Assembly (NCBI GenBank): GCA_030680795.1
Contig: JAUXUL010000019.1
Location: 19,316-83,315, forward strand
DNA: 64,000 bases
From: Anaerolineales bacterium
Lineage (GTDB): Bacteria > Chloroflexota > Anaerolineae > Anaerolineales > Villigracilaceae
Direction of reading: 5' to 3'
Shown one piece after another: positions 1 through 64,000 of the stretch (position 1 is its first letter; each line of letters opens with the position of its first letter). The translations under genes were made by a program, and so were the position numbers. The notes under the pieces were generated by a model. That model worked only from the letters and a program-made list of their open reading frames with translations. It had not been told where the DNA came from and made no database searches.

Positions 1-255
1 CTGCGCGGCAAGCGCAAAGACCAAAGCCACAAGCGAACGCCAGGGAAAATGACTCGCGCGCGACGGCTCCATGATCTCTTCTTCAATAATAGGCTGAGCA
101 ACTTCCTGCGTAAGCGCATGATTGATCTCCGCGCGTCTTCTGGCATCCCACAATGAGCGCATGAAATTAAAGAATGAAGCCCAGTCTTTTGTAACAGTCT
201 TATAAAGATCGAGAACCGTCGGTTCCTGTTCGGGGGGAGTTTGAGGGCTGGTCAT
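1..255 (-). CDS. N-terminus of a membrane protein, cut by the window edge
   Basis: The reading frame starts with ATG at 255 and runs off the window after 85 residues. The first 70 residues are hydrophilic with many acidic and proline residues. A hydrophobic segment (PWRSLVALVFALAA) begins near residue 71 and looks like the first membrane helix, so the protein is probably cytoplasmic at its N-terminus and then membrane-inserted. Glycosyltransferases of the GT39/PMT type in this group often begin this way and the neighbours are glycan genes, but the visible part carries no family motif. Confidence 0.55.
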   Translation of the reverse strand, partial: MTSPQTPPEQEPTVLDLYKTVTKDWASFFNFMRSLWDARRRAEINHALTQEVAQPIIEEEIMEPSRASHFPWRSLVALVFALAAQ

Positions 256-274
256 AAATAGAGACTAGTGAATT

Positions 275-329
275 AGAGAATAGAGAATAGTTATTAGGAA
301 TAAAGCCTGAACTCTATTCTCTATTCTCT
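275..329. repeat. Intergenic inverted repeat, 16-bp arms
   Basis: The arms AGAGAATAGAGAATAG (275-290) and CTATTCTCTATTCTCT (314-329) are perfect reverse complements built of a short AGAGAAT unit. They lie between two minus-strand genes and could act as a weak terminator or be a dispersed repeat. There is no strong T run. Confidence 0.6.
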
Positions 330-334
330 GCTTT

Positions 335-1048
335 TTACTTCTTCCTCGCAACAACAATCATGCTTTCCCCCCACCTTATCGGCAAAAAGACAAAACCAGT
401 AACGGCTTGCAATCCGCCGAGTGAGCCGAAAATTAATTTCTGTAACAAGTTAGGCACAAAACGGATATATGGCACATCCCAGAAACCATCTGAAAAAACT
501 TTCAGTGGCCTGAAGCCGGCGCTCCGGATCAAATCAAGCCATTCCTGTGGTTGCTTCAAAGATATATGGGTCGGGTCCTGATAGCCGATCCATTTGTCCC
601 CTTTCCAGGGCTTGAGCAGTGAGCCAAGATTCGGCGTGTCAAAAATCAGGATGCCATCTTTTTCAGTCACACGTCCAATTTCTTGAATCGCTTTGGCAGG
701 GTCGGGCAAATGCTCAACGATGTGCTTGATGATGACCACATTGAAAGAGTGATTGGTAAATGGTAATTGCTGTGCGCCGGCTGTCTGCAGAAATGCCCGC
801 CCGGCCGCCTCTTGGGATTTTTTCACCGCCCAGTGATTCAAGTCCATGCCATATGCTTCGAACGTATCTGATAACTGCCCGACCAAATGCCCCAGGCCTG
901 ATCCCACCTCAAGCAGACGCGATCCGCGCCGCCCATACCGCCTTGCAAGCGTGGCGAAGAATCGGTTCGACCACCAATACATGCTGTATTTGGCGAAGGT
1001 GATATTTGCATACGTGTGCGTGGAAAAGTATTTTTCGTCGAAGGACAT
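335..1048 (-). CDS. Class I SAM-dependent methyltransferase
   Basis: A 237-residue protein of the Methyltransf_11/UbiE-like fold. Motif I (LLEVGSGLGHL) lies at about residues 45-56. An acidic strand end follows (YGMDLN), and later the post-I motifs VVIIKHIVEHL and LIFDTPN. It should transfer a methyl group from S-adenosylmethionine to a small molecule or sugar lipid; the substrate cannot be read from sequence. A second methyltransferase and a GT4 glycosyltransferase lie directly downstream on the same strand, so modification of a surface glycan or its lipid carrier is a reasonable inference. The C-terminus has a hydrophobic stretch that could associate with the membrane. Confidence 0.85.
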   Translation of the reverse strand: MSFDEKYFSTHTYANITFAKYSMYWWSNRFFATLARRYGRRGSRLLEVGSGLGHLVGQLSDTFEAYGMDLNHWAVKKSQEAAGRAFLQTAGAQQLPFTNHSFNVVIIKHIVEHLPDPAKAIQEIGRVTEKDGILIFDTPNLGSLLKPWKGDKWIGYQDPTHISLKQPQEWLDLIRSAGFRPLKVFSDGFWDVPYIRFVPNLLQKLIFGSLGGLQAVTGFVFLPIRWGESMIVVARKK

Positions 1049-1049
1049 G

Positions 1050-1106
1050 GTTTAGACAGTGGACGGTGGACAGTGGACGGTCAACGGTCTATCGTCTACG
1101 GTCTCT
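1050..1106. repeat. Short dispersed repeat (GGACAGTGGACGGTC type)
   Basis: An intergenic stretch made of near-identical short units (GTGGACGGTGGACAGTGG, then CTATCGTCTACGGTC). A closely related copy in reverse orientation lies inside the acnA coding sequence at 9360-9413. The end of this copy overlaps the last codons of the methyltransferase at 1096-1896. Confidence 0.65.
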
Positions 1107-1896
1107 TTTTAGCAATATAAAAAGTGAACGTCCCATTCTCAACTGGTTCTGGCGAGGCGTATTTCCTGACATACTTTTCTGTCAAAGCCAGATTCCATTT
1201 TGTGCGTGAGATGATCCAACGACCCGTAAGTACACGCGCAACGGCCGAGGGGACGCCGAAATAATGTCCCCATTCTAACACGCGCATCGCGGCGGGCGAA
1301 AAATAATGCCACCAGCGTTCGAGCATGAATCCTGCGCGTTCGAGGCGGGCTTGCCACACATCCGGTTCATCCGCATGAGAAACGCGCGAGACCTTGCGAA
1401 ACCATTCGGTATAACCTTTGCCCAACAATTTTGAGATGGATAGCTCGCTCAAGTAACGAGTATTCGGCACACAGAAATAAAACGGCGCATTGGGTTTTAA
1501 TACACGCGCAGTCTCCGCAAGCACCGCGTCAATATGTGGGATATGCTCTAAAACCGAGTTGCTCAATCCGCTGGCAAAATGATTTGATGGAAAAGGAGAA
1601 AGCGCGCCATCTGCCTCCACCAAAGATTTATATGCGCCAATTTTTTTCGCTTCATGAATGGGGGCATGCCAGGGGTCAAGCCCCACATCCAGTTTAATAT
1701 CGAAGGTCAATGAGGTGAAATGACCGTCGCCGCAGCCCACATCATATACAGGCGAAGGCATAGGCAGATCCTGATAATAGGAAGATTCAATCGCGCGCAA
1801 AAACGCGCGGAAGTAGGGCAGGTCACGCAATTGGAGGAAGAGGAAATCCTTCGATTTCTGATTTCTGATTTCTGATTGACGATTGACAGTTGACAT
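1096..1896 (-). CDS. Class I SAM-dependent methyltransferase
   Basis: Up to 266 residues. Motif I (VYDVGCGDGHFTSL) is at about residues 50-63, followed by GLDPWHAP and the motif-IV-like segment NSVLEHIPHIDAVL, so this is a Methyltransf_11-type enzyme. The first 16 residues (MSTVNRQSEIRNQKSK) are encoded by a low-complexity repeat of TTTCTGA units and no ribosome binding site precedes the ATG at 1896. The true start may be further in, or the repeat may have replaced the original 5' end. The last residues (KKRP) are also encoded by repeat-like DNA. The likely role is methylation in the surface polysaccharide cluster, from context only. Confidence 0.78.
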   Translation of the reverse strand: MSTVNRQSEIRNQKSKDFLFLQLRDLPYFRAFLRAIESSYYQDLPMPSPVYDVGCGDGHFTSLTFDIKLDVGLDPWHAPIHEAKKIGAYKSLVEADGALSPFPSNHFASGLSNSVLEHIPHIDAVLAETARVLKPNAPFYFCVPNTRYLSELSISKLLGKGYTEWFRKVSRVSHADEPDVWQARLERAGFMLERWWHYFSPAAMRVLEWGHYFGVPSAVARVLTGRWIISRTKWNLALTEKYVRKYASPEPVENGTFTFYIAKKRP

Positions 1897-1963
1897 TTTT
1901 CATCGCAAAGAACGCAAAGGCTTCTAATAAAATAGACCTATGTGTTCTTCGTGTCCTTTGTAC

Positions 1964-3118
1964 TTATTTTTTTAACTTCTCAAACAACTTTTCATATTCC
2001 TGAGCGATTGAATCGGGATCGTATGTTTTCTTAATAGACTCAATATCTCCCCGATATTTTTCGGGTTCATCCAACACAGCCAAAATAGCTCTGGCGAGGC
2101 TTGCGGAGTTGCCGATTTCAGAGACTGCGCCCATCCCATGCATGGTGACAGGTTGCCGCACGCCCGGCAAGGCGGATGGCACGCTCGGCACGCCGTTCAT
2201 CATCGCTTCGATCTGCACAAGTCCAAACGCTTCGGTGGAGTTGAGTGATGGCACGGTCAACACATCCAAGTTTGGATATAATGCAGCCAGTTGAACAGGG
2301 TCAAGATTGCCAAGAAATGTCCAATGTCCAGAATTTTCATACTCGTGAATTTGAGGGTTCAAGCGGTCAAAATACGCCTGCTCTCCCATGACATTTTGGT
2401 ATTGTCCTGCATACAAGACCTGTGCGTTGGGATATTTTATTAAGATCGCAGGTAAAGCCTCAAGCAAAATCTCAACTCCCTTTTCAGCAGCAAAACGTGT
2501 GACCATACCAATGACAGGTCTGCGTTCTTGGGTACGATGCTTCTCAGCGAAAGCGGGAACAGCCTGAGGCGTAGGAACAGGCAATTCGACGGGTGGCAGG
2601 ATCGGGGTCAGTTTTGAAGCGTAGCGTGAGAGGTAGGATGAATGGTCGGCATAGTCCTGTGTGTAGGTCACAATATGATTTGCCAATAGTCCCGCCATGT
2701 TGTTTTGAAACTTGACAACAAGATTAACAAAGCGGTTGAACGCGCCGGGCGGCAGGAGCAGATCGCAATGATAGGTGAGCACAGCGGGCTTGCCAAAAAG
2801 ACGCGCGCGGAGGGCAACGCCGGGCGCATCAAATTGCGGGAGATGCAGTTGCACGACATCATGCTGCCAGACAAGTTTTGTAGCCACGAGTCCAAAAGTT
2901 GGCGCAAGCACACCCTTGCTGACTCGCGCTGCAACCGGCACACGAATGACTTTCACGCCATCCATCACCTCTTCGCGAGAAAGGGACGGATCATATTGCG
3001 TGGTCATAATAGTAACTTGATGACCACGTTTGACAAATGCACGCGCGAGGCGTTCAGCATAGATGGTGAGTCCGCTGGTGTGCGGACGATAATAGGTGAG
3101 CACTGTCAGTATTTTCAT
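1964..3118 (-). CDS. GT4-family glycosyltransferase
   Basis: 384 residues, GT-B fold. The N-terminal Rossmann half has the donor/acceptor loop signature GLTIYAERLARAFVKRGHQV near residues 16-35. The C-terminal half starts with GMVTRFAAEKGVEILLEA and carries the retaining EX7E motif in STEAFGLVQIEAM at about residues 293-305. It should move a sugar from a nucleotide donor to a lipid-linked or glycan acceptor on the cytoplasmic face. The ATG at 3118 overlaps the stop of the mscS-like gene by four bases, so the two are translationally coupled. A broken copy of its first 36 codons survives at about 4100-4195. Confidence 0.9.
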   Translation of the reverse strand: MKILTVLTYYRPHTSGLTIYAERLARAFVKRGHQVTIMTTQYDPSLSREEVMDGVKVIRVPVAARVSKGVLAPTFGLVATKLVWQHDVVQLHLPQFDAPGVALRARLFGKPAVLTYHCDLLLPPGAFNRFVNLVVKFQNNMAGLLANHIVTYTQDYADHSSYLSRYASKLTPILPPVELPVPTPQAVPAFAEKHRTQERRPVIGMVTRFAAEKGVEILLEALPAILIKYPNAQVLYAGQYQNVMGEQAYFDRLNPQIHEYENSGHWTFLGNLDPVQLAALYPNLDVLTVPSLNSTEAFGLVQIEAMMNGVPSVPSALPGVRQPVTMHGMGAVSEIGNSASLARAILAVLDEPEKYRGDIESIKKTYDPDSIAQEYEKLFEKLKK

Positions 3119-3954
3119 TTACTTCCACGCTGGCCCTGCTTACCCTCATGCATCCGAACACTCCAGGTGGGATATGGGATCTCAATGTTCTTCCTCTTAA
3201 ACGCCTGTTTGATCCTTGTCAATGCAACATCCTTTGCAACGATGTGAGAGCTGATCGTGGTATCCACCCAAAATAATACATTCAGGTCAATGGATGAATC
3301 TCCAAAGGTGTGAAATAGAACAAGCGGATCAGGCGTGCCTAGATAGCCCGGAACGCTTTTTATTTCCTCCAGAATAGCTTTGCGGACAGTTTCATGATTT
3401 GCATCATAGGATACGCCGATCGGCAGTTCCACGCGGCGCAGAACGGCGCGGGTGTAGTTGATGATCGGCTGGGAAAGCACCTCTGCATTGGGCAGGAAAA
3501 CGATACGTCCATCGAATGTTTTCATTTCGGTGGTACGCAAGCCAATTTTCAAAACTGTTCCTTCATTTCCTGCAACACTCACATTGTCCCCCATCCTGAA
3601 AGGCTGTTGGATAAGCAGGATGATCCCCGAAACAAAATTTTGCATGATGTTCTGAAGCGCAAAACCGACCGTAAAGCCGATAATGCCCAAACCCGTCAGA
3701 AAAGCAGTGACATCGAAGAATCTCTGCAAAGCGGCGATCAACCCAAAGGCAATTATCACCCACTTCAAAATTCGGGAAAGGAGATGGGATACGCCGGGTT
3801 CGGCGTTCTGTCGAACCAGTACGCTTTTCAAAAGACGGCTTGACAGGTTTGCAAGGTAGTAAGTTGTCGCCAAAATTAAAAGCGCAACCATAAAATTGGG
3901 AACAGACTGGATAAACATCCCCGCCAGGGTAATAAAGAATTCCTGCATGGTCAC
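3115..3954 (-). CDS. Small-conductance mechanosensitive channel, MscS family
   Basis: 279 residues, close to the length of E. coli MscS. Three hydrophobic helices occupy roughly residues 10-125. The third is the pore helix with the small-residue pattern GLGIIGFTVGFALQNIMQNF, followed by GIILLIQQPFRMGD, the conserved junction to the cytosolic beta domain (V/G-rich, EGTVLKIGLRTTEM, FLPNAEVLSQPIIN). It releases solutes under hypo-osmotic stress. It sits between a remnant region and the GT4 gene and overlaps the latter by four bases; that pairing has no obvious functional meaning. Confidence 0.92.
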   Translation of the reverse strand: MTMQEFFITLAGMFIQSVPNFMVALLILATTYYLANLSSRLLKSVLVRQNAEPGVSHLLSRILKWVIIAFGLIAALQRFFDVTAFLTGLGIIGFTVGFALQNIMQNFVSGIILLIQQPFRMGDNVSVAGNEGTVLKIGLRTTEMKTFDGRIVFLPNAEVLSQPIINYTRAVLRRVELPIGVSYDANHETVRKAILEEIKSVPGYLGTPDPLVLFHTFGDSSIDLNVLFWVDTTISSHIVAKDVALTRIKQAFKRKNIEIPYPTWSVRMHEGKQGQRGSK

Positions 3955-3967
3955 TCCTAGTATAAAG

Positions 3968-4195
3968 TTAAAACAAACCTTTGTTCTTCTTCACCCAATC
4001 GAACAACATTTGCACGCCTGCTTCGGTAATTCTATCGGCATCGTGCAGGTCCCCAACAATTACATCGAAAACCTATTCCCCCAAATCCGGTGACTTGTTG
4101 ACCCCGTTTGACGAAAGGCCGTGCGAGGCGCTCCGTGCAGATCATCAGTCCGCTTGTGTGCGGCGATAAGATGTGAGCACGGTCATGATCTTGAT
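3968..4195 (-). pseudogene. Mosaic remnant: GT4 N-terminus joined to epimerase fragments
   Basis: Translating the minus strand shows three pieces. From 4195 the DNA encodes IKIMTVLTSYR and then, after a one-base shift, PHTSGLMICTERLARPFV, matching the start of the GT4 enzyme at 1964-3118. From about 4095 it encodes FDVIVGDLHDADRI, matching FDVIVGDVRDADRI of the epimerase at 4755-5780. This runs straight into EAGVQMLFDWVKKNKGLF and a TAA, matching that enzyme's C-terminus. About 250 codons of the epimerase are missing between the last two pieces. This is the decayed remains of a second GT4-epimerase pair. Confidence 0.85.
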
Positions 4196-4335
4196 AAGGC
4201 AATGCGTATTATAACGCGGGAAGATGTATAGACTTATTTTTGGGAAGAAAAATACAGAAACTTTGTTCCCTTCTCGGGGGTTAACCCATTAAGTGTACGT
4301 ACAAATCCATTTGTATAAACAAGGAGAGAATAACA

Positions 4336-4710
4336 ATGGCAACAAAGAAAACACAATCAAAGTCCGCATCGTCAAGCAATGATATGGGCGCTCTGTGGAA
4401 GTGGCTGTATGTGGCAGGCATCCTCGTCGCAAGCGTGGCAGGCACGTTAGGCTTCCAGAACGCGATCTTGGCGATGGTCTTCGCAGCGATCGGGCTGCTG
4501 GTCGGCCTGTTCTATTTCGATTCATCCGAATTGATGAACTTCGGCTTGCGATTCCTGATCGTCACTGCGGCTGCCGGTTCTTTGGGCGTCTTCCCCGTCG
4601 TCGGCGGATACCTGACAGGCTTCTTTACAGCCTTCGCTGCCTTCCTCGGCCCGGTCATTCTTGGAATGGTCGTCATGTTCTTCTGGAAGAAATATTTCGG
4701 AAGTATGTAA
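4336..4710 (+). CDS. Small membrane protein of unknown function
   Basis: 124 residues. A lysine/serine-rich N-terminus of about 16 residues is followed by four hydrophobic segments (about 22-40, 42-62, 70-90, 95-115) rich in Gly, Ala and Phe, ending in a basic tail KKYFGSM. The ribosome binding site AAGGAG precedes the ATG at a normal distance and a strong terminator follows at 4722. It stands alone on the plus strand among minus-strand glycan genes. I do not recognise the family. It is probably an integral inner-membrane protein. Confidence 0.75.
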   Translation: MATKKTQSKSASSSNDMGALWKWLYVAGILVASVAGTLGFQNAILAMVFAAIGLLVGLFYFDSSELMNFGLRFLIVTAAAGSLGVFPVVGGYLTGFFTAFAAFLGPVILGMVVMFFWKKYFGSM

Positions 4711-4721
4711 TTGCCCGCAAA

Positions 4722-4751
4722 AAAGAACCGCCGAGAGATCGGCGGTTCTTT
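4722..4751. terminator. Bidirectional Rho-independent terminator
   Basis: A perfect 13-bp stem (AAAGAACCGCCGA / TCGGCGGTTCTTT) with a GAGA loop, flanked by A and T runs on both sides. It ends the plus-strand membrane protein gene and the convergent minus-strand epimerase gene. Confidence 0.92.
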
Positions 4752-4754
4752 GAT

Positions 4755-5780
4755 TTAAAACAAACTTTTATTATCCTTCACCCACTCGAACAGCATCTGC
4801 ACACCTGCATCCACACTGATCTTTGGTCTCCATCCCAATTCTTTCTCAGCTTTTGTAACATCTGCATAAAACACGCGCTGGTCACCGGGGCGCCAATCAT
4901 CGCGTGCCACTTCGATCCTGTCGCCAATTAATTTCTCAAGCCTCGGACCAAACTCCGCCCAGACAGACATCACGTTCCCGGGTCCGCCGCCCAGGTTGTA
5001 TACCTGTCCGCACGCAATATCATTTTTTTCAATCGCAAGGTCATAGGCATTCATCAAATCCTCGACGTGCAAAATATCGCGCACTTGTTTTCCATCACCA
5101 TAGATCGTAATCGGCCGCTGCATCACTGCCGCGATGATAAACCAGGCCACCCAGCCCTGGTCTTCAACACCAAATTGGCGGGGGCCATAAATACAGGATT
5201 GTCGAAATACAACTGTCGGCAGATGGTACATCCGCGCATAATCACGTACATACTGATCGCCTGTTCCCTTGCTGCATCCATACGGCGAGTGGAAATCCAA
5301 TGGCTGTGATTCGGGACAGCCATTTACCAAATCCTTGTAATGCCAGCGCGTCGCTTCTTCGGTCAACTCCACATCGTCCATGCCACCGTACACTTTATTG
5401 GTGGATGCATAAATAAAGATCGGATTTCTTCCCGAAAGCCGCGCAGCCTCGAGCACATTGAATGTGCCCAACGCATTGGATTCAAAATCATCTCGTGGAT
5501 TAATCACGGAAGTCGTCACTGCGACCTGACCCGCCAAATGCACAATCACATCCGCGCCCTGGCCTGCTGCAGCGATCCTATCGGCATCGCGGACATCCCC
5601 AACAATCACATCGAAAGCCTTTTCCCCAAATCCCTGCTTCAACCATTCAAGGTTGCGAGGCGCACCCGCGCGCGAGAAATTATCATAGATGCTTACTTTC
5701 TCACCACGTTTCAGCAAACGATGAACATAATTTGAACCGATAAACCCCGCGCCGCCAGTGATCAGATAATTCTTTTTCAT
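4755..5780 (-). CDS. NAD-dependent sugar epimerase, CDP-paratose 2-epimerase-like
   Basis: 341 residues from the ATG at 5780, which has GGAG nine bases upstream; the in-frame ATG at 5798 lacks one. It is an extended SDR. The NAD-binding motif is GGAGFIGS near the N-terminus, the active-site Thr region is YASTNKVYGG, and the catalytic pair is in SPYGCSKG (Tyr and Lys). The block GPRQFGVEDQGWVAWF followed by TIYGDGKQVRD is what I know from CDP-paratose/tyvelose 2-epimerases (RfbE type). It probably makes an activated sugar for the surface glycan built by the neighbouring enzymes. A broken copy lies just downstream at 3968-4095. Confidence 0.85.
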   Translation of the reverse strand: MKKNYLITGGAGFIGSNYVHRLLKRGEKVSIYDNFSRAGAPRNLEWLKQGFGEKAFDVIVGDVRDADRIAAAGQGADVIVHLAGQVAVTTSVINPRDDFESNALGTFNVLEAARLSGRNPIFIYASTNKVYGGMDDVELTEEATRWHYKDLVNGCPESQPLDFHSPYGCSKGTGDQYVRDYARMYHLPTVVFRQSCIYGPRQFGVEDQGWVAWFIIAAVMQRPITIYGDGKQVRDILHVEDLMNAYDLAIEKNDIACGQVYNLGGGPGNVMSVWAEFGPRLEKLIGDRIEVARDDWRPGDQRVFYADVTKAEKELGWRPKISVDAGVQMLFEWVKDNKSLF

Positions 5781-5793
5781 AATGACTCCACTT

Positions 5794-5884
5794 GTCATTG
5801 CGAGGTCGATGCTATTTCGCCCAAAGCAAACTCCTCATTAGTTGGGGATTGCTTCGGGCAAAGTGCAAGTGCGCCCTCGCAATG
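5794..5884. repeat. REP-like palindromic element (TCATTGCGAGG family), copy 1
   Basis: It begins TCATTGCGAGG and ends CCCTCGCAATGA, with an inner CGCCCAAAGCAA / TTGCTTCGGGC pairing. It lies in the intergenic space upstream of the epimerase. Related copies occur at 11859, 41911, 52313, 59145 and 63863. Confidence 0.8.
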
Positions 5885-5895
5885 ATATTATTGTA

Positions 5896-6897
5896 TTATT
5901 CTTCATTTTTCCTAAATGCCATCAATTCCTGATAAATCCCGGAAAGCGTTTGGCCTTCGCGCAATAGACCAATGCCGCCGATCACGCCGCTGTTCAGGTA
6001 ATTATAAAAACGCGCGGTCAACGCCACCGCCAGCGCCGTGGATTGGTCGTTCGTCAACAATGTCAAGGCGCCGGCAACCGCCCCCTCGAAGGTGCCAACA
6101 GCCCCGGGCAGGGATGGAACCGCACCGCCAAAGGCCGCCGCGCCGAGGATGAAAAGTCCCCAAGTCCATTGTGCCTGTGGGAAGTAGGCCAGTATCATCA
6201 AATAATAAGCAAGCAGGGCAATCGCCCAATCGAGGGTCATCCAAAACAGGAAACGCACAAACAACCAGCCATTGGTCAGCACGCCGAGTCCAGTAAAAAA
6301 TGACTCGAGGAAACTGCCACCGGTTTTTTGCAAAGCAGGCCAGCGCGCGCTGAGCTTGTGAAATAGATCCAAGGCCCATTGATTGTTGCGGGCAAGGATA
6401 TACATCACCGCCAGCCCGATCACTACGAGCACGCCCACGATAATGCCGATGCGCTCCGAGCCTGCGGTGCCAACCACGAAGGGCAGAGCAGCAAGGAAGA
6501 TCGCGGCGGAGAAGGCCAGGTCAACAGAGCGCTCAATAAAGATCGTGGGTAAAATCTCGCCAAATTGCATTCCCGATTTTCGGCTGAGCAGGAACGCGCG
6601 TCCAAGTTCACCGAGACGGAAGGGCAAAATATTGTTGAGCAAATATCCCTCCCCCGTTGCAAACAACACCTCACGATAGACAGGTTTATCGCGCAATAAA
6701 GTCTGCCAGATCTTTGCGCGCACCAAAAGCCACACAAAGGATAAAGCCATCGCGATCGCAAGGATACGAAAATCCGCCGCGCGGATCGAATCCAGCATTG
6801 TGCCGAAGTCTACGAAACATAAAATCGCCGCGATCAAAGCGATACTGATCAGGGCGCCGGGCAGCCAGCGTTTTGAGTTTTTCAGGAATTGAGACAT
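5896..6897 (-). CDS. Flippase-like integral membrane protein (UPF0104 / LPG-synthase TM family)
   Basis: 333 residues with about eight membrane helices. The conserved patch NNILPFRLGELGRAFLLSRK near residue 90 and the later GAVPSLPGAVGTFEG patch are the signature of the lysylphosphatidylglycerol synthase transmembrane family (PF03706), which includes predicted glycolipid flippases. There is no C-terminal aminoacyl-transfer domain, so it is not MprF itself. With glycosyltransferase and methyltransferase genes in the same direction, a role in moving a lipid-linked glycan precursor across the membrane is likely but inferred. Confidence 0.85.
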   Translation of the reverse strand: MSQFLKNSKRWLPGALISIALIAAILCFVDFGTMLDSIRAADFRILAIAMALSFVWLLVRAKIWQTLLRDKPVYREVLFATGEGYLLNNILPFRLGELGRAFLLSRKSGMQFGEILPTIFIERSVDLAFSAAIFLAALPFVVGTAGSERIGIIVGVLVVIGLAVMYILARNNQWALDLFHKLSARWPALQKTGGSFLESFFTGLGVLTNGWLFVRFLFWMTLDWAIALLAYYLMILAYFPQAQWTWGLFILGAAAFGGAVPSLPGAVGTFEGAVAGALTLLTNDQSTALAVALTARFYNYLNSGVIGGIGLLREGQTLSGIYQELMAFRKNEE

Positions 6898-6899
6898 GG

Positions 6900-6960
6900 T
6901 TTGATTTACGATTTGTGATTGACGATTTACGATTTGCGTCTGTACTGATTACTACTCACC
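6900..6960. repeat. Low-complexity intergenic repeat (GATTTACGATTTG type)
   Basis: Repeated units of GATTTACGATTTGTGATTGA followed by ATTACT and CACCGATTACTG variants. Similar strings recur at about 1855-1890, 45200-45300, 59990-60015 and 61081-61110, always at gene boundaries. Confidence 0.6.
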
Positions 6961-6986
6961 GATTACTGTTCACTTCTCACTGCTCT

Positions 6987-8786
6987 TTAATCATCATCCA
7001 ATTTCAAGACAGCCATGAATGCGTCCTGCGGAATTTCCACGCTGCCGACCATCTTCATACGTTTCTTTCCCTTCTTCTGTTTCTCAAGCAATTTCTTCTT
7101 ACGGGAGATGTCACCGCCATAACATTTTGCGAGAACATCTTTACGCGTGGCTTTGACATTTGCGCGCGAAATGATACGTCCGCCAGCAGAAGCTTGCACA
7201 GCCACATCAAATAACTGACGCGGGATCAATTCCTTGAGTTTGGTGATGAGACGCTGTCCCTTGTGAAACGCATCCTTCTCGTGGACAATTGCCGCAAGCG
7301 CATCCACAGGTTCGCCATTGACGAGGATCTCGAGCTTCTGCAATTTGTCGGCACGATATTCGAGGAACTGATAATCGAGCGAGGCATAGCCTTTGGTGCG
7401 TGACTTCAAAGAATCAAAGAAGTCGATAATGATTTCAGAAAGCGGAATTTCAAAATCGAGCTGCACGCGATGAGGCGCGGGATACTCCTGTTGCTTGAAA
7501 ATGCCGCGCCGTCTGGTGACCAACTCCATGATGGGGCCATAATAATCAATGGGCGTGATGATCTCGATATTCATCCATGGTTCGCGCACTTCGGCGATCT
7601 TGCTTGGGTCGGGCAATTTGGCAGGCGAGTCAACTTTCACAACTTGATCGCCGATCATCAATACTTCGTATTCGACAGAGGGCGCAGTGAAAAGCACATC
7701 CAGGTCATATTCACGTTCGATGCGTTCCTGAATAATTTCCATGTGGAACAAGCCGAGGAAACCCGCGCGGAATCCAAACCCCAGCGCCTGTGAAGTTTCA
7801 GGCTGGAATGTCAATGAAGCGTCATTCAATTGCAGTTTATCGAGCGACTCGCGCAAGGTGGTGTAATCATCCGCTTCAACGGGATAGATGCCCGCAAAGA
7901 CCATCGGTTTGGGTGTGCGATAACCCGGCAAAGGTTCAAGGGCAGGTGCGGATGCAAGCGTGATCGTGTCGCCCACGCGGCATTCGTGCACGGTCTTGAA
8001 TCCAGTGGCGATATAACCCACTTCACCAGAGCCGAGAGTTTGAACGGGCTGCATGCCCGGCACAAAGATACCAATTTCAACGGGACGCAGATCCAATTTT
8101 GTGGCGAGCATACGCAACACATCCGTGGATTTGATCCTGCCTTCCATGATACGGACATATGCAACTACGCCTTTATACGAATCATAATGCGCGTCAAAGA
8201 TCAGCGCGCGGACAGGTTGGTCATCCACATCCTTGGGAGGCGGCACACGCTGGACAATCGCCTCCAGGACTTGCTCCACGTTCAAGCCTTCTTTTGCCGA
8301 TATGCGAATGACCGAATCGGGATCGACCCCAAGTAGGACGCCTACATCTTCAGCCACTTCGTCGGGACGGGCTGAGGGGAGGTCAATTTTATTGATCACA
8401 GGAACAAGCGTCAGGTCGGCATCGAGCGCCTGATAAAGGTTTGCCAATGTCTGGGCTTCGATTCCCTGAGTCGCATCCACCACTAAAATTGCGCCTTCGC
8501 AGGCTTTGAGCGCGCGGCTGACTTCGTAGCCGAAATCCACGTGCCCGGGCGTGTCAATCAAATTCATCTCATATCTTTGATTGTCCTGCGCAGTGTAAAA
8601 CATGCGGACAGCGGAGGACTTAATGGTGACGCCTTTTTCACGTTCGAGGTCCATAGTGTCAAGCGCCTGCTCGGTCATGTCGCGCTCGGAGATGGCGCCT
8701 GTTAATTGAAGCAGGCGGTCTGCAAGCGTGGATTTGCCATGGTCAACATGGGCGATGATACAGAAGTTACGGATATGGTCAGTCAT
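6987..8786 (-). CDS. lepA: Elongation factor 4 (LepA), ribosome back-translocase GTPase
   Basis: 599 residues, the normal LepA length. The G1 motif AHVDHGKST is at residues 11-19, then G2 region EREKGVTIK, G3 DTPGHVDF and G4 NKIDLP. Domain II and the EF-G-like domains follow. The LepA-specific C-terminal domain is present, with GQRLITKLKELIPRQLFDVAVQA and AKCYGGDISRKKKLLEKQ. It binds ribosomes and remodels stalled or mistranslocated complexes. It stands as a single gene upstream of the glycan cluster and downstream of acnA. Confidence 0.97.
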   Translation of the reverse strand: MTDHIRNFCIIAHVDHGKSTLADRLLQLTGAISERDMTEQALDTMDLEREKGVTIKSSAVRMFYTAQDNQRYEMNLIDTPGHVDFGYEVSRALKACEGAILVVDATQGIEAQTLANLYQALDADLTLVPVINKIDLPSARPDEVAEDVGVLLGVDPDSVIRISAKEGLNVEQVLEAIVQRVPPPKDVDDQPVRALIFDAHYDSYKGVVAYVRIMEGRIKSTDVLRMLATKLDLRPVEIGIFVPGMQPVQTLGSGEVGYIATGFKTVHECRVGDTITLASAPALEPLPGYRTPKPMVFAGIYPVEADDYTTLRESLDKLQLNDASLTFQPETSQALGFGFRAGFLGLFHMEIIQERIEREYDLDVLFTAPSVEYEVLMIGDQVVKVDSPAKLPDPSKIAEVREPWMNIEIITPIDYYGPIMELVTRRRGIFKQQEYPAPHRVQLDFEIPLSEIIIDFFDSLKSRTKGYASLDYQFLEYRADKLQKLEILVNGEPVDALAAIVHEKDAFHKGQRLITKLKELIPRQLFDVAVQASAGGRIISRANVKATRKDVLAKCYGGDISRKKKLLEKQKKGKKRMKMVGSVEIPQDAFMAVLKLDDD

Positions 8787-8872
8787 ACTGCTTTTAAAAG
8801 TTAGTTTCTTTAAAAATCTACTACAAAGGGATGGTTTTTGCCCTGTAAGCGAAGCGAAGTATACCCGATTAA

Positions 8873-8907
8873 AAAGTGACAGTCATCTTCAAGATGACTG
8901 TCACTTT
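8873..8907 (-). terminator. Rho-independent terminator of acnA
   Basis: 17-bp arms AAAGTGACAGTCATCTT and AAGATGACTGTCACTTT around a single base. Read on the minus strand the stem runs into a T run, ten bases after the acnA stop. Confidence 0.88.
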
Positions 8908-8916
8908 AGTTCTTAT

Positions 8917-11697
8917 TTACTTCACCAAATTTCTCAGCACCGTATGTAGGATGCCGCCGTTGCGATAGTAATTGACTTCGACATCCGTGTTCAGCAGCGC
9001 TGTGGTTATGAACTCGATCACCTTGCCGTCTGGCTTCTTTGCCTTAACCGTGACTTCACTTTGGGGTTTGATCTGGTCACCGACACCTTCGATGTCGAAC
9101 ACTTCGCTTCCATCCAGGCCGAGGGACTCGGCATTTTGTCCCTGAGTGAATCTCAGCGGAAGCACGCCCATACCTACGAGGTTTGAGCGATGAATACGCT
9201 CGAATGACTCAGCAATGACGGCTTTCACGCCCTGCAACATCGGACCCTTCGCGGCCCAGTCACGGCTGGAGCCTGTACCATATTCTTTTCCTGCCAATAC
9301 AATCGTTGGTATGCCAGCCTCTTTATATTTCATTGCTGCATCAAAAATAGACATCGCTTGACCGTAGACCGTAGATCGTAGACCGTCATCCACGGTCTTC
9401 CGTCCACCGTCCATAGAATCCCCTTTGGGGACCGTCCCGAAGTACTTCGTCCAGTTACCTTCCTTCGGAGCAACCATCACATTCTTCAAGCGGATATTCG
9501 CGAACGTACCGCGCGCCATGACCAGGTCATTGCCGCGGCGCGTGCCGTATTGATTGAAGTCCTTTGGCTGAACGCCGCGCTCTTGCAGGAACTTGCCCGC
9601 AGGAGAATCCGCGGCGATGTTGCCCGCAGGAGAAATGTGATCGGTTGTAATCGAGTTGCCAAACACACCCAGCACGCGCGCATCTTTGATCGTTTGAATG
9701 GAGGGGCTATCGAGAGTCAAAGTCTGGAAGTATGGCGGATGATGAATGTACGTTGAGTCATCATTCCACTCGAACAAATCGCCTTCTTTTACTTTGATCT
9801 CTTTCCACATATCGGAACCAGAGAACACATCCGCATATTTCGCCTTGAACATCTCAGCCTTGACATTCGCCTCAATCGCTTCGCTGATCTCCTGCTGGCT
9901 GGGCCACAGATCCTTGAGATAGACAGGCTGATTGTTTTTGTCTGTGCCAAGCGGTTCGTTGTTCATGTCAATGTCCACTGTGCCGGCGAGGGCGTATGCA
10001 ACTACCAAAGGCGGAGAAGCAAGGTAATTCGCTTTCACGAGCGGATGTACGCGGCCTTCAAAGTTGCGATTGCCTGAAATAACCGCCACCGAGACAAGGT
10101 CAGAACCTGTGACAGCCTTGGCAACTTCACCGGGCAATGGGCCAGAGTTACCAATACAAGTTGTGCAACCATAGGCAATGACATTGAACCCAAGTTTGGA
10201 AAGCGGCTCGATCAAGCCTGCCTGCTTAAGATATTCAGTCACAACCAGCGAGCCCGGCGCGAGAGATGTTTTGACATACGGCTTCACGTTCAAGCCTTTT
10301 TCAACAGCCTTCTTTGCGACCAGTCCCGCCGCGATCATTACAGAGGGATTGGATGTATTCGTGCAGGAGGTAATCGCCGCGATCACAACCGCGCCATGCT
10401 TAATTTTTTGTGAGCCGCCGTTGGTGCCGAAGGTGGCTTCGCGATTCAAGGCCTCGCCAGAGAGTTCATAGCCGCGATCTTTTACAGGCGCGGTCAACGC
10501 CTTTCGGAATGTATCCTTCATATCGGAGAGCGCCACGCGATCCTGCGGACGCTTGGGGCCTGCCAAAGAGGGCAGGACAGACCCGAGGTCCAACTCGAGC
10601 GTGTCTGTATATTCAGGTTCGGGGCTGTTCGCGTCGCGGAATAATCCCTGCGCGCGCATGTATGCTTCGGTGAGGGCAATCGTCTCTTCGGAGCGACCCG
10701 TTAGACGCATGTAGCGAAGCGTCTCTTCATCCACAGGAAAATATCCCATGGTGGCGCCATATTCAGGAGCCATGTTCGCAATCGTGGCGCGGTCCGTCAG
10801 AGACATGTTGTCCAGCCCCTTGCCAAAGAACTCGATGAATTTATCAACCACGCCTTTCTTGCGCAGCATTTGCGTGACAGTCAGCACGAGGTCAGTGGCT
10901 GTGACGCCTTCGCTGAGTTTGCCATAAAGTTTGAAACCGATCACATCAGGAAGCAGCATGTCCATCGGCTGACCGAGCATGACGGCTTCGGCTTCAATAC
11001 CGCCCACGCCCCAACCAACGACGCCGAGGCCGTTGATCATGGTGGTGTGTGAATCTGTGCCGACGAGGGTGTCGGGGAAAGCCAAGACCTCCGAGTTTTT
11101 GGAGAGCTCGGAGGTCTGCTTAACCATCACGACTTCAGCAAGATATTCAAGGTTGACCTGATGCACAATGCCTGTCATCGGCGGCACCACGCGGAAATTG
11201 CTAAATGCTTTTTGTCCCCATTTCAAAAATTCATAACGTTCACGATTGCGCTGGAATTCAACTTCGGTGTTGCGATTGAGCGCATCGGCTGTGGCGAAGA
11301 AATCAACTTGCACCGAATGGTCAATAACCAGGTCAACTGGCACAAGCGGATTGATCTTCTTCGGGTCGCCGCCCAAGCGGGCAACTGCGGCGCGCATGGA
11401 TGCGAGGTCAACGATGGCTGGCACGCCCGTGAAATCCTGCATAACAACACGCGCAGGCAAAAATGGAATGCCGGGTCGCGCGCCTTTGGGGCTCCACGCA
11501 GCGATGTTATTCACATCAGCCTGCGTTATTTCCTTGTCATTGCATTGACGGAGGGCCGCTTCAAGGACAACGCGAATGGAAAAAGGTAATTTGCTAAGTT
11601 TGGTTAACCCAGCCTTCTCCAGCGCGTCGAGGCGAAAGATGATGTATTGTTTGTTTCCCACTTTCAATACATCGCGTGATTTAAATAGGTCTTGCAT
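8917..11697 (-). CDS. acnA: Aconitate hydratase A
   Basis: 926 residues from the ATG at 11697, which has AAAGGAG eight bases upstream; the frame extends further up, but through repeat DNA. It interconverts citrate and isocitrate in the TCA cycle with a [4Fe-4S] cluster. The cluster cysteines are in [10 protein letters not shown] and [10 protein letters not shown]. The substrate motif [13 protein letters not shown] and the C-terminal swivel domain ([16 protein letters not shown]) are intact. Two short segments do not belong to the family. One is [13 protein letters not shown] just before [13 protein letters not shown] (DNA 11085-11117). The other is [18 protein letters not shown] before [10 protein letters not shown] (DNA 9360-9413). 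Both are encoded by dispersed repeats that also occur between genes. Confidence 0.95.
9360..9413. repeat. Dispersed repeat inside acnA (GACCGTAGACCGTAG type)
   Basis: The plus strand reads GACCGTAGACCGTAGATCG and then CCGTCCACCGTCC. Its reverse complement closely matches the intergenic stretch at 1060-1106. The insert keeps the acnA frame and adds about 18 residues at a surface-loop position before the swivel domain. Confidence 0.75.
11085..11117. repeat. Palindromic repeat inside acnA, same family as the terminator at 27828
   Basis: The 11-bp arms AGACCTCCGAG and CTCGGAGGTCT surround TTTTTGGAGAG. The encoded peptide [11 protein letters not shown] is nearly the same as KTSEFFKNSEVL, which the intergenic hairpin at 27828-27862 would encode. 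This shows one repeat family in two settings. Confidence 0.75.
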
Positions 11698-11719
11698 AGG
11701 ATACTCCTTTGGTGATGAG

Positions 11720-11994
11720 GATTTCGTAGGGATAGGCTTTATGCCTATCCACTGGACAGGCACAAGATCTGTCCCTACATTCTCACAACAACTTGCGAAG
11801 AATATAAAGGAGCGCCTTTGATATCCTTGATTCTGTGTGGTGGGGTTAACGACTTTATGTCATTGCGAGGGCGATGCTTTTTCGCCCGAAGCAATCTCTG
11901 ATGAGATGGAGGTTTGTTTTAATTTACGGGGATTGCTACGGCTAAAAGCAGGAGCGCCTCGCATCGTCCCGGTCACTCCATGGGAGCGACATTA
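11720..11994. repeat. Intergenic repeats between secA and acnA, including REP-like copy 2
   Basis: No gene is seen here. From 11727 to about 11778 two linked hairpins read GTAGGGATAGGC...GCCTATCC and GGACAGGC...CTGTCCCTAC. From 11859 to 11994 a diverged REP-like element starts TCATTGCGAGGGCGATGC and carries GAAGCAATC and the later GGGATTGCTACGGC. Confidence 0.7.
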
Positions 11995-12014
11995 TTCATA
12001 TTAAGATTGCTGAT

Positions 12015-15000
12015 TCAGTGACGCTTCCTTTTCTTTTTTTTACCGCCAATTTGTACCGAAGTTTTATTCGGCACATGTACTGCCTCTGCGGTCTCAATTG
12101 GAGCGATCTCCACCCTGCGCGGTCTTGCCGCAAACGCGCGGCCAATCACCAATCCGCGCACATCCTCAAGCAGTTGCGCAAACATTTCAGACGCGCGGCC
12201 TTTGTATTGTACCAGCGGGTCACGTTGGGCGTAAGCTTCCAGTCCGATGGAAACGCGCAAGGCTTCGATCTTGGTCAGGTATTCCACCCACAACTCGCTG
12301 AATGCGCCCAATAATAATTGACGATGGACTTCGTTGAGGACATATTTTCCAATGGATTCAACCAAAATCGCGCGATTAGACTCACTGATAGCTGAGACTG
12401 TCTCGTTGAGGCGACTCTCCCCGAAAGCGATTCGAGCCGCAGGCCCAAAATCAGCAAAGCGCGTGGCGTTCTGGTTCAAACGGGCAAACTCGCTTTGACC
12501 CCACGTGGCGCGCAAAGTCTCCTCTGCGGTCTCAAGATGATTCATAATATCTTCGACCAGATCCTGCGCTTCACGGCCATCCAGTAATTGCGCGGCCAGG
12601 AAAACATAGGAAAAGCGCATGAACAATTGCTTGACCTGCTTGTGCGTTTTCTGGTCAAAAGAGGCACGCGCGCCTTGCGAGAGGGTCAACAACAAACGCA
12701 GTTTCCCCGCATCCGATTCGGCAGACTCGCGTTGAAGCAAAATATCCATGTCGCGTTCGATCTGCACATTGAGCCGCTCGCCCTTGCGGGTAAAACCTTC
12801 CCGGGCGGTATGCAAAATAACATCCGTGAGATCGTCCCAATCCGCAGGGAGTGGATTCGGCCACGGCAACTGTTCGCCCACGCGGTTCTGGATCGCACCG
12901 ATCAGACGCGTGGCATTGAGCATGGTCAATTGTCCCGCGACCATTTCCTGAATATCTTCCTTCACGCTCTCAGGGTCATCGCCCAGAGCGCGCATCATTT
13001 CGTTATTAAGTTTCAACGGCAAATGGACAAGCCCGGTGATCTCCTCCACAATTTTCTGCGGACGCGGAGTCTCTTCGAGGTCGCGCAAGCCTTCAAAATA
13101 GGCATCGAGGGTGTCATCGCGCTCGCTTGTCTGCGCTTCAAAAGCCTCGCGCGTTTTCTCGATCAACGATTCAATCGCGCGCAGGTTATGCTCTCCCTCG
13201 GCTTGAATGGCTCTAGAAATAATGTCCAAAGTTGCGCGTTTCTGGAGTGCAGGAGCTTGCTCCTGCGTTTCCGACAGCAAGCTGTCGGACTCCAGAGTTA
13301 ATGCATCAAGTATTAACTTAAATCCATATGATGGAAATAATCCATCCTGAGTTTCAAACGGCGGCTGGACTTGTTCCAGCCACGCGATCAATTTCCATGG
13401 GCCTTCTTCGTCGGCAAGGCCAATGTCCACACGCTTGGTGACTTCATTTTGTAACATGTCCGCTATATCATCACTTAAATCTTCTTTGACGAAGATGCGG
13501 TCACGTTGACCGTAGATTTGCGTGCGCTGCTTGTTAAGCACATCGTCATACTCAAGCAAATGCTTGCGGACATCGAAGTTCGCACCTTCCACACGGGTCT
13601 GCGAACCTTCGATGATATTGCTGACCAGGCGCACTTCCAATGGAAGCGAATCATCCACCTTGAGACGTTCCATCATCCCACTGACCTGCTCGCCGCCGAA
13701 CAAACGCATAAGGTCATCTTGCAGCGAAAGATAGAAGCGTGAAGAACCAGGGTCACCCTGACGGGCGGCGCGGCCGCGCAACTGGTTATCAATTCGGCGG
13801 GCTTCGTGACGCTCCGAACCGATGACATGCAATCCGCCCAATTCCTTCACGCGTTCCATGTCCTCGAAATATTGCAGAAAGAGTTGGACTTCCGCAGCGT
13901 AAATACTAAAGTTCGCAGGATCAACTTTAAGCAAAGCCTGGCGGCGTTCTTCGAGAGTCAGGTCAAATGGATCATTGAAACCGGCTTTTCGCAAAACACG
14001 ATGCACCGCCGAAATGACTTCCTCCGCGATCTCGCCGCCAAGTTTGATATCGACACCACGGCCGGCCATATTCGTGGCAATCGTCACTGCGCCGAAGGCT
14101 CCCGCGCCCGCGATGATCTGCGATTCTTCGGTATGCTTGCGCGCGTTCAATACATGATGAGTCACTCCGCCTTGTAATATCGTCTTCAAGCGGCCGCTGG
14201 TTTCATCGGGCAAACGCAAGAGGTCGAGCAGGGTTTTTAAATTATCGGCATCATCCAAACTGATATTTGCCACCCCATGCGGCTGGATGAATTTTCGCAA
14301 TGCGTCAGCGTTGATCTTTTCAATAGGTTCGTTGAAAGGAACGAGGTCTGCAATGAGGCGGCCGTCTTCTTCCAAATTGTTGGCGCGCAGGTAGGCGTCA
14401 CGGACGAGAGTCAACTGCATTAAGCGGCGAACAGGCTCGGCCTTGAGTCGATTCGATAGGCGGTCAGAGGATTCAACTGAAGTGGTGCCCACCAGCATCG
14501 GGCGTCCGAGCGCGTGAAAACGTATGATCTCGGTCACGATGGCGCGCAGTTTGGATTCCACCGTGCGGTAGATCACATCGGGATAATCTTTTCGTCTATA
14601 AAAAAGCGGAGTAGGACCCTCACTCTGCCCTTTGCGAAGCACCCCTGTGGGGCTCCCAGAAGCGGGAGAGGGTTCATTACGCGCAAAGTATGAATAGGTA
14701 TAACCATCTTCATCCTTTGTTTTGATCTCCGTCAGCGCGGCGCCCGCGCCATAGGTTTGATATTCCAAATTCGGCGGGATGGGCGCAACTTCGAGTTTAT
14801 AGATTTTATTGAACTCTTCCGCTTCGGTCAGCGCGGTACCGGTCATGCCAGCCAGCTTTTGATACATGCGGAAATAATTTTGCAGGGTGATGGTGGCGTA
14901 GGTCACGTTCTCAGGTTCGACCTTGACGCCCTCCTTGGCTTCGACCGCCTGATGCAAACCATCGCTCCATCTTCGCCCGGGCATCAGCCGCCCCGTAAAC

Positions 15001-16121
15001 TCATCCACGATGACAACCTTGCCGCCCTGCACAAGATAATCCTTATTGCGATGAAAGAGATATTGCGCGCGCAAAGCCTGTTCAAGATAACCAGTCAGAC
15101 GCGCCTGTTCGGGAGTTAAATCCTCGGGTCTATCCGGATCGAGAAGCGGCGTGCCCAATATGGATTCGACGCGGCTGATGCCAACTTCGGTCAATGAGAT
15201 GCTGCGATTCTTTTCATCCGCTTCATAATCTTCGACCTTGAGCTGCTTCACAACCAAAGCCATTTTCCCATACCATTCAAGGTCGCCGGAAGCAGGCCCG
15301 GAGATGATCAGCGGCGTGCGGGCTTCATCTATTAATACGTTATCAACTTCATCCACAATGGCATAGTAATGACCGCGCTGCACGCGTGACTCAAGCCGCA
15401 TGGCCATATTATCGCGCAGATAATCAAAACCGAATTCAGAGTTCGTGCCATAGGTGACATCCGCCGCGTAGGCTTCGACCCGGTCCACCAAACGCAGGTG
15501 ACGTTGGTCCTCATGCGGCGATTCTTTTTCAAAGTCAACAATAAAAGCTTTCTTGCCATTCTCGGTGGCTGAGGCCATTTGTAAGACACCGACCGAAATA
15601 CCAAGCGCGTCGAAAATTGGAGCCATCCAACGCGCATCACGCCGCGCCAGATAATCATTGACCGTGATCAAATGCACGCCACGCCCCGTAAGCGCGTTTA
15701 GATAAATGGGCAGGGTTGAAACGAGAGTCTTGCCCTCGCCTGTGCGCATCTCCGCGATCTGACCTCTATGCAAGGCCGCGCCGCCTATCGTCTGCACATC
15801 ATAAGTACGCAGTCCGAGCGTACGCTTTGAAACCTCACGCACCACCGCGAAGGCTTCGGGCATGATTTCATCCAGGATGTCCTGTTCATATTTGCGGCGT
15901 CCGTCGTCGCCCCCCTGCCCCCCGGCTGGCAGGGGGTTTAAACCCGCCACCGCCTGGGCAACTCGTACTTTGAATTCATCCGTCTTCGCGCGCAAAGCCT
16001 GGTCGCTCAAAGCCTCGAATTCCACCTCGAGCGCATTGACCTGCTCCGCGAGAGCACTGTACTGTTCGATTGTTTTTTTATTGGGATCGCCACCGAATAG
16101 TTTTACGAAGTTCTTAAGCAT
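12015..16121 (-). CDS. secA: Preprotein translocase ATPase SecA, unusually long (1368 aa)
   Basis: SecA drives Sec-dependent export with SecYEG. Typical SecA has 800-950 residues; this has 1368. The Walker A region AEMRTGEGKTL, the NDYLARRDARWM motif, DEVDNVLIDEARTPLIISG, TNMAGRGVDIKLGG and QLRGRAARQGDPGSSRFYLS are all present, so the motor is intact. Length comes from an insertion of about 110 residues in NBD2 between TTSVESSDRLSNRLKAE and GVTHHVLNARKH, another of about 65 before ELGGLHVIGSERHE, and a C-terminal part of some 450 residues with few familiar features. The tail ends KKKKRKRH with no CxCx8CH zinc motif. Three short stretches at residues about 61-71, 483-507 and 943-960 are encoded by dispersed repeats. 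AAAGGGAA precedes the ATG. Confidence 0.96.
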   Translation of the reverse strand: MLKNFVKLFGGDPNKKTIEQYSALAEQVNALEVEFEALSDQALRAKTDEFKVRVAQAVAGLNPLPAGGQGGDDGRRKYEQDILDEIMPEAFAVVREVSKRTLGLRTYDVQTIGGAALHRGQIAEMRTGEGKTLVSTLPIYLNALTGRGVHLITVNDYLARRDARWMAPIFDALGISVGVLQMASATENGKKAFIVDFEKESPHEDQRHLRLVDRVEAYAADVTYGTNSEFGFDYLRDNMAMRLESRVQRGHYYAIVDEVDNVLIDEARTPLIISGPASGDLEWYGKMALVVKQLKVEDYEADEKNRSISLTEVGISRVESILGTPLLDPDRPEDLTPEQARLTGYLEQALRAQYLFHRNKDYLVQGGKVVIVDEFTGRLMPGRRWSDGLHQAVEAKEGVKVEPENVTYATITLQNYFRMYQKLAGMTGTALTEAEEFNKIYKLEVAPIPPNLEYQTYGAGAALTEIKTKDEDGYTYSYFARNEPSPASGSPTGVLRKGQSEGPTPLFYRRKDYPDVIYRTVESKLRAIVTEIIRFHALGRPMLVGTTSVESSDRLSNRLKAEPVRRLMQLTLVRDAYLRANNLEEDGRLIADLVPFNEPIEKINADALRKFIQPHGVANISLDDADNLKTLLDLLRLPDETSGRLKTILQGGVTHHVLNARKHTEESQIIAGAGAFGAVTIATNMAGRGVDIKLGGEIAEEVISAVHRVLRKAGFNDPFDLTLEERRQALLKVDPANFSIYAAEVQLFLQYFEDMERVKELGGLHVIGSERHEARRIDNQLRGRAARQGDPGSSRFYLSLQDDLMRLFGGEQVSGMMERLKVDDSLPLEVRLVSNIIEGSQTRVEGANFDVRKHLLEYDDVLNKQRTQIYGQRDRIFVKEDLSDDIADMLQNEVTKRVDIGLADEEGPWKLIAWLEQVQPPFETQDGLFPSYGFKLILDALTLESDSLLSETQEQAPALQKRATLDIISRAIQAEGEHNLRAIESLIEKTREAFEAQTSERDDTLDAYFEGLRDLEETPRPQKIVEEITGLVHLPLKLNNEMMRALGDDPESVKEDIQEMVAGQLTMLNATRLIGAIQNRVGEQLPWPNPLPADWDDLTDVILHTAREGFTRKGERLNVQIERDMDILLQRESAESDAGKLRLLLTLSQGARASFDQKTHKQVKQLFMRFSYVFLAAQLLDGREAQDLVEDIMNHLETAEETLRATWGQSEFARLNQNATRFADFGPAARIAFGESRLNETVSAISESNRAILVESIGKYVLNEVHRQLLLGAFSELWVEYLTKIEALRVSIGLEAYAQRDPLVQYKGRASEMFAQLLEDVRGLVIGRAFAARPRRVEIAPIETAEAVHVPNKTSVQIGGKKKKRKRH
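13242..13295. repeat. Palindromic repeat inside secA (GGAGTGCAGGAGC type)
   Basis: Three nested inversions: the ends CTGGAGT and ACTCCAG, then GCAGGAGC/GCTCCTGC, then CCGACAGC/GCTGTCGG. This is the double-hairpin form of a dispersed element. It encodes LESDSLLSETQEQAPALQ of SecA in frame. Confidence 0.75.
14601..14675. repeat. Dispersed repeat inside secA (CCCTCTCCCGCTTCTGGGAG type)
   Basis: On the minus strand the segment reads GAACCCTCTCCCGCTTCTGG and goes on to GGGGTGCTTCGCAAAGGGCA and a T-rich end, which looks like a complete small element. It encodes NEPSPASGSPTGVLRKGQ and neighbouring residues, in frame, between two conserved SecA blocks. Confidence 0.7.
15910..15939. repeat. G/C palindrome inside secA
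   Basis: CCCCCTGCCCCCCGGCTGGC followed by AGGGGG. It encodes LNPLPAGGQGG in a loop ahead of the conserved PEAFAVVREVSKR block, where other SecA proteins have only a short linker. Confidence 0.6.
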
Positions 16122-16231
16122 ATGTTCCCTTTCAAGAAAGGGATTATAGCATGGGAGGTTGTATGGGGAATTTGAAATTTGTTAATGTTTTCGTTTAATT
16201 CCTGGGTTTCAACAGGTGGTTGGCTGGAAAA

Positions 16232-16276
16232 TTAAAAAAGCGTGGTATCTGTGTCTTCAAAGTATTTAATTCGCAT
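16232..16276 (-). pseudogene. DUF2283-like gene fragment, 14 codons
   Basis: ATG with GGAG seven bases upstream starts MRIKYFEDTDTTLF and then hits TAA. MxIKYFEDTDTL is the standard beginning of DUF2283 proteins, which are about 70 residues long. The remainder is gone. The fragment directly follows another short decayed frame at 16299-16547, as in the paired small genes in which DUF2283 is often the second member. Confidence 0.6.
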
Positions 16277-16298
16277 GGCTTACTCCTTAAAACTCCGA

Positions 16299-16547
16299 TC
16301 AAATAAGGCATGTATGAACAGTCTCGTCATCATCTAGTAAGATAACGCGCAAGACTCTGTTTTTCATTTCGGCAATCCTCGCCCAGCGGCGAATTCGTCT
16401 CTCAAAACCACTTTTAGTTACGAACCCTTCAAGCCGCCGCAATGCGAGAAATGATGCAATCAATTTACAGGAACTGACATGATAACAAGCGTCCCCCGTT
16501 ACATTGTTTGGAGCACAGATCGCCTTCAACTGGACGATCCATTTCAA
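16299..16547 (-). pseudogene. Small decayed gene, partner of the DUF2283 fragment
   Basis: 82 codons are open, but only the C-terminal half (FERRIRRWARIAEMKNRVLR then VILLDDDETVHTCLI) looks like protein; the first half is probably not genuine and overlaps another gene. The RIAEMxNRxLRVxxL...ETVHN pattern resembles short proteins found before DUF2283. Function unknown; the end appears shortened. Confidence 0.35.
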
Positions 16548-16709
16548 CGGCGTTGGCTATTAAAGCAAACGCTCACATACGGGCGCGCGGAGGATATTCG
16601 CAAGTTGAGTCTCAATGAGATCGCGCTGGAACTGGACAGCCTGGCCCTGCCCAACGAAGTTTATAGTTTGTGGAAACGTTATTTGGAATATCGCAATGTC
16701 GGAAATTAA
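16479..16709 (+). CDS. Small protein, DUF6922-like, possibly orphan from an AbiE-type pair
   Basis: 76 residues starting with ATG six bases after AGGA. The text SVPRYIVWSTD, DPFQRRWLLKQTLTYGRAED and LWKRYLEYR matches what I remember of small proteins that precede AbiEii-type nucleotidyltransferase toxins. Here the expected partner is absent and a RecQ fragment follows. A regulatory or antitoxin role is possible, but this rests on memory of the family only. Confidence 0.5.
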   Translation: MITSVPRYIVWSTDRLQLDDPFQRRWLLKQTLTYGRAEDIRKLSLNEIALELDSLALPNEVYSLWKRYLEYRNVGN

Positions 16710-16717
16710 ACCGATAA

Positions 16718-17581
16718 AAGTCGCGGGAACAGGTAAAGGGTCGCATAAATGAGGCGAAGAGGAGTGAACGATCAGGCACGCGAGTCAAGTCATCGCCTGA
16801 ATCCGAATATGATAAGTCGTTGTTCAACCTGCTTCGGAATAAAAGAAAAGAATTGGCTGATGCTGCCAGAGTCCCGCCTTATGTAATTTTTTCAGACAAG
16901 ACGCTGGCGCAAATGGCAGCATATTTTCCACAGACAAAAGACGGCCTGCTCAATATGAGCGGGATGGGCAGGGTGAAGTACGAACGTTATGGAGCGGATT
17001 TTCTGGCGATCATCAAGGAGTATTGCAAGGAAAATAAGATCGAAGAAAAATATAATGCGCCGATGCGCGCGGCAGATAAGGATGCGGGACGGCGATATGT
17101 GGCGGTGGGCGAGGCGTATAACACCGGCGAAAGCATTGAGGCTTTAATGGCGCGTTATGGCGTAACCGCAGATACGATTCTGAATCACATGGCGCGTTTC
17201 ATCATGGCCGGCAACCCGCTGCGGACTGCGCAGGAATTGATCGCCTTCTCAAAACTTTCGCCTGACGAACAGAAAAAAGTTTTCACTGCATTCGAAGAAT
17301 TGGGTTCAGATATGTTGAAACCCGTGCATGAAAAATTAAATGCAACTGTAAACTATGATGAGTTGAAAATTTTGAGGTTATGTTATTTATGCGAGAAGAG
17401 TTTAAAAAATGCACGCCGAGTCTTTCTCAGCGTGCATCCCCAATCCCTGCCCCAATCCGTATCTGTTTCCCCTCGCGACCAAAGATACGCCGGAAAGCGA
17501 AACAATTATTTTGAAACCATACCGATAAATACGGGTACGATGGATGGGTCAAAATGCGCGCCGGATTGTTCGAGGATGTAA
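16718..17581 (+). pseudogene. RecQ helicase fragment: HRDC and C-terminal helix-turn-helix only
   Basis: The frame is open from 16718, with TTG at 16820 the only plausible start. The text EYDKSLFNLLRNKRKELA, VPPYVIFSDKTL and MSGMGRVKYERYGADFL is the HRDC domain of RecQ. A later YNTGESIEALMARYGVTADT block is the HTH_40 domain that ends many RecQ proteins. The DEAD/helicase half (about 500 residues) is missing. The homologous part ends near 17400 and the frame then runs through the terminator of the opposite gene, which suggests that the original stop is lost too. A functional free-standing HRDC protein is less likely. Confidence 0.75.
17404..17437 (-). terminator. Terminator of the HD-GYP gene
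   Basis: On the minus strand ATGCACGCTGAG and CTCGGCGTGCAT form a 12-bp stem with one mismatch around AAAGA, followed by six T. It is about 70 bases past the stop of the HD-GYP gene. Confidence 0.85.
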
Positions 17582-18999
17582 TCAAGCGCTTCTGCCTGTG
17601 ACCAGGCGGGCCGATAGGGGCGGTCTGAGGTAAGGGCATCGTAAACGTCAACAATAGCGAAGAGACGTGCAGCGAGAGGGATGGATTCGCCTGAAAGGCC
17701 ATCTGGATAGCCCAGGCCATTCCATTTTTCGTGATGCGAACGGGGGATATCCAACGCAGGCGCAAGATAATTAATGGATGTAAGGAGTTCCACCGCAATC
17801 ATGGGATGGCGGCGCATCGTGATCCATTCTTCATCATCCAGCGCCCCAGCCTTGAGCAGGATGTTATCTTGAATTGCTACTTTTCCAATATCGTGCAGCA
17901 TTGCGCCGCGACAAATATGGGTAAGCTCGGGCTGTTTGATGCCCATTTTGCCTGCCAGTTTGTAGGTCATGGCAGTGACTCGGCGGGTATGGCCTTCCGT
18001 CTCTTTATCACGCAGGTCTAGCGCGCGAGACCAGCCCTCGATCGTCTTATCATAAGCCAAAGTCAACTCTTGATTGGACAACTGTAAATTCTTGAACAGC
18101 ATGGCATTATCAATCGCGATGGCGGCCTGACCGGCAAGCGTCTCCATGTAAGTCAGCCATTCCTCATCCGCCTCGAGCAACGCGCGGTGAAATATTTCAA
18201 GCACACCGACTGCATTTCCTTTTGCGATCAAAGGAACGGCATAATAAGCGATGAAATTTTCCCGGACCAAAAAAGGGGATCTTAGAAAGGCTGTCTGACG
18301 GGAATTCAAATTGGGGATATGAACTGCTCTCCGTTCCAAAACTGCCTTTCCAGCATACTCCTCACCAACGTGCAGACGGGTATGCTGCAATGCCGAGGTT
18401 TTAAACCCCGCCCCTGCCGCAAATTCAAGCAGTTGTGTGAGCGGGTCGAATAACAATATACAAGCGGCATCAATATTCAACTGCGCGCGGACCTGGTCAA
18501 GGATCACGGACAATGTCGGGGTTAGGTCCAAATCAGAGGTAATGGCCAAGTCAATGGCTCGCAGTCCGGCCAATTGATCAAACTGCCGTTTTATTTTTAT
18601 CTCCGACATTTTATATTTCGTAATATCCCGCACAAGCGCGATGCTTTGTCCATTTGAAAGCGACTCCAGGCGTGCTTCATACCAGCATGTACCGGATGGA
18701 GTGGGAAGAAAGTACTCCAAAGTAACGGGTTTGCTTCCATTACCAAGCCTGCTTAATGCATCTTCGAACTTTCTGCCTGCCTCTGGAGGCAGGACATCCT
18801 GCATTTTCCTGCGCAAAAATTTTCCTGGAGCGGTAAACAAGCGTGACGTGTCACCGGTTCGGTAATCCAGAATGGTTCCGTCGGAATCCAGAATAAACAA
18901 TAGATCACTAAAAGCATGAAATATCGCATCCAGTCTTTGATCGGAATCGGGTAAGTTTTGCAAGGAAAGTTCTGTGATCATTTTAGTATGCTCAGACAA
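17506..18999 (-). CDS. PAS-GAF-HD-GYP protein, predicted cyclic-di-GMP phosphodiesterase
   Basis: 497 residues. A PAS domain (about 20-130, LLFILDSDGTILDYRTGD), a GAF domain (about 150-300, VEYAGKAV-like region and YYAVPLIAKGNAVGVLEIF), then HD-GYP (about 325-490). The metal ligands are in HTRRVT, HDIGKVAI, RRHPMIAVELL and RSHHEKWNGLGYPDGLSG, with the GYP triad and DVYDALTSDRPYR intact. It should hydrolyse cyclic-di-GMP under control of the two sensor domains. There is no membrane segment, so it is cytoplasmic. It is a single gene with its own terminator. Confidence 0.93.
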   Translation of the reverse strand: MSEHTKMITELSLQNLPDSDQRLDAIFHAFSDLLFILDSDGTILDYRTGDTSRLFTAPGKFLRRKMQDVLPPEAGRKFEDALSRLGNGSKPVTLEYFLPTPSGTCWYEARLESLSNGQSIALVRDITKYKMSEIKIKRQFDQLAGLRAIDLAITSDLDLTPTLSVILDQVRAQLNIDAACILLFDPLTQLLEFAAGAGFKTSALQHTRLHVGEEYAGKAVLERRAVHIPNLNSRQTAFLRSPFLVRENFIAYYAVPLIAKGNAVGVLEIFHRALLEADEEWLTYMETLAGQAAIAIDNAMLFKNLQLSNQELTLAYDKTIEGWSRALDLRDKETEGHTRRVTAMTYKLAGKMGIKQPELTHICRGAMLHDIGKVAIQDNILLKAGALDDEEWITMRRHPMIAVELLTSINYLAPALDIPRSHHEKWNGLGYPDGLSGESIPLAARLFAIVDVYDALTSDRPYRPAWSQAEALDYILEQSGAHFDPSIVPVFIGMVSK

Positions 19000-19096
19000 A
19001 ATGTCGTAGATTCAAGCCGCATCGTTATCGAGCGGCTTGGGCTGGGTTGTCAATGGGGTAAACAAGAGGGCTTTTAGCTTTCTGGCCCTGCGCGGA

Positions 19097-19375
19097 TCAA
19101 TAATTATTGCTTAAGGAGCGATTGACCTGCTTGGCCAGATCAGCCAGGGAATCGGCACGAATGGAAATGATCAGATCCTTTTCCTCTTTGTTTAGCGAGA
19201 ATGTTTCCCCTAAATAGCCGCTTTGGATGGCTATTTGAGGATCCTGCAGCAGCGTGGAGCGAAATTGTCCGTTGACAACTGCCGCGGCAAATACCTTGCT
19301 AATTCCAGGGGAAATGTTCGATCGTGAAGTGAGATTCATGGGTAAAATATTTTGGTACGTCATGGGAGCGATCAT
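19097..19375 (-). CDS. NHLP/Os1348-like small protein
   Basis: 92 residues. The core AAVVNGQFRSTLLQDPQIAI and LNKEEKDLIISIRADSLADL has the pattern of nitrile-hydratase-leader-like (NHLP) clan proteins, some of which are precursors of modified peptides and others stand-alone regulators. There is no cleavable GG followed by a core peptide, so a stand-alone role is more likely. The ATG overlaps the DUF5317 stop by four bases, so the two are co-translated. It is the last gene of a three-gene unit facing away from the activator at 20426-23650. Confidence 0.6.
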   Translation of the reverse strand: MIAPMTYQNILPMNLTSRSNISPGISKVFAAAVVNGQFRSTLLQDPQIAIQSGYLGETFSLNKEEKDLIISIRADSLADLAKQVNRSLSNNY

Positions 19376-19959
19376 AGGGGTATACCTCTTTTCATAAGTT
19401 GAATGGATGATTCTGGTTTGGCAAGCAACCAGAACGCGCCAAAGGCAATCAAGACGTCACCGAGGCTGAATGCCACTTGATACGGGGACCAGGCCGGGGG
19501 GAGGAATCGATCCGCCAGCCACTCGAAGCGGGTATCCTGCGGGCGTAGAAGAATGTCTTTCGCGCCGATGCGGCTGCCGGGTTGAATATCCAGCAATATA
19601 TCTTCGGAAACCAGACGGCTTGCCGTCTGCGGGCTGATCGGCATGAAGCCGCTGTTAGCCGCCATAACTGCCAGGTTAAGCGCCACCCCGCAAATCAGGA
19701 TGGGCATGCCCGGGATGCGGCGGTTGAGCCAGGCGAACACGAGTAACAGGATCTGGGAGGCCAGCAGGCCACCAGAAACCAACCATTCGGGAAAGGTTTC
19801 GCGGGCCATCGGTAGATAAATAACGACGAACTGCGGCAGGAAGGCGACGAATACCAGCCAAAGATGCCCGAGTTCGGGCCCCTGGTATGGATGCCCGCGC
19901 CAGCGCGCCAACGCCAATCCGACCAACAGCCCAGCCACAAGGGCCAATAGTAGAATCAA
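19372..19959 (-). CDS. DUF5317 membrane protein
   Basis: 195 residues with five or six hydrophobic segments. The region MPILICGVALNLAVMAANSGFMP and the following PQTASRLV are typical of DUF5317 (PF17248), a family with no known function. An in-frame TAA lies directly upstream, so the start is TTG at 19959 right after the stop of the 47-residue peptide gene, or an internal TTG. The tight packing with genes on both sides points to one transcript. A role in sensing or exporting the neighbouring peptide is conceivable but unproven. Confidence 0.85.
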   Translation of the reverse strand: MILLLALVAGLLVGLALARWRGHPYQGPELGHLWLVFVAFLPQFVVIYLPMARETFPEWLVSGGLLASQILLLVFAWLNRRIPGMPILICGVALNLAVMAANSGFMPISPQTASRLVSEDILLDIQPGSRIGAKDILLRPQDTRFEWLADRFLPPAWSPYQVAFSLGDVLIAFGAFWLLAKPESSIQLMKRGIPL

Positions 19960-20103
19960 TTATCGACCAACACCGCCGCCAGCTTCTGGTGCGCCAGTGC
20001 CGAGGACAAGCATGGCAAGGGCGACGAGCACAAAGACCAATTGCACATGTTGGCGGTTGATCTTCTGAACGGATAAAGCGAGGAGGGCAAGTTTGTTTTT
20101 CAT
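19960..20103 (-). CDS. 47-residue hydrophobic peptide upstream of DUF5317
   Basis: ATG at 20103 follows AAAGGA. The peptide starts MKNKLALLALSVQKINRQHV, then has one hydrophobic helix (QLVFVLVALAMLVLGTG) and ends APEAGGGVGR. Its stop is directly abutted by the TTG start of DUF5317, and a promoter-like region with a 12-bp tandem repeat lies upstream. The shape (short basic head, one helix, glycine-rich tail) fits a small membrane peptide or a secreted signal precursor. It is easy to miss in automated annotation. Confidence 0.7.
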   Translation of the reverse strand: MKNKLALLALSVQKINRQHVQLVFVLVALAMLVLGTGAPEAGGGVGR

Positions 20104-20160
20104 GGAGAACATCCTTTTTTGGGGTATGGTTTAACTTCCTGACATAATATTACTACCCCC

Positions 20161-20184
20161 CAGGCTTCAAAACAGGCTTCAAAA
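20161..20184 (-). promoter_or_regulatory. Perfect 12-bp tandem repeat, candidate activator binding site
   Basis: On the minus strand TTTTGAAGCCTG occurs twice in a row, about 60 bases upstream of the 47-residue peptide start. The second unit contains TTGAAG, usable as a -35 box, with AT-rich TAGTAATATTATG downstream as a -10 region. Direct repeats overlapping the -35 box are the known binding sites of SARP/BTAD activators, and such an activator is encoded next door. Confidence 0.6.
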
Positions 20185-20190
20185 TTAAAG

Positions 20191-20220
20191 TAAAAACAGC
20201 CCCTGGCAGGGCTGTTTTTA
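20191..20220 (-). terminator. Terminator between the activator gene and the peptide unit
   Basis: A perfect 12-bp stem TAAAAACAGCCC / GGGCTGTTTTTA with a six-base loop. A T run follows on the minus strand. It separates the activator transcript from the peptide-DUF5317-NHLP unit, which therefore needs its own promoter. The roughly 200 bases from here to the activator stop hold only degenerate hairpins, for example around 20300-20410. Confidence 0.85.
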
Positions 20221-20425
20221 CTAATCATCTCAAAAATGTCTCCCTGAAAACACGAGGCTTTTCGGTCGCGAAGCCTGCTCTGACGGTTCGACTCGCTTCG
20301 CGGCTCACCGTGTCGAAGGGAACGCTCCCTCACATCGTCGCGACACTTGCGCCGTACGCCAAATCGTCCCGACGTCTTTTCGGGAGTGCGATGTGTCCTT
20401 CGGGAGAGCGACATGTTATTTTCTT

Positions 20426-23400
20426 CTATGCGATCAAGCGACGATATAGTTCTTCTGTTTCTTTAGAGGGAGGCAAACCAAGCTGGCGCTGTATGGTTTC
20501 CTCGCAAGCTTGATAGATCCGTATGACAGAGGCACGGTCGCCCAGGCGGTGATAGATCTGCATGGACTGAGAATAGGCTGACTCAAACGCAGGATCATAA
20601 TCCAGAGCACGCTGACAAGTAACAAGCGCCTGTTCTGGCTGGGCTTGTTGTTGAAAAAGCCCGGTTAGAGCTAGGAGAGCCGCAAGGTAGGTTTGACCTA
20701 AGCGTTCACGTTCAAACATGGCCCAGTCGGAATAAATATCTTCCAAAAAAGGACCATGCACAAGATCAACTGCTTTTTGATAAAACTCGATCTGCTCTGT
20801 AGGATTGGTTGTTGATTTAGCCCGCGACAGAAACGATTCAAATGCTTCGACATCGTATTCGAAGTCCAAAGCACGATTGAAACTGTAAAAAACATCTTCA
20901 TAGGTTATGACCTCCTGACCGACCGCCCTGCGTAAACGATAGATCTCATTCTTGAATCGCAATTTTAATTTTTGAGGGTCATCCACCTCCAGCCAAAGAG
21001 TTTCCCCGACCTGCTCTTTGGTAAGGGGCTTTTGACTGGTTAGAAAGTAAAAGAACAGGTCACGCACAGATTGTGTTTGCCAATCTGAAAGGGTTAATAA
21101 CTTTCCACCTACACTAACAGATGCCTGCCCAAGCGCCTGGATAATTATGTGGGCATTGGGTATCTGTACAACATGTGCCATGCGATGCAACTGCCTTCTG
21201 GTAGCTGGCATTTTTCCTGCGAGGTGGCCAGCGCGCGTAAGCAGGTCGCCAACAACACGCCCGACTTCGGGGTCTCTTTCCAAGCCATCCAACCAATCAT
21301 GTGCTTGGTGAACTGCCACGAGCACGGCATCGGCAACCAGGCCGCGTCCACCCAATATGGTCTTCATCATTTGTCTAGCAGTTGCGTATTCTTTTGTTTG
21401 ATAATAAGCCGCCGCCAGCCAGATACGGCTGGAGTCACATTCCGATTTTCGTCCATCTTCCGAGAAGCAATGCTCGGCTTCTTTCAACAGGCTAACTGCA
21501 TTCGAGGGGGTTCCTTCCAAAAGAGAAAGACGTCCAAGTCCCAAGTGGAACAAACCCTTTTCGTAAATTGAATCATCACTGGATTGAAGCATTACAGACG
21601 CATCTGTTACCAATTTATGCGCTTCCACAGCATTTTTTTTCAGCAAAGCAAGGTTAACCTGTGCCATTATCAGATAAAAAAGAATAAACCGATTGTCCAT
21701 CCCTTGAACGACTTCTTCTGCATGTTGATAATTACTCTGCGCAATATTGAAGTCCTCCAACTCAGCATACAAATCTCCCAAACCAACGGCAATAAAGGCT
21801 TCCAACCGAGTATAGCCACTGCGCTGGGCACATATCAAGCCCTCCTCAAAAGCCAGGGCAGCCTTCTCATACTCACCTTGAAAATGGCGCAGGACGCCTA
21901 AATTGTTTAACAAATTGGCCTGCCAGGATAGATTTCCCTCCTGCCGCCAAATTTGAAGCGCCTTCTCGTAAGCAGTACCAGCCTCTGTATAGTTTCCAAT
22001 TGCACGATATACCATGCCAGTTTCCATAAACAGTATCGGTATGCTGGATGTATCATTCAAGTGAATATACAAATTTAATGAGTGCTCTAGAAACTCTACC
22101 GACTGGCGTGTCTGCCCTAGGCGATATAAAGCCAAGCCTTTGACCCGCAATGCTTCAGCATAAATCATTTGCAAATCATCTTTGGCTTCCGTCAATTCAA
22201 TGACTTCCTCGGCATCACGCAGTGACGCATCATAATCACCGAGAAAGCGATACACTATTCCCCGCCTTACCAGGGTCAAGGTCAAACCTGATACGTTCTT
22301 TTCCAAACGAAATACCTGTACAGCCTGATCCAGCAGACTCAGTCCCTCATGCAAGTTTCCTTTCATATATACAATAGCACCTCGAATTGAAAGTAATCCG
22401 GGGCGCGTCTTCAATAAAGATGGAGGCAAATCATTTAACCAAGACTCAAGAGTAAGCATGGCACGTTGTAACATGGGCGTGGATGCGCGCTCGATCATCT
22501 CTGCGAGAACATCATTATTATTCAATTGCTTATAAATGTAGTTTGCTTTTTCCCATTCACCCAGGTCTTCATAGGCCCGCCCCATGCGGGATAAGATCGG
22601 CTTGATCTCTTCAGGGCGCTCCTGTTCAAAGCGCGTTCGTAGAAAGTCGCGGAAGAGATGATGATAGCGTAACCACTTTCCATCCGTGCCCACCGGCAAA
22701 ACAAAAAGAATATTTTGTACAACAGCACTGATCAAACTTTGCCAGTTTTGCGGCTCTGCATACAACGGGGCTAGTACAGCCTCACAAAGAGTCGCATCGA
22801 ACTCTTCCAGCATGGCTGTGCGTAACAGGAAATCACGCAGGTCTGGAGGCTGGCGATCAAGCACCTGTTGACCGAGAAAGTCAGACAAGCCAACGCCAGC
22901 ATTCGACGCAGGCCTTATTAAATCTCCAGAAAACGTACCCATGCCAGTAAACTGCAAGCCGGTGATCCAGCCTTCGGTTTCTTCGATCATTTGCCTGGCT
23001 TCATCATCTGAAATTCGCAGGTTGTTGTTCTGGGCCAGCAAGGCCTGGATCTCATCCACGTGAAAGGCAAGATCGGAAAAACTTAAACCACTGACCTGTT
23101 CACGCGCCACCATTAAGGGAAGGTCAGACAGACTCGTCAGAGTCCGTGAAGAAATGATCAGGTGACAGTTTTCATCCACGAGCTGAATGAATCGATTCAG
23201 GAAGGCTTGAATGGGCTGAACATCATCTATCAAATGAAAATCATCGAGCACCAGAATAAAATGCTCATGGATCTGTTCATAAGTCTCATTGACCAGCGTG
23301 ACCAGCAGCCTCTCCATATCCTGCTCGAGCGAGGTTAAACTGGCGAGCATGGATGCGGATTGGCTTCCGAATTTAGGAAAACGTTCCGCCATGGCCGCGA

Positions 23401-23650
23401 TCAAATACGCAATGAAACGCTGGGGTTCACGATCCATTTCATCAAGAGCCAGCCAGCAGCACGGCAATTCACTTTGATCTGCCAGATCAATGAGAAGGGA
23501 AGTCTTTCCATAACCAGCGGGTGCAGAGACCAGGATCAACTTTTTATCAAGAGACTCGAACAGAACATCCAACAGCCGCTTGCGCGTTAGTAATTCCGCT
23601 CGGCGGCGGGGAGGGATGATTTTTGTTTTACTTACGAGGATGGCTGACAT
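20426..23650 (-). CDS. MalT/SARP-type activator: STAND ATPase, TPR, winged helix and BTAD
   Basis: 1074 residues. The N-terminal STAND NTPase has Walker A SAPAGYGKTSLL near residue 40 and Walker B FILVLDDFHLIDD near residue 130. A long helical repeat section (about 370-800) contains TPR-like units such as GTAYEKALQIWRQEG and YEKAALAFEEGLICAQ. The C-terminal 240 residues hold an OmpR-like winged helix (LTKEQVGETLW...RFKNEIYRLRRAVG) followed by a BTAD domain ending RQLGLPPSKETEELYRRLIA. Such proteins bind an effector, oligomerise with ATP and activate transcription, in SARPs via direct repeats. The perfect 12-bp repeat upstream of the adjacent peptide unit is its most obvious target. Confidence 0.92.
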   Translation of the reverse strand: MSAILVSKTKIIPPRRRAELLTRKRLLDVLFESLDKKLILVSAPAGYGKTSLLIDLADQSELPCCWLALDEMDREPQRFIAYLIAAMAERFPKFGSQSASMLASLTSLEQDMERLLVTLVNETYEQIHEHFILVLDDFHLIDDVQPIQAFLNRFIQLVDENCHLIISSRTLTSLSDLPLMVAREQVSGLSFSDLAFHVDEIQALLAQNNNLRISDDEARQMIEETEGWITGLQFTGMGTFSGDLIRPASNAGVGLSDFLGQQVLDRQPPDLRDFLLRTAMLEEFDATLCEAVLAPLYAEPQNWQSLISAVVQNILFVLPVGTDGKWLRYHHLFRDFLRTRFEQERPEEIKPILSRMGRAYEDLGEWEKANYIYKQLNNNDVLAEMIERASTPMLQRAMLTLESWLNDLPPSLLKTRPGLLSIRGAIVYMKGNLHEGLSLLDQAVQVFRLEKNVSGLTLTLVRRGIVYRFLGDYDASLRDAEEVIELTEAKDDLQMIYAEALRVKGLALYRLGQTRQSVEFLEHSLNLYIHLNDTSSIPILFMETGMVYRAIGNYTEAGTAYEKALQIWRQEGNLSWQANLLNNLGVLRHFQGEYEKAALAFEEGLICAQRSGYTRLEAFIAVGLGDLYAELEDFNIAQSNYQHAEEVVQGMDNRFILFYLIMAQVNLALLKKNAVEAHKLVTDASVMLQSSDDSIYEKGLFHLGLGRLSLLEGTPSNAVSLLKEAEHCFSEDGRKSECDSSRIWLAAAYYQTKEYATARQMMKTILGGRGLVADAVLVAVHQAHDWLDGLERDPEVGRVVGDLLTRAGHLAGKMPATRRQLHRMAHVVQIPNAHIIIQALGQASVSVGGKLLTLSDWQTQSVRDLFFYFLTSQKPLTKEQVGETLWLEVDDPQKLKLRFKNEIYRLRRAVGQEVITYEDVFYSFNRALDFEYDVEAFESFLSRAKSTTNPTEQIEFYQKAVDLVHGPFLEDIYSDWAMFERERLGQTYLAALLALTGLFQQQAQPEQALVTCQRALDYDPAFESAYSQSMQIYHRLGDRASVIRIYQACEETIQRQLGLPPSKETEELYRRLIA

Positions 23651-24023
23651 TGTGTTATCTTGCCTGTCAAATTATTGAAAGCGATTGATACGATGAGCTT
23701 TATATTTTATCCTGTAAATGTTTTTCTGCCATTTGAAATGGTCTAGAGCATTCGCATCCAATTGCCTGAAGCGAATACTTTAAGGAGATAGTTTTCTTTC
23801 CAAGCGGCTTGAAGTCGTTTGGCATGGCTACCGCCTCTGGTAGTTTTATCATCCGAGACAACCATATTCGCCCTAATTTAGATACGCTTGCCCTGCCAGT
23901 ATGGCTAGGAACACGAAGAAGTAAATCCGAAGTTCTCATAGTGGATATGGGGGGAGGTGGATAAAATAAAGCGAGTAGCGGATTTTATGTCGACTACTCT
24001 CTTTGATTCCCTATATTTTGAAT
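23651..24023. other. Intergenic region with no gene seen
   Basis: About 370 bases between the activator start and the vapC stop. No convincing coding frame, hairpin or known RNA was found. An open minus-strand frame at 23700-23939 has a composition unlike protein. Confidence 0.6.
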
Positions 24024-24431
24024 TTACAGTGTGTGTACAGATAGAACCTTTGGCAGCCTCTCCAATTGTTCTCTATCTAATGTGACCAACTCTGTGCCAA
24101 AGCGCAAAGAGACCGCCACATAAACCGCGTCACTGCCGCGCAAGCGATGTTTCGCAGCGACTTCAACGGCGAGATCGGCGAGACTTGAATCCAAGTCAAT
24201 GAAAGTAATGTTGGGGATTTTTTTCAATTCGTTTGCGAACGCGATCCCAAGTTCCGGTTTTCCTTGTCCACGCGCAATAGCCGCAGATATTTCAGGGAGA
24301 ACAAGAACGGGCACGATGATTGGAATAGATTTCTCGCGCACATTCATCATAAACGCGTTGCTGACCTGGTGTGCGGACTCTGTAGGCGTAAACGCGCTGA
24401 CAAATACACTCGCATCAATCGTGACGGTCAT
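24024..24431 (-). CDS. PIN-domain toxin, VapC type
   Basis: 135 residues. PIN ribonuclease acidic residues are in TIDASVFVSAF (Asp at residue 6), LVLPEISAAIAR (Glu), RGSDAVYVAVSL (Asp) and LVTLDREQL (Asp), in the usual order and spacing. VapC toxins cut tRNA or rRNA when released from their antitoxin. The antitoxin gene lies immediately upstream with a two-base gap, so the two are an operon. Confidence 0.9.
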   Translation of the reverse strand: MTVTIDASVFVSAFTPTESAHQVSNAFMMNVREKSIPIIVPVLVLPEISAAIARGQGKPELGIAFANELKKIPNITFIDLDSSLADLAVEVAAKHRLRGSDAVYVAVSLRFGTELVTLDREQLERLPKVLSVHTL

Positions 24432-24433
24432 CT

Positions 24434-24709
24434 TTACCGCCGCATTTCTGAAAGAATTTCAGCTGCGCTCTTTTCGTTCTGCCAGCCCTGGCCGATCTCT
24501 TTACCCAAATTCATCAATCGTTCCCACACTTCATCCGCAGATTGCTGCGGGACGACGGCATCCAACGGAATGATGAGCGCGGCTGGCACGCCGCGTTGTG
24601 TAACAATGTAGCGCGCGCGTTTTTCCTTCACGGCGCGTATCACCTCAGACACATGTATTTTTAATTCACGAATGCCGATCTCTTCAGTTTTTTGCTGTTT
24701 CTGTTTCAT
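24434..24709 (-). CDS. Phd/YefM-type antitoxin
   Basis: 91 residues. The N-terminal IGIRELKIHVSEVIRAVKEK and RYIVTQRGVPAALIIPLD form the Phd/YefM DNA-binding fold. The C-terminal acidic and aromatic tail (EVWERLMNLGKEIGQGW) should wrap the toxin. It likely represses its own operon and neutralises the PIN toxin encoded just downstream. Confidence 0.9.
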   Translation of the reverse strand: MKQKQQKTEEIGIRELKIHVSEVIRAVKEKRARYIVTQRGVPAALIIPLDAVVPQQSADEVWERLMNLGKEIGQGWQNEKSAAEILSEMRR

Positions 24710-24821
24710 GTGGTCACCTTTGTGACTACATCTTACCTCCGCTCAATATTCACGTCAAGTCAATGATAACTGTTTGAACGTATAATACCATCATCATACA
24801 CTGTATCTTTGGAGCAACTCC

Positions 24822-25004
24822 ATGACCTCACCCAAAACCTACATCGTAAACGCCCAAGCGACAGAGACCGACACCCTCGATTTCACGCCATACGTTGAAA
24901 CCCTCCCGGACATTATCCAAACGGGCAACATGGCCTTGACCATCAGCGTGGTCAGCACGTGGGGATCGGGCAAAATATTTGTGCTAGAATATTTAAAAAG
25001 TTAG
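24822..25004 (+). pseudogene. Truncated KAP-family P-loop NTPase, N-terminus only
   Basis: The frame gives TPYVETLPDIIQTGNMALTI and VVSTWGSGK, the beginning of KAP-family NTPases up to the Walker A lysine. The similarity then ends (IFVLEYLKS and stop). The remaining several hundred residues are absent. The break lies about 45 bases before the SIR2 gene, so insertion of that gene probably destroyed this one. Confidence 0.75.
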
Positions 25005-25027
25005 CAATTACAACAAGTGGAGGCAAA

Positions 25028-27805
25028 ATGGATTCTTTCTTAATTGAATATTTAAAGTCTGGAAAAGCATGGCTTCTTATGGGATCTGGTTCTTCAATTG
25101 AAATGGGATTCCCTGACTGGAAACTACTTGCTCAACAAACTATCGAATTAATAAAAACTGAATCACCGAATACGTCCCTCACAAAAATTTTGCTAGCTTT
25201 CGAGAAACAAAATTACCCAGATGTGTTTGAACAAGCATTTAATTCGATAGTCCCTCAACAAGTTCTAGCTCACCTCCAAAAATCATTTCGCCCTCAAAAA
25301 AGAACGGGGAGAATTTACGAATTACTTGCAAAATGGCCAGTTAATGTGTACTTAACTACAAACTTCGATGATGAAATTCAAAACCACTTAACTATGTTGG
25401 GAGAAACTTACCTGACTTATTCAAATTCAGAAGATCATATGTCGTTTTTAAGCCCTTCATTATCGAACGCAATTTATAAATTGCATGGAGATTTAAGATC
25501 CCCACATGGGTTAATCTTTACGTCAGCCAGTTATAAATCCATAGATAAAGCTCCAGACTGGCAATATTGGCGAACAACAATGACGGCAATCTTTCGAATG
25601 CAACCTGTAATTATCATTGGGCATTCTTTACATGACCCACACTTAAATCACTTATTACAAGCTGCAAAAGATGGCGCTGGTGTAAATCAACCAATATGCT
25701 GGATAGCACCTGATGTTAGTTTTCAAGAAGCTCAAGAATATCTCTCAAAATATCGTATCAGGGTTATTCCATATGATAATCGTGATGGAAAACATCTAAA
25801 CCTTGTTCGAATCATTGAAAATATTAGCCAATTTGTCTTTCCAAGAACATCAATTCAAATTCAAAGAGAAATAGAAGAAGTTTCAAAATCTCCTTTGGGC
25901 GCAAATGCGGCGGCACCAGGATATTTTGTTTTCAATAAAATTGCAGCTCAAAATAATTTTGAAGCTTATAGGGTTAACATCATATGTGCTGCTATTCAAT
26001 CTATTGTGCCAGAACTAATAAGACTTAATGAATTTAGCTTGAAAGATGCTCTTTATTTGTCAGGTTGGCCAAAAGATATGTCAATTGCCATTTCATTTGA
26101 AAATGCAATCGTCGAAAAAGCACTTGAACAAAAACTTTTGATGCGGAAAGGCGAAAAATTTTCAATAGGCATCGAAGCAGAAAATTCATCAAAATTAGAA
26201 CAAAAACAATATGAACACTTAAAAAATCAGTTCTTAGAATCTACAAAGCTTAGAATAATGAGAAATTACCCTCAAGCAGCATCTTCTCAAGCGTTAGAAA
26301 TCGCTAGTTATATTGAATCTTCATTGATTGGTTTTTTTAAAGAATGCGGACTAAGCTTATCTACAACCTTGCTTGATCGATCTCAAAATCGAAGTTTTCA
26401 ATCGCCTATTCCAAGTTCAATAATTAAATTTATTAATCAGGCTGCTGCAAAATATGATGATATTTTTGGGAGACAGGTTTTCTCAACTACTGCTGTTGAT
26501 ATTTTTACACAAGGAGAAAACTCTGAAAAGGAGTATTTAGGGAGAATCTCACAAGGGTTTTATGCTTACCATGCATTGGGCCTATTTGGAGAGGCCGCGC
26601 AAGAACGACTACAACATTCCAGACAAACTGTTTGGCTTGTAGACTCTAATTTGCAAATTCCAATTCTTGCATTAGCAGCACCAACTAATGCTACATTTCG
26701 GGATACATTCTCTCGATTGAGAGAAATAGGTGTTCGATTCTTTACAACTGAGAAACTCTTTAATGAGACTTTAAAACACTTTCAATTTGCTGAAGATGTA
26801 ATTCGGAAAGAAGGATTATCGTCTAATAATTTGCTCGCAGCTGCTATTGGTCAATCCCCGTATAAAAAAGCCAATCAGTTTTTAGAAGGTTTTGTTCGTT
26901 GGAGAGCAGGAGGTAATCCAAACGATTGGCAAGCTTATATTTACAACATATTCGATTCGACTAGTCCTAAATCAGTGGATATTAAAAATGCATTAGGGAA
27001 ATTTGGAATTGAAGTCTATTCTTTAGATATTTGGCCTGGATATAGCCCTGATGATTTGCAAAAACATGTTAATTATCAACAAAGTATTGTGGATGCATGG
27101 GAAAATATTATTCACCCAGATCAATCTTTGATGGACGAAACAGATATACTTTCAGACTTTTACAAAAAGGCGAGTCCAGAAGCAGATGCAATGGTAATAG
27201 TCACTCAAGAACGCTTAGGTATATATCACATGCTATCAGAGCTAAATGAAAAATCACCAGCATGGTTTATTAGCCAAACGTCCATGTTAAATTCAATTGA
27301 CGATACCAAAATTACATGGCAACCTGATGCTTTCTTGCGATTTGCTACAACGCTGGCTCCAGCCTCAAATTCACAAGATGCTAACCGAGCTTTCGATATT
27401 TTGCTTTTAGGATTTACACAGTTGGGAATAAGCTTGCTTGATAACAAAACTCTTAACTTGGCCTTTGGTGGCTTAATTGACCAAGCTGCATTAGATGCCC
27501 GCAAATTACAAGAAGAATATTCTTCACTATTATCAGAAAAATATTCAGAATCCCTCGAATCCGTAATAACGAGATTAAAACCATCACACCGACCAGGGGG
27601 TGTCATACAACTGCAAAATGAAATTCTTGAAATTCAATCAAAAAGATTAGTTGAAACTACAGCGAGCCTGACAGAAGTTGCTAGTAGAGCTCATAAAGCA
27701 GAAAAAAAAGCAGAAGAACTCGAACACATCAAGCATAAAATTGACGAGAAACGCAGAGAGCGGGAAAAGAAATCTCGCAAAATTAAAACGAAGAAAAAGA
27801 AGTGA
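25028..27805 (+). CDS. SIR2-domain defence-like protein with a PIN-like region (925 aa)
   Basis: The start is ATG 25028 with GGAGG six bases upstream. Residues 1-280 are a SIR2-like NAD-binding domain. GSGSSIEMGFPDW (19-31) is the Gly-rich loop, TTNFDDEI (110-117) the NAD-binding Asn-Asp element, His153 in YKLHGDL the catalytic base, and IIIGHSLHDPHL (195-206) the closing motif. Related SIR2 proteins in anti-phage systems degrade NAD. After a helical middle, residues about 537-760 resemble a PIN-like nuclease: LVDSN with Asp539, FNETL with Glu580, PEADAMVI with Asp720, Asp758/759. The C-terminal 90 residues are a lysine-rich coiled coil. The DNA is visibly richer in A and T than its neighbours, pointing to recent transfer. 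The PIN assignment is my inference. Confidence 0.85.
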   Translation: MDSFLIEYLKSGKAWLLMGSGSSIEMGFPDWKLLAQQTIELIKTESPNTSLTKILLAFEKQNYPDVFEQAFNSIVPQQVLAHLQKSFRPQKRTGRIYELLAKWPVNVYLTTNFDDEIQNHLTMLGETYLTYSNSEDHMSFLSPSLSNAIYKLHGDLRSPHGLIFTSASYKSIDKAPDWQYWRTTMTAIFRMQPVIIIGHSLHDPHLNHLLQAAKDGAGVNQPICWIAPDVSFQEAQEYLSKYRIRVIPYDNRDGKHLNLVRIIENISQFVFPRTSIQIQREIEEVSKSPLGANAAAPGYFVFNKIAAQNNFEAYRVNIICAAIQSIVPELIRLNEFSLKDALYLSGWPKDMSIAISFENAIVEKALEQKLLMRKGEKFSIGIEAENSSKLEQKQYEHLKNQFLESTKLRIMRNYPQAASSQALEIASYIESSLIGFFKECGLSLSTTLLDRSQNRSFQSPIPSSIIKFINQAAAKYDDIFGRQVFSTTAVDIFTQGENSEKEYLGRISQGFYAYHALGLFGEAAQERLQHSRQTVWLVDSNLQIPILALAAPTNATFRDTFSRLREIGVRFFTTEKLFNETLKHFQFAEDVIRKEGLSSNNLLAAAIGQSPYKKANQFLEGFVRWRAGGNPNDWQAYIYNIFDSTSPKSVDIKNALGKFGIEVYSLDIWPGYSPDDLQKHVNYQQSIVDAWENIIHPDQSLMDETDILSDFYKKASPEADAMVIVTQERLGIYHMLSELNEKSPAWFISQTSMLNSIDDTKITWQPDAFLRFATTLAPASNSQDANRAFDILLLGFTQLGISLLDNKTLNLAFGGLIDQAALDARKLQEEYSSLLSEKYSESLESVITRLKPSHRPGGVIQLQNEILEIQSKRLVETTASLTEVASRAHKAEKKAEELEHIKHKIDEKRREREKKSRKIKTKKKK

Positions 27806-27827
27806 ACCAAACAAAAGTCTATTACCC

Positions 27828-27862
27828 AAAACTTCCGAGTTTTTAAAGAACTCGGAAGTTTT
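27828..27862. terminator. Bidirectional terminator between the SIR2 gene and gyrA
   Basis: 14-bp arms AAAACTTCCGAGTT and AACTCGGAAGTTTT around a seven-base loop, with A/T runs at both ends, placed between two convergent genes. It belongs to the same repeat family as the palindrome inside acnA at 11085-11117. Confidence 0.88.
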
Positions 27863-27873
27863 AGGGTTCAAAT

Positions 27874-30474
27874 CTACTTCTTCTTTTTCTTAGCAACGCT
27901 CTTTTTTGCAGTCTTCTTCGCTGTTGCCTTATTCAAAGGACTGACAGACTTCGCCGCCTTCTTCCCTTCGACCTTGCTCAGGGCGCGCTTTCCTTCTTTC
28001 CTCGGCTCCGCGGCCTTCACAAACCTCTCCACCGTCCACCCCACGGTGAGACCTGTGATCGTCTCCCCAGGTTTTACTTCCACGACCAGGTCGCCTTTGG
28101 ATGAGGCGCGTTTACGCACAGCCGCTAAATCCAAGCGTGCAGATTTTGCCGCGCCCCTGCTCATGTGGACAGTGGCAACGTGATTCGGTTTTCCGCTTGC
28201 AATGGCTGTGAGGATGACCTTATTGGGCAAGTCCCATGCGACCACGCCTTTGCCGTAACGCCCCTGCCTGGGGAATTCTTTTTCGTCAACGCGCTTGGCT
28301 TTGCCGTCACTTGCGAGCAGGAAGATCTCGCCTTCGGCGGGCAGCACTTCCATGCCAGCCACTTCATCATTATCATCCAATTTGATTCCATTCACACCCG
28401 CGGCGACGAGTCCCATCGGACGCACATCATCTTCCTTGAAACGGATTGCCATACCGTTGGATGTAGCAAGCAAGATATCCTTCTTTTTGCCATCCGTTAA
28501 TCCAACCCAACCAAGCCTGTCACCTTCATTGACGCGCACCAAGGTAAACGTCTGTGAAGAAGGTCCGGGCAATTCGGTGACCAGACTTTTCTTGACCATG
28601 CCGAAGCGCGTGGCGGTCAACACGCAAGTTTCTTCGCCTAGAATGGATTTACCTGCTGGCAACGAAAACAAAACCGCGAGCGGATCCGTTTCAGTCAATG
28701 GCGATACTTTGTAATACATCGATCCTTGACTCAACTTATCCGCTTCGGGAATCAAGTGCGCGGCAACCGCAGCCGCTTTACCCAGCTTGTTCACGAAATA
28801 GATCGTGTCTGTTGTGGAAGCCTTCACCAGGAATCTCGGCGCGTCATTGCCTGAGTGTTTCGGTTGTTTATCGTCATGTGTACGCGAGACCAGCCCATCG
28901 TCGGTCACGCCGATCCACACGGCTTGATGCGGCAACTCGCGCGCGGTCAACGTCTTTCCAGCCTTTGCGCCTTCCTTCAAATTCACGATCTGCGTGCGGC
29001 GGCGGTCTGCATACGCAGCTTTCACTTTCAATAATTCGTCCGCCACTACAGCGCGCATCAACTTCGGAGATTTCAATAAAGTCGCTAGTCCCTTGATCAA
29101 AGCGTTCACTTCTTTATATTCGATATCGATCTTCTTGCGTTCCAACGCGGCGAGCCTGCGTAATTGCATATCAAGGATGGCGGTTGCCTGCAGCTCTGTC
29201 AGCTTGTAACGCTTCATCAGTTTTTGCCGGGCAGTTTCAACGTCTGGTGCGGAGCGAATGAGATTGACCAACTCATCCAGATTCTTTAATGCGATTAAAT
29301 ATCCCTCCAGGATATGCGCGCGCGCTTTGGCTTTATCCAGATCAAATTCAGCGCGCCTCTTTACGACAGTTAACCTGTGCTCCACATAGACGCGCAGTGC
29401 CTGTTTGAGAGTTAATGTGCGCGGCTCGCTGCGCCCGCTTTCATCGGCGACCAATGCCAGCAGGTTGATACCGAAGGTGGTCTGCATGGGCGTGCGTTTA
29501 TAAAGATTACGCAGGACGATCTCGGGATCGGCATTCTTCGTCATCTCGATGACAATGCGCATTCCCTGCCGATCAGATTCATCGCGCAGATCGGATAAGC
29601 CTTCGAGGTGACCATCGCGTGCCAACTCGGCAATGCGCTCGATCAAACTGGACTTGTTGACCTGATACGGTAATTCTGAGACAATGATTCGGCTCTTGCC
29701 TCTTTCCATCTCTTCCACATGCGCCTTGGCCTGCACGGTGACTCGCCCGCGCCCCGAACCATACGCGGACTCAATCCCCTCTTCACCCTTCTCTTGAATG
29801 ATGAGACCGCCCGTTGGGAAATCGGGTCCCTGCACGAACTTCATTAATTGTTCAACATCAATATCGTCGAGTTTTTCCCAACGTGCGATCATGTAGATGA
29901 GCGCATCCACGATCTCGCCGAGATTATGCGGCGGAATGGAGGTCGCCATACCGACGGCGATACCCGTTGCGCCGTTCACCAGCAGATTCGGGATCGCGGC
30001 GGGCAGAACGCGCGGCTCTTCAAGTGTGTCGTCAAAATTTGGGACGAAGTTAACTGTGCCCTTGTTAAGGTCAAACAGAATATCCAGCGCAGCGGAAGTA
30101 AGTCGCGCCTCGGTATAACGCATCGCCGCAGGCGGGTCGCCATCCACTGAACCGAAGTTGCCCTGACCATCCACCAGCAGCATGCGCAAGGAAAAATCCT
30201 GCGCCATGCGCGCCATGGCTTCGTAGACCGCCGAGTCGCCATGCGGATGATATTTACCAAGCACTTCACCGACGATACGAGCTGACTTCTTATAAGCCGT
30301 ATCCGCGCGAATACCCATGTCGTACATCGCATACAGAATACGCCGCTGCACGGGTTTGAGTCCGTCGCGGGCATCGGGCAGGGCGCGCGCCACGATGACG
30401 CTCATCGCATAATCGAGATACGATTGCTGCATTTCCTGGTCAATGTCTATTTTTTTAACGATACCGAGTTCCAT
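27874..30474 (-). CDS. gyrA: DNA gyrase subunit A
   Basis: 866 residues from ATG 30474, which has AAAGGA seven bases upstream; a longer frame to 30513 crosses a repeat. The catalytic tyrosine is Tyr120 in [10 protein letters not shown]. The quinolone region [15 protein letters not shown] carries the usual Ser and Glu. The C-terminal beta-pinwheel has a GyrA-box-like QGRYGKG, which favours gyrase over ParC. The tail is very lysine-rich. The piece RALSKVEG near the end is encoded by a dispersed repeat (27964-27984). With gyrB at 47932 it forms the supercoiling enzyme; the genes are not adjacent here. Confidence 0.94.
27964..27984. repeat. Dispersed repeat inside gyrA (CCCTTCGACAAGCTCAGGGC type)
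   Basis: The plus strand reads CCCTTCGACCTTGCTCAGGG followed by C. The same short element appears in guaA (39402), the DNA methyltransferase (60626), at the lipoprotein start (47517) and in an intergenic copy near 53975. Here it encodes RALSKVEG in the basic tail. Confidence 0.7.
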
Positions 30475-30489
30475 AAAAGGTCCTTTTTC

Positions 30490-30551
30490 AAACACAAAGG
30501 ACACGAAGTACACAAAGGTTTTCCTTAGTGCCCTTCGTGTCCTTTGTGTTT
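30490..30551. repeat. Inverted repeat upstream of gyrA, 19-bp arms
   Basis: The arms AAACACAAAGGACACGAAG and CTTCGTGTCCTTTGTGTTT are perfect complements with a 24-base spacer. A partial relative lies at about 1905-1965. It sits between gyrA and its likely promoter, so it could form a structure in the gyrA leader. Confidence 0.75.
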
Positions 30552-30726
30552 AAGAATTTTGAATGTATGTTCTATTTCGAGGCTTATCTTACGGGGAAAG
30601 ATGTTATGCGTCAAGTGCGATAAAATTTCAGGCGATTGCCATCTTCCATTGAATCCGCTACAATCAACTTAATTCAGATGTGACCTGTGAAAGAGAAATA
30701 ATAATGCGAACTGCAAAGGTGCTTGA

Positions 30727-31494
30727 ATGAAATTTCCAAAAATATTATTTATTATATTTTCGATTGTTTTGGCTGGCTGTTCCAATGTGCCTGTTACACA
30801 ACAGATATCAGAGACTCCCAAAAATGTTACTATCTTCAAAAACACGGTTGTCAGCCTGACCTTCGACGACGGGGCTGCGGACAATTATGATGTGCGTTCC
30901 ATTCTTGCTCAAAATGATTTACATGCCACTTTTTATGTTGTAAGCGGTTTTACAGGAATGGATGGCTATATGACCGAGGAACAGCTGCGTGGATTATATG
31001 AAGATGGCAACGAAATTGGAGGACATTCGCTAGACCATGTCAATCTTACTGAAATAAGCGGGGATGATCTGAAGAAGGAAATCTGCCAGGACTACGCAAA
31101 TTTAATGGACTATGGTTTCAGGGTCACTTCCTTCGCCTACCCTTTTGGACATTACGATGAAGAAGCAAAGCAGGCAGTGATTGATTGTGGATATGCCAGC
31201 GCGCGCGGCGTAAGCGGCGGGCCCGAGACAATTCCTCCTGCAGATAAATATGCATTAAGAGCCATGCCGTATATTGTGAACGACACAAGTGTGACAAAAA
31301 TGATGAGGTACATTACCTCTGTGGAGCAGGAGGGCGGAGGCTGGGCGATCTTTGTGTTCCATCGTGTCTGTGATGGATGCAGCCAATATACGGTTGACCT
31401 GGATACTTTCTCAAAATTTGCAGCCCGCATCGCAGATCAAAAACAAAATGGTCTTGTTATCAAGACCATTGATGAAGTAATCAATGGGAAATGA
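30727..31494 (+). CDS. Polysaccharide deacetylase lipoprotein (NodB fold)
   Basis: 255 residues. The lipoprotein signal MKFPKILFIIFSIVLAGCSN has the lipobox LAGC, so the mature protein is anchored outside the membrane by Cys17. The NodB motifs are LTFDDGAADNYD (metal-binding Asp pair), GNEIGGHSLDHVNL (His-x3/4-His) and SFAYPFGHYDEE. It should remove acetyl groups from N-acetylated glycans such as peptidoglycan or an exopolysaccharide. It is a single gene pointing away from gyrA. Confidence 0.92.
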   Translation: MKFPKILFIIFSIVLAGCSNVPVTQQISETPKNVTIFKNTVVSLTFDDGAADNYDVRSILAQNDLHATFYVVSGFTGMDGYMTEEQLRGLYEDGNEIGGHSLDHVNLTEISGDDLKKEICQDYANLMDYGFRVTSFAYPFGHYDEEAKQAVIDCGYASARGVSGGPETIPPADKYALRAMPYIVNDTSVTKMMRYITSVEQEGGGWAIFVFHRVCDGCSQYTVDLDTFSKFAARIADQKQNGLVIKTIDEVINGK

Positions 31495-31602
31495 AGCTGG
31501 GAAAGCCTGGCCACAGATTAAAAGTACATCGCTCGAAGAAGGCGCGGCCACACCGACGACAACAAGTCCATCAGGAACTTAAAGTAAAAAGCTGATCAAT
31601 AA

Positions 31603-31728
31603 CTCACCTTGTGCACTTTAACACTTTTGGCATGTCACCCTGACCCTGAACGATAGTGAAGGGGAAGGGTCTCTACGATAATCTCAGAGATTCTTCGCTT
31701 CGCTCAGAATGACACTGCGTAAGGTGAG
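31603..31728. mobile_element. MITE-like palindromic element, copy 1
   Basis: 126 bases with inverted ends CTCACCTTGTGCA and TGCGTAAGGTGAG, and an inner arm pair GGGTCTCTACGATAATCTCA / GAGATTCTTCGCTTCGC. A second copy of 115 bases at 60116-60230 is nearly identical across its length. No transposase is encoded, as expected of a non-autonomous element. Confidence 0.65.
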
Positions 31729-31784
31729 TCAATAATAAATAATGGCGCAGATATTTATTTCTACGCCATTATTTTATGGCTTGA

Positions 31785-32687
31785 TTATGGCTTGAAATTG
31801 ATCTTGCTGGTTATACACGCGCCTTTTTGCCCGGTATTGGAACATAACGTGATCAGCGCACGGATGTTATGCCCGGACGGGTTATAGGTATACGCAGACG
31901 CACTGATGATAAATGTGTCTCCTGAACCGAGCGTATCTTTTATTGTTGTTTTCAGGCAGCCATCAAGGTCAGTAAACCCATCTGAAAGAGCAACGAGTTC
32001 AATATCGGTGACATTATCTTTCACCTCGATTTTCACAGACTTGAACGGAAGCGGGCCTGTATTCTTTAATTTGATCTCCACCCACCAACCGACACATGAA
32101 TCAAGGCTGGCATACTCCGCAGTGAAAGATGGGGACGGTATCGGCGTCAGGGTTGGTGTGGGCGTAGGCGGCGGAGTATAGACAGGCAATAACAAAATCG
32201 GTCCCGTCAAAGTGGCGTACTCACCCCATGCCCAGCAAAATTCAGGACCTGGATCCGGGTTACGGATATACCAATATCTATTGGTTGGGTCACGGGCATA
32301 CACCTCGGCAGTTTCACCCACCAATAAAGCACCCACCAATACATAGACCTTGCCCGGGCCATTACGACAGTTCGTGGGGATCGAAACGCTTATCAATGGA
32401 ACAATAAGAGTGGCTGTAGAGACCGAAGTTGGTGTTAGTGATTGTGTTGGGGTGCTTGTTTCGGTTGGCGTAAACGTGGGTGGCGCAGGTGTGAATGTAA
32501 CGGTAGGAACTGCTTCCAACGTAGGCAATAATGTTCCTTGTGGGGCATTCTGGGTAAGTCCGGCGATTACTGTCTGCGCGGCGGCTGTGCTGATGGCATT
32601 TGGCTCGAGCACTGCAAGATCCGGCACAATGCATGCGAGGCCTGCAATCAATAAAACGGCAAAAGGGATTCGTTTTGATGATCTCAT
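31785..32687 (-). CDS. Secreted SH3-domain lipoprotein with Thr/Pro-rich linkers
   Basis: 300 residues. The N-terminal signal ends in a lipobox-like LIAGLAC. A Thr/Pro-rich linker (about 60-100) leads to a bacterial SH3-like domain (about 105-165: NCRNGPGKVYVLVGALLVGE and YWYIRNPDPGPEFCWAWGEY). A second linker PPPTPTPTLTPIPSP is followed by a C-terminal beta-rich domain with paired cysteines. Such proteins are exposed on the outside and bind cell-wall or surface glycans in this phylum; the ligand is unknown. It has its own transcription unit. Confidence 0.85.
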   Translation of the reverse strand: MRSSKRIPFAVLLIAGLACIVPDLAVLEPNAISTAAAQTVIAGLTQNAPQGTLLPTLEAVPTVTFTPAPPTFTPTETSTPTQSLTPTSVSTATLIVPLISVSIPTNCRNGPGKVYVLVGALLVGETAEVYARDPTNRYWYIRNPDPGPEFCWAWGEYATLTGPILLLPVYTPPPTPTPTLTPIPSPSFTAEYASLDSCVGWWVEIKLKNTGPLPFKSVKIEVKDNVTDIELVALSDGFTDLDGCLKTTIKDTLGSGDTFIISASAYTYNPSGHNIRALITLCSNTGQKGACITSKINFKP

Positions 32688-32897
32688 GCTTTCTCCTGAC
32701 TTCTCATATAACGTGCAGGCTGGCTTCTTTGTTCCCGGATCATATATCCTCTGGAAAGTAATTTCTTCTGCAAATTGATTTTATACCCTTTTTGAGCCGG
32801 CGCCTCGGTCGCATCCATCCGCTGCTTGTCAATTTCAATGCCGAGGATACGGAGATTTGGATTCAATTTTCTGAATCGCGCGCCGCTGTGCTGGTCA

Positions 32898-35276
32898 TCA
32901 CTGGCCGCGTTCTACAACCACCCGCATTTTATTCCCATCTGTTGTTACTTCGATCCAACCGTTGCGGTCTGTCCGCAATAATGAATATTCAGCCAAAGAA
33001 TCCAACACAGCCTGCGAGGGCAAACCGTCCGGGTCGCCTGCGGCAACGCTTAAGACAACCAGTTGTGGATTCAAATTCTCAAAAATATCTGGCGGGTTGG
33101 CAGGCGCGTATCCAGAATCCGAAAGCAAAAGCACATCCACTGCGCCGATCACATTTCCATATTCGAGCGACTCGTACATGCCTGCGCTCACGCCGATGGG
33201 AAGCAATGCGCGAAAATTCCCATATTGGACGAGAAGCACGCTGCCTCTCGGACCTGCGGCCTGCACCTCGATTAATGCGCCATCACCCAGCTCAAGCCTT
33301 TGTCCCGCTTCCACGCGGCTGACGGGGATGCCCTCCGCCGCGAAATATTCATCCAGGGTACGCGCAGAGAACGAGGCTTGCACATTGCCACTCCACAACA
33401 CACGATCAGGCGGAAACCTTTCGATCACACGAGGCAAAGCGGAGAGTTGATCCTCCCGTGTGGAGGCGATGATCAACCAGTCCAATTTGCGCGAGAAAAA
33501 CGGAAGCCTTCTGCCGAGTTCATCTGATAATTCAGATGCGCTTGCGCCGCCGTTGATCAGAATATTCCTGCCTTCAGGCGTTTGAATGAGAATTGCATCC
33601 GCTGAACCGACTTCAAGAAAGGTGATGTGAAATTGACCATCGCCAGCGGTTGCGGCGGAGCGCCATAAAACAACCATGCAAACGAACAGGAACGCCAGAG
33701 TCGCTGTCCATGCGATTGCTCGCAGCGAACCAGCAGCAGAGTGAAACCAGTCCATTAGGCGCGACCAGTTGAAGGTCACGGTAAGAAGCGCGATGTAGAA
33801 GAAGAGCACAATCCAGATGGACGCGTCCCCAAGAAAGATCGTCCCATTTGGCACACGGTCAAAGAATTCCACAATGCGGATGGTAAATGCGGCGAATGGC
33901 CAGGCGATCCACGCAATCAGTTGACCAAGAGGCTGAATGATGAGGCTGGTAAAAACCGCCAACCCGCCAACGATCATCACTGCGGGCTGCGCAGGCAGGA
34001 TGAACGGGTTGGCGATGAATGAAATCAGGGAGATGCGTTTGAAATGATAGGCCATGATTGGAATGGTTGTGAGTTGAGCCGCCAGAGTAAGGATAACATT
34101 TTCGTTGATGATGCGCGTAAAGGTACTTGTATCATGTTTTGAAAGTTTGGCGATCAGGTTACCCGTGAAATTCGAAAACGGTTCGGAGTAAAGGATCAAG
34201 CCGAGTGTGGCGAAAAACGAAAGCTGAAAGCCCACGTCCCACAGCACGAGCGGATTGATAAGCGCCATGATGAGCGCAACCGCCATGAGCGCGTTCAAGC
34301 CCATGTTGCGCCTGCCGAGCTGGCGCGCAAACAATGAAATGCTGCCCATGAATGCGGCGCGCATCACCGCCGCATCCCCGCCGACCAGAAAGGCATACAT
34401 GAAAATTCCGATGACTGCGATCAATGCGCCAGCGCGTTCGTTCGTAATATTTCTGAAAATGGAAAAGAAAACTCCTGCGATGATGGCGATGTTAAAGCCT
34501 GAGATGGCAATGATGTGCGCCGTGCCCGTGTTCTTGAAGGCATCCTGCAACTCTCGCGGTAGACCAGTATCCACACCGAATAAAATGCCTGCGAACAACG
34601 AGGCTTCAGGATCGTGATAAAGACGGTATGTCTTTTCCAGCAGTTTTGATTTTAGTTTGTAAATCTGCGCGGTGACGATGTTACCGCCATCGCCCGGCAA
34701 CTCGGTCACTTCTGCAATGGACATGTATGAATGAATACCTTCGCGCGCGAGATAATCACGGTAGGAAAATTGCTCGTCTTCAGGCGGGGTTTTTAATTGT
34801 CCGCGCACACGCACGTGTTGACCGTATTCATAGGCCTGGTTTTTTGCGACACGCACGAGGATGGATCCAGAAACTGGCAGGTCGCCGCTGCCGCTATCCA
34901 CAGCTTTTACTTTGAGTTTGAGGTTGGTGTAACGATCACGGTAATCGGGCAATTCCGTGAGATAACCCGTAATTAGCAGGTCGTAAGTGCGGTCATTGTA
35001 AAAAGCGATGTGGAAGGCATCTATGTTCGGCTGGCGGAATTGATAGTAGGCGGAGCCGAGGAAAAAGAAGATGGGGAGGGCGAAGTAAAGAGGATGGGTG
35101 GTGAGAAATGAGAAACGAGTTGTGAGTTGCAGAGTACGGGTTGTGAGGGAACGAAGAAAGAGAAAAAGAAGAAAGAAGGCGGCAGAAACCGAAATCCATG
35201 CCCAGGTGGGAAGGGAGAGCAGGCTGGCAAGTACGATACCTGCAATAAAGGATAAAGAAATCCACAATAAAGGCAT
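32898..35276 (-). CDS. ComEC/Rec2-family DNA-uptake channel with degenerate nuclease-like domain
   Basis: 792 residues. An N-terminal membrane pair and a DUF4131-like OB region (about 60-190) are followed by the Competence domain with many helices (ASLFAGILFGVDTGLP, TGTAHIIAISGFNIAIIAGV). The C-terminal 270 residues are a metallo-beta-lactamase-like domain. ComEC imports single-stranded DNA. The metal-binding motif HxHxDH is replaced by ASTREDQLSA, and DGG by NGG, so the terminal domain cannot bind metal in the usual way. No comEA or pilus genes are in the window. Confidence 0.9.
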   Translation of the reverse strand: MPLLWISLSFIAGIVLASLLSLPTWAWISVSAAFFLLFLFLRSLTTRTLQLTTRFSFLTTHPLYFALPIFFFLGSAYYQFRQPNIDAFHIAFYNDRTYDLLITGYLTELPDYRDRYTNLKLKVKAVDSGSGDLPVSGSILVRVAKNQAYEYGQHVRVRGQLKTPPEDEQFSYRDYLAREGIHSYMSIAEVTELPGDGGNIVTAQIYKLKSKLLEKTYRLYHDPEASLFAGILFGVDTGLPRELQDAFKNTGTAHIIAISGFNIAIIAGVFFSIFRNITNERAGALIAVIGIFMYAFLVGGDAAVMRAAFMGSISLFARQLGRRNMGLNALMAVALIMALINPLVLWDVGFQLSFFATLGLILYSEPFSNFTGNLIAKLSKHDTSTFTRIINENVILTLAAQLTTIPIMAYHFKRISLISFIANPFILPAQPAVMIVGGLAVFTSLIIQPLGQLIAWIAWPFAAFTIRIVEFFDRVPNGTIFLGDASIWIVLFFYIALLTVTFNWSRLMDWFHSAAGSLRAIAWTATLAFLFVCMVVLWRSAATAGDGQFHITFLEVGSADAILIQTPEGRNILINGGASASELSDELGRRLPFFSRKLDWLIIASTREDQLSALPRVIERFPPDRVLWSGNVQASFSARTLDEYFAAEGIPVSRVEAGQRLELGDGALIEVQAAGPRGSVLLVQYGNFRALLPIGVSAGMYESLEYGNVIGAVDVLLLSDSGYAPANPPDIFENLNPQLVVLSVAAGDPDGLPSQAVLDSLAEYSLLRTDRNGWIEVTTDGNKMRVVVERGQ

Positions 35277-35467
35277 ATTGTAGATTTTACATTAGATTGA
35301 AATTGAAAGACTACCCGAATGCAATAGGGGCACAGCCTGTGGGTGCATAAGGATTCCCAGGGGGAATTTACAATCTGACAAAGCCTGTGTATCCAAAACT
35401 GATTTTCGCAGGAGGATTATCGAAAGAATTCCAAAAAACTTTTCCATTCAACGGGGTTACATACTAC

Positions 35468-36070
35468 ATGGCAAACTTAATCTTCCCCATGCTCGGCTAT
35501 CTGCTTGGTTCGCTTCCATTTTCAATTTGGATCACACGCTTCGTCAAAGGCGTGGATGTGCGTGATAGTGGTTCGGGTCATGCCACAACGACAAATACCA
35601 TTCGTCAGGCTGGCTTTGGCTGGGGCGCGCTGGTTTTGATATTGGATATAAGCAAGGGCTATATTCCAACATGGCTTGCAATCAATGATTCCAATGATGT
35701 TTGGGTGATCGCGATCACTGCGACTTTCGCGGTGATCGGTCATTGCTGGCCCGTATTTGCAAAATTTCGCGGCGGGATGGGTCTGGCAACTGCCGGCGGC
35801 GCGTTTTTGGCTGCAAACCCATTGGCATTTCTGATCTGCGCTGCAATCCTTATTTTGCTTGTGCTGGTCATCCGTCACTCTGCACGGGCGAGTGTATTTG
35901 CGGGCATCTTCGCTGCACCTGCATTGTGGATCTTCAATATCCGCGATGAGGCTTTTTGGGTTGCTTTGGGCGCAGGACTTGTGATCGCAGTCCGCTTTTT
36001 GATTGATTGGAATCGCAAGTATCGAGAATTGTGGCTGGACAGGGAGAAGGTGGAAAAAAGCCCGGGTTGA
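35468..36070 (+). CDS. PlsY-family glycerol-3-phosphate acyltransferase paralogue
   Basis: 200 residues from ATG 35468. The membrane layout and the motif SGSGHATTTNTIRQAGFGWG correspond to the PlsY catalytic loop S-G-x-x-x-x-T-N. The second conserved loop GHCWPVFAKFRGGMGLATAGG matches GHxxPxFLxFxGGKG with some change. PlsY moves the acyl group of acyl phosphate to glycerol-3-phosphate in phospholipid synthesis. A second, more canonical copy is at 52376. The loop difference (SGSGHATTTN) suggests a diverged function. The start has only a weak ribosome binding site; upstream in-frame starts exist at 35387. Confidence 0.8.
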   Translation: MANLIFPMLGYLLGSLPFSIWITRFVKGVDVRDSGSGHATTTNTIRQAGFGWGALVLILDISKGYIPTWLAINDSNDVWVIAITATFAVIGHCWPVFAKFRGGMGLATAGGAFLAANPLAFLICAAILILLVLVIRHSARASVFAGIFAAPALWIFNIRDEAFWVALGAGLVIAVRFLIDWNRKYRELWLDREKVEKSPG

Positions 36071-36109
36071 GAATAGGCTTATGCGTTTGAGCAGATCTGA
36101 GCGGGGAAA

Positions 36110-36319
36110 GAAGCGACAAAGTCCATCTATTCCCCCAACAACCATTCCGGCGCGATGACCACCGATGCGGTCCGCAATCATTGCAAACACGGACGGGCGC
36201 GAATCAGCCTTGCTCAACTGGAACGATGCGACCGAATAACGGTCTTCTTTGTTCTTGCCGGACATTCCGGTGTGGCTGAGCGTGACAACATGCAGGTGGG
36301 CAAGTGTGGAGCGGATCAT
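36110..36319 (-). pseudogene. PP2C-type Ser/Thr phosphatase, N-terminal fragment
   Basis: The minus strand from ATG 36319 encodes SHTGMSGKNKEDRYSVASFQ and SVFAMIADRIGGHRAG, the first two PP2C motifs (normally NEDR and VADGIGGH). After about 65 residues the similarity stops and the frame runs antisense to the plsY-like gene. The Gly of the second motif is Arg. The start overlaps the stop of the vWA-FHA gene by four bases, so it was the second gene of that operon. Confidence 0.78.
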
Positions 36320-38250
36320 TCTTCCGTATTTTGAATCGTGATCCTGGGGGCTGAAGCCGCAGGCGGCGCTTTTAGCATAAAACGATAGGTCAATTGGCCG
36401 AAGGTCACCAGATCGCCGTGCCTCAACCGATAGCCTTCACGCAAAACCGGCTCGTAATTTACCCACGTGCCTGCAATCGAATTGTTATCCAACAGCAGGT
36501 AGCCGCCCTCATCTGTTTGTCTGAGCCGCGCATGGATGGATGATATGGAGGGGTCATCCAGGATCTGCTTGCATTGCACAGGGTCAGTGCCAAAAGTGAT
36601 TTCTTTTTCAATTAATTGGATCGGCGCGACTGCGGCAGCCTGTCCATCTGGATTAATACGGAAGAGGGCTGCCGGCGCTTCCACACTGGACTTTGAGCCT
36701 GCTCCTGTTTTCTTTGACGGGGTGCGCCGCTTTTTGGTTTTCCCCGCAGGGGAAGTAGGGGCCGCGGCGGCTGGCAGGGTATCTTCCACTCTGGCCTGGA
36801 TCGGCTGTGTGAGCGGGTCAATACTTGCGCGGTGCGCTGCCTGCGCGGCACGCAGGGTAGGGATACGGAATCGTCCGCTTAGCAGGATAAAAAAGAGTAC
36901 CAGTCCCGCCAGGATAATCGAACCGAATGTAAGCGTCGTGCGGTATTTTGCCAGGAAGGCGGCAGGTCCGCCTGGCGGTTTTATCAGCGTGATGATCACT
37001 GGAACGGGCATGCTTGTTTTATTCAAACCAAGCACATCCACAGCCTCCACCATGATCTGATGCTCGCCACTGCTTGTATAGGCCTTCAGATCCCAGGTGA
37101 AGAGGTTGAATGGTTCGCTGGTGTTCTCATCTATGATCATGCCATCCACATACAGGGTCGTACGTGTGAGCGGACGCACATGCCCATCGGGAAATTCGAT
37201 GATGATCTCGATCTCCTGTGTTGCCGGCAATAGAATTTCCTGATTGAAAGGATCATCCTGCGGAGCCTGCCGCGTGATCTGTGAGGACAGCGCAACCGGG
37301 AACGGGTTTGGCGGTTGAACATCAGTGTTGAATTTCTGTTCGGCAGAAGTCAATAGCCCCGAGGGCAGGTTGACCTGCACGCTGAGGGAATGTTCGCCCG
37401 AAGTATTCACACGCGAGGTGTAGGACAGTATGTAGGTCCTGCGCAGGGGGGAAAAATAAGCTTCGGGGTCCGGGAATCTTTCCTCACCCGAATACTGGAA
37501 CATGGCGGCACCGGTTTGAATGGCAAGGTTATTGAAGACCACCGCGCTTGTGTTGGTGAATGTCGTATTCGCATCTACATACCAAACGAAGATGCGGATG
37601 TCGCTTTCATTTGCGCGCTGGATGTACGGCTCAAGCAGCGCGGCCAGGTTGGTTTCATCCATTTGCGGAGTTATGAACAGGATGGCGCGTTTCATGGCCA
37701 GGCGCGGGGTCTGCGCGCTGACAGTATCCATGGCGGTGGCAAGAGATTGCAGGTTGGGCGTGGCAACACGCATGTCAGGCTGGAAGCCGTTTAACCCGAC
37801 GATGAAATCCGCTGCGTTGGCATGGTTAATGACCGGTCCGGCCTGGCTGACGAGGCTGAGGTCATCCGGAAGGTTTGACGGGCGGCTTTGCGCCCATTGC
37901 GCGATCACCTGCGCCACGCGTTGAAAGCGTGAGAAGCCGTTGGCATTACGTGCATCCAAGGCCGTGCCCTGGTTGACGGCGACAACAATTTGCAAAGGAA
38001 TGGCGATTTCAGTCAGTGAGTCGGCTGGGAGTGGCTGTCCGTTTTCGATAACAGTAACAGCCTCGAGGTTAAGTCCCGAGGCGAAAATTCTTTGGGCGTC
38101 GAAGACATCCAAAAATGCAGAGATTGCTGGAAAAGCAGATGCATCCGCAGGGTAGAGAGTCGCAGTGGCAGGGTTTTGCTGCGCGCGAACAAAAGGCACA
38201 GCGCCAAGCAAAAGACCCAGGCTGAGGAGCAGAGCAAAAAGTTTACGCAT
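36316..38250 (-). CDS. Membrane protein with vWA-like ectodomain and cytoplasmic FHA domain
   Basis: 644 residues from ATG 38250 with GAGGGAA directly upstream. A signal sequence (RKLFALLLSLGLLLGAVPF) is followed by a vWA-like extracellular part (about 40-300; AIPLQIVVAVNQGTALDARN, MKRAILFITPQMDE) and an Ig-like region. One membrane helix (SIILAGLVLFFILLSG) lies near residue 460. A basic linker leads to an FHA domain (about 550-635: GTDPVQCKQILDDPSISSIHA and DNNSIAGTWVNYEP). FHA binds phosphothreonine. The adjacent truncated PP2C phosphatase fits a Ser/Thr phospho-signalling module that has lost its phosphatase. Confidence 0.85.
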   Translation of the reverse strand: MRKLFALLLSLGLLLGAVPFVRAQQNPATATLYPADASAFPAISAFLDVFDAQRIFASGLNLEAVTVIENGQPLPADSLTEIAIPLQIVVAVNQGTALDARNANGFSRFQRVAQVIAQWAQSRPSNLPDDLSLVSQAGPVINHANAADFIVGLNGFQPDMRVATPNLQSLATAMDTVSAQTPRLAMKRAILFITPQMDETNLAALLEPYIQRANESDIRIFVWYVDANTTFTNTSAVVFNNLAIQTGAAMFQYSGEERFPDPEAYFSPLRRTYILSYTSRVNTSGEHSLSVQVNLPSGLLTSAEQKFNTDVQPPNPFPVALSSQITRQAPQDDPFNQEILLPATQEIEIIIEFPDGHVRPLTRTTLYVDGMIIDENTSEPFNLFTWDLKAYTSSGEHQIMVEAVDVLGLNKTSMPVPVIITLIKPPGGPAAFLAKYRTTLTFGSIILAGLVLFFILLSGRFRIPTLRAAQAAHRASIDPLTQPIQARVEDTLPAAAAPTSPAGKTKKRRTPSKKTGAGSKSSVEAPAALFRINPDGQAAAVAPIQLIEKEITFGTDPVQCKQILDDPSISSIHARLRQTDEGGYLLLDNNSIAGTWVNYEPVLREGYRLRHGDLVTFGQLTYRFMLKAPPAASAPRITIQNTEE

Positions 38251-38380
38251 TTCCCTCAACGAAAACGGGGGCATCTTCTGGTGAGTTGGTGAGTCGCAAG
38301 AAAGTGAGCGTCCAGATGGTTTTCCACGAAGTCGTCAATACTTCGCCAAGGTTGAAATTGTTCACAATGCCTCCTCAATC

Positions 38381-38425
38381 GTGGTCGAGTAGGGCTGGGA
38401 AAAGCGCCCAGCCCTACTCGACCAC
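38381..38425. repeat. Perfect palindrome GTGGTCGAGTAG family, copy 1
   Basis: 19-bp arms GTGGTCGAGTAGGGCTGGG and CCCAGCCCTACTCGACCAC around AAAAGCG. It lies between guaA and the FHA gene, read as a leader or terminator-like structure. Relatives are at 45236-45280 and 60013-60056. Confidence 0.85.
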
Positions 38426-38452
38426 CAAACCAAGATCTCAAATCGTAAATCG

Positions 38453-40054
38453 TTACTCCCACTCGATCGTTGCGGGTGGTTTACTCGTAATATCATACAC
38501 TACGCGATTAATTCCGTCCACTTCATTGACGATTCGATTTGAGATCTTTGCCAATAATTCGTGCGGCAGGCGTGCCCAATCCGCCGTCATAAAGTCCTCG
38601 CTTGTCACTGCCCGAATTGCCGCCGCCTCCTGATACGTGCGCTGGTCGCCCATCACACCCACTGATTTCACTGGCAGCAAAACCATAAAAGCCTGTGAAG
38701 TCTGGGCATGCTGCCCCGTTTCCTCATTATCATTTAGATGTGGGAAACGGGGCTTCCCTAAAAATCCTGCTTTGGATAATTCATCCAAAAGGATTGAGTC
38801 CGCCGCCCGCAAACGGGATACACGCTGCGGCGTACACTCCCCGAGACAGCGCACGGTCAGGCCGGGACCTGGAAACGGCTGCCGCCAAACGAGGCTTTCA
38901 TTCAGCCCAAGCGCTTCGCCGACCAATCTCACTTCATCCTTGAATAAATAGCGTAATGGCTCAACGAGTTCAAAATCCATATCTTCTGGAAGCCCACCTA
39001 CGTTATGATGCGTTTTTATTTTCTCGGCTTTATTTCGGTCAGGCGCAGAGGACTCAACCACATCGGGATAGATCGTCCCTTGCACCAAAAATTTCGGCTG
39101 ACCTATTAGCTTTGCCTGCTGCTCAAAAATACGGATGAATTTCTCTCCGACGATCCTTCTCTTTTGTTCAGGCTCGGTGACTCCCTTCAACGCGCCGAGG
39201 AAATCCGCGCTGGCTTCCACTGTGATCAACTCCGCGCCAAGCCCGCTGCGAAAAGCGGATGCAACCTGCTCACCCTCATTCGCGCGCAGCAAACCTGTAT
39301 CCACAAACACGCAGACAAGCTGATCACCGATGGCTTTCTGTACCAAGGCCGCTGCAACAGTCGAATCCACGCCGCCGCTGACCGCTGCAAGCACGCAGGG
39401 TCCCTGAGGTTTGTCGAAGGGTGCGTTACCCACCTGCTCTTTAATTCTTTTTACACTTTCATCAATAATGGACAATGGAGTCCATTCCGGTTTTGCGCCG
39501 CAAATATCAACTGCGAAATGTTTAAGTAACTCAACCCCATTGGGGGTGTGATGTACTTCGGGGTGAAATTGCACACCAAAATATTTTCTTTGCATGTCGC
39601 CCATGGCCGCAAAAGGACTGTTCCCCGATTTCGCCAATGCAATAAATCCGTCGGGCATGCGCGTGATCTTGTCGCCATGCGACATCCACACCTGCGAAAT
39701 CACAGACAAAATAGAAGGCATTAACGGCTCCAAGATCGCAGGGCCATATTCACGCTCAACTGATGGACTGACTTCGCCGCCGAGAACATGAGTCAATGCT
39801 TGCATGCCATAACAGATTCCAAGAATGGGCAAGCCTGATTCCAAAATAAACTGTTGGATATAAGGCGCACCTTCCTCATAAACTGATTTTGGTCCGCCGG
39901 AGAGGATGAAGCCCTTGGGGTTGATCGAGAGGATTTTTTCCTGCGGCGCGTCCCAGGGAAATAACTCGCAATAGATTTGTGCCTCACGCACACGGCGTGC
40001 AATGATCTGCGCGTATTGGGAGCCGAAATCGAGGATGGCAATTGATTCTGTCAA
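38453..40054 (-). CDS. guaA: GMP synthase (glutamine-hydrolysing)
   Basis: 533 residues; it converts XMP to GMP using glutamine and ATP. The class I amidotransferase half has Cys in GICYGMQAL and His in GVQFHPEVHHT. The ATP pyrophosphatase half has the P-loop AAVSGGVDSTVAAALV, and the C-terminal dimerisation domain ends PPATIEWE, as in the family. An extra stretch NAPFDKPQGPC just before the P-loop is encoded by a dispersed repeat (39402-39421). xpt, another purine gene, lies a short distance upstream on the same strand. Confidence 0.97.
   Translation of the reverse strand: MTESIAILDFGSQYAQIIARRVREAQIYCELFPWDAPQEKILSINPKGFILSGGPKSVYEEGAPYIQQFILESGLPILGICYGMQALTHVLGGEVSPSVEREYGPAILEPLMPSILSVISQVWMSHGDKITRMPDGFIALAKSGNSPFAAMGDMQRKYFGVQFHPEVHHTPNGVELLKHFAVDICGAKPEWTPLSIIDESVKRIKEQVGNAPFDKPQGPCVLAAVSGGVDSTVAAALVQKAIGDQLVCVFVDTGLLRANEGEQVASAFRSGLGAELITVEASADFLGALKGVTEPEQKRRIVGEKFIRIFEQQAKLIGQPKFLVQGTIYPDVVESSAPDRNKAEKIKTHHNVGGLPEDMDFELVEPLRYLFKDEVRLVGEALGLNESLVWRQPFPGPGLTVRCLGECTPQRVSRLRAADSILLDELSKAGFLGKPRFPHLNDNEETGQHAQTSQAFMVLLPVKSVGVMGDQRTYQEAAAIRAVTSEDFMTADWARLPHELLAKISNRIVNEVDGINRVVYDITSKPPATIEWE
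39402..39421. repeat. Dispersed repeat inside guaA (CCTGAGNTTGTCGAAGGG type)
   Basis: CCCTGAGGTTTGTCGAAGGG. It encodes PFDKPQG on the minus strand, directly before the ATP-binding loop, where other GuaA proteins have a shorter linker. Confidence 0.7.
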
Positions 40055-40093
40055 GGTTGTGTCCTGGGTTGAAAGTTGAAGGTTACAAGTCGA

Positions 40094-40138
40094 AGGTCAA
40101 AAGTCAAAGGCAGACTTTAGACCTTTGACTTTTGACCT
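40094..40138. repeat. Inverted repeat at the 3' end of the HIT gene, 17-bp arms
   Basis: AGGTCAAAAGTCAAAGG and CCTTTGACTTTTGACCT around CAGACTTTAGA. It lies between guaA and the HIT gene and overlaps the HIT stop codon. A degenerate relative lies at about 60556-60586 inside the DNA methyltransferase gene. Confidence 0.7.
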
Positions 40139-40578
40139 GTAACATCTGATATAAGATGAAAATGCAAATGTGGAAAATCTTGATACTCCCCGCCATTCAC
40201 AATAAGACGATAGGCTTGTAGGTGAAATTCTTCCACAAGGCTTTGGACGGTGGAATATAAGTCGGTGAGGAAGGCGGTATCGGCTGGATCAAGTTGTGCG
40301 AGAGATGCAACTTGACGCTTCGGTATGATCAGCACATGAAACTTATAACCTGGAGAAGGATGATGAAAGGCAAGCAGGTTTGGGGTCTCACGGAGGCGCG
40401 TGACTGGGATGAGGAAACTCATGTGGGCGAAGATCCAGCCGATAAGCGGGGAAAGAATCCAGAGAAGTTTTTTGAAAAATTTGCTCAAGGCGGCGTCCTC
40501 GCCGCCAAGGACGGCGGCAAGAGCAAATTTATTCCACGAACTCGATTTTACCGTCATCCAGCGATTTGATGCAGGCAA
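40117..40578 (-). CDS. HIT-family protein with N-terminal membrane helix
   Basis: Up to 153 residues. The nucleotide-binding HIT motif is HLHFHLIS near the C-terminus. Upstream are HHPSPGYKFHVLIIPKRQVA and the membrane helix WILSPLIGWIFAHMSFLIPV, which I recall as typical of a membrane-anchored HIT subfamily. It probably hydrolyses or transfers nucleotide phosphates. The start is uncertain: ATG 40557 or 40578 overlaps the xpt stop by 29-50 bases, and a start near 40500 is also possible. The last residues VTGQKSKV come from a palindromic repeat (40094-40138) that overlaps the stop, so the original C-terminus may have been replaced. Confidence 0.78.
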   Translation of the reverse strand: MPASNRWMTVKSSSWNKFALAAVLGGEDAALSKFFKKLLWILSPLIGWIFAHMSFLIPVTRLRETPNLLAFHHPSPGYKFHVLIIPKRQVASLAQLDPADTAFLTDLYSTVQSLVEEFHLQAYRLIVNGGEYQDFPHLHFHLISDVTGQKSKV

Positions 40579-41101
40579 TGGATTCTATCGGAACGCCAAG
40601 AGAAGCCAGCGCATCGCGCCCACCTTCGAAGATTTTCTCAATGAGTGCGCCGATGCCGACAACTTTTGAGCCAGCCGCTTCGGCCAGGCGGGCGAGACCA
40701 AGAATGGTTTGGCCGCTGGCGAGGAAGTCATCAATGATGAGGACTTTTTCGTCGTTGGCGAGGTATTCGGGCGAAACGATCAACTCGACCATGCGGCCTT
40801 TGGTATGCGACGGCGCGAGGGTCAGATAAACCTGGTCTGGCATGGTGATGGGTTTGGTTTTGCGGGCGTACACAACCGGAAGCCCCATGTGGAGGGCGGT
40901 GGTCAGCGCCGGCGCAATCCCTGAAATTTCGGCCGTCAGGATTTTGGTCGCGCCGACGTTTGCAAAGCGTTTTGCAAAATCACGCCCGCAGGTATCCATG
41001 AGATGTGGGTCGACTTGATGATTAACAAAGCTATCTACTTTTAAAATTCCATTGCCAAGCGCTTGCCCGTCTTTCAAAATACGTTCCTGCAATTCATTCA
41101 T
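40529..41101 (-). CDS. xpt: Xanthine phosphoribosyltransferase
   Basis: 190 residues, normal for Xpt, which makes XMP from xanthine and PRPP for purine salvage. The PRPP-binding motif is KVLIIDDFLASGQT; TAEISGIAPALTTALHMGLP and VYARKTKPITM are typical of the Xpt/PurR-like family. GGAGG precedes the ATG. Its product feeds GuaA, encoded downstream. No purine riboswitch was found upstream (41102-41229), only a 7-bp hairpin at 41159-41187. Confidence 0.93.
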   Translation of the reverse strand: MNELQERILKDGQALGNGILKVDSFVNHQVDPHLMDTCGRDFAKRFANVGATKILTAEISGIAPALTTALHMGLPVVYARKTKPITMPDQVYLTLAPSHTKGRMVELIVSPEYLANDEKVLIIDDFLASGQTILGLARLAEAAGSKVVGIGALIEKIFEGGRDALASLGVPIESIACIKSLDDGKIEFVE

Positions 41102-41235
41102 TGAGCCTCCGATTGACTAGACAGATTTTTGGTGAATTTTACAACTCTATCAGAGAAGATGCCAGAGGGAAAATTTTTATGGCATCACTTATCCTAACTT
41201 AAGCTGCTAAAAAGGACTGTGTTAGAATCTTGCGC

Positions 41236-41904
41236 GTGAACGAAAAAATAGTTTTAGTGCTGGCGTCCAATTCGCCGCGCCGCAGACAGTTGCTTGCGCT
41301 TGGGAACTGGACCTTCAAAGTAAACGTCGCTGATGTGGATGAAACACTGTTTGCAAATGAAACGTCAGGAGATTACGTGGTTCGCCTTGCCCAGGAAAAG
41401 GTATTGGCGGTCAAAGATAAGGTAAATGCAGAAAACATCATCATCGGCTCGGATACAACGGTGGTGGATGGCGACTCTATTCTCGGCAAACCAACCGATA
41501 CACGGGATGCCGAAAGCATGTTGAAGCAATTACGCGGGCGCACGCATCAGGTCTACACGGGAATTGCGCTCTACCGCCTGCGGGATGGAAAGATGCTGAC
41601 AGAACTATCCATCACAGATGTGCCAATGCGGAATTATTCCGATGAAGAGATCACAGCCTATATCAAAACTGGCGACCCAATGGACAAGGCTGGCGCGTAC
41701 GCAATCCAACATCCCGAGTTCAATCCAGTTGCATCCATGCACGGATGTTATGCCGGAGTGATGGGATTACCGATGTGCCATGTCGTCCGCGCCTTGCAAA
41801 ATTTTGATCTGTCTCCCGCGGCAGATGTCCCCTCGGCTTGCCAGTCTTTGTTGAATTACCATTGTCAGGTTTCACCCGCGATCCTGCGTGGTGAAGCAAA
41901 ATAA
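41236..41904 (+). CDS. maf: Maf-family nucleotide pyrophosphatase
   Basis: 222 residues from GTG 41236; TTG 41230 two codons upstream is the alternative. The motifs are LVLASNSPRRRQLLALG (Maf N-terminus), DETLFANETSGDYVVRLA, GSDTTVVDGDSILGKPTD and GRTHQVYTGIALY. Maf proteins hydrolyse non-canonical nucleoside triphosphates (dTTP/UTP or m7GTP types) and can affect cell division. The last 35 residues run past the usual end (SPAADVPSACQSLLNYHC). Confidence 0.92.
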   Translation: MNEKIVLVLASNSPRRRQLLALGNWTFKVNVADVDETLFANETSGDYVVRLAQEKVLAVKDKVNAENIIIGSDTTVVDGDSILGKPTDTRDAESMLKQLRGRTHQVYTGIALYRLRDGKMLTELSITDVPMRNYSDEEITAYIKTGDPMDKAGAYAIQHPEFNPVASMHGCYAGVMGLPMCHVVRALQNFDLSPAADVPSACQSLLNYHCQVSPAILRGEAK

Positions 41905-41910
41905 TAATCC

Positions 41911-42007
41911 GTCATTGCGAAGGCGGTGTTATCCCGCCTGAAGCAATCTCCACGCAGAGACGGGGACTACCGCGCCGCAAGAAGCAAGAGCGCGGCTCGC
42001 AAAGACG
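41911..42007. repeat. REP-like element, copy 3
   Basis: It starts GTCATTGCGAAGGCGGTG and continues GAAGCAATCTCCACGC, then a G/C-rich inverted part up to GGCTCGCAAAGACGA. It lies just upstream of the penicillin-binding protein start. Confidence 0.7.
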
Positions 42008-42036
42008 AAACGAGTTTAGCCTTGAAAGGAAACGTA

Positions 42037-44283
42037 ATGAAACTATTACGCTGGATTAATATAATTCTGATCGTTATATTTCTCTCCGCTTGTGTTTCCA
42101 ACGGGGATAGCAATCCATTTACCAACATTTTTGCCACCCCCACGCCGCTGCCGACAGCGCAGGCTCGCATCACTCCCGCGCCGGATGCGCAGGGGGTAGT
42201 TACAGCATTTCTCCAAGCCTTACAAAAGGATGATTACGAAAGTATGTATGCCCTGCTGGCACAGTCCAGCCGCGATGCAGTTACGCTCGAAGATTTTTCC
42301 AAACGCTGGAATGATGCCTTGAACTTCATGAGCGCATCCAACATTGATTTCTCGATCATGTCATCCCAACTTGGTCCTCACAATGCCGAGGTTGGCTACA
42401 GCATTACCTATAAAACCGTCCTGGCCGGCGATATTCAACGGAGCCTGATCATGCGCCTTGCGAATGAAAATGGCGGCTGGAAAGTGCAATGGGATGACAG
42501 CTTGATCCTGCCCGAACTCGCGGGAGGCAACCAACTTGCCATGGATTATAGCGTCCCTGCCCGCGGCGACATTTATGATCGTGAAGGTCTGCCCATCGTT
42601 TCACAATCAGGCGCGTTCGCCTTCGGCATCCAAACTGATCAGATCGACCCGGACCTGCGCGGAACCCTGACAACGGAATTAGGCCTGCTATGCGGATTGG
42701 ATCCTCTGGACATTGAAGACGAGATAGACGCCTCCGGACCAGGCTGGTACCTGCCCATGTGCGAAGGGACTCGCGCCGAAGCTCAGAGATTACTCTCCAT
42801 CAATCCCGGCGGACTCGTGGTTGCTGACTACAATTCCAGATATTATTTCGATACAGGCCTCGCTCCACAGGCGGTTGGTTTTACCCAATTTATTACCCCA
42901 GAACAACTGAATCAATATCGCCGCCTGGGTTATAACGGCGGCGAAAAGGTGGGACAATCTGGCATCGAAAAATGGGCGGAAGATTACCTGGCCGGGCAGC
43001 ATGGTGGCACCCTGCACGTTGTGGCACCTGACGGACAGATCATTTCTACGCTTGGGCAGAGCAGCCCACAACCTGCAGACTCACTCTACCTCACCATTGA
43101 CAGCAACATGCAAGCTTATGCCCAGTCGGCAATTGAGTTCTTCCGCGGCGCCATCGTCGTGATGGAAGCGGATACCGGACGCGTGATTGCCATGGCTTCC
43201 AGCCCGGATTTTGACCCCAATTATTTTGAACCTGAAAACCCAAACAATGCCCTCGGGTTGGGCGAATTGCTGAACAGCCCGAACGATCCGCTTCTCAACC
43301 GCGCCACACAGGGACAGTACCCGCTCGGTTCGGTATTCAAGATCATTACATTCTCTGCCGCACTCGAAAGCGGACTGTACTTGAAGGACACCACCTACGA
43401 CTGCCAGTACGAATTCCAGAGACTGGATCGCCCCTTATACGACTGGACATATGAATACTGCCAGCAAGCCATTGCTCGGGGCGAAGCCTGTAACACGTCA
43501 ACCACTACACCATCCGGCGTGCTCACCTTGCAGGAAGGCTTGATGCGTTCGTGCAACCCGTATTTCTGGGAGATTGGCTGGGATTTATTCACGAACTGGG
43601 ACCGTGGTACTGATATTGCCAACATGGCACGCGCATTTGGGCTTGGCTCTCCCACCGGCATTGAGCAAGTCCCTGAACTCAACGGACAAATAATAGACCC
43701 AGCCGGCCCCATAGAGGCTGTCAACCAAGCCATCGGACAGGGTGATGTGCAGGTCACGCCTTTGCAGGTGGCGAGATTCATGGCAGCAATCGCAAACGGC
43801 GGGACCTTGTACCGTCCGCAGATCGTCGAAAGGATCCAACCCGTTGATGGCGACCCGAAACTTGTCTTTCGCCCGGAAGCGAATGGCACGCTTCCCTTGC
43901 GAAGCGAGAACCTTGAAACCCTGCAGGAAGCCTTGTTCATGGTGACGAATTTCAGTCTAGGCACGGCGCGCTTTAACATTCGCGGCATACAATTTGACAC
44001 GGCTGGCAAAACAGGAACCGCCGAATCCGGCAGCGGTTTGCCCCACGCATGGTTTGCGGGCTATACCTTGAATGAAGAAGCGAGAGGCAAGCCTGATATT
44101 GCCATTGCTGTGATCGTCGAGAATATCGGGCAGGGTTCCGAGTATGCCGTGCCGATCTTCCGCTACATGGTGGAAACATATTATTTTGGAAATCCGGGAA
44201 GGATCTCCTATGATTTCGGTCAAATTGGACAACCGCTTCCCACGCCCACTCCATTTGGCATCCCTGCACCGGCAGATAATTAA
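42037..44283 (+). CDS. Class B penicillin-binding protein, MecA-like lipoprotein
   Basis: 748 residues from ATG 42037, preceded by GAAAGGA. The signal ends in the lipobox FLSAC. An NTF2-like N-terminal domain (about 45-160) is followed by the PBP dimerisation domain (about 170-400) and the transpeptidase domain. The catalytic motifs are SVFK (Ser432), SCN (505-507) and KTG (658-660, GKTGTAESG). It crosslinks peptidoglycan, in the elongation or division machinery. It is followed directly by rsgA, with a nine-base gap. Confidence 0.93.
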   Translation: MKLLRWINIILIVIFLSACVSNGDSNPFTNIFATPTPLPTAQARITPAPDAQGVVTAFLQALQKDDYESMYALLAQSSRDAVTLEDFSKRWNDALNFMSASNIDFSIMSSQLGPHNAEVGYSITYKTVLAGDIQRSLIMRLANENGGWKVQWDDSLILPELAGGNQLAMDYSVPARGDIYDREGLPIVSQSGAFAFGIQTDQIDPDLRGTLTTELGLLCGLDPLDIEDEIDASGPGWYLPMCEGTRAEAQRLLSINPGGLVVADYNSRYYFDTGLAPQAVGFTQFITPEQLNQYRRLGYNGGEKVGQSGIEKWAEDYLAGQHGGTLHVVAPDGQIISTLGQSSPQPADSLYLTIDSNMQAYAQSAIEFFRGAIVVMEADTGRVIAMASSPDFDPNYFEPENPNNALGLGELLNSPNDPLLNRATQGQYPLGSVFKIITFSAALESGLYLKDTTYDCQYEFQRLDRPLYDWTYEYCQQAIARGEACNTSTTTPSGVLTLQEGLMRSCNPYFWEIGWDLFTNWDRGTDIANMARAFGLGSPTGIEQVPELNGQIIDPAGPIEAVNQAIGQGDVQVTPLQVARFMAAIANGGTLYRPQIVERIQPVDGDPKLVFRPEANGTLPLRSENLETLQEALFMVTNFSLGTARFNIRGIQFDTAGKTGTAESGSGLPHAWFAGYTLNEEARGKPDIAIAVIVENIGQGSEYAVPIFRYMVETYYFGNPGRISYDFGQIGQPLPTPTPFGIPAPADN

Positions 44284-44292
44284 GGTGAATAT

Positions 44293-45201
44293 TTGACAAG
44301 CGAGATCACCAAACAAGGTTTGATCATCAAGGCCCAATCCGGTTTCTTTACAGTGGAAACCGGGCAGGGTCTTGTTATCTGTCAATTGCGTGGAAAATTA
44401 AAGCGAGGCAGAGCCAAAGGTGACATTGCCGCACTTGGCGACCATGTCAGCATTACGGTTTTGGAGGATGGCAGCGGGGTCGTGGAAAACGTCGAAGAGC
44501 GCAAGCAGTCCATCGTCAGGTTGGACCCGCGGCCTCAAGGGGTGTATCAACAAGTTTTGCTGGCGAATGCCGATCAGGCCGTATTTGTCTTCGCGTGCGC
44601 GAATCCGAATCCAAAATTTAGAATGTTGGATCGTTTTCTTTTGATCACTGAAAAACAAAAGATCCCTGCGGTGATCATCGCAAATAAAACTGATCTTGTG
44701 GAAAATGCAAGAGAGCTGTTCAATATTTATGAAGAGATCGGCTATCGCGTGATCTACACTTCAGCAAAAATGGACAAGGGGTTGGACGAATTACGTAACG
44801 TGTTGAAAAATAAAATCTCTGCGCTGGCTGGTCCAAGCGGTGTGGGAAAATCAAGTTTGTTGAACGCGCTTCAACCCGGGCTTGGGCTGGCGGTAAATGA
44901 ACTCAGCTCGGTGATGAACAAGGGCCGGCATACCACGGTTACACGCCAAATGTTCCCCTTGGAGGGCGGCGGATATGTGGCGGATACGCCAGGCTGGAAA
45001 TCTCTGGCATTATGGGATACCGAAGCCGTGGAAATGGATGCGTATTTTCCAGAGCTGCGCGACCTTGTTCCGCATTGCCAATTCAGCGATTGCACGCATA
45101 TCCACGAGCCGGGCTGCGCCGTGCTGGCTGCATTGGAGGCAGGCAAAATTCACCCTGAACGATACGAATCATATTTAAGGTTGCGGGCCGGGCAGGAGTA
45201 G
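44293..45201 (+). CDS. rsgA: Ribosome biogenesis GTPase RsgA
   Basis: 302 residues from TTG 44293, with AAGGTG upstream. It has an OB-fold N-terminus and a circularly permuted GTPase domain: G4 IIANKTDL first, then G1 GPSGVGKSSLLN and G3 DTPGWK. The C-terminal zinc site is CQFSDCTHIHEPGCAV. RsgA checks 30S subunit maturation in a GTP-dependent way. It is in an operon-like arrangement with the PBP gene. Confidence 0.96.
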   Translation: MTSEITKQGLIIKAQSGFFTVETGQGLVICQLRGKLKRGRAKGDIAALGDHVSITVLEDGSGVVENVEERKQSIVRLDPRPQGVYQQVLLANADQAVFVFACANPNPKFRMLDRFLLITEKQKIPAVIIANKTDLVENARELFNIYEEIGYRVIYTSAKMDKGLDELRNVLKNKISALAGPSGVGKSSLLNALQPGLGLAVNELSSVMNKGRHTTVTRQMFPLEGGGYVADTPGWKSLALWDTEAVEMDAYFPELRDLVPHCQFSDCTHIHEPGCAVLAALEAGKIHPERYESYLRLRAGQE

Positions 45202-45235
45202 AGATCGGTAATTGGTAATTAGAGATTTTCGATTA

Positions 45236-45280
45236 GTGGTCGAGTAGCCCGAATATATTTATAGGGCGTACCGAGACCAC
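45236..45280. repeat. GTGGTCGAGTAG-family palindrome, copy 2
   Basis: GTGGTCGAGTAGCCC, an AT-rich middle, then GGGCGTACCGAGACCAC. The surrounding 45202-45365 is repeat DNA (AATTGGTAATT, GATTGACGATTTATGATT, CACCTGACACCTGATAC) with no gene. Confidence 0.75.
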
Positions 45281-45365
45281 GATTGACGATTTATGATTCA
45301 CGTTTTACACATCACGAATCACCCGACACTTGACACCTCGCACCTGACACCTGATACTTACCCGA

Positions 45366-46394
45366 ATGACTGATAACTGGAACTTACTCGGACACGAATG
45401 GGCAGTGGATATGCTCCGCCAGCACGCCGCACGCGGGGATGTGCGCCATGCGTATCTTTTCTGCGGACCTCCCGGCCTGGGCCGGCGGACTTTGGCTTTA
45501 CGCCTCGCCCAGGCATTGAACTGCACCCAGCCACTCGCGCCCGGCATCCCCTGCGGCGGAACATGCCGCGACTGCAAACAGATCGAAGCCATGCAGCATC
45601 CAGACCTGAATATTGTCGAGCCTACTATCATCGATCCTGATGATCGCAAAGAATTAATCCCTGCTCTTAATGGTGAAATTCGCATTAAGCAAATTCGTGA
45701 TTTGCAAAAAACAATCCACCTAAAACCTTACCAATCCATTTATCGTGCAATAGTATTCCTGCGATTTCAACAAGCCTCGGAAGAATCGTCCAATGCACTG
45801 CTCAAAACATTGGAGGAAGCACCCGCGCACGCGATCTTATTATTGACTGCGGATAACCCCGAACAACTTCTGCCCACCATTATTTCACGTTGTGAGATAT
45901 TGCGATTACGCCCGCTGCCGATCAGCGTCATCGAAGCGGATCTGATCGAGCGCGGGGTGGATGCGGAACGCGCCCGTTTGCTCGCTCACATTTCGGGCGG
46001 ACGTCCCGGTTATGCGCGCAGATTGGTGGACGATGATACGATCCTTGAAAAACGGGAAGAACGTTTGAATGATGTGCAAACTTTGTTATCCGCTTCGCGC
46101 GTGGAAAAATTCGCGTACGCCAGGAAACTCTCGGAAAATAAAGATGTGATGCGCCAGACAATTTTGATCTGGCTTTCCTATTGGCGCGATGTGATGCTGC
46201 GCGTGGCGCAGGCCGGGACTCCACTCACGAATGTTGATCTCAACATGGAGATCGAATTCCTCGCCGCGCACTTGGATCTATCCACAACGCGGCATGTGGT
46301 CAGCAATTTCGAATCCGCGCTGGAGAAGATGGATCGGAATGTGAACTCGAAATTATTGGCAGAAGTGTTGTTATTGGATTTGCCGAAACCGTAA
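45366..46394 (+). CDS. holB: DNA polymerase III delta-prime-like clamp-loader subunit
   Basis: 342 residues. The N-terminal AAA+ domain has a Walker A region GPPGLGRRTLALRLA in which Arg replaces the lysine; delta-prime subunits do not hydrolyse ATP, so this fits. A zinc module follows (PCGGTCRDCKQIE). SSNALLKTLEEAP and TIISRCEILRLRPL with the SRC motif are clamp-loader signatures. It helps load the sliding clamp. It is followed by a DUF2277 gene. Confidence 0.9.
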   Translation: MTDNWNLLGHEWAVDMLRQHAARGDVRHAYLFCGPPGLGRRTLALRLAQALNCTQPLAPGIPCGGTCRDCKQIEAMQHPDLNIVEPTIIDPDDRKELIPALNGEIRIKQIRDLQKTIHLKPYQSIYRAIVFLRFQQASEESSNALLKTLEEAPAHAILLLTADNPEQLLPTIISRCEILRLRPLPISVIEADLIERGVDAERARLLAHISGGRPGYARRLVDDDTILEKREERLNDVQTLLSASRVEKFAYARKLSENKDVMRQTILIWLSYWRDVMLRVAQAGTPLTNVDLNMEIEFLAAHLDLSTTRHVVSNFESALEKMDRNVNSKLLAEVLLLDLPKP

Positions 46395-46431
46395 AACTTT
46401 ATTGAGTGAATTGAAATTGGAGTGAATCAAT

Positions 46432-46644
46432 ATGTGCCGAAGCATCAAACCCCTGCGTAACATGGATCATCCTGTAACAGAACAGGAAATTTACGAAGCC
46501 GCATTGCAATATGTAAGGAAGGTCAGCGGGTATCGAAAGCCATCAAAAGCAAACGATGAAGTGTTTCAAAGGGCGGTAAATGAGGTCACCGAGGCAACGA
46601 GAAAGATGTTGGAAATTCTTATCCCAATAAAAAGCGGGGACTAA
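46432..46644 (+). CDS. DUF2277 small protein
   Basis: 70 residues. MCRSIKPLRNMDHPVTEQEI followed by AALQYVRKVSGYRKPSKAN is the full DUF2277 (PF10041) signature, including the start MCRxIK. The function of the family is unknown; it occurs widely as a short, conserved cytoplasmic protein. The 180 bases after it hold only degenerate repeat DNA around 46750-46815 (CACATCGTCCCGATGTCC type). Confidence 0.9.
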   Translation: MCRSIKPLRNMDHPVTEQEIYEAALQYVRKVSGYRKPSKANDEVFQRAVNEVTEATRKMLEILIPIKSGD

Positions 46645-46822
46645 CAAATGAGAAATTACCTATGTTCGATAATCGCGACAAGCAACTCATGGATTTAGCA
46701 ACAGCTTACGTAGCCTTACTGAATATCTTGAACGCCACGTCCTTCGAATGTGCCACACTCGGGTAAGTGCGTGTGGCTGCGCTCACATCGTCCCGATGTC
46801 CTTCGGGAGGACGAAGAGTTTT

Positions 46823-47515
46823 TTAAGGCTCCCACACATAATGGGCAAGCACAGTCATGTATATTTTGTCTGCGACGGGTGACATTCCCACCACCCAGGT
46901 CTGCCAGTCCAAACCGCCGTATTGATCTGTGCCAGGAAAATAAACGGAGTAATAGTCCATATTTGGATATGGCCATGCGGGAATGTAGGTTGCGCCGCCT
47001 GTTTTGAGTTGATTACAAACAATCACAGCATTTGGTGTAAAGACCTGTTGCAAAGACGGCTCAACGATCTCTTTGAATGCGCCAATGGTAGGCTCGCCGC
47101 TGCCAAAGGACAAGCCCCAATCTGCCTGATAGGTGGTTTCAAAGACAAATATTGCATGTTCGACATCGTAATTGATGATATTGCCGGCGCGGTAGTAACG
47201 CACGTCCACTCCAATGGTTGGCGAGACGAGAGCTGCTAGCAAGCCTCCGTTCTTTGTCTGGATGGCATTTCGCAAGGATGTAATCAGTTCAGGTCCGCGC
47301 GGGTCATTACAAAATGAGGGGGCAATTGTCGGCGAGGATGAGTCTAAGGGGACAGGGGGCTGTGTCAGTGCAGGGATGGGGGTGATCGTTGGGGATGCGA
47401 TCAAGGTCGGTTGGGGAGTAGCAGATGGCAGTGCGGTGGGAGGCGGAGGCGCATCCACAGGAATGGAACAGGATGTGAGAATCAAAATTGTAAGTATCAA
47501 GAATATTTTTTTCAT
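46823..47515 (-). CDS. Secreted lipoprotein, unknown C-terminal domain
   Basis: 230 residues from ATG 47515. The signal MKKIFLILTILILTSCS has the lipobox LTSC. A Pro/Thr linker (about 20-75) is followed by a globular domain of about 155 residues with STSLRNAIQTKNGGLLAALV-like text, VDVRYYRAGN and a C-terminal YMTVLAHYVWEP. I do not recognise the family, but similar lipoproteins occur elsewhere in this phylum. A dispersed repeat (47517-47540) touches the start codon and would encode PEPVEG upstream. It leaves GAAGGA only one base from ATG, so the native ribosome binding site may have been displaced. Confidence 0.72.
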   Translation of the reverse strand: MKKIFLILTILILTSCSIPVDAPPPPTALPSATPQPTLIASPTITPIPALTQPPVPLDSSSPTIAPSFCNDPRGPELITSLRNAIQTKNGGLLAALVSPTIGVDVRYYRAGNIINYDVEHAIFVFETTYQADWGLSFGSGEPTIGAFKEIVEPSLQQVFTPNAVIVCNQLKTGGATYIPAWPYPNMDYYSVYFPGTDQYGGLDWQTWVVGMSPVADKIYMTVLAHYVWEP

Positions 47516-47639
47516 TCCTTCGACAGGCTCCGGACAAGCCTTCTTCCTTTCAACAAAAACTATCAGACTATTACCGCCAGTCCATTGTACTGCAATCATC
47601 AGCCTATTATGATTCTTCTCGATCAATATTTATTTATTT

Positions 47640-47840
47640 CTATTCTGATTCGCCGAAAATGATCACGACAATATGCTGATTCAGGAATTTCGGCGCTGCC
47701 GTATCAACAGAGGTGACCTGCCCATTGTATAACCGCCAGCAACGGGAATATTTTCCCCAAAAATTTCCTGCACGGCGGCAATCTCTGTCCCGGGCTGGGC
47801 TTTGAGCAGCCTTCGCCAGAGCTTTACATTTCAACCCCAC
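47640..47840 (-). pseudogene. FIST-domain protein, C-terminal fragment with frameshift
   Basis: On the minus strand one frame gives WRRLLKAQPGTEIAAVQEIF and GENIPVAGGYT, and after a one-base shift the next gives NGQVTSVDTAAPKFLNQHIV and VIIFGES. This matches the end of FIST_C domains (gxPVxGGYTxGE, xxhNQtxVVxxFGE). The rest of the gene is missing. FIST proteins are thought to sense small ligands. Confidence 0.6.
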
Positions 47841-47931
47841 CATCGGTGTTGGGTGCTATCATGACAAAGAAGAAAGGTTAATAAGAGAGACTACGGAATT
47901 CCGTAGTCTCTCAAGGTTGAAAAATGATTGA

Positions 47932-49884
<1,953 letters not shown>

Positions 49885-49889
49885 TCAGT

Positions 49890-49990
49890 TGTGTCATTCT
49901 GAGCGAAGCGACACTTGCGCCGCGCGCCAGTGCGGTGAGAATCTCTACGTATAGAGTAGAGACCCTTCTCTCCGCTCAGGGAGTCATGAA
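49890..49990. repeat. Diverged copy of the TGTCATTCTGAGCGAAGC repeat
   Basis: TGTCATTCTGAGCGAAGCG, then ACACTTGCGCC, GAGAATCTCTACG, AGAGACCCTTC and CCGCTCAGG. It shares its core with the MITE-like elements at 31603 and 60116 but lacks their CTCACC ends. Confidence 0.65.
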
Positions 49991-49993
49991 TAT

Positions 49994-50986
49994 TTAAGCC
50001 TGTTTGACCGCATTGTTCGGGCGCAATTTTTCGATCACACTTTGCAGCCAGACACTCATATCGCGATAATAAATGAAACTGCCAGCCAGTAAGGCAGTTG
50101 TGACAAACGAATGACCAAAGATGCCAATCAGGGTCATCCACGAATCTTCCGGGGGAATGTTCCACAAATAGTTCAAACCAAAAGAAAGCAGGAAGACCGC
50201 CAGCACGAACATACTGCTCGTGGGAAGTGTGAAGCGTGTCAGTTGGATACTGCTGATGATGGATGTGATGACATTCTGCTTCTTCACGAAAACTCCATGC
50301 GGCCAGAAAAATAACGGCACGATCACCCACATGGAGGCCAGGCTGAGAAACAAAACGAACAAATTCGCCAGAAATGCGTTCCACTGAAGTACCAAAAACA
50401 AGACCAGGAAAAGCGGCAAACCGACCAGCATCAAAAACATGATGCAAAAAATCGAAATAAGAATGGTCTGCATAATGGCGCTGGAAATGCGTATGCCGGG
50501 TTCGTCCGTGTTTGGCACAGCAATCCATGCCACACTGCGGAAATAAAGTCCGCCGCCGATCCAACCGAGCAGTATGAGCAGGAAGATCCAGGCTGGAAAA
50601 CTCAAGCCACTCACCTGCAAAATGGCAGGGTCACCCAAAGGTGTGGCAGATGCATCTTGGGGCAAAAGCAGGCTTGAGATCCCGATCGGAAGCGTGCGTA
50701 AAATCCAGAACAGATTAATGTGTGGAATCGTGCTTTTGTACAAATCCAGAACGCTTTGAATATCCTGAGCTGGCACGCCGCCTCTCTGCCAGATTGCCAC
50801 CACATCGTTCTTGACCGAGTTGAACAGGGCGTCCATTCGCAGGCGCGGACCCAGCCACAAGAACAGGTTTAACAAGAGCGGTATCAGAATCGCGGTAATG
50901 TGCGAGGCGATTATGTCAAAGCCTGCTTTGATGGAATTAATAATGCCTGGCGGCGGCGGGAGATTTGCTATTCGTGGAACTTCCAT
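49994..50986 (-). CDS. Multi-pass membrane protein of unknown function
   Basis: 330 residues with about six membrane segments (near 28-48, 100-118, 130-152, 172-215, 218-240, 250-275). There is a conserved-looking cytoplasmic loop YFRSVAWIAVPNTDEPGIRI and a basic C-terminal tail after a last helix (FIYYRDMSVWLQSVIEKLRP). I do not recognise the family. The gene starts back-to-back with the plus-strand membrane protein at 51049, so the two may share a divergent promoter region of only about 60 bases. Confidence 0.75.
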   Translation of the reverse strand: MEVPRIANLPPPPGIINSIKAGFDIIASHITAILIPLLLNLFLWLGPRLRMDALFNSVKNDVVAIWQRGGVPAQDIQSVLDLYKSTIPHINLFWILRTLPIGISSLLLPQDASATPLGDPAILQVSGLSFPAWIFLLILLGWIGGGLYFRSVAWIAVPNTDEPGIRISSAIMQTILISIFCIMFLMLVGLPLFLVLFLVLQWNAFLANLFVLFLSLASMWVIVPLFFWPHGVFVKKQNVITSIISSIQLTRFTLPTSSMFVLAVFLLSFGLNYLWNIPPEDSWMTLIGIFGHSFVTTALLAGSFIYYRDMSVWLQSVIEKLRPNNAVKQA

Positions 50987-51048
50987 AACATTTCGATTCT
51001 ACCATACCCCTGCTTGCGTTCATGCGCCCACACAGGTACAATCTTTTC

Positions 51049-51861
51049 ATGCAAGCGAACCGTTCCAGCCTGCCTTTCGCAGATCGTATTGGTGTTTTGA
51101 TCGCATCTGTTTTACTGACCTTTGCACTGACGAGGCTGATCCAATCGCCCCGCCTCAACCTGATCCTTTCATTGCCCGGTTTCTACTTTGCCTTTCCCCT
51201 CACCCTTGGCACATTCATGACCCTTCTCGCCGCCGCGCTGACAGCCGCAGGGATGGACTGGCTGACCCGCACTCATCCCACGCTTGAGAAAAAAACAAAC
51301 TTTGAGCATCTGATGCTCCCCACTCTTACAACTTTTGTGGTCGGCGCGCCGCTGGCTCTCCTGCCGGATGGCAGGGCCTGGTGGGCGGGGTTTGCATTCG
51401 GCGCAGTTTTGCTCGTGACTGTTTTTATGGCGGAATACATCACCATTGATCCCTCCACACCAACCTATGCGCTGGCACGCGCAGGACTCACGGCGCTGGC
51501 TTATGCCCTATTCCTCATCCTTGCCACATCCCTTCGTTTTTCAGGCGCGCGCATGTTCGTGTTGGTGCCAGCGATCTTTCTGGCTGCCGGGTTGATCAGT
51601 CTTCGCATCCTGCACCTTGACGGCACAGATCGTTGGGATTTTCCATGGGCAATCGGCATTGGCTTGATTTGCGCGCAGATCGGCGCGGGCTTGCATTACT
51701 GGCCGCTCACCCCCATTCAATTCGGACTCGCGCTAACGGGTCCGCTTTATGCGCTGACGATGTTGTCTGTCAACCTTGCAGAAGATATTCCCCTGCGCCG
51801 CGCAGTGGTTGGGCCTGTCATCATCATGGGGCTGGCGTGGATCTCTGCAATCTTTTTATAG
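51049..51861 (+). CDS. Multi-pass membrane protein of unknown function
   Basis: 270 residues from ATG 51049; a longer frame goes up to 51022. About eight hydrophobic segments cover nearly the whole length (for example LIASVLLTFALTRLI, TLGTFMTLLAAALTAAGM, LTALAYALFLILATSL, PVIIMGLAWISAIFL). It has no recognisable motif. Its stop is two bases from the ATG of the JAMM peptidase gene, so they form an operon, followed about 110 bases later by plsY. Confidence 0.78.
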   Translation: MQANRSSLPFADRIGVLIASVLLTFALTRLIQSPRLNLILSLPGFYFAFPLTLGTFMTLLAAALTAAGMDWLTRTHPTLEKKTNFEHLMLPTLTTFVVGAPLALLPDGRAWWAGFAFGAVLLVTVFMAEYITIDPSTPTYALARAGLTALAYALFLILATSLRFSGARMFVLVPAIFLAAGLISLRILHLDGTDRWDFPWAIGIGLICAQIGAGLHYWPLTPIQFGLALTGPLYALTMLSVNLAEDIPLRRAVVGPVIIMGLAWISAIFL

Positions 51862-51863
51862 CA

Positions 51864-52262
51864 ATGCAACCCCTGACCCTTTCAAAAGAACACCTTCAAA
51901 AGATGATCGCCTACGTTGATTTCCATGCGCCGCTGGAATCATGCGGACTTTTGGCAGGGCGCGATTCAAAAGTGGAAGCAGTGCTGGAGGTGACGAATCA
52001 GGCTCACAGTCCGCAACGATACGTGATGGATCCCATCGAGCAGCTGCATGCCTTTGAATGGATCGAAGCCAATCAAATGGATTTGCTCGGCATCTTTCAC
52101 TCGCATCCAACCGGACCTGAAACTGTTTCGCCGACCGACATCGCGGAGGCCGCCTATGCAGTTATCCACATCATCCTCGCGCGCGTGGACAGTATGTGGC
52201 GCGCCCGCGGTTTTTGGATCGAAAATGGCGGTTTTCTTGAAGTGCCTTTGCAGGTCGTATAG
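51864..52262 (+). CDS. JAMM/MPN metallopeptidase (Prok-JAB type)
   Basis: 132 residues. The JAMM motif is complete: Glu in LESCGLLAG near residue 28 and HSHPTGPETVSPTDI near residue 80, giving the two His, Ser and Asp. Bacterial JAB peptidases cut after small ubiquitin-like proteins such as MoaD/ThiS relatives or remove C-terminal tails. No such partner is adjacent. It is tightly coupled to the membrane protein gene upstream. Confidence 0.9.
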   Translation: MQPLTLSKEHLQKMIAYVDFHAPLESCGLLAGRDSKVEAVLEVTNQAHSPQRYVMDPIEQLHAFEWIEANQMDLLGIFHSHPTGPETVSPTDIAEAAYAVIHIILARVDSMWRARGFWIENGGFLEVPLQVV

Positions 52263-52312
52263 CAAGCAACCATCTTAAAGTTTCTGTGTTTTCATCACTA
52301 CACTACTAATGT

Positions 52313-52353
52313 TGGGGATTGCTTCGTGGCGCCTCGGCGCCACTCGCAATGAC
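52313..52353. repeat. REP-like element, short copy 4
   Basis: GGGATTGCTTCGTGGCGCC, TCGGCGCCACTCGCAATGAC. A compact hairpin of the TCATTGCGAG family, just upstream of plsY. Confidence 0.7.
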
Positions 52354-52375
52354 ATTATTCTACGGAGGAGTTTTG

Positions 52376-53056
52376 ATGCAGACTGTAATCAACCTTGGCG
52401 TGATCGTTTTGGCATATGTGTTTGGCTCGATCCCATTTGGATTGTTGATCGTTAAACTAAAAACGGGAAAAGATATTCGCGAGGTGGAAAGCGGACGTAC
52501 CGGCGGAACGAATGCCATGCGCGCCGCAGGGTTTTGGGCGGGATTCGGGACGGCCATGCTGGATATATTGAAAGGCGCGGGAGCCGTGTGGGTTGCTCAA
52601 CTCGTCACACCCGCTCACCACTGGGTGCATGTGCTCGCCCCGCTGGCCGCGATCCTTGGGCATAACCATTCGATCTTTTTGCCCGAGCGTGACGAAAATG
52701 GAAAACTCATTCGCTTGCGCGGCGGCGCGGGCGGAGCGCCCTCCGTCGGCGGCGCCATGGGACTTTGGCCCGCCTCGATCCTGATCATCCTGCCCCTAGG
52801 TATGTTGACCTTTTTCACACTTGGTATTGCATCCATCACCACAATGGCTGTGGCGTTTTTTGCGATCATCATCTTCGCTGTCCGCGCCTCACAGGAACTG
52901 ATGCCCTGGATGGACGTTTGGTACGCTGTTGGCGCAGAGATGTTGCTCATCTGGGCATTGCGTCCCAACTTGAAGAAATTATTCGAAGGCAATGAGCGCG
53001 TGGTGAAATATAGTTTGAATGGGTGGTTGAGAGCGAGGCGTGAGGGGAAAAGGTAG
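52376..53056 (+). CDS. plsY: Glycerol-3-phosphate acyltransferase PlsY
   Basis: 226 residues from ATG 52376, with GGAGGAG six bases upstream. The helices and loops follow PlsY: FGSIPFGLLIVKLKTGKDI, the catalytic ESGRTGGTNAMRAAGF loop, GHNHSIFLPERDENGK and RGGAGGAPSVGGAM. It adds the first acyl chain to glycerol-3-phosphate using acyl phosphate. Its last 20 codons and the following 30 bases are present a second time at 54270-54357, next to a terminator. Confidence 0.88.
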   Translation: MQTVINLGVIVLAYVFGSIPFGLLIVKLKTGKDIREVESGRTGGTNAMRAAGFWAGFGTAMLDILKGAGAVWVAQLVTPAHHWVHVLAPLAAILGHNHSIFLPERDENGKLIRLRGGAGGAPSVGGAMGLWPASILIILPLGMLTFFTLGIASITTMAVAFFAIIIFAVRASQELMPWMDVWYAVGAEMLLIWALRPNLKKLFEGNERVVKYSLNGWLRARREGKR

Positions 53057-53086
53057 ACAAGTAGACAAAGTACACAGGTATACAAG
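53000..53086 (+). repeat. Direct repeat A: plsY 3' end (first copy)
   Basis: It begins GTGGTGAAATATAGTTTGAA and ends ACACAGGTATACAAG. The same 87 bases with about 12 percent change recur at 54270-54357. The pair encloses 53087-54269, which holds the HigBA-like genes. Confidence 0.8.
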
Positions 53087-53247
53087 TTCGGGGACGATGT
53101 GGCGTACGGCGCAAGTGTGTCGGGCTGGGTTTCGGTATGGGCGAGAAAAGCGCTCGCCCTACTCAACCATCAGTCCTCACAACGACTCGAAGCCGGAAAA
53201 ATGCTTGCGCGAAGCGGACTGCACGCTGTGTGGGTGCAATTTTCTCT

Positions 53248-53538
53248 TTAGATTCCCTGCGAATGGGCTAACTTAATTTGAAGATTAGCGCCAACTGCGT
53301 CTGCGTAACGCCGCAAAGTGGACAAACGTACATCGTCAGCATGATTTTCAATGCGTGAAATAGCAGATTTCTTAGTTCGTAATTTTCGAGCCACTTCCTC
53401 TTGAGTTAAACCTGCTGATTCTCTTGCCTGACGTAAAATAACGCCAATCTTGAAATCAGCATAACCTGCCTCATAGTTTTGTGCAAACTCCGAATCGCGT
53501 TTGGCGCGTTTTTGAATATACCGTTTTACATCGCTCAT
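53248..53538 (-). CDS. XRE-family antitoxin (HigA-like)
   Basis: 96 residues. The N-terminal helix (SDVKRYIQKRAKRDSEFAQN) is followed by an HTH_3 domain (IGVILRQARESAGLTQEEVA and KKSAISRIENHADDVRLSTL). It should repress its own operon and bind the toxin encoded upstream. The ATG overlaps the toxin stop by four bases. The toxin-before-antitoxin order is the usual one for HigBA. Confidence 0.9.
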   Translation of the reverse strand: MSDVKRYIQKRAKRDSEFAQNYEAGYADFKIGVILRQARESAGLTQEEVARKLRTKKSAISRIENHADDVRLSTLRRYADAVGANLQIKLAHSQGI

Positions 53539-53888
53539 GACTTTTTTCTCCTTGCTAAATATTCTTCCTTACGGCGAATCGCAAGCGTAATTTCCTGTGA
53601 GGGCGTCTTTTGTGTTTTCTTGGCGAAACCATTTGTCAGGATCAACAAATTACCACCATCGAAAAAACCCAACAATCTGAAAATATCATTCCCAAATTGT
53701 ATACGGACTTCCCAGATATCTTCGCTATCAACCAGTTTCTTGAAATACTGACGAGGAACTATATCCAACTCTTCAATCAACTGCAAAACCCATAGAACTT
53801 TTTGTGCTTGCTTGCCAGTCAAAGAATCGAGAAATGCTTCGACAGGGTAATTGCTGTTAGGAAGGTGATAGAAATCCACTGTCCGCAT
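53535..53888 (-). CDS. HigB/RelE-type toxin (Gp49-like)
   Basis: 117 residues. PVEAFLDSLTGKQAQKVLWV and IWEVRIQFGNDIFRLLGFFD, then LILTNGFAKKTQKTPSQEI, are the pattern of phage-derived Gp49-like/HigB toxins, ribosome-dependent mRNA endonucleases. The basic C-terminus (RRKEEYLARRKKS) fits. It is translationally coupled to the antitoxin. Confidence 0.9.
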   Translation of the reverse strand: MRTVDFYHLPNSNYPVEAFLDSLTGKQAQKVLWVLQLIEELDIVPRQYFKKLVDSEDIWEVRIQFGNDIFRLLGFFDGGNLLILTNGFAKKTQKTPSQEITLAIRRKEEYLARRKKS

Positions 53889-54004
53889 AGCCCTATGTTA
53901 TCACAAATGTGAACTTGGTGCAAAATGTTTTCATTGGGCAAGGAAAGCCGCCTAATGGATTGCGTAGCGGCTTGTGGGCGGGCACTTCGACAGGCTCAGT
54001 ACAA

Positions 54005-54056
54005 GCGTGGACTCGGTTTGAGAGCAGAAAAAACTCGAAGCCAGAAAAATGCTTGT
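54005..54056. repeat. 52-base dispersed repeat, copy 1
   Basis: It starts GCGTGGACTCGGTTTGAGAG and ends CCAGAAAAATGCTTGT. A near copy is at 55838-55889, and the last 23 bases recur at 53184-53206. Confidence 0.7.
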
Positions 54057-54269
54057 AAATCGCGCAGACTCCCAGCCGTCCGCTGGTAGAGTCAAGGGAT
54101 GACGCCTGGATTTAGGTGTGGCAGACCCGTTGCTCTCCATTTCTTCTGAGAGTGCCTCAGTACCATCACCTTGTCTGGTTTTCATCCCCTGCCACGTCAG
54201 GTCAGGCTGTTATCTTTTGTCTCTTGGCTCTCAAGTATAGTTTGCGCTGGAATTCTCGTGATTTGTCTT

Positions 54270-54357
54270 GTGGTGAAATATAGTATGAACGGCTGGTTGC
54301 GAGCGAGGCGTGAGGGGAAAAAGGTAGACAAGTAGGCAAAGTACAGGGGTATACAAG
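54270..54357 (+). repeat. Direct repeat A: plsY 3' end (second copy)
   Basis: It begins GTGGTGAAATATAGTATGAA and ends GGGGTATACAAG. A terminator follows seven bases later, which is where the native plsY terminator would be expected if the DNA between the two copies had been inserted. Confidence 0.8.
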
Positions 54358-54363
54358 AAAATA

Positions 54364-54394
54364 AAAAGAGGCTGTTGAAAAAACAGTCTCTTTT
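54364..54394 (+). terminator. Rho-independent terminator, probably the original plsY terminator
   Basis: 13-bp stem AAAAGAGGCTGTT / AACAGTCTCTTTT (one G-T pair) with loop GAAAA, followed by GTTTTAA. Confidence 0.85.
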
Positions 54395-54467
54395 GTTTTA
54401 AGGGGAACTTTGCGCAGAGGCAAGGCTCTTGTGCAATGCCGGCATGGACTCGACCAGCAAGGCGGAC

Positions 54468-54707
54468 TTATCGTGATGCGGTTGTTGCCTGCGGAATTTT
54501 GGTCGCTTTCAATATTAATCGTAATGCTTCGTTGACCGCCTCATCGTTTGGAAATGCCTTTGCAATTTCAGGGTCAAGGACAACGACATTTGACCCAATT
54601 CTGCGTTTGGGATCAAAACGTCCCTTTGGCAAAATTGTCATTTTTGAGAGGTCATATTCATCTCTCAATTCATAATCATCCCGCTTCGTTGTAGAATTTT
54701 TCTTCAT
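54468..54707 (-). CDS. BrnA-type antitoxin
   Basis: 79 residues from ATG 54707; a longer frame to 54752 exists. DDYELRDEYDLSKMTILPKG and GSNVVVLDPEIAKAFPNDEA then VNEALRLILK match BrnA antitoxins, ribbon-helix-helix proteins that repress their operon and bind BrnT. The gene overlaps the end of brnT by 32 bases, as is usual for this pair. Confidence 0.88.
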   Translation of the reverse strand: MKKNSTTKRDDYELRDEYDLSKMTILPKGRFDPKRRIGSNVVVLDPEIAKAFPNDEAVNEALRLILKATKIPQATTASR

Positions 54708-54957
54708 TTTTCGCTGCCTTTCTTGCGCTAATGATTCGGATTCGGTCTTCACGTTCTGTATGCGCAGCCATTAAGAGTCTGCTCTTTATGGATAGCCCAA
54801 TTGTGATATAGCGTTCTTCTCCCACAGAATGTTCTTCATCCAAAAAACTGATGAATTGTGGATCTTCAAATATTGTACTTGCTTCTTCAAAATCAACCCC
54901 ATGTTTTTTCAGGTTGATTTCGGCTTTTTCGAGATCCCATTCAAAACGAAATTTCAT
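54676..54957 (-). CDS. BrnT-type toxin
   Basis: 93 residues. The N-terminal FEWDLEKAEINLKKHGVDFE and EASTIFEDPQFISFLDEEHS are typical of BrnT, followed by ERYITIGLS and REDRIRIISARKAAKNEE. BrnT is a ribonuclease with a RelE-like fold that slows growth when free. It is the first gene of the pair with BrnA. Confidence 0.9.
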   Translation of the reverse strand: MKFRFEWDLEKAEINLKKHGVDFEEASTIFEDPQFISFLDEEHSVGEERYITIGLSIKSRLLMAAHTEREDRIRIISARKAAKNEEKFYNEAG

Positions 54958-54984
54958 AACGCCTCCTGAAGATTATATCTTGCA

Positions 54985-55127
54985 TTACCCTTCCACAATC
55001 CTGACTTCCTCTTCCGTCAACCCATTATATTATCCTCTTTAGGGGACAACTCATAGACTAATTTATCAATCCCACCATCCGTGGACTTGATCTGCCGTTC
55101 CAGCCGTTCCTTTTGGGGTGGCGGAGC
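54985..55127 (-). pseudogene. C-terminal remnant of a restriction-modification methylase
   Basis: The minus strand encodes KERLERQIKSTDGGIDKLVY followed by EL, then an extra stretch of about 20 bases with a frame change, then GLTEEEVRIVEG and TAA. Many Eco57I-like and other large restriction-modification methylases end ...LxRQIdaTDxxIDxLVYELYGLTEEEIxIVEG. Everything upstream of the last 45 codons is gone. Confidence 0.65.
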
Positions 55128-55162
55128 GTTGCCTCTGGTTTGAAATAACCGATCATCGTGCA

Positions 55163-55209
55163 ATATAAAAGGCTTTGGAAAATCCGCAGTTTTCCAAAGC
55201 CTTTTATAT
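55163..55209. terminator. Perfect 20-bp hairpin, probable bidirectional terminator
   Basis: ATATAAAAGGCTTTGGAAAA and its exact complement around TCCGCAG. It lies just past the stop of the NUDIX gene (minus strand) and the A/T-rich ends fit a terminator in both directions. Confidence 0.8.
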
Positions 55210-55274
55210 CGGAATATTTTTTAGCCCTTGCCAACTGCTACTCATCGGTAGCCCATTTTTTGCTATTAAAGCAA

Positions 55275-55751
55275 CTAAATTTGCTCTTGATTTTCGAAAT
55301 AAACACCATTACCTTTTTTCGCCTGTTGCCAAGCCGCCAAAACTCGATTTCGCAAAGTGCCTGTCATTTCTTTTGGCAAGGTTTCTATAGTGAAAAAACG
55401 AAATTCACTTAATTCATCACCACGAATTTGAACAGATTCTATTTCTGACAAAGTAAGTGTGCCACCATTAAATATAAACATCAGCGATTCAGTTTTATTG
55501 TCTGTTTGACTATTGTAATCAACAACAAGTAAGTCGCCTATTTTTCGCTCTAGCCCTATTTCTTCTCGCACTTCACGCTGACAACATTGTTTTGGAGACT
55601 CGTTGAGTTCCACAACTCCCCCAGGAATTTCCCAATTAGGCTTGTAAGTTGGCTTTACCAACATGACACAACCGTGTTCGTCAAAAAACAAACATCCTGC
55701 TCCCATTCGCTTTTTGGGTAATGATTCCAGGTAGGATTTACTTGAAGCCAT
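55275..55751 (-). CDS. NUDIX hydrolase
   Basis: 158 residues. The Nudix box reads GGVVELNESPKQCCQREVRE followed by EIGL, with the key Glu residues in REVREEIG. MGAGCLFFDEHGCVMLVKPT is a standard first strand pair. It hydrolyses a nucleoside diphosphate linked to another group; the substrate is open. It is a single gene within the island of toxin-antitoxin genes and remnants, and its A/T content is somewhat higher than that of the housekeeping genes. Confidence 0.9.
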   Translation of the reverse strand: MASSKSYLESLPKKRMGAGCLFFDEHGCVMLVKPTYKPNWEIPGGVVELNESPKQCCQREVREEIGLERKIGDLLVVDYNSQTDNKTESLMFIFNGGTLTLSEIESVQIRGDELSEFRFFTIETLPKEMTGTLRNRVLAAWQQAKKGNGVYFENQEQI

Positions 55752-55837
55752 TATTAAGTGTGCCTATTTGGGTAAATGCAGATTTTGGTAATTGGGCGAC
55801 AACGTTTTGCACTCGGCTTACTTAAGCAACTGGGCGG

Positions 55838-55889
55838 GCGTGGATTCAGATTGAGAGTAGAAAAAACTCAAAGCCAGAATAATGCTTGT
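55838..55889. repeat. 52-base dispersed repeat, copy 2
   Basis: It starts GCGTGGATTCAGATTGAGAG and ends CCAGAATAATGCTTGT. It pairs with 54005-54056. Confidence 0.7.
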
Positions 55890-55900
55890 CTGCGAAGCGT

Positions 55901-56044
55901 GTGGCACGAGAAATGATTCGTAAACATGTAGACCATCTCGAAGTGGACAGGCCTTTGTATAACGACCATAACAAGATGAAGGCCTTGGTGAAGTCTGCAA
56001 AGATATTGGATGAGGTCGAGAAGGCGGTGGGTTTAATGTGGTAA
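55901..56044 (+). pseudogene. C-terminal fragment resembling aromatic amino acid ammonia-lyase
   Basis: 47 codons from GTG 55901 give REMIRKHVDHLEVDRPLYND and HNKMKALVKSAKILDEVEKA then a stop. The IRKHVxxLExDRPLYxDH pattern resembles the end of the HutH/PAL superfamily. There is no start or upstream frame, so this is a leftover 3' end. The assignment is from memory and moderate. Confidence 0.4.
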
Positions 56045-56128
56045 GGTTACGGCATGTCGTGACCTTACAAAAATACATGAACAATTACTTCATTATTCTG
56101 TTCGTGTGGGTGGTTCAGATGCCGAAGT

Positions 56129-57688
56129 TCAATCTTCAATCTTTACATAGTGATTTACAAGATCTTTCGATACGGGAGAAACTTCCAACCAAAACCGTTT
56201 ATTCTCTGGATCCCCCGACATGAAGAGTTGATCATATTTGACACGATCATCATTGTGTGGGCCGCGTTCAACCGCACGAAGAGTGAATTCATACAATTGA
56301 CGAGCATTGCTTAACTTTGAACTGAGTGCTATATAGTACAAGCCGAGTTTCTCCACTGCGCGGATATCACGCCCTGTTTTCCTCCCCGCCCGCGCAAATT
56401 GACTTAGTACTACCAGGATGCGATCACCGAAACTCATCGGAGCAATGACACATTCGTTTTCTGTCGGAATTCGGCTGAGCAAGTCCTTGCCCTTAGGTCT
56501 AGCACCGATGCGTTCCTTCAATCCTGCAAGGCTGTACCCTGAACTGCCAGCCATCACAACCACAACGTTCTTCTGGTTGTCGGTCACTTCGTCTAGATAA
56601 GGCAACAGGACTTCATAAGGCCAAGTCGCATCGGGTTGGGAGTCGACTTCATCGATGAGGCATAAACATGGGCTGTTCATAGCCACGATCCCACGCCATT
56701 GTGTTCTGAAATCCTCTTCGCTCACTTTTCCCAGATTTAATTCTACGTAAGTGCAGGCATCTGATAGCATCTCGGCGATTTGCTGAACAAAAAATGATTT
56801 ACCGCTTCCCGGCGCGGCCCAAATCAAATGATTCTCTCTTTTTCCACTTGGTTGCTTTATCCCTGAAACAATTTTCTGTCTGGCATCTTTCAGTTCATTC
56901 AGCACTGTTTCTTCAAAGCGTGTATAACTTCCAACGATGGTGTAGCGGGATAGCTTCACTACATCAAGACCGGCAATGAATGGATATTGCCAGAAGGCGC
57001 TGATTTTCCCCTTGTCCTTGAGCGCTCGGTGATACTCTGTCACATATTCATCAGCTCGCAGTAGGTAGTCTTCTGCCAAACGTTGCTGGAACAGAGGACC
57101 GCTAAATACTTCTCCCCAATCAGACACTGACATGATGTAGTCTTCTTCTGCCCGAGAGTATAACGACCACTGTTTTACATGCTCCTCCGACCGGAAGAGA
57201 TTCATACGACTTCAGTTGAACGGTTTTGTGCCTTCTCGCCAATTTGTAAAGGGGGACATCATGTACCCGACAGTTGTCGGCGGATCAACTTCCAAGATAT
57301 GCTCGTCCCGAAGCCGAATAACGATCGATTCTCCAGAGTCAAGACATCGGGTTTCAATGCGGACTTCTTGTCCCGGAAACAGCCAGCGCACGGCTAGCGA
57401 TTCAAGCCCTCACTGCCCATACCATTTCTGAACTCCGTCCACTGAAATCAGGTTATGTGTAGGGACATTGGAGAATGGCGCCCAGGATTCGATGTAATCG
57501 GTATCATGGCTCATCCAGCATCCGCCCACTGGGGACGCGGCAACAGTCTCGCGTTGTAATTCTCGAGCGCGATCTGGTATTAAGCCAAACATAGATGCCA
57601 TTTCGGAGTAATGAGGGGCACGACCTGTATTGATGAAGGTCTCCAATATCTTGGTATAAGCTGACTGAATCAAATCCTGTGAGAACAT
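56129..57688 (-). CDS. MerB-like protein with two in-frame TGA (putative selenocysteine), fused to AAA ATPase
   Basis: One frame of 520 codons from ATG 57688, with GAGGAG seven bases upstream. The only internal stops are TGA at codon 93 (57412-57410) and codon 159 (57214-57212). Against organomercurial lyase MerB, the text WYGQ-TGA-GLESLAVRWLFPG aligns with LYAWC96ALDTLIFP, RCLDSGES with the Cys117 region, and FN-TGA-SRMNLFRSEEHVKQW with the Cys159 segment. Both TGA therefore fall on the catalytic Cys positions. The frame has no shift, and SECIS-like hairpins follow each TGA. Asp99 of MerB is Glu here. From about codon 225 on the protein continues as an AAA ATPase: Walker A APGSGKS near 293, Walker B CLCLIDEVD near 341, and ends WLEVSPVSKDLVNHYVKIED. 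TGA is an ordinary stop elsewhere in the window. The alternative is a pseudogene whose 3' part (ATG 57205) is read alone. Confidence 0.72.
57182..57199 (-). promoter_or_regulatory. SECIS-like hairpin after the second in-frame TGA
   Basis: Bases 16-22 (CUCUUCC) pair with 27-33 (GGAGGAG) to give a seven-pair stem with one wobble, closed by a GGUC tetraloop at 23-26. The E. coli fdhF SECIS has GGUC at 22-25 of the same numbering. Similarity in place and loop sequence is close. Confidence 0.55.
57380..57396 (-). promoter_or_regulatory. SECIS-like hairpin after the first in-frame TGA
   Basis: Counting the U of UGA as 1, bases 17-21 (UAGCC) pair with 29-33 (GGCUG) around GUGCGCU. A GU sits at 22-23 of the loop, about where the fdhF SECIS has its essential G and U. 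The stem is only five pairs with one wobble. Confidence 0.4.
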
Positions 57689-57719
57689 TGCATTTCTCCT
57701 CGCCGTGCACTAGCATTTA

Positions 57720-57950
57720 GGTTGAATAAACGATGTGACCCTGTCTAACGAATTAAGGATTGATGCGGCGGGAGGAGAGAAAATAAAAACTGCGGTAGTA
57801 TGGGCCGCCGCTTCTGTCCGAAACTATCTGTTTAGCAGCCATTATACCGTCTAATAGCTTATGGATTCCAAGCCGTCTAAGTCCCCTTAAGGGGAAAACG
57901 CCTAAATTAAGATAGGCAATCGGTAGCCAAAGATTAATATGCTTTTTACT
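57720..57950. other. Intergenic region upstream of the MerB-like gene, nothing found
   Basis: About 230 bases without a coding frame, tRNA-like fold or known RNA. It should contain the promoter of the MerB-like gene. Confidence 0.5.
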
Positions 57951-58964
57951 TCACTTCCCATACCTCTTCCGTATCTCCGGCAAAAAGTAATCATCGAAGA
58001 AGCGATCCGTATCGTAATCGGGTTTCCAATCCCATTCGGTACGGGCGCGGGAGTCGTTCACGTCTTCGGGCCAGGAATCCACAATGCCTTGACGGCGCGG
58101 GTTTGGCTTAAAGGTGATCTTGGCATTGGGGAAAGCCTTCACCGCCCGCTGACGAAATTCATCCGCTGTGATGGCAAAGGCCGCCACGTTATACACGTTG
58201 GCAGTCAATTTTTCGCGCGGCACATCCATGATCATTAAAAGAGACTTGATCGCATCGGGCATGGCCATGAAGGAGATTTTCGTATCCGCGCGCACGAAGC
58301 AGGAGTAAGGTTTGCCCTGCGCCGCCGCGTGCAACATCTCGGGACCATAGTCGCTTGTGCCGCTGCTGGGCAATGTAAAGGCGCTGATCAAGCCCGGGAA
58401 GCGCAGCGCTCGAAAGTCCAGCATGACCGGGGGTTTTTCATCCAAATGTTTTTGGCCGTAGAACCTGCTGTAATACATCCCCAGTTTTTCGCAATACAAT
58501 TTATTGCATCCATACATCGTGTGCGGGTTATCCCAATCCTCCTCCTTCACTGGTCCCGCATTTTTCTTTGCATCAAGGCCTGGCATGCCATAGGCCGCAA
58601 TCGAGCTTGGGAATAAAAACTTGACCGCCTTTTTATATTTTTCAGAACGATAGGCCGCCAGCATCAACAACTGCATCGTGCCTTCCACATTGATGCGATG
58701 CGCCTCTTCCGTGGCCACCTCCGCTTTGGATGAAAGCGAAGCCGCAAGATGAAAGATAATATCAAAATCGTAATCGTAAAAAGTTTTTATCTTATAAACA
58801 AGATCACCCTGCACATGCTCCCCCGCAAGATTTTTGATCGAATCCGGCAGCGGCATCATATCCGCTGTAACTATTCGATACCCGCCCCGCTTCGATAATT
58901 CCTGCACAAGCGCCTGACCAATTTCACCACACGCACCCGTTACCAGCACTTGCTTTTCGCTCAT
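57951..58964 (-). CDS. Extended SDR dehydrogenase, L-threonine 3-dehydrogenase-like
   Basis: 337 residues. The NAD-binding motif VTGACGEIGQ is at residues 8-17, the active-site Ser is in FPSSIAAYG, and the Tyr-Lys pair is in TMYGCNKLYCE. DFRALRFPGLISA and the C-terminal SWPEDVNDSRARTEWDWKP resemble the SDR-type L-threonine 3-dehydrogenases, which oxidise threonine to 2-amino-3-ketobutyrate. Sugar epimerase activity cannot be excluded. No kbl-like partner is adjacent. Confidence 0.82.
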   Translation of the reverse strand: MSEKQVLVTGACGEIGQALVQELSKRGGYRIVTADMMPLPDSIKNLAGEHVQGDLVYKIKTFYDYDFDIIFHLAASLSSKAEVATEEAHRINVEGTMQLLMLAAYRSEKYKKAVKFLFPSSIAAYGMPGLDAKKNAGPVKEEDWDNPHTMYGCNKLYCEKLGMYYSRFYGQKHLDEKPPVMLDFRALRFPGLISAFTLPSSGTSDYGPEMLHAAAQGKPYSCFVRADTKISFMAMPDAIKSLLMIMDVPREKLTANVYNVAAFAITADEFRQRAVKAFPNAKITFKPNPRRQGIVDSWPEDVNDSRARTEWDWKPDYDTDRFFDDYFLPEIRKRYGK

Positions 58965-59119
58965 GGTTTACTCCTGATATGCTAGAATGAAGTCACTTAT
59001 CGCTGTAGCTTAAATTGCCAAATGTATTGAAACTTGGAAGCAACAAAGATAAATTTTGCCTGGTAAATTACGCGTTACTTTGTAATTTTACGACACATTG
59101 AAAGAATTGATGTCACCAA

Positions 59120-59989
59120 ATGCGTATTATTTTTTCATCCACTATGTCGTTGCGAGGAGGGCGCTCTCCCCGACGAAGCAACCCCAAACTTATTAGGAGA
59201 TTGCTTCGTTGCTCATTCCATTCGCTCCTCGCAATGACATGGATTTTGACATCCTGCTCCCCATTGGATGCATTCCTCGCCACGCCCATCGCCCCCACGC
59301 CGACGGAAACCCCGCTTCCCACCGCGACCATAAACTGGTTCCCCGCTTCGGCCACTCCCACCCTGCAAGTTTTATCCACCCAGCCTCCCACCCCGGAGAT
59401 GCGCCCCGGAGTTGGGGATGAAATCCTCAGCGACGATTTTTCCGACCCCTCGCTTTGGAACATTTCCTCATCCAACCAAGCCAGCGCAGACATAAAAAAT
59501 AACCGACTGACCCTCTCCGTCCAAAGCCAGGTGTTCATCCCCAGCCTCAGGCAGGCGGTCGTGCCGAATAATTATTATGCCGAGATCACAGCCCGCCCAA
59601 GCCTGTGCCGCGGCGAAGATAACTATGGATTGCTTGTCCGTGCCAGTACAATAAACTATTATCGTTTCGCATTAGCCTGCAATGGCACCGTCCGCGCAGA
59701 ACGAATCAGCGGCGGGACGCGGCTTGTTTTACAACAACCTCTTGCAAGCGGTGATGTCCCTCCCGGCGCGCCAGGCGAAGTCCGCATTGGCGTGTGGGCA
59801 GTTGGCAAGGAAATGCGCCTGTTTTTAAATGGACGATTTCAATTCAGCGTCATTGATCCCAGCTTCCCAAGCGGCACACTTGGCGTATTTGTCCGCTCCG
59901 CTGGCAATACCGCCGCTGTCGTATCATTCTCCGATCTCAGCATCCAAAGCGTGGACTACATCCCACCGACAGCAACGCCAATGCCATAA
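59120..59989 (+). CDS. Lipoprotein with lectin-like beta domain; signal region invaded by a REP element
   Basis: Up to 289 residues. The lipobox ILTSC is followed by a Pro/Thr linker (about 50-95) and a jelly-roll domain of about 180 residues (LSDDFSDPSLWNI, AEITARPSLCRGEDNYGLLV, MRLFLNGRFQFSVIDPSF, GTLGVFVRSAGNTAAVVSF) like DUF1080 or concanavalin-type lectins. It should be anchored outside the cell and bind carbohydrate. A REP-like element (59145-59240) encodes most of the residues before the lipobox, starting at MSLRGGRSPRRSNPK. The start could be the ATG at 59120 or at 59144. Confidence 0.75.
   Translation: MRIIFSSTMSLRGGRSPRRSNPKLIRRLLRCSFHSLLAMTWILTSCSPLDAFLATPIAPTPTETPLPTATINWFPASATPTLQVLSTQPPTPEMRPGVGDEILSDDFSDPSLWNISSSNQASADIKNNRLTLSVQSQVFIPSLRQAVVPNNYYAEITARPSLCRGEDNYGLLVRASTINYYRFALACNGTVRAERISGGTRLVLQQPLASGDVPPGAPGEVRIGVWAVGKEMRLFLNGRFQFSVIDPSFPSGTLGVFVRSAGNTAAVVSFSDLSIQSVDYIPPTATPMP
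59145..59240. repeat. REP-like element, copy 5, inside the lipoprotein signal region
   Basis: It starts TGTCGTTGCGAGGAGGGCGC and ends CTCCTCGCAATGACA, with GAAGCAACCCC / GAGATTGCTTCG in the middle. It keeps the reading frame open between MRIIFSST and WILTSCS. Confidence 0.8.
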
Positions 59990-60012
59990 TTTACGATTTT
60001 TGATTTACGATT

Positions 60013-60056
60013 GGTGGTCGAGTAGTGGCGCCGAGGCGCCACGTATCGAGACCACC
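60013..60056. repeat. GTGGTCGAGTAG-family palindrome, copy 3
   Basis: GGTGGTCGAGTAG, then TGGCGCCGAGGCGCCA as an inner hairpin, then CGTATCGAGACCACC. It is just past the lipoprotein gene. Confidence 0.8.
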
Positions 60057-60115
60057 AATTTACGATTATCACTACAAAAAACCTTTGTGTCACTTTGTGC
60101 CCTTTATGTTAATAG

Positions 60116-60230
60116 CTCACCTTACGCACTTTAACACTTTTAGGCATGTCACCCTGAGCGATAGCGAAGGGTCTCTACGATAATCTCAGAGATTCTTCGC
60201 TTCGCTCAGAATGACACTGCGTAATGTGAG
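60116..60230. mobile_element. MITE-like palindromic element, copy 2
   Basis: 115 bases with ends CTCACCTTACGCA and TGCGTAATGTGAG. The inner part matches 31603-31728 nearly base for base (CTTTAACACTTTTAGGCATG, CAGAGATTCTTCGCTTCGCT). It stops five bases before the ATG of the methyltransferase gene, so it forms that gene's immediate leader. Confidence 0.65.
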
Positions 60231-60235
60231 TTAAT

Positions 60236-61078
60236 ATGTTATCAATGAACAAAAACAAACTCAACGACCTCGACCCAAAGACCTGGCTGAAATTTCAAAA
60301 GTCATGGTTCATTCACAACCCGCCGAAACGCAAAAAGGACGCGCTTGTGCATCCCGCCAAGTACCCTGAAACGCTGGCGCAGGAATTCATTGAGTTCTTC
60401 ACCAAAACCGGCAAAACCGTGCTCGATCCAATGGCAGGCACAGGTTCCACTCTCATCGCTGCCCTGCGCGCCGGGCGCAACTCTTACGGCATCGAATTGA
60501 ATCCCAAATACACACAGATTGCAAATCAATTAATCCAAGAAGAACGCGCTATATTAGGTCAAAAAGTCGAAAGTCTAAAGTCTGAGATCATTAATGCCGA
60601 CGCCGTAAATGCAATTGACCTTCAACCCTTCGACATTGCCCAGGGCAGACCTTTGACCTTTGACTATGTATTAACCTCGCCTCCCTACTGGGACATGCTC
60701 CATGCCAAAGGCGCTGTCAACCAAAAGAAACGCCGCGAAGATGAGGAGCTGGATGTCGTTTATTCAGAAGATCCAAACGACCTGGGCAACATCCACGAAT
60801 ACGAGGAATTTCTCGCAAGGCTTGTAAAAATTTATGCCGGCTTAAAACCCTTGCTTCGTGAAAAAGCCTACCTTACAATAATCGTAAAGAACGTCAAGAA
60901 GGGCGGCAGGGTCTATCCGCTCGCATGGGACATCGCCCGCGAACTCGGCCAAACCTACACTCTGAAGGATGAAAAGATCTGGCTGCAGGATAACCAGTCC
61001 CTCGCGCCCTATGGATTGGGAAGCGCCTGGGTCAGCAATACGTTTCATCATTATTGTTTGCAGTTTAGGAATGAATAA
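60236..61078 (+). CDS. DNA methyltransferase (N4/N6 amino-MTase)
   Basis: 280 residues from ATG 60236, or 277 from ATG 60245. The SAM-binding motif VLDPMAGTGST is at 62-72 and the catalytic motif TSPPYWDM at 147-154. TSPPYW is typical of N4-cytosine and some N6-adenine enzymes. HPAKYPETLAQEFIEFF before motif I is the motif X region. The segment QPFDIAQGRPL just before TFDYVLTSPP is encoded by a dispersed repeat (60626-60648), and LGQKVESLKSEI may derive from another. The gene is followed 33 bases later by a protein with a nuclease-like motif, so the two may be a restriction-modification pair. Confidence 0.88.
   Translation: MLSMNKNKLNDLDPKTWLKFQKSWFIHNPPKRKKDALVHPAKYPETLAQEFIEFFTKTGKTVLDPMAGTGSTLIAALRAGRNSYGIELNPKYTQIANQLIQEERAILGQKVESLKSEIINADAVNAIDLQPFDIAQGRPLTFDYVLTSPPYWDMLHAKGAVNQKKRREDEELDVVYSEDPNDLGNIHEYEEFLARLVKIYAGLKPLLREKAYLTIIVKNVKKGGRVYPLAWDIARELGQTYTLKDEKIWLQDNQSLAPYGLGSAWVSNTFHHYCLQFRNE
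60626..60648. repeat. Dispersed repeat inside the DNA methyltransferase gene
   Basis: CCCTTCGACATTGCCCAGGG followed by CAG, of the same CTTCGACA family as in gyrA and guaA. It encodes PFDIAQG in frame. Confidence 0.75.
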
Positions 61079-61111
61079 ACACCAATTACCAATTACTGGT
61101 TACTATTAACT

Positions 61112-62086
61112 ATGCTCACTACCTCCGACCTCATCCGCCTGCCCTACACACCTGACCTGACCGAAGGCGGCATTGCATACGCCCTTCGTTCATTGACCTA
61201 TGCCTTCGACCGCGCAGGCAGTTCGCCCTACGCTGGATTACGCCGTGTCGTGGCAAATGTGGCAGTGGAGCTCGCCTTTCGGCGTTATCTTTCCCAGCAG
61301 AATATTCCCTTTGAAGTAAAAGCCGCAACCCCATTCACAGATCATGACCGATACGACGTCACTTTGGGCGGGCGCAGATGTGACCTCAAATCCTATCTGA
61401 TCTCGCACCGCGCACAAATTGCAGAGATGCGCCGCAACCCAGCTGTGTTGTTGAACGCGCCCGCGCTGGTCCCTTCGGATCAACATGCGGGCGATGGACA
61501 TTCATACAACGACCTGTACCTATTTGCTTTTATATCTGGCTTGATCGCTGCCTCACAGGCGGACTTAAAAAAAGCAATCGAAACAAAACAACCGCATTAT
61601 CTTGTGAGTGCCATGCCTGAGGTGTGGCGCAAGCCGTTGAATTGGAATCCGCTTGGCGCGCTGACCTTGAAGTCTGATTCAGAGCAGGAACTGCTGATCG
61701 AAATCAACGGGCAGGATGAAGGTCGGGAGTTGAAGCGCTGCACTGTCAGTCTCCCGCCAAAAACAAAAGTCGTAGTGGATGAATCCTTTTATTCGCTGTC
61801 AAGTGTGCATGTCCACCATGTGCCTGATGCGCGGGTTGGGATCCGTTGTAACGCGATAAACGAAGCGCACATTATTTCGCCGTTGGAATGGGGCAACATT
61901 TGGGTGTATGGCATGGAGATTTTTCTAGCGGGTTATATCTCACATGAAGAATTCAGCCAGCGCGCAAATTCGCTTTTACCAAACTCAAAAGTATTTCAAT
62001 ATGAACATACCCGCGTAAAAAATCTGACGCTGCCAATTTCAAATTTGAAGCCCATGCAAAATTTACTTGCCCTGGCTCATAAATGA
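61112..62086 (+). CDS. Putative restriction endonuclease with PD-(D/E)xK-like motif
   Basis: 324 residues, no family I can name. Residues 50-95 contain NVAVELAFRRYL (Glu53) and then DRYDVTLGGRRCDLKSYLI, that is Asp82 followed by D91-L-K93. This is the E...D-x8-D-x-K arrangement of PD-(D/E)xK nucleases, in the usual helix-strand-strand context. The rest has a beta-rich middle (LLIEINGQDEGRELKRCTVS) with no known domain. With the DNA methyltransferase directly upstream on the same strand, a type II restriction enzyme is the simplest reading. The role is inferred. Confidence 0.6.
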   Translation: MLTTSDLIRLPYTPDLTEGGIAYALRSLTYAFDRAGSSPYAGLRRVVANVAVELAFRRYLSQQNIPFEVKAATPFTDHDRYDVTLGGRRCDLKSYLISHRAQIAEMRRNPAVLLNAPALVPSDQHAGDGHSYNDLYLFAFISGLIAASQADLKKAIETKQPHYLVSAMPEVWRKPLNWNPLGALTLKSDSEQELLIEINGQDEGRELKRCTVSLPPKTKVVVDESFYSLSSVHVHHVPDARVGIRCNAINEAHIISPLEWGNIWVYGMEIFLAGYISHEEFSQRANSLLPNSKVFQYEHTRVKNLTLPISNLKPMQNLLALAHK

Positions 62087-62264
62087 CTACACTTCAAAAA
62101 GGTCAACAGCATAACGCAAAGCCGCTAAGATTCAAAGTCGCAAAGAGACTGCGCAGCGTGCGCTATTTGACGGCAAAATTTCCAAGGTTTTCAAACCGTA
62201 TTTCAGATTTTCTTTGCGTTTTTGCAGTAGACTCATAAATATAAAGCATAAATTGTTTGCCAGC

Positions 62265-62308
62265 ACACGTGCAAGTGGTCAATTGTGCTACTTGCGTGTT
62301 TATTTTTT
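62265..62308 (+). terminator. Possible terminator after the R-M-like pair
   Basis: ACACG and CAAGTGG pair with CTACTTG and CGTGT with a two-base bulge, and a T-rich run follows. The rest of 62087-62264 is repeat-like (CGCAAAGCCGC, GTCGCAAAGAGAC) with no gene. Confidence 0.45.
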
Positions 62309-62327
62309 AGGTAATATTATATAGAAT

Positions 62328-63125
62328 ATGGAATCTTCAAAAGGACGCCCTGCCTCACGACCTGCCAGAAGACCGCGCACGGTGAATGCGTTCACATCCA
62401 CGCTGGGTATTGCAATTTTGCTTGCGACACTTTTTACTGCATGGACTCCGAACAGTCTGTTTGCGAGCAATTTGCAGGAGCAGCTGCGTTTGATGCTCAC
62501 GCCTCATCCTGGACCGAATGCTGTGACCACATCCCAGCCGCAGCTGCGCATTGGCATTGTTGCCGGTCACACAGGTAACGATTCAGGCGCGGTCTGTTTG
62601 GACGGGAACGGGCAAGTGGATCTTAAAGAAGTGGATATAAATCTGGAGATTGCCAGCCTTGTACAAAGAAACCTGGTTGCAAGAGGCTACCAGGTGGATC
62701 TGCTCAATGAGTTTGACACACGCTTGAACGGTTATCGCGCAGTGGCACTGGTTTCCATTCATAATGATTCATGCGAATATGTTAATGATGAAGCGACAGG
62801 TTTCAAAGTGGCGGCTTCGCTTGAGACCCGCGATGTGAACCGCGCCCAACGCCTGACGGCTTGTCTGACAGACCGTTACCAGCAGATCACAGGCATGACC
62901 TATCACGCCGGTAGTATCACATCCGATATGCGCGAGTATCATGCCTTTTCTGAAATTGACCCGAATACGATTACTGCCATTATTGAAACCGGGTTTCTGA
63001 ATTTGGACCGTGAAATCCTCACCAAACAAGCGGACAGGGTCGCTGAAGGAGTTACACAAGGCATTTTATGCTTCATCACGAATGAAAGTGTACTGCCAAC
63101 GGCGCTGCCCACCTTTGCACCATGA
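62328..63125 (+). CDS. N-acetylmuramoyl-L-alanine amidase (Amidase_3)
   Basis: 265 residues. A basic N-terminus leads to one hydrophobic segment (FTSTLGIAILLATLFTAW, about 25-45) that anchors or exports it. The catalytic domain has the zinc ligands in GIVAGHTGNDSG (His), KEVDINLEIA (Glu) and ALVSIHNDSC (His), and the catalytic Glu in AIIETGFLN. It cuts the amide bond between MurNAc and the stem peptide. The stop overlaps the next start by four bases, coupling it to the L,D-transpeptidase. Confidence 0.93.
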   Translation: MESSKGRPASRPARRPRTVNAFTSTLGIAILLATLFTAWTPNSLFASNLQEQLRLMLTPHPGPNAVTTSQPQLRIGIVAGHTGNDSGAVCLDGNGQVDLKEVDINLEIASLVQRNLVARGYQVDLLNEFDTRLNGYRAVALVSIHNDSCEYVNDEATGFKVAASLETRDVNRAQRLTACLTDRYQQITGMTYHAGSITSDMREYHAFSEIDPNTITAIIETGFLNLDREILTKQADRVAEGVTQGILCFITNESVLPTALPTFAP

Positions 63126-63850
63126 GCAAATCCACTCCTCCTGCGCAAAGAAATCCGCTTTATTCAGTAATGATCGTGACCCTGATCATCACAATGATCG
63201 GCATCGCGGCATGGACGGCGACATCAACCCCGGCGCTGGGATTGGATGAGGCAGTTTTCACTTCCACGCATGCTCGTTCCTTTGCTTTTGCAGAGATCGC
63301 AAAACCCACTTACACTGCACTGCCAACAGCAACCTTGCTGCCCACTCAAACGCCAACCGTCACTCCTGAGCCGATGGCACAGGCTGAAATCGTATTGGAT
63401 ACACCTACCAGCCAGTATGTTGCGCCGATGGCACAGGACAACACATACGCCGAAGTGCCGCTTACCTATGGCGGGAACAAATACATCCTCGTCGACATCT
63501 CTGAACAGCATATGTATGTCTATGAAGGCGATGTGCTTGTGTTTAGCTTTGTCTCCTCCACTGGGATGAACAATGCCACGCGCGCTGGAAACTTTAGTGT
63601 GTTGAACAAAATTCCAAATGCCTATGGCGCCACATGGAATATCTGGATGCCAAACTGGCTTGGCATTTACTGGGCTGGCGGTTTACAAAATGGCATTCAT
63701 GCCCTGCCAATTTTGTCGAACGGCGGACAACTGTGGGCGGGCTATCTCGGCGTACCGATCTCATATGGATGCGTGGTACTGGGCGCGTACGAATCGCAAT
63801 TGCTCTATGATTGGGCGGAGATTGGCACGCCCGTTGAAATCAGATGGTAA
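63122..63850 (+). CDS. L,D-transpeptidase (YkuD domain)
   Basis: 242 residues. An N-terminal membrane segment (VMIVTLIITMIGIAAW) and a Thr/Pro linker (about 60-85) are followed by the YkuD domain (about 115-242). YILVDISEQHMYVYEGDVLV starts it; the catalytic HALP...GVPISYGCVVLG holds the His and the active Cys. It forms 3-3 crosslinks in peptidoglycan or attaches proteins to it. It forms an operon with the amidase, so both act on the cell wall. Confidence 0.93.
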   Translation: MSKSTPPAQRNPLYSVMIVTLIITMIGIAAWTATSTPALGLDEAVFTSTHARSFAFAEIAKPTYTALPTATLLPTQTPTVTPEPMAQAEIVLDTPTSQYVAPMAQDNTYAEVPLTYGGNKYILVDISEQHMYVYEGDVLVFSFVSSTGMNNATRAGNFSVLNKIPNAYGATWNIWMPNWLGIYWAGGLQNGIHALPILSNGGQLWAGYLGVPISYGCVVLGAYESQLLYDWAEIGTPVEIRW

Positions 63851-63862
63851 CCATAAAATCAT

Positions 63863-63925
63863 GTCATTGCGAGTAAAACCACAGCGAAGAGAAATCGCTG
63901 TTCAAAGCGAAAGAAACAATCTGGC
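63863..63925. repeat. REP-like element, copy 6
   Basis: GTCATTGCGAGTAAAACC with GCGAAGAGAAATCGC and GAAAGAAACAATCTGGC. Position and start match the other TCATTGCGAG elements. Confidence 0.6.
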
Positions 63926-64000
63926 ATAAAATATGTCATCATGTACAGACAGCGAGACCGATCACCCAATGGTGCGAAAGAGCCCGTTTGCGAGTATGGT

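Follow-up and report, generated by a model that had tools for sequence, protein, structure and literature searches.

The gene examined here lies at 56129..57688 on the minus strand of the window (the whole 64,000-nucleotide stretch of DNA that was analyzed), and all of its features described below lie on the same strand. It encodes a fusion of a MerB-like domain with an AAA+ ATPase, which is 519 residues long when UGA is read as selenocysteine (Sec) at codons 93 and 159 and is closed by a terminal TGA. Translation showed TGA as the only kind of internal stop, at codons 93 (57412-57410) and 159 (57214-57212), and a ribosome binding site, AGGAG (57696..57700), has the ATG 7 nt downstream. Both results bear out an initial annotation of this stretch, which had described one open frame with a good ribosome binding site, interrupted by two TGA codons.

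The first half of the protein matched the Pfam family PF03243 (MerB) with an E-value of 7.5e-17 and 61.9 bits, above the gathering cut-off of 27, and the core of this domain spans residues 72-190 (57119..57475). Residues ~235-519 are an AAA+ ATPase, with a PF00004 core at residues 288-383 (56540..56827) that also scored above its gathering cut-off (33.2 bits versus 21.2). The sequence AAPGSGKS at residues 291-298 (56795..56818) and the sequence LIDE at residues 344-347 (56648..56659) are what we take to be the Walker A and Walker B motifs, and the Foldseek matches of this half include the AAA domains of spastin, RuvB, and ORC. The earlier description of the gene as a MerB-like enzyme holds for the first half of the protein, whereas the ATPase half had been missed.

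Conservation of the two UGA codons at active-site positions

Alignment of the family profile to MerB2 (5c17) placed codon 93 (57410..57412) on the cysteine of FAWC, the MerB Cys96 position, and codon 159 (57212..57214) on the cysteine of GTC, the MerB Cys159 position, which upholds the claim that the TGA codons fall on catalytic cysteine positions. The catalytic triad of MerB, which we take to be Cys96, Asp99, and Cys159, with Asp99 presumed to be catalytic, is not matched in the window protein, where UGA, Glu, and UGA stand at the three positions. The residue at the Asp99 position, Glu96 (57401..57403), is glutamate in 47/47 genes of the set defined below. Cys115 (57344..57346), the equivalent of the MerB Cys117 that had been reported as kept, is likewise present in all 47. 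Among 30 family rows Cys115 is invariant and Cys118 occurs in at least 90%; the window protein has Ser118. The residues preceding the UGA codons in the window protein are Gln92 and Asn158, with no CU motif at either site.

Relatives were collected at several levels. The family-level scan covered 152 genomes and found a relative in 27 of them (28 matches). With TGA read as Sec, the window, G026, and G129 showed TGA at both sites, and a sister group of 25 rows showed Cys93 with TGA159 in 24 cases and Cys at both sites in one. This sister group (L013-L037), from the window's own family, thus combines, in 24 of its 25 rows, a cysteine where MerB has Cys96 with TGA where MerB has Cys159, with the same kind of hairpin downstream as described below; one of its members, L015, scored below the SaoL and MerB cut-offs. 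A TAA in four of the family-scan matches and a third TGA in L012 are those genes' own ends. The scan of the order, over 400 genomes, gave 46 matches in 44 genomes, with two TGA codons in 5, one in 37 (two of these partial), and none in 4, the place of a single TGA being taken from the matches shared with the family-level scan; no internal TAA or TAG was found in the 46 matches. When one genome was scanned for each species, 218 relatives turned up; the best of them make up 79 loci, 44 of which carry the MerB-like domain. These 44 loci with the window, G026, and G129 make up the set of 47 genes, in which L049-L052 (identical in gene to L085, L079, L080, and L081) and the partial L053 and second G329 copy are not counted.

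Codon 159 is TGA in 47/47 genes (the window's and 46 relatives). At codon 93, which 46 of the genes cover, 44 have TGA and 2 have TGC; L122 is cut off before this codon. The MerB region of the 47 genes has TGA or Cys at the UGA sites, never TAA or TAG, and no further in-frame stop. The initial annotation had regarded the pairing of two TGA codons at conserved cysteines as rarely due to chance and had proposed examining relatives for Cys, TGA, and other stops; the recurrence of TGA at both sites, with Cys as the only substitute in the 47 genes, speaks in its favor on both points.

The 47 genes comprise 10 AAA+ fusions, 4 cyclase fusions, and 33 standalone genes. The nine AAA+ fusions besides that of the window have the same layout, with TGA at both sites. 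In the cyclase fusions the TGA-bearing MerB-like domain lies ahead of a class III adenylate/guanylate cyclase, identified by Pfam in L124 and L130 and by eye in L122 and L127, all from Actinomycetota and Acidobacteria records. By their records, the named relatives belong to Chloroflexota, Actinomycetota, Deltaproteobacteria (Syntrophaceae, Desulforhabdus, and others), Nitrospirae, Acidobacteria, and Gammaproteobacteria, and because most of them are metagenome bins, single assignments may be wrong. One record that is not labeled as a MAG is that of Desulforhabdus sp. TSK, the source of the standalone two-TGA gene L128. A tree built from 72 domains, read as unrooted, united the 47 genes in a single branch (support 100/100) that lies outside the sister group, with a warning from the tool that long branches meet where these two join. 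The two genes with Cys93, L127 and L156, lie apart within the 47-gene branch and therefore most simply represent two losses of Sec.

The AAA+ module was also found without a MerB-like domain, behind a receiver domain in L098, alongside TPR repeats in L105 and L109, and ahead of a cyclase in L101. The listing for the database protein P0124 combines the module with an alpha/beta-hydrolase, and L086, L087, and L093 look alike, with no Pfam AAA match in L086. The partners of this module or its look-alikes (L086, L087, L093, L098, L101, L105, and L109) also include a STAND-like ATPase. When the 448 ORFs around the window gene and the 44 loci were clustered, no gene family occurred in more than 5 of the 45 neighborhoods. 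The largest clusters reached 5 loci and, as judged by eye, represent an ABC-type ATPase and an ORF of low complexity. The others covered 3-4 loci, in part from closely related Syntrophaceae, and no operon is therefore claimed. A plasmid collection gave no match, and the 19 pattern matches on viral contigs include no relative.

SECIS-like hairpins downstream of the UGA codons

Each UGA is followed by a SECIS-like hairpin. The first (57382..57398), recognized by stem pairing, has a 6-bp stem and a loop, CGTGC, that starts 17 nt past UGA 1. The second (57182..57199), recognized by stem pairing and by frozen codons, has a 7-bp stem and a loop, GGTC, that starts 19 nt past UGA 2. The signal was derived from the 47 genes together with codon-preserving controls; in the window alone, plain folds of 60-78 nt after each UGA were no better than shuffles. 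The bSECIS model given in Fig. 2 of a 2026 review (PMC13188914) has a loop of 3-9 nt with G in the first two positions, a stem of 4-16 bp, and a distance of 16-37 nt from the UGA, and this geometry was found in 44/44 first hairpins and 47/47 second hairpins. The first loop has a G within its first two positions across the 44 TGA genes and lies at 17 nt in 36 of them, and the second is GGTC at 19 nt in 47/47 genes. Stem cells were paired in 263/264 cases for hairpin 1 (44 sequences) and in 319/329 for hairpin 2 (47 genes), versus 13-54% and 42-59%, respectively, when the partners were slid by 1-3. The energy of the perfect stem in the window is -7.4 for hairpin 1 and -8.8 for hairpin 2, and the published minimum free energy limit of <= -7.5 kcal/mol is reached by the bare perfect stem in only 7/44 first hairpins and in 36/47 second hairpins. 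Synonymous randomization gave p <= 0.05 for hairpin 1 in only 14/44 genes and for hairpin 2 in 39/47.

Because the hairpin stretches also encode conserved residues, codon choice was compared with each gene's own usage. Codons in hairpin 2 are nearly frozen, with CTC at Leu164 in 44/45 genes, TTC at Phe165, CGG at Arg166, and TCG at Ser167 each in 47/47, and GAA at Glu168 in 43/47; in hairpin 1 the same holds for Leu98 (CTG in 39/47). The z values of these codons range from 8 to 30, to be read as relative measures and not as probabilities because the sequences are related. Conserved residues outside the hairpins gave z values of -1.2 to 2.7, except for Asn74 (4.2), Leu116 (3.3), and Glu96 (4.1), the last of which sits between UGA 1 and hairpin 1, so that a z of 3-4 is not special. 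In the sister group, TTC and TCG occur at the equivalent place of the hairpin in 24/24 genes.

Purifying selection and selenocysteine machinery

The initial annotation had suggested a selection test on either side of the TGA codons. Across 22 pairs of at least 85% identity, with the hairpin codons excluded, pN/pS was similarly low in all three parts, at 0.18 before UGA 1, 0.16 between the UGA codons, and 0.16 after UGA 2; because 17 of the 19 genes involved are standalone, this result applies to the family rather than to the window gene. Between the window gene and the fusion L078, pS was 0.91, 0.65, and 0.98 and pN was 0.24, 0.18, and 0.26 in the same order, values near saturation. At the family level, the sequences thus show purifying selection before as well as after each UGA, and such pN/pS values would not be expected of a gene that ended at either UGA or started at Met162.

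A search for selA, selB, selC, and selD, also suggested initially, found all of them in the window genome, with selB above its cut-off and a tRNA-Sec with anticodon UCA. Because SelB is common in the order (312/400 genomes), its presence alone is weak evidence. Among the 40 order-scan genomes that carry a TGA-bearing MerB-like gene, SelB was found in 36 and not in the other 4, of which three are 71-78% complete and one 93%. It was also found in 18 of the 20 host genomes searched, and at E <= 1e-65 no SelB appeared in the hosts of L127 and L139. The selD gene of the window genome (L046, G000:C5:9855-10787) has one in-frame TGA and is therefore probably itself a selenoprotein gene. For the MerB-like domain, the proposal that both catalytic residues may be selenocysteine is strongly supported by the sequence data, and both UGA codons are predicted to encode Sec. 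None of the refuting outcomes that the initial annotation had named for this proposal occurred.

Representation of the family in protein databases

When the piece after UGA 2 was searched against 5.8 billion proteins, 627 hits were obtained; of the best 120, 100 have as their first residue the methionine just past UGA 2, and the length of 98 is 354-363 residues. The full-length protein as query was covered to at most 82% among the best 120 of 620 hits, the 82% being reached by P0084 (425 aa), which starts just past codon 93 and has Cys159. Where the AAA+ half is named in databases, it is mostly called "AAA family ATPase" or hypothetical protein. With the MerB-like domain as query, the best 120 of 604 hits showed, at sites 93/159, Trp/Trp in 61, Cys/Cys in 7, Ser/Trp in 2, Ser/Cys in 1, and Trp/Leu in 1, and the other 48 had Cys93 and lacked a residue at 159. 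These counts are no measure of frequency, since a gene truncated at codon 93 lies outside the length limits of the search. Trp at these sites most simply reflects TGA as written by a code-4 gene caller. The seven Cys/Cys hits led us to reject the idea of a family without Cys relatives; Cys at both sites together was seen in none of the AAA+ fusions. The databases mostly hold the related genes as cut-off fragments, which has kept the family hidden.

Comparison with known systems

The initial statement that no selenoprotein of this family is known is contradicted by SaoL (NF040728), a known MerB-like selenoprotein with one Sec and the best NCBIfam match of the window protein by E-value. SaoL is the sole MerB-like selenoprotein in the table of the 2026 review, where its single Sec is given as part of a CU motif (PMC13188914), and the MerB-like selenoprotein in the list of a 2022 review has an accession equal to that of SaoL (PMC9312934). 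The window protein scores 31.8 bits with the SaoL model against a cut-off of 140, and nine relatives score 28.4-53.3. As far as SaoL is described by the table and a 159-position model, it differs in its single Sec within a CU motif, whereas the window protein has two UGA codons, neither of them after Cys. Compared with MerB and MerB2 (PF03243; PDB 3f2f and 5c17), the window gene has UGA in place of both catalytic Cys codons, encodes Glu at the Asp99 position, and fuses the domain to an AAA+ ATPase. The score with the organomercurial lyase models NF033555 and NF009710, 25.8 bits, lies below their cut-offs of 200 and 193.

An enzyme-like domain in front of a signaling output is also known from the LipJ lipase/adenylate cyclase (NF058673), to which the cyclase half of L124 is similar (219 bits over profile positions 290-448, under the cut-off of 800). 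The domain in front is a lipase in LipJ and MerB-like in L124, and the window protein has an AAA+ ATPase instead of a cyclase. Two Sec residues per chain are shared with other prokaryotic selenoproteins in the same review table, including MbdU, the F420-reducing hydrogenase delta subunit, and a UxxU metal-binding protein, none of which is MerB-like or AAA+ by the names, domains, and motifs given there (PMC13188914). Neither a two-Sec MerB-like protein nor a MerB-AAA fusion appears in that table, among the literature matches listed, which come largely from outside the subscription journals, or in passages of PMC13188914, PMC9312934, PMC10418091, PMC12013277, PMC2398784, and PMC1088965.

Proposed function and alternative explanations

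We consider it probable that the gene encodes a MerB-fold and AAA+ protein in which both UGA codons specify Sec through likely SECIS-like hairpins and a soft-metal site controls the ATPase, the Sec assignment being read from sequence and the function inferred. The two in-frame UGA codons at the catalytic cysteine positions would be read as Sec, with the hairpin behind each likely helping. Together, the two selenolates and Glu96, which stands at the Asp99 position, would create a soft-metal site. This site may bind or cleave organometals, for example methylmercury, and would control the ATPase according to whether it is occupied. The MerB-like domain could then serve as the input module of a signaling or remodeling protein. 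Such a role is suggested because the MerB-like domain also precedes class III cyclases and because the AAA+ module also pairs with alpha/beta-hydrolase, receiver, TPR, and cyclase domains; it cannot be the only role, since standalone forms are commoner than fusions. Among the 45 clustered neighborhoods, no conserved neighbor speaks for a metal role.

Two alternatives deny the gene its Sec residues. It is very unlikely that the gene is decayed or carries sequencing errors, with the real gene being a 358-codon AAA+ frame from Met162. Database annotation, in which most of the best hits start at this methionine, favors such a start, whereas pN/pS is equally low on both sides of the UGA codons, TAA and TAG never occur in the MerB region, and Cys replaces TGA at codon 93 in two genes. 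Codon 162 is ATG in 45/47 genes (Ile in L011 and L012), and restart at Met162 in the standalone genes, most of which also keep it, would give only a fragment of ~75 aa. That UGA is read as an ordinary residue, Trp or another, through a changed genetic code is scarcely credible. The Trp/Trp majority of the best 120 domain hits, taken from protein records alone, would fit it, whereas TGA is the terminal stop of the window gene and of 16-17 among the 47 genes (L125 and L140 being read past their own stop in this count), which agrees with the earlier view that there is no global recoding. The genome also has Sec machinery, and the residue exchanged for TGA in the named genomes is Cys.

Two further alternatives accept a double-Sec protein and assign it another role. 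The MerB-like half may be a working organomercurial or organometal lyase, with the ATPase helping to expel a tightly bound metal product, an explanation that we regard as possible yet rather unlikely. Two selenolates should bind Hg(II) more strongly than a pair of thiolates would, so that metal release could need energy, and the MerB fold, both active-site positions, and the existence of standalone forms are consistent with a lyase. Against it stand the Glu at the Asp99 position in every gene, a score far under the curated MerB cut-offs, the cyclase in place of the ATPase in other members, and the lack of common neighbor families suggesting a mer operon among the 45 clustered neighborhoods. 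A redox role, through a reversible diselenide or reaction with peroxides or electrophiles, appears improbable. The two Sec positions presumably lie together in the MerB active site, and family members commonly have another pair of cysteines, 115/118, but the window protein has Ser118, and no thioredoxin family or fold was found among the Pfam and structure matches.

With a Sec-based soft-metal site controlling the ATPase as the preferred reading, a wider one can be put forward tentatively, at somewhat less than even confidence. In Chloroflexota, Actinomycetota, and relatives of sulfate reducers, two-Sec MerB-like input domains on AAA+ ATPases and class III cyclases may constitute a widespread, nearly unannotated form of selenium-based sensing directed at organometals or other soft electrophiles. 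If the two-Sec assignment is confirmed, the known selenoproteins would gain a family in which both catalytic positions of a mercury-lyase fold carry selenium and the fold is joined to signaling outputs. The family also poses a chemical question, namely whether the change of both Hg-binding thiols to selenols in the MerB pocket serves catalysis, trapping, or sensing.

Other features of the window

At 57203-57214 an ATG lies 6 nt past UGA 2, and this methionine is kept in most standalone genes too. Under Sec scarcity, termination and restart at Met162 could yield an AAA-only product. Elsewhere in the window, a BrnT-type toxin gene (PF04365) at 54468-54957 is followed by a small ORF without a Pfam match, possibly an antitoxin. 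A Gp49-like gene (PF05973) followed by a helix-turn-helix gene at 53248-53888 forms a pair that, as we presume, resembles toxin-antitoxin systems of the HigB/HigA type. A DNA methylase gene (PF01555) at 60236-62086 is followed by a 324-aa ORF without a Pfam match, possibly as a restriction-modification pair.
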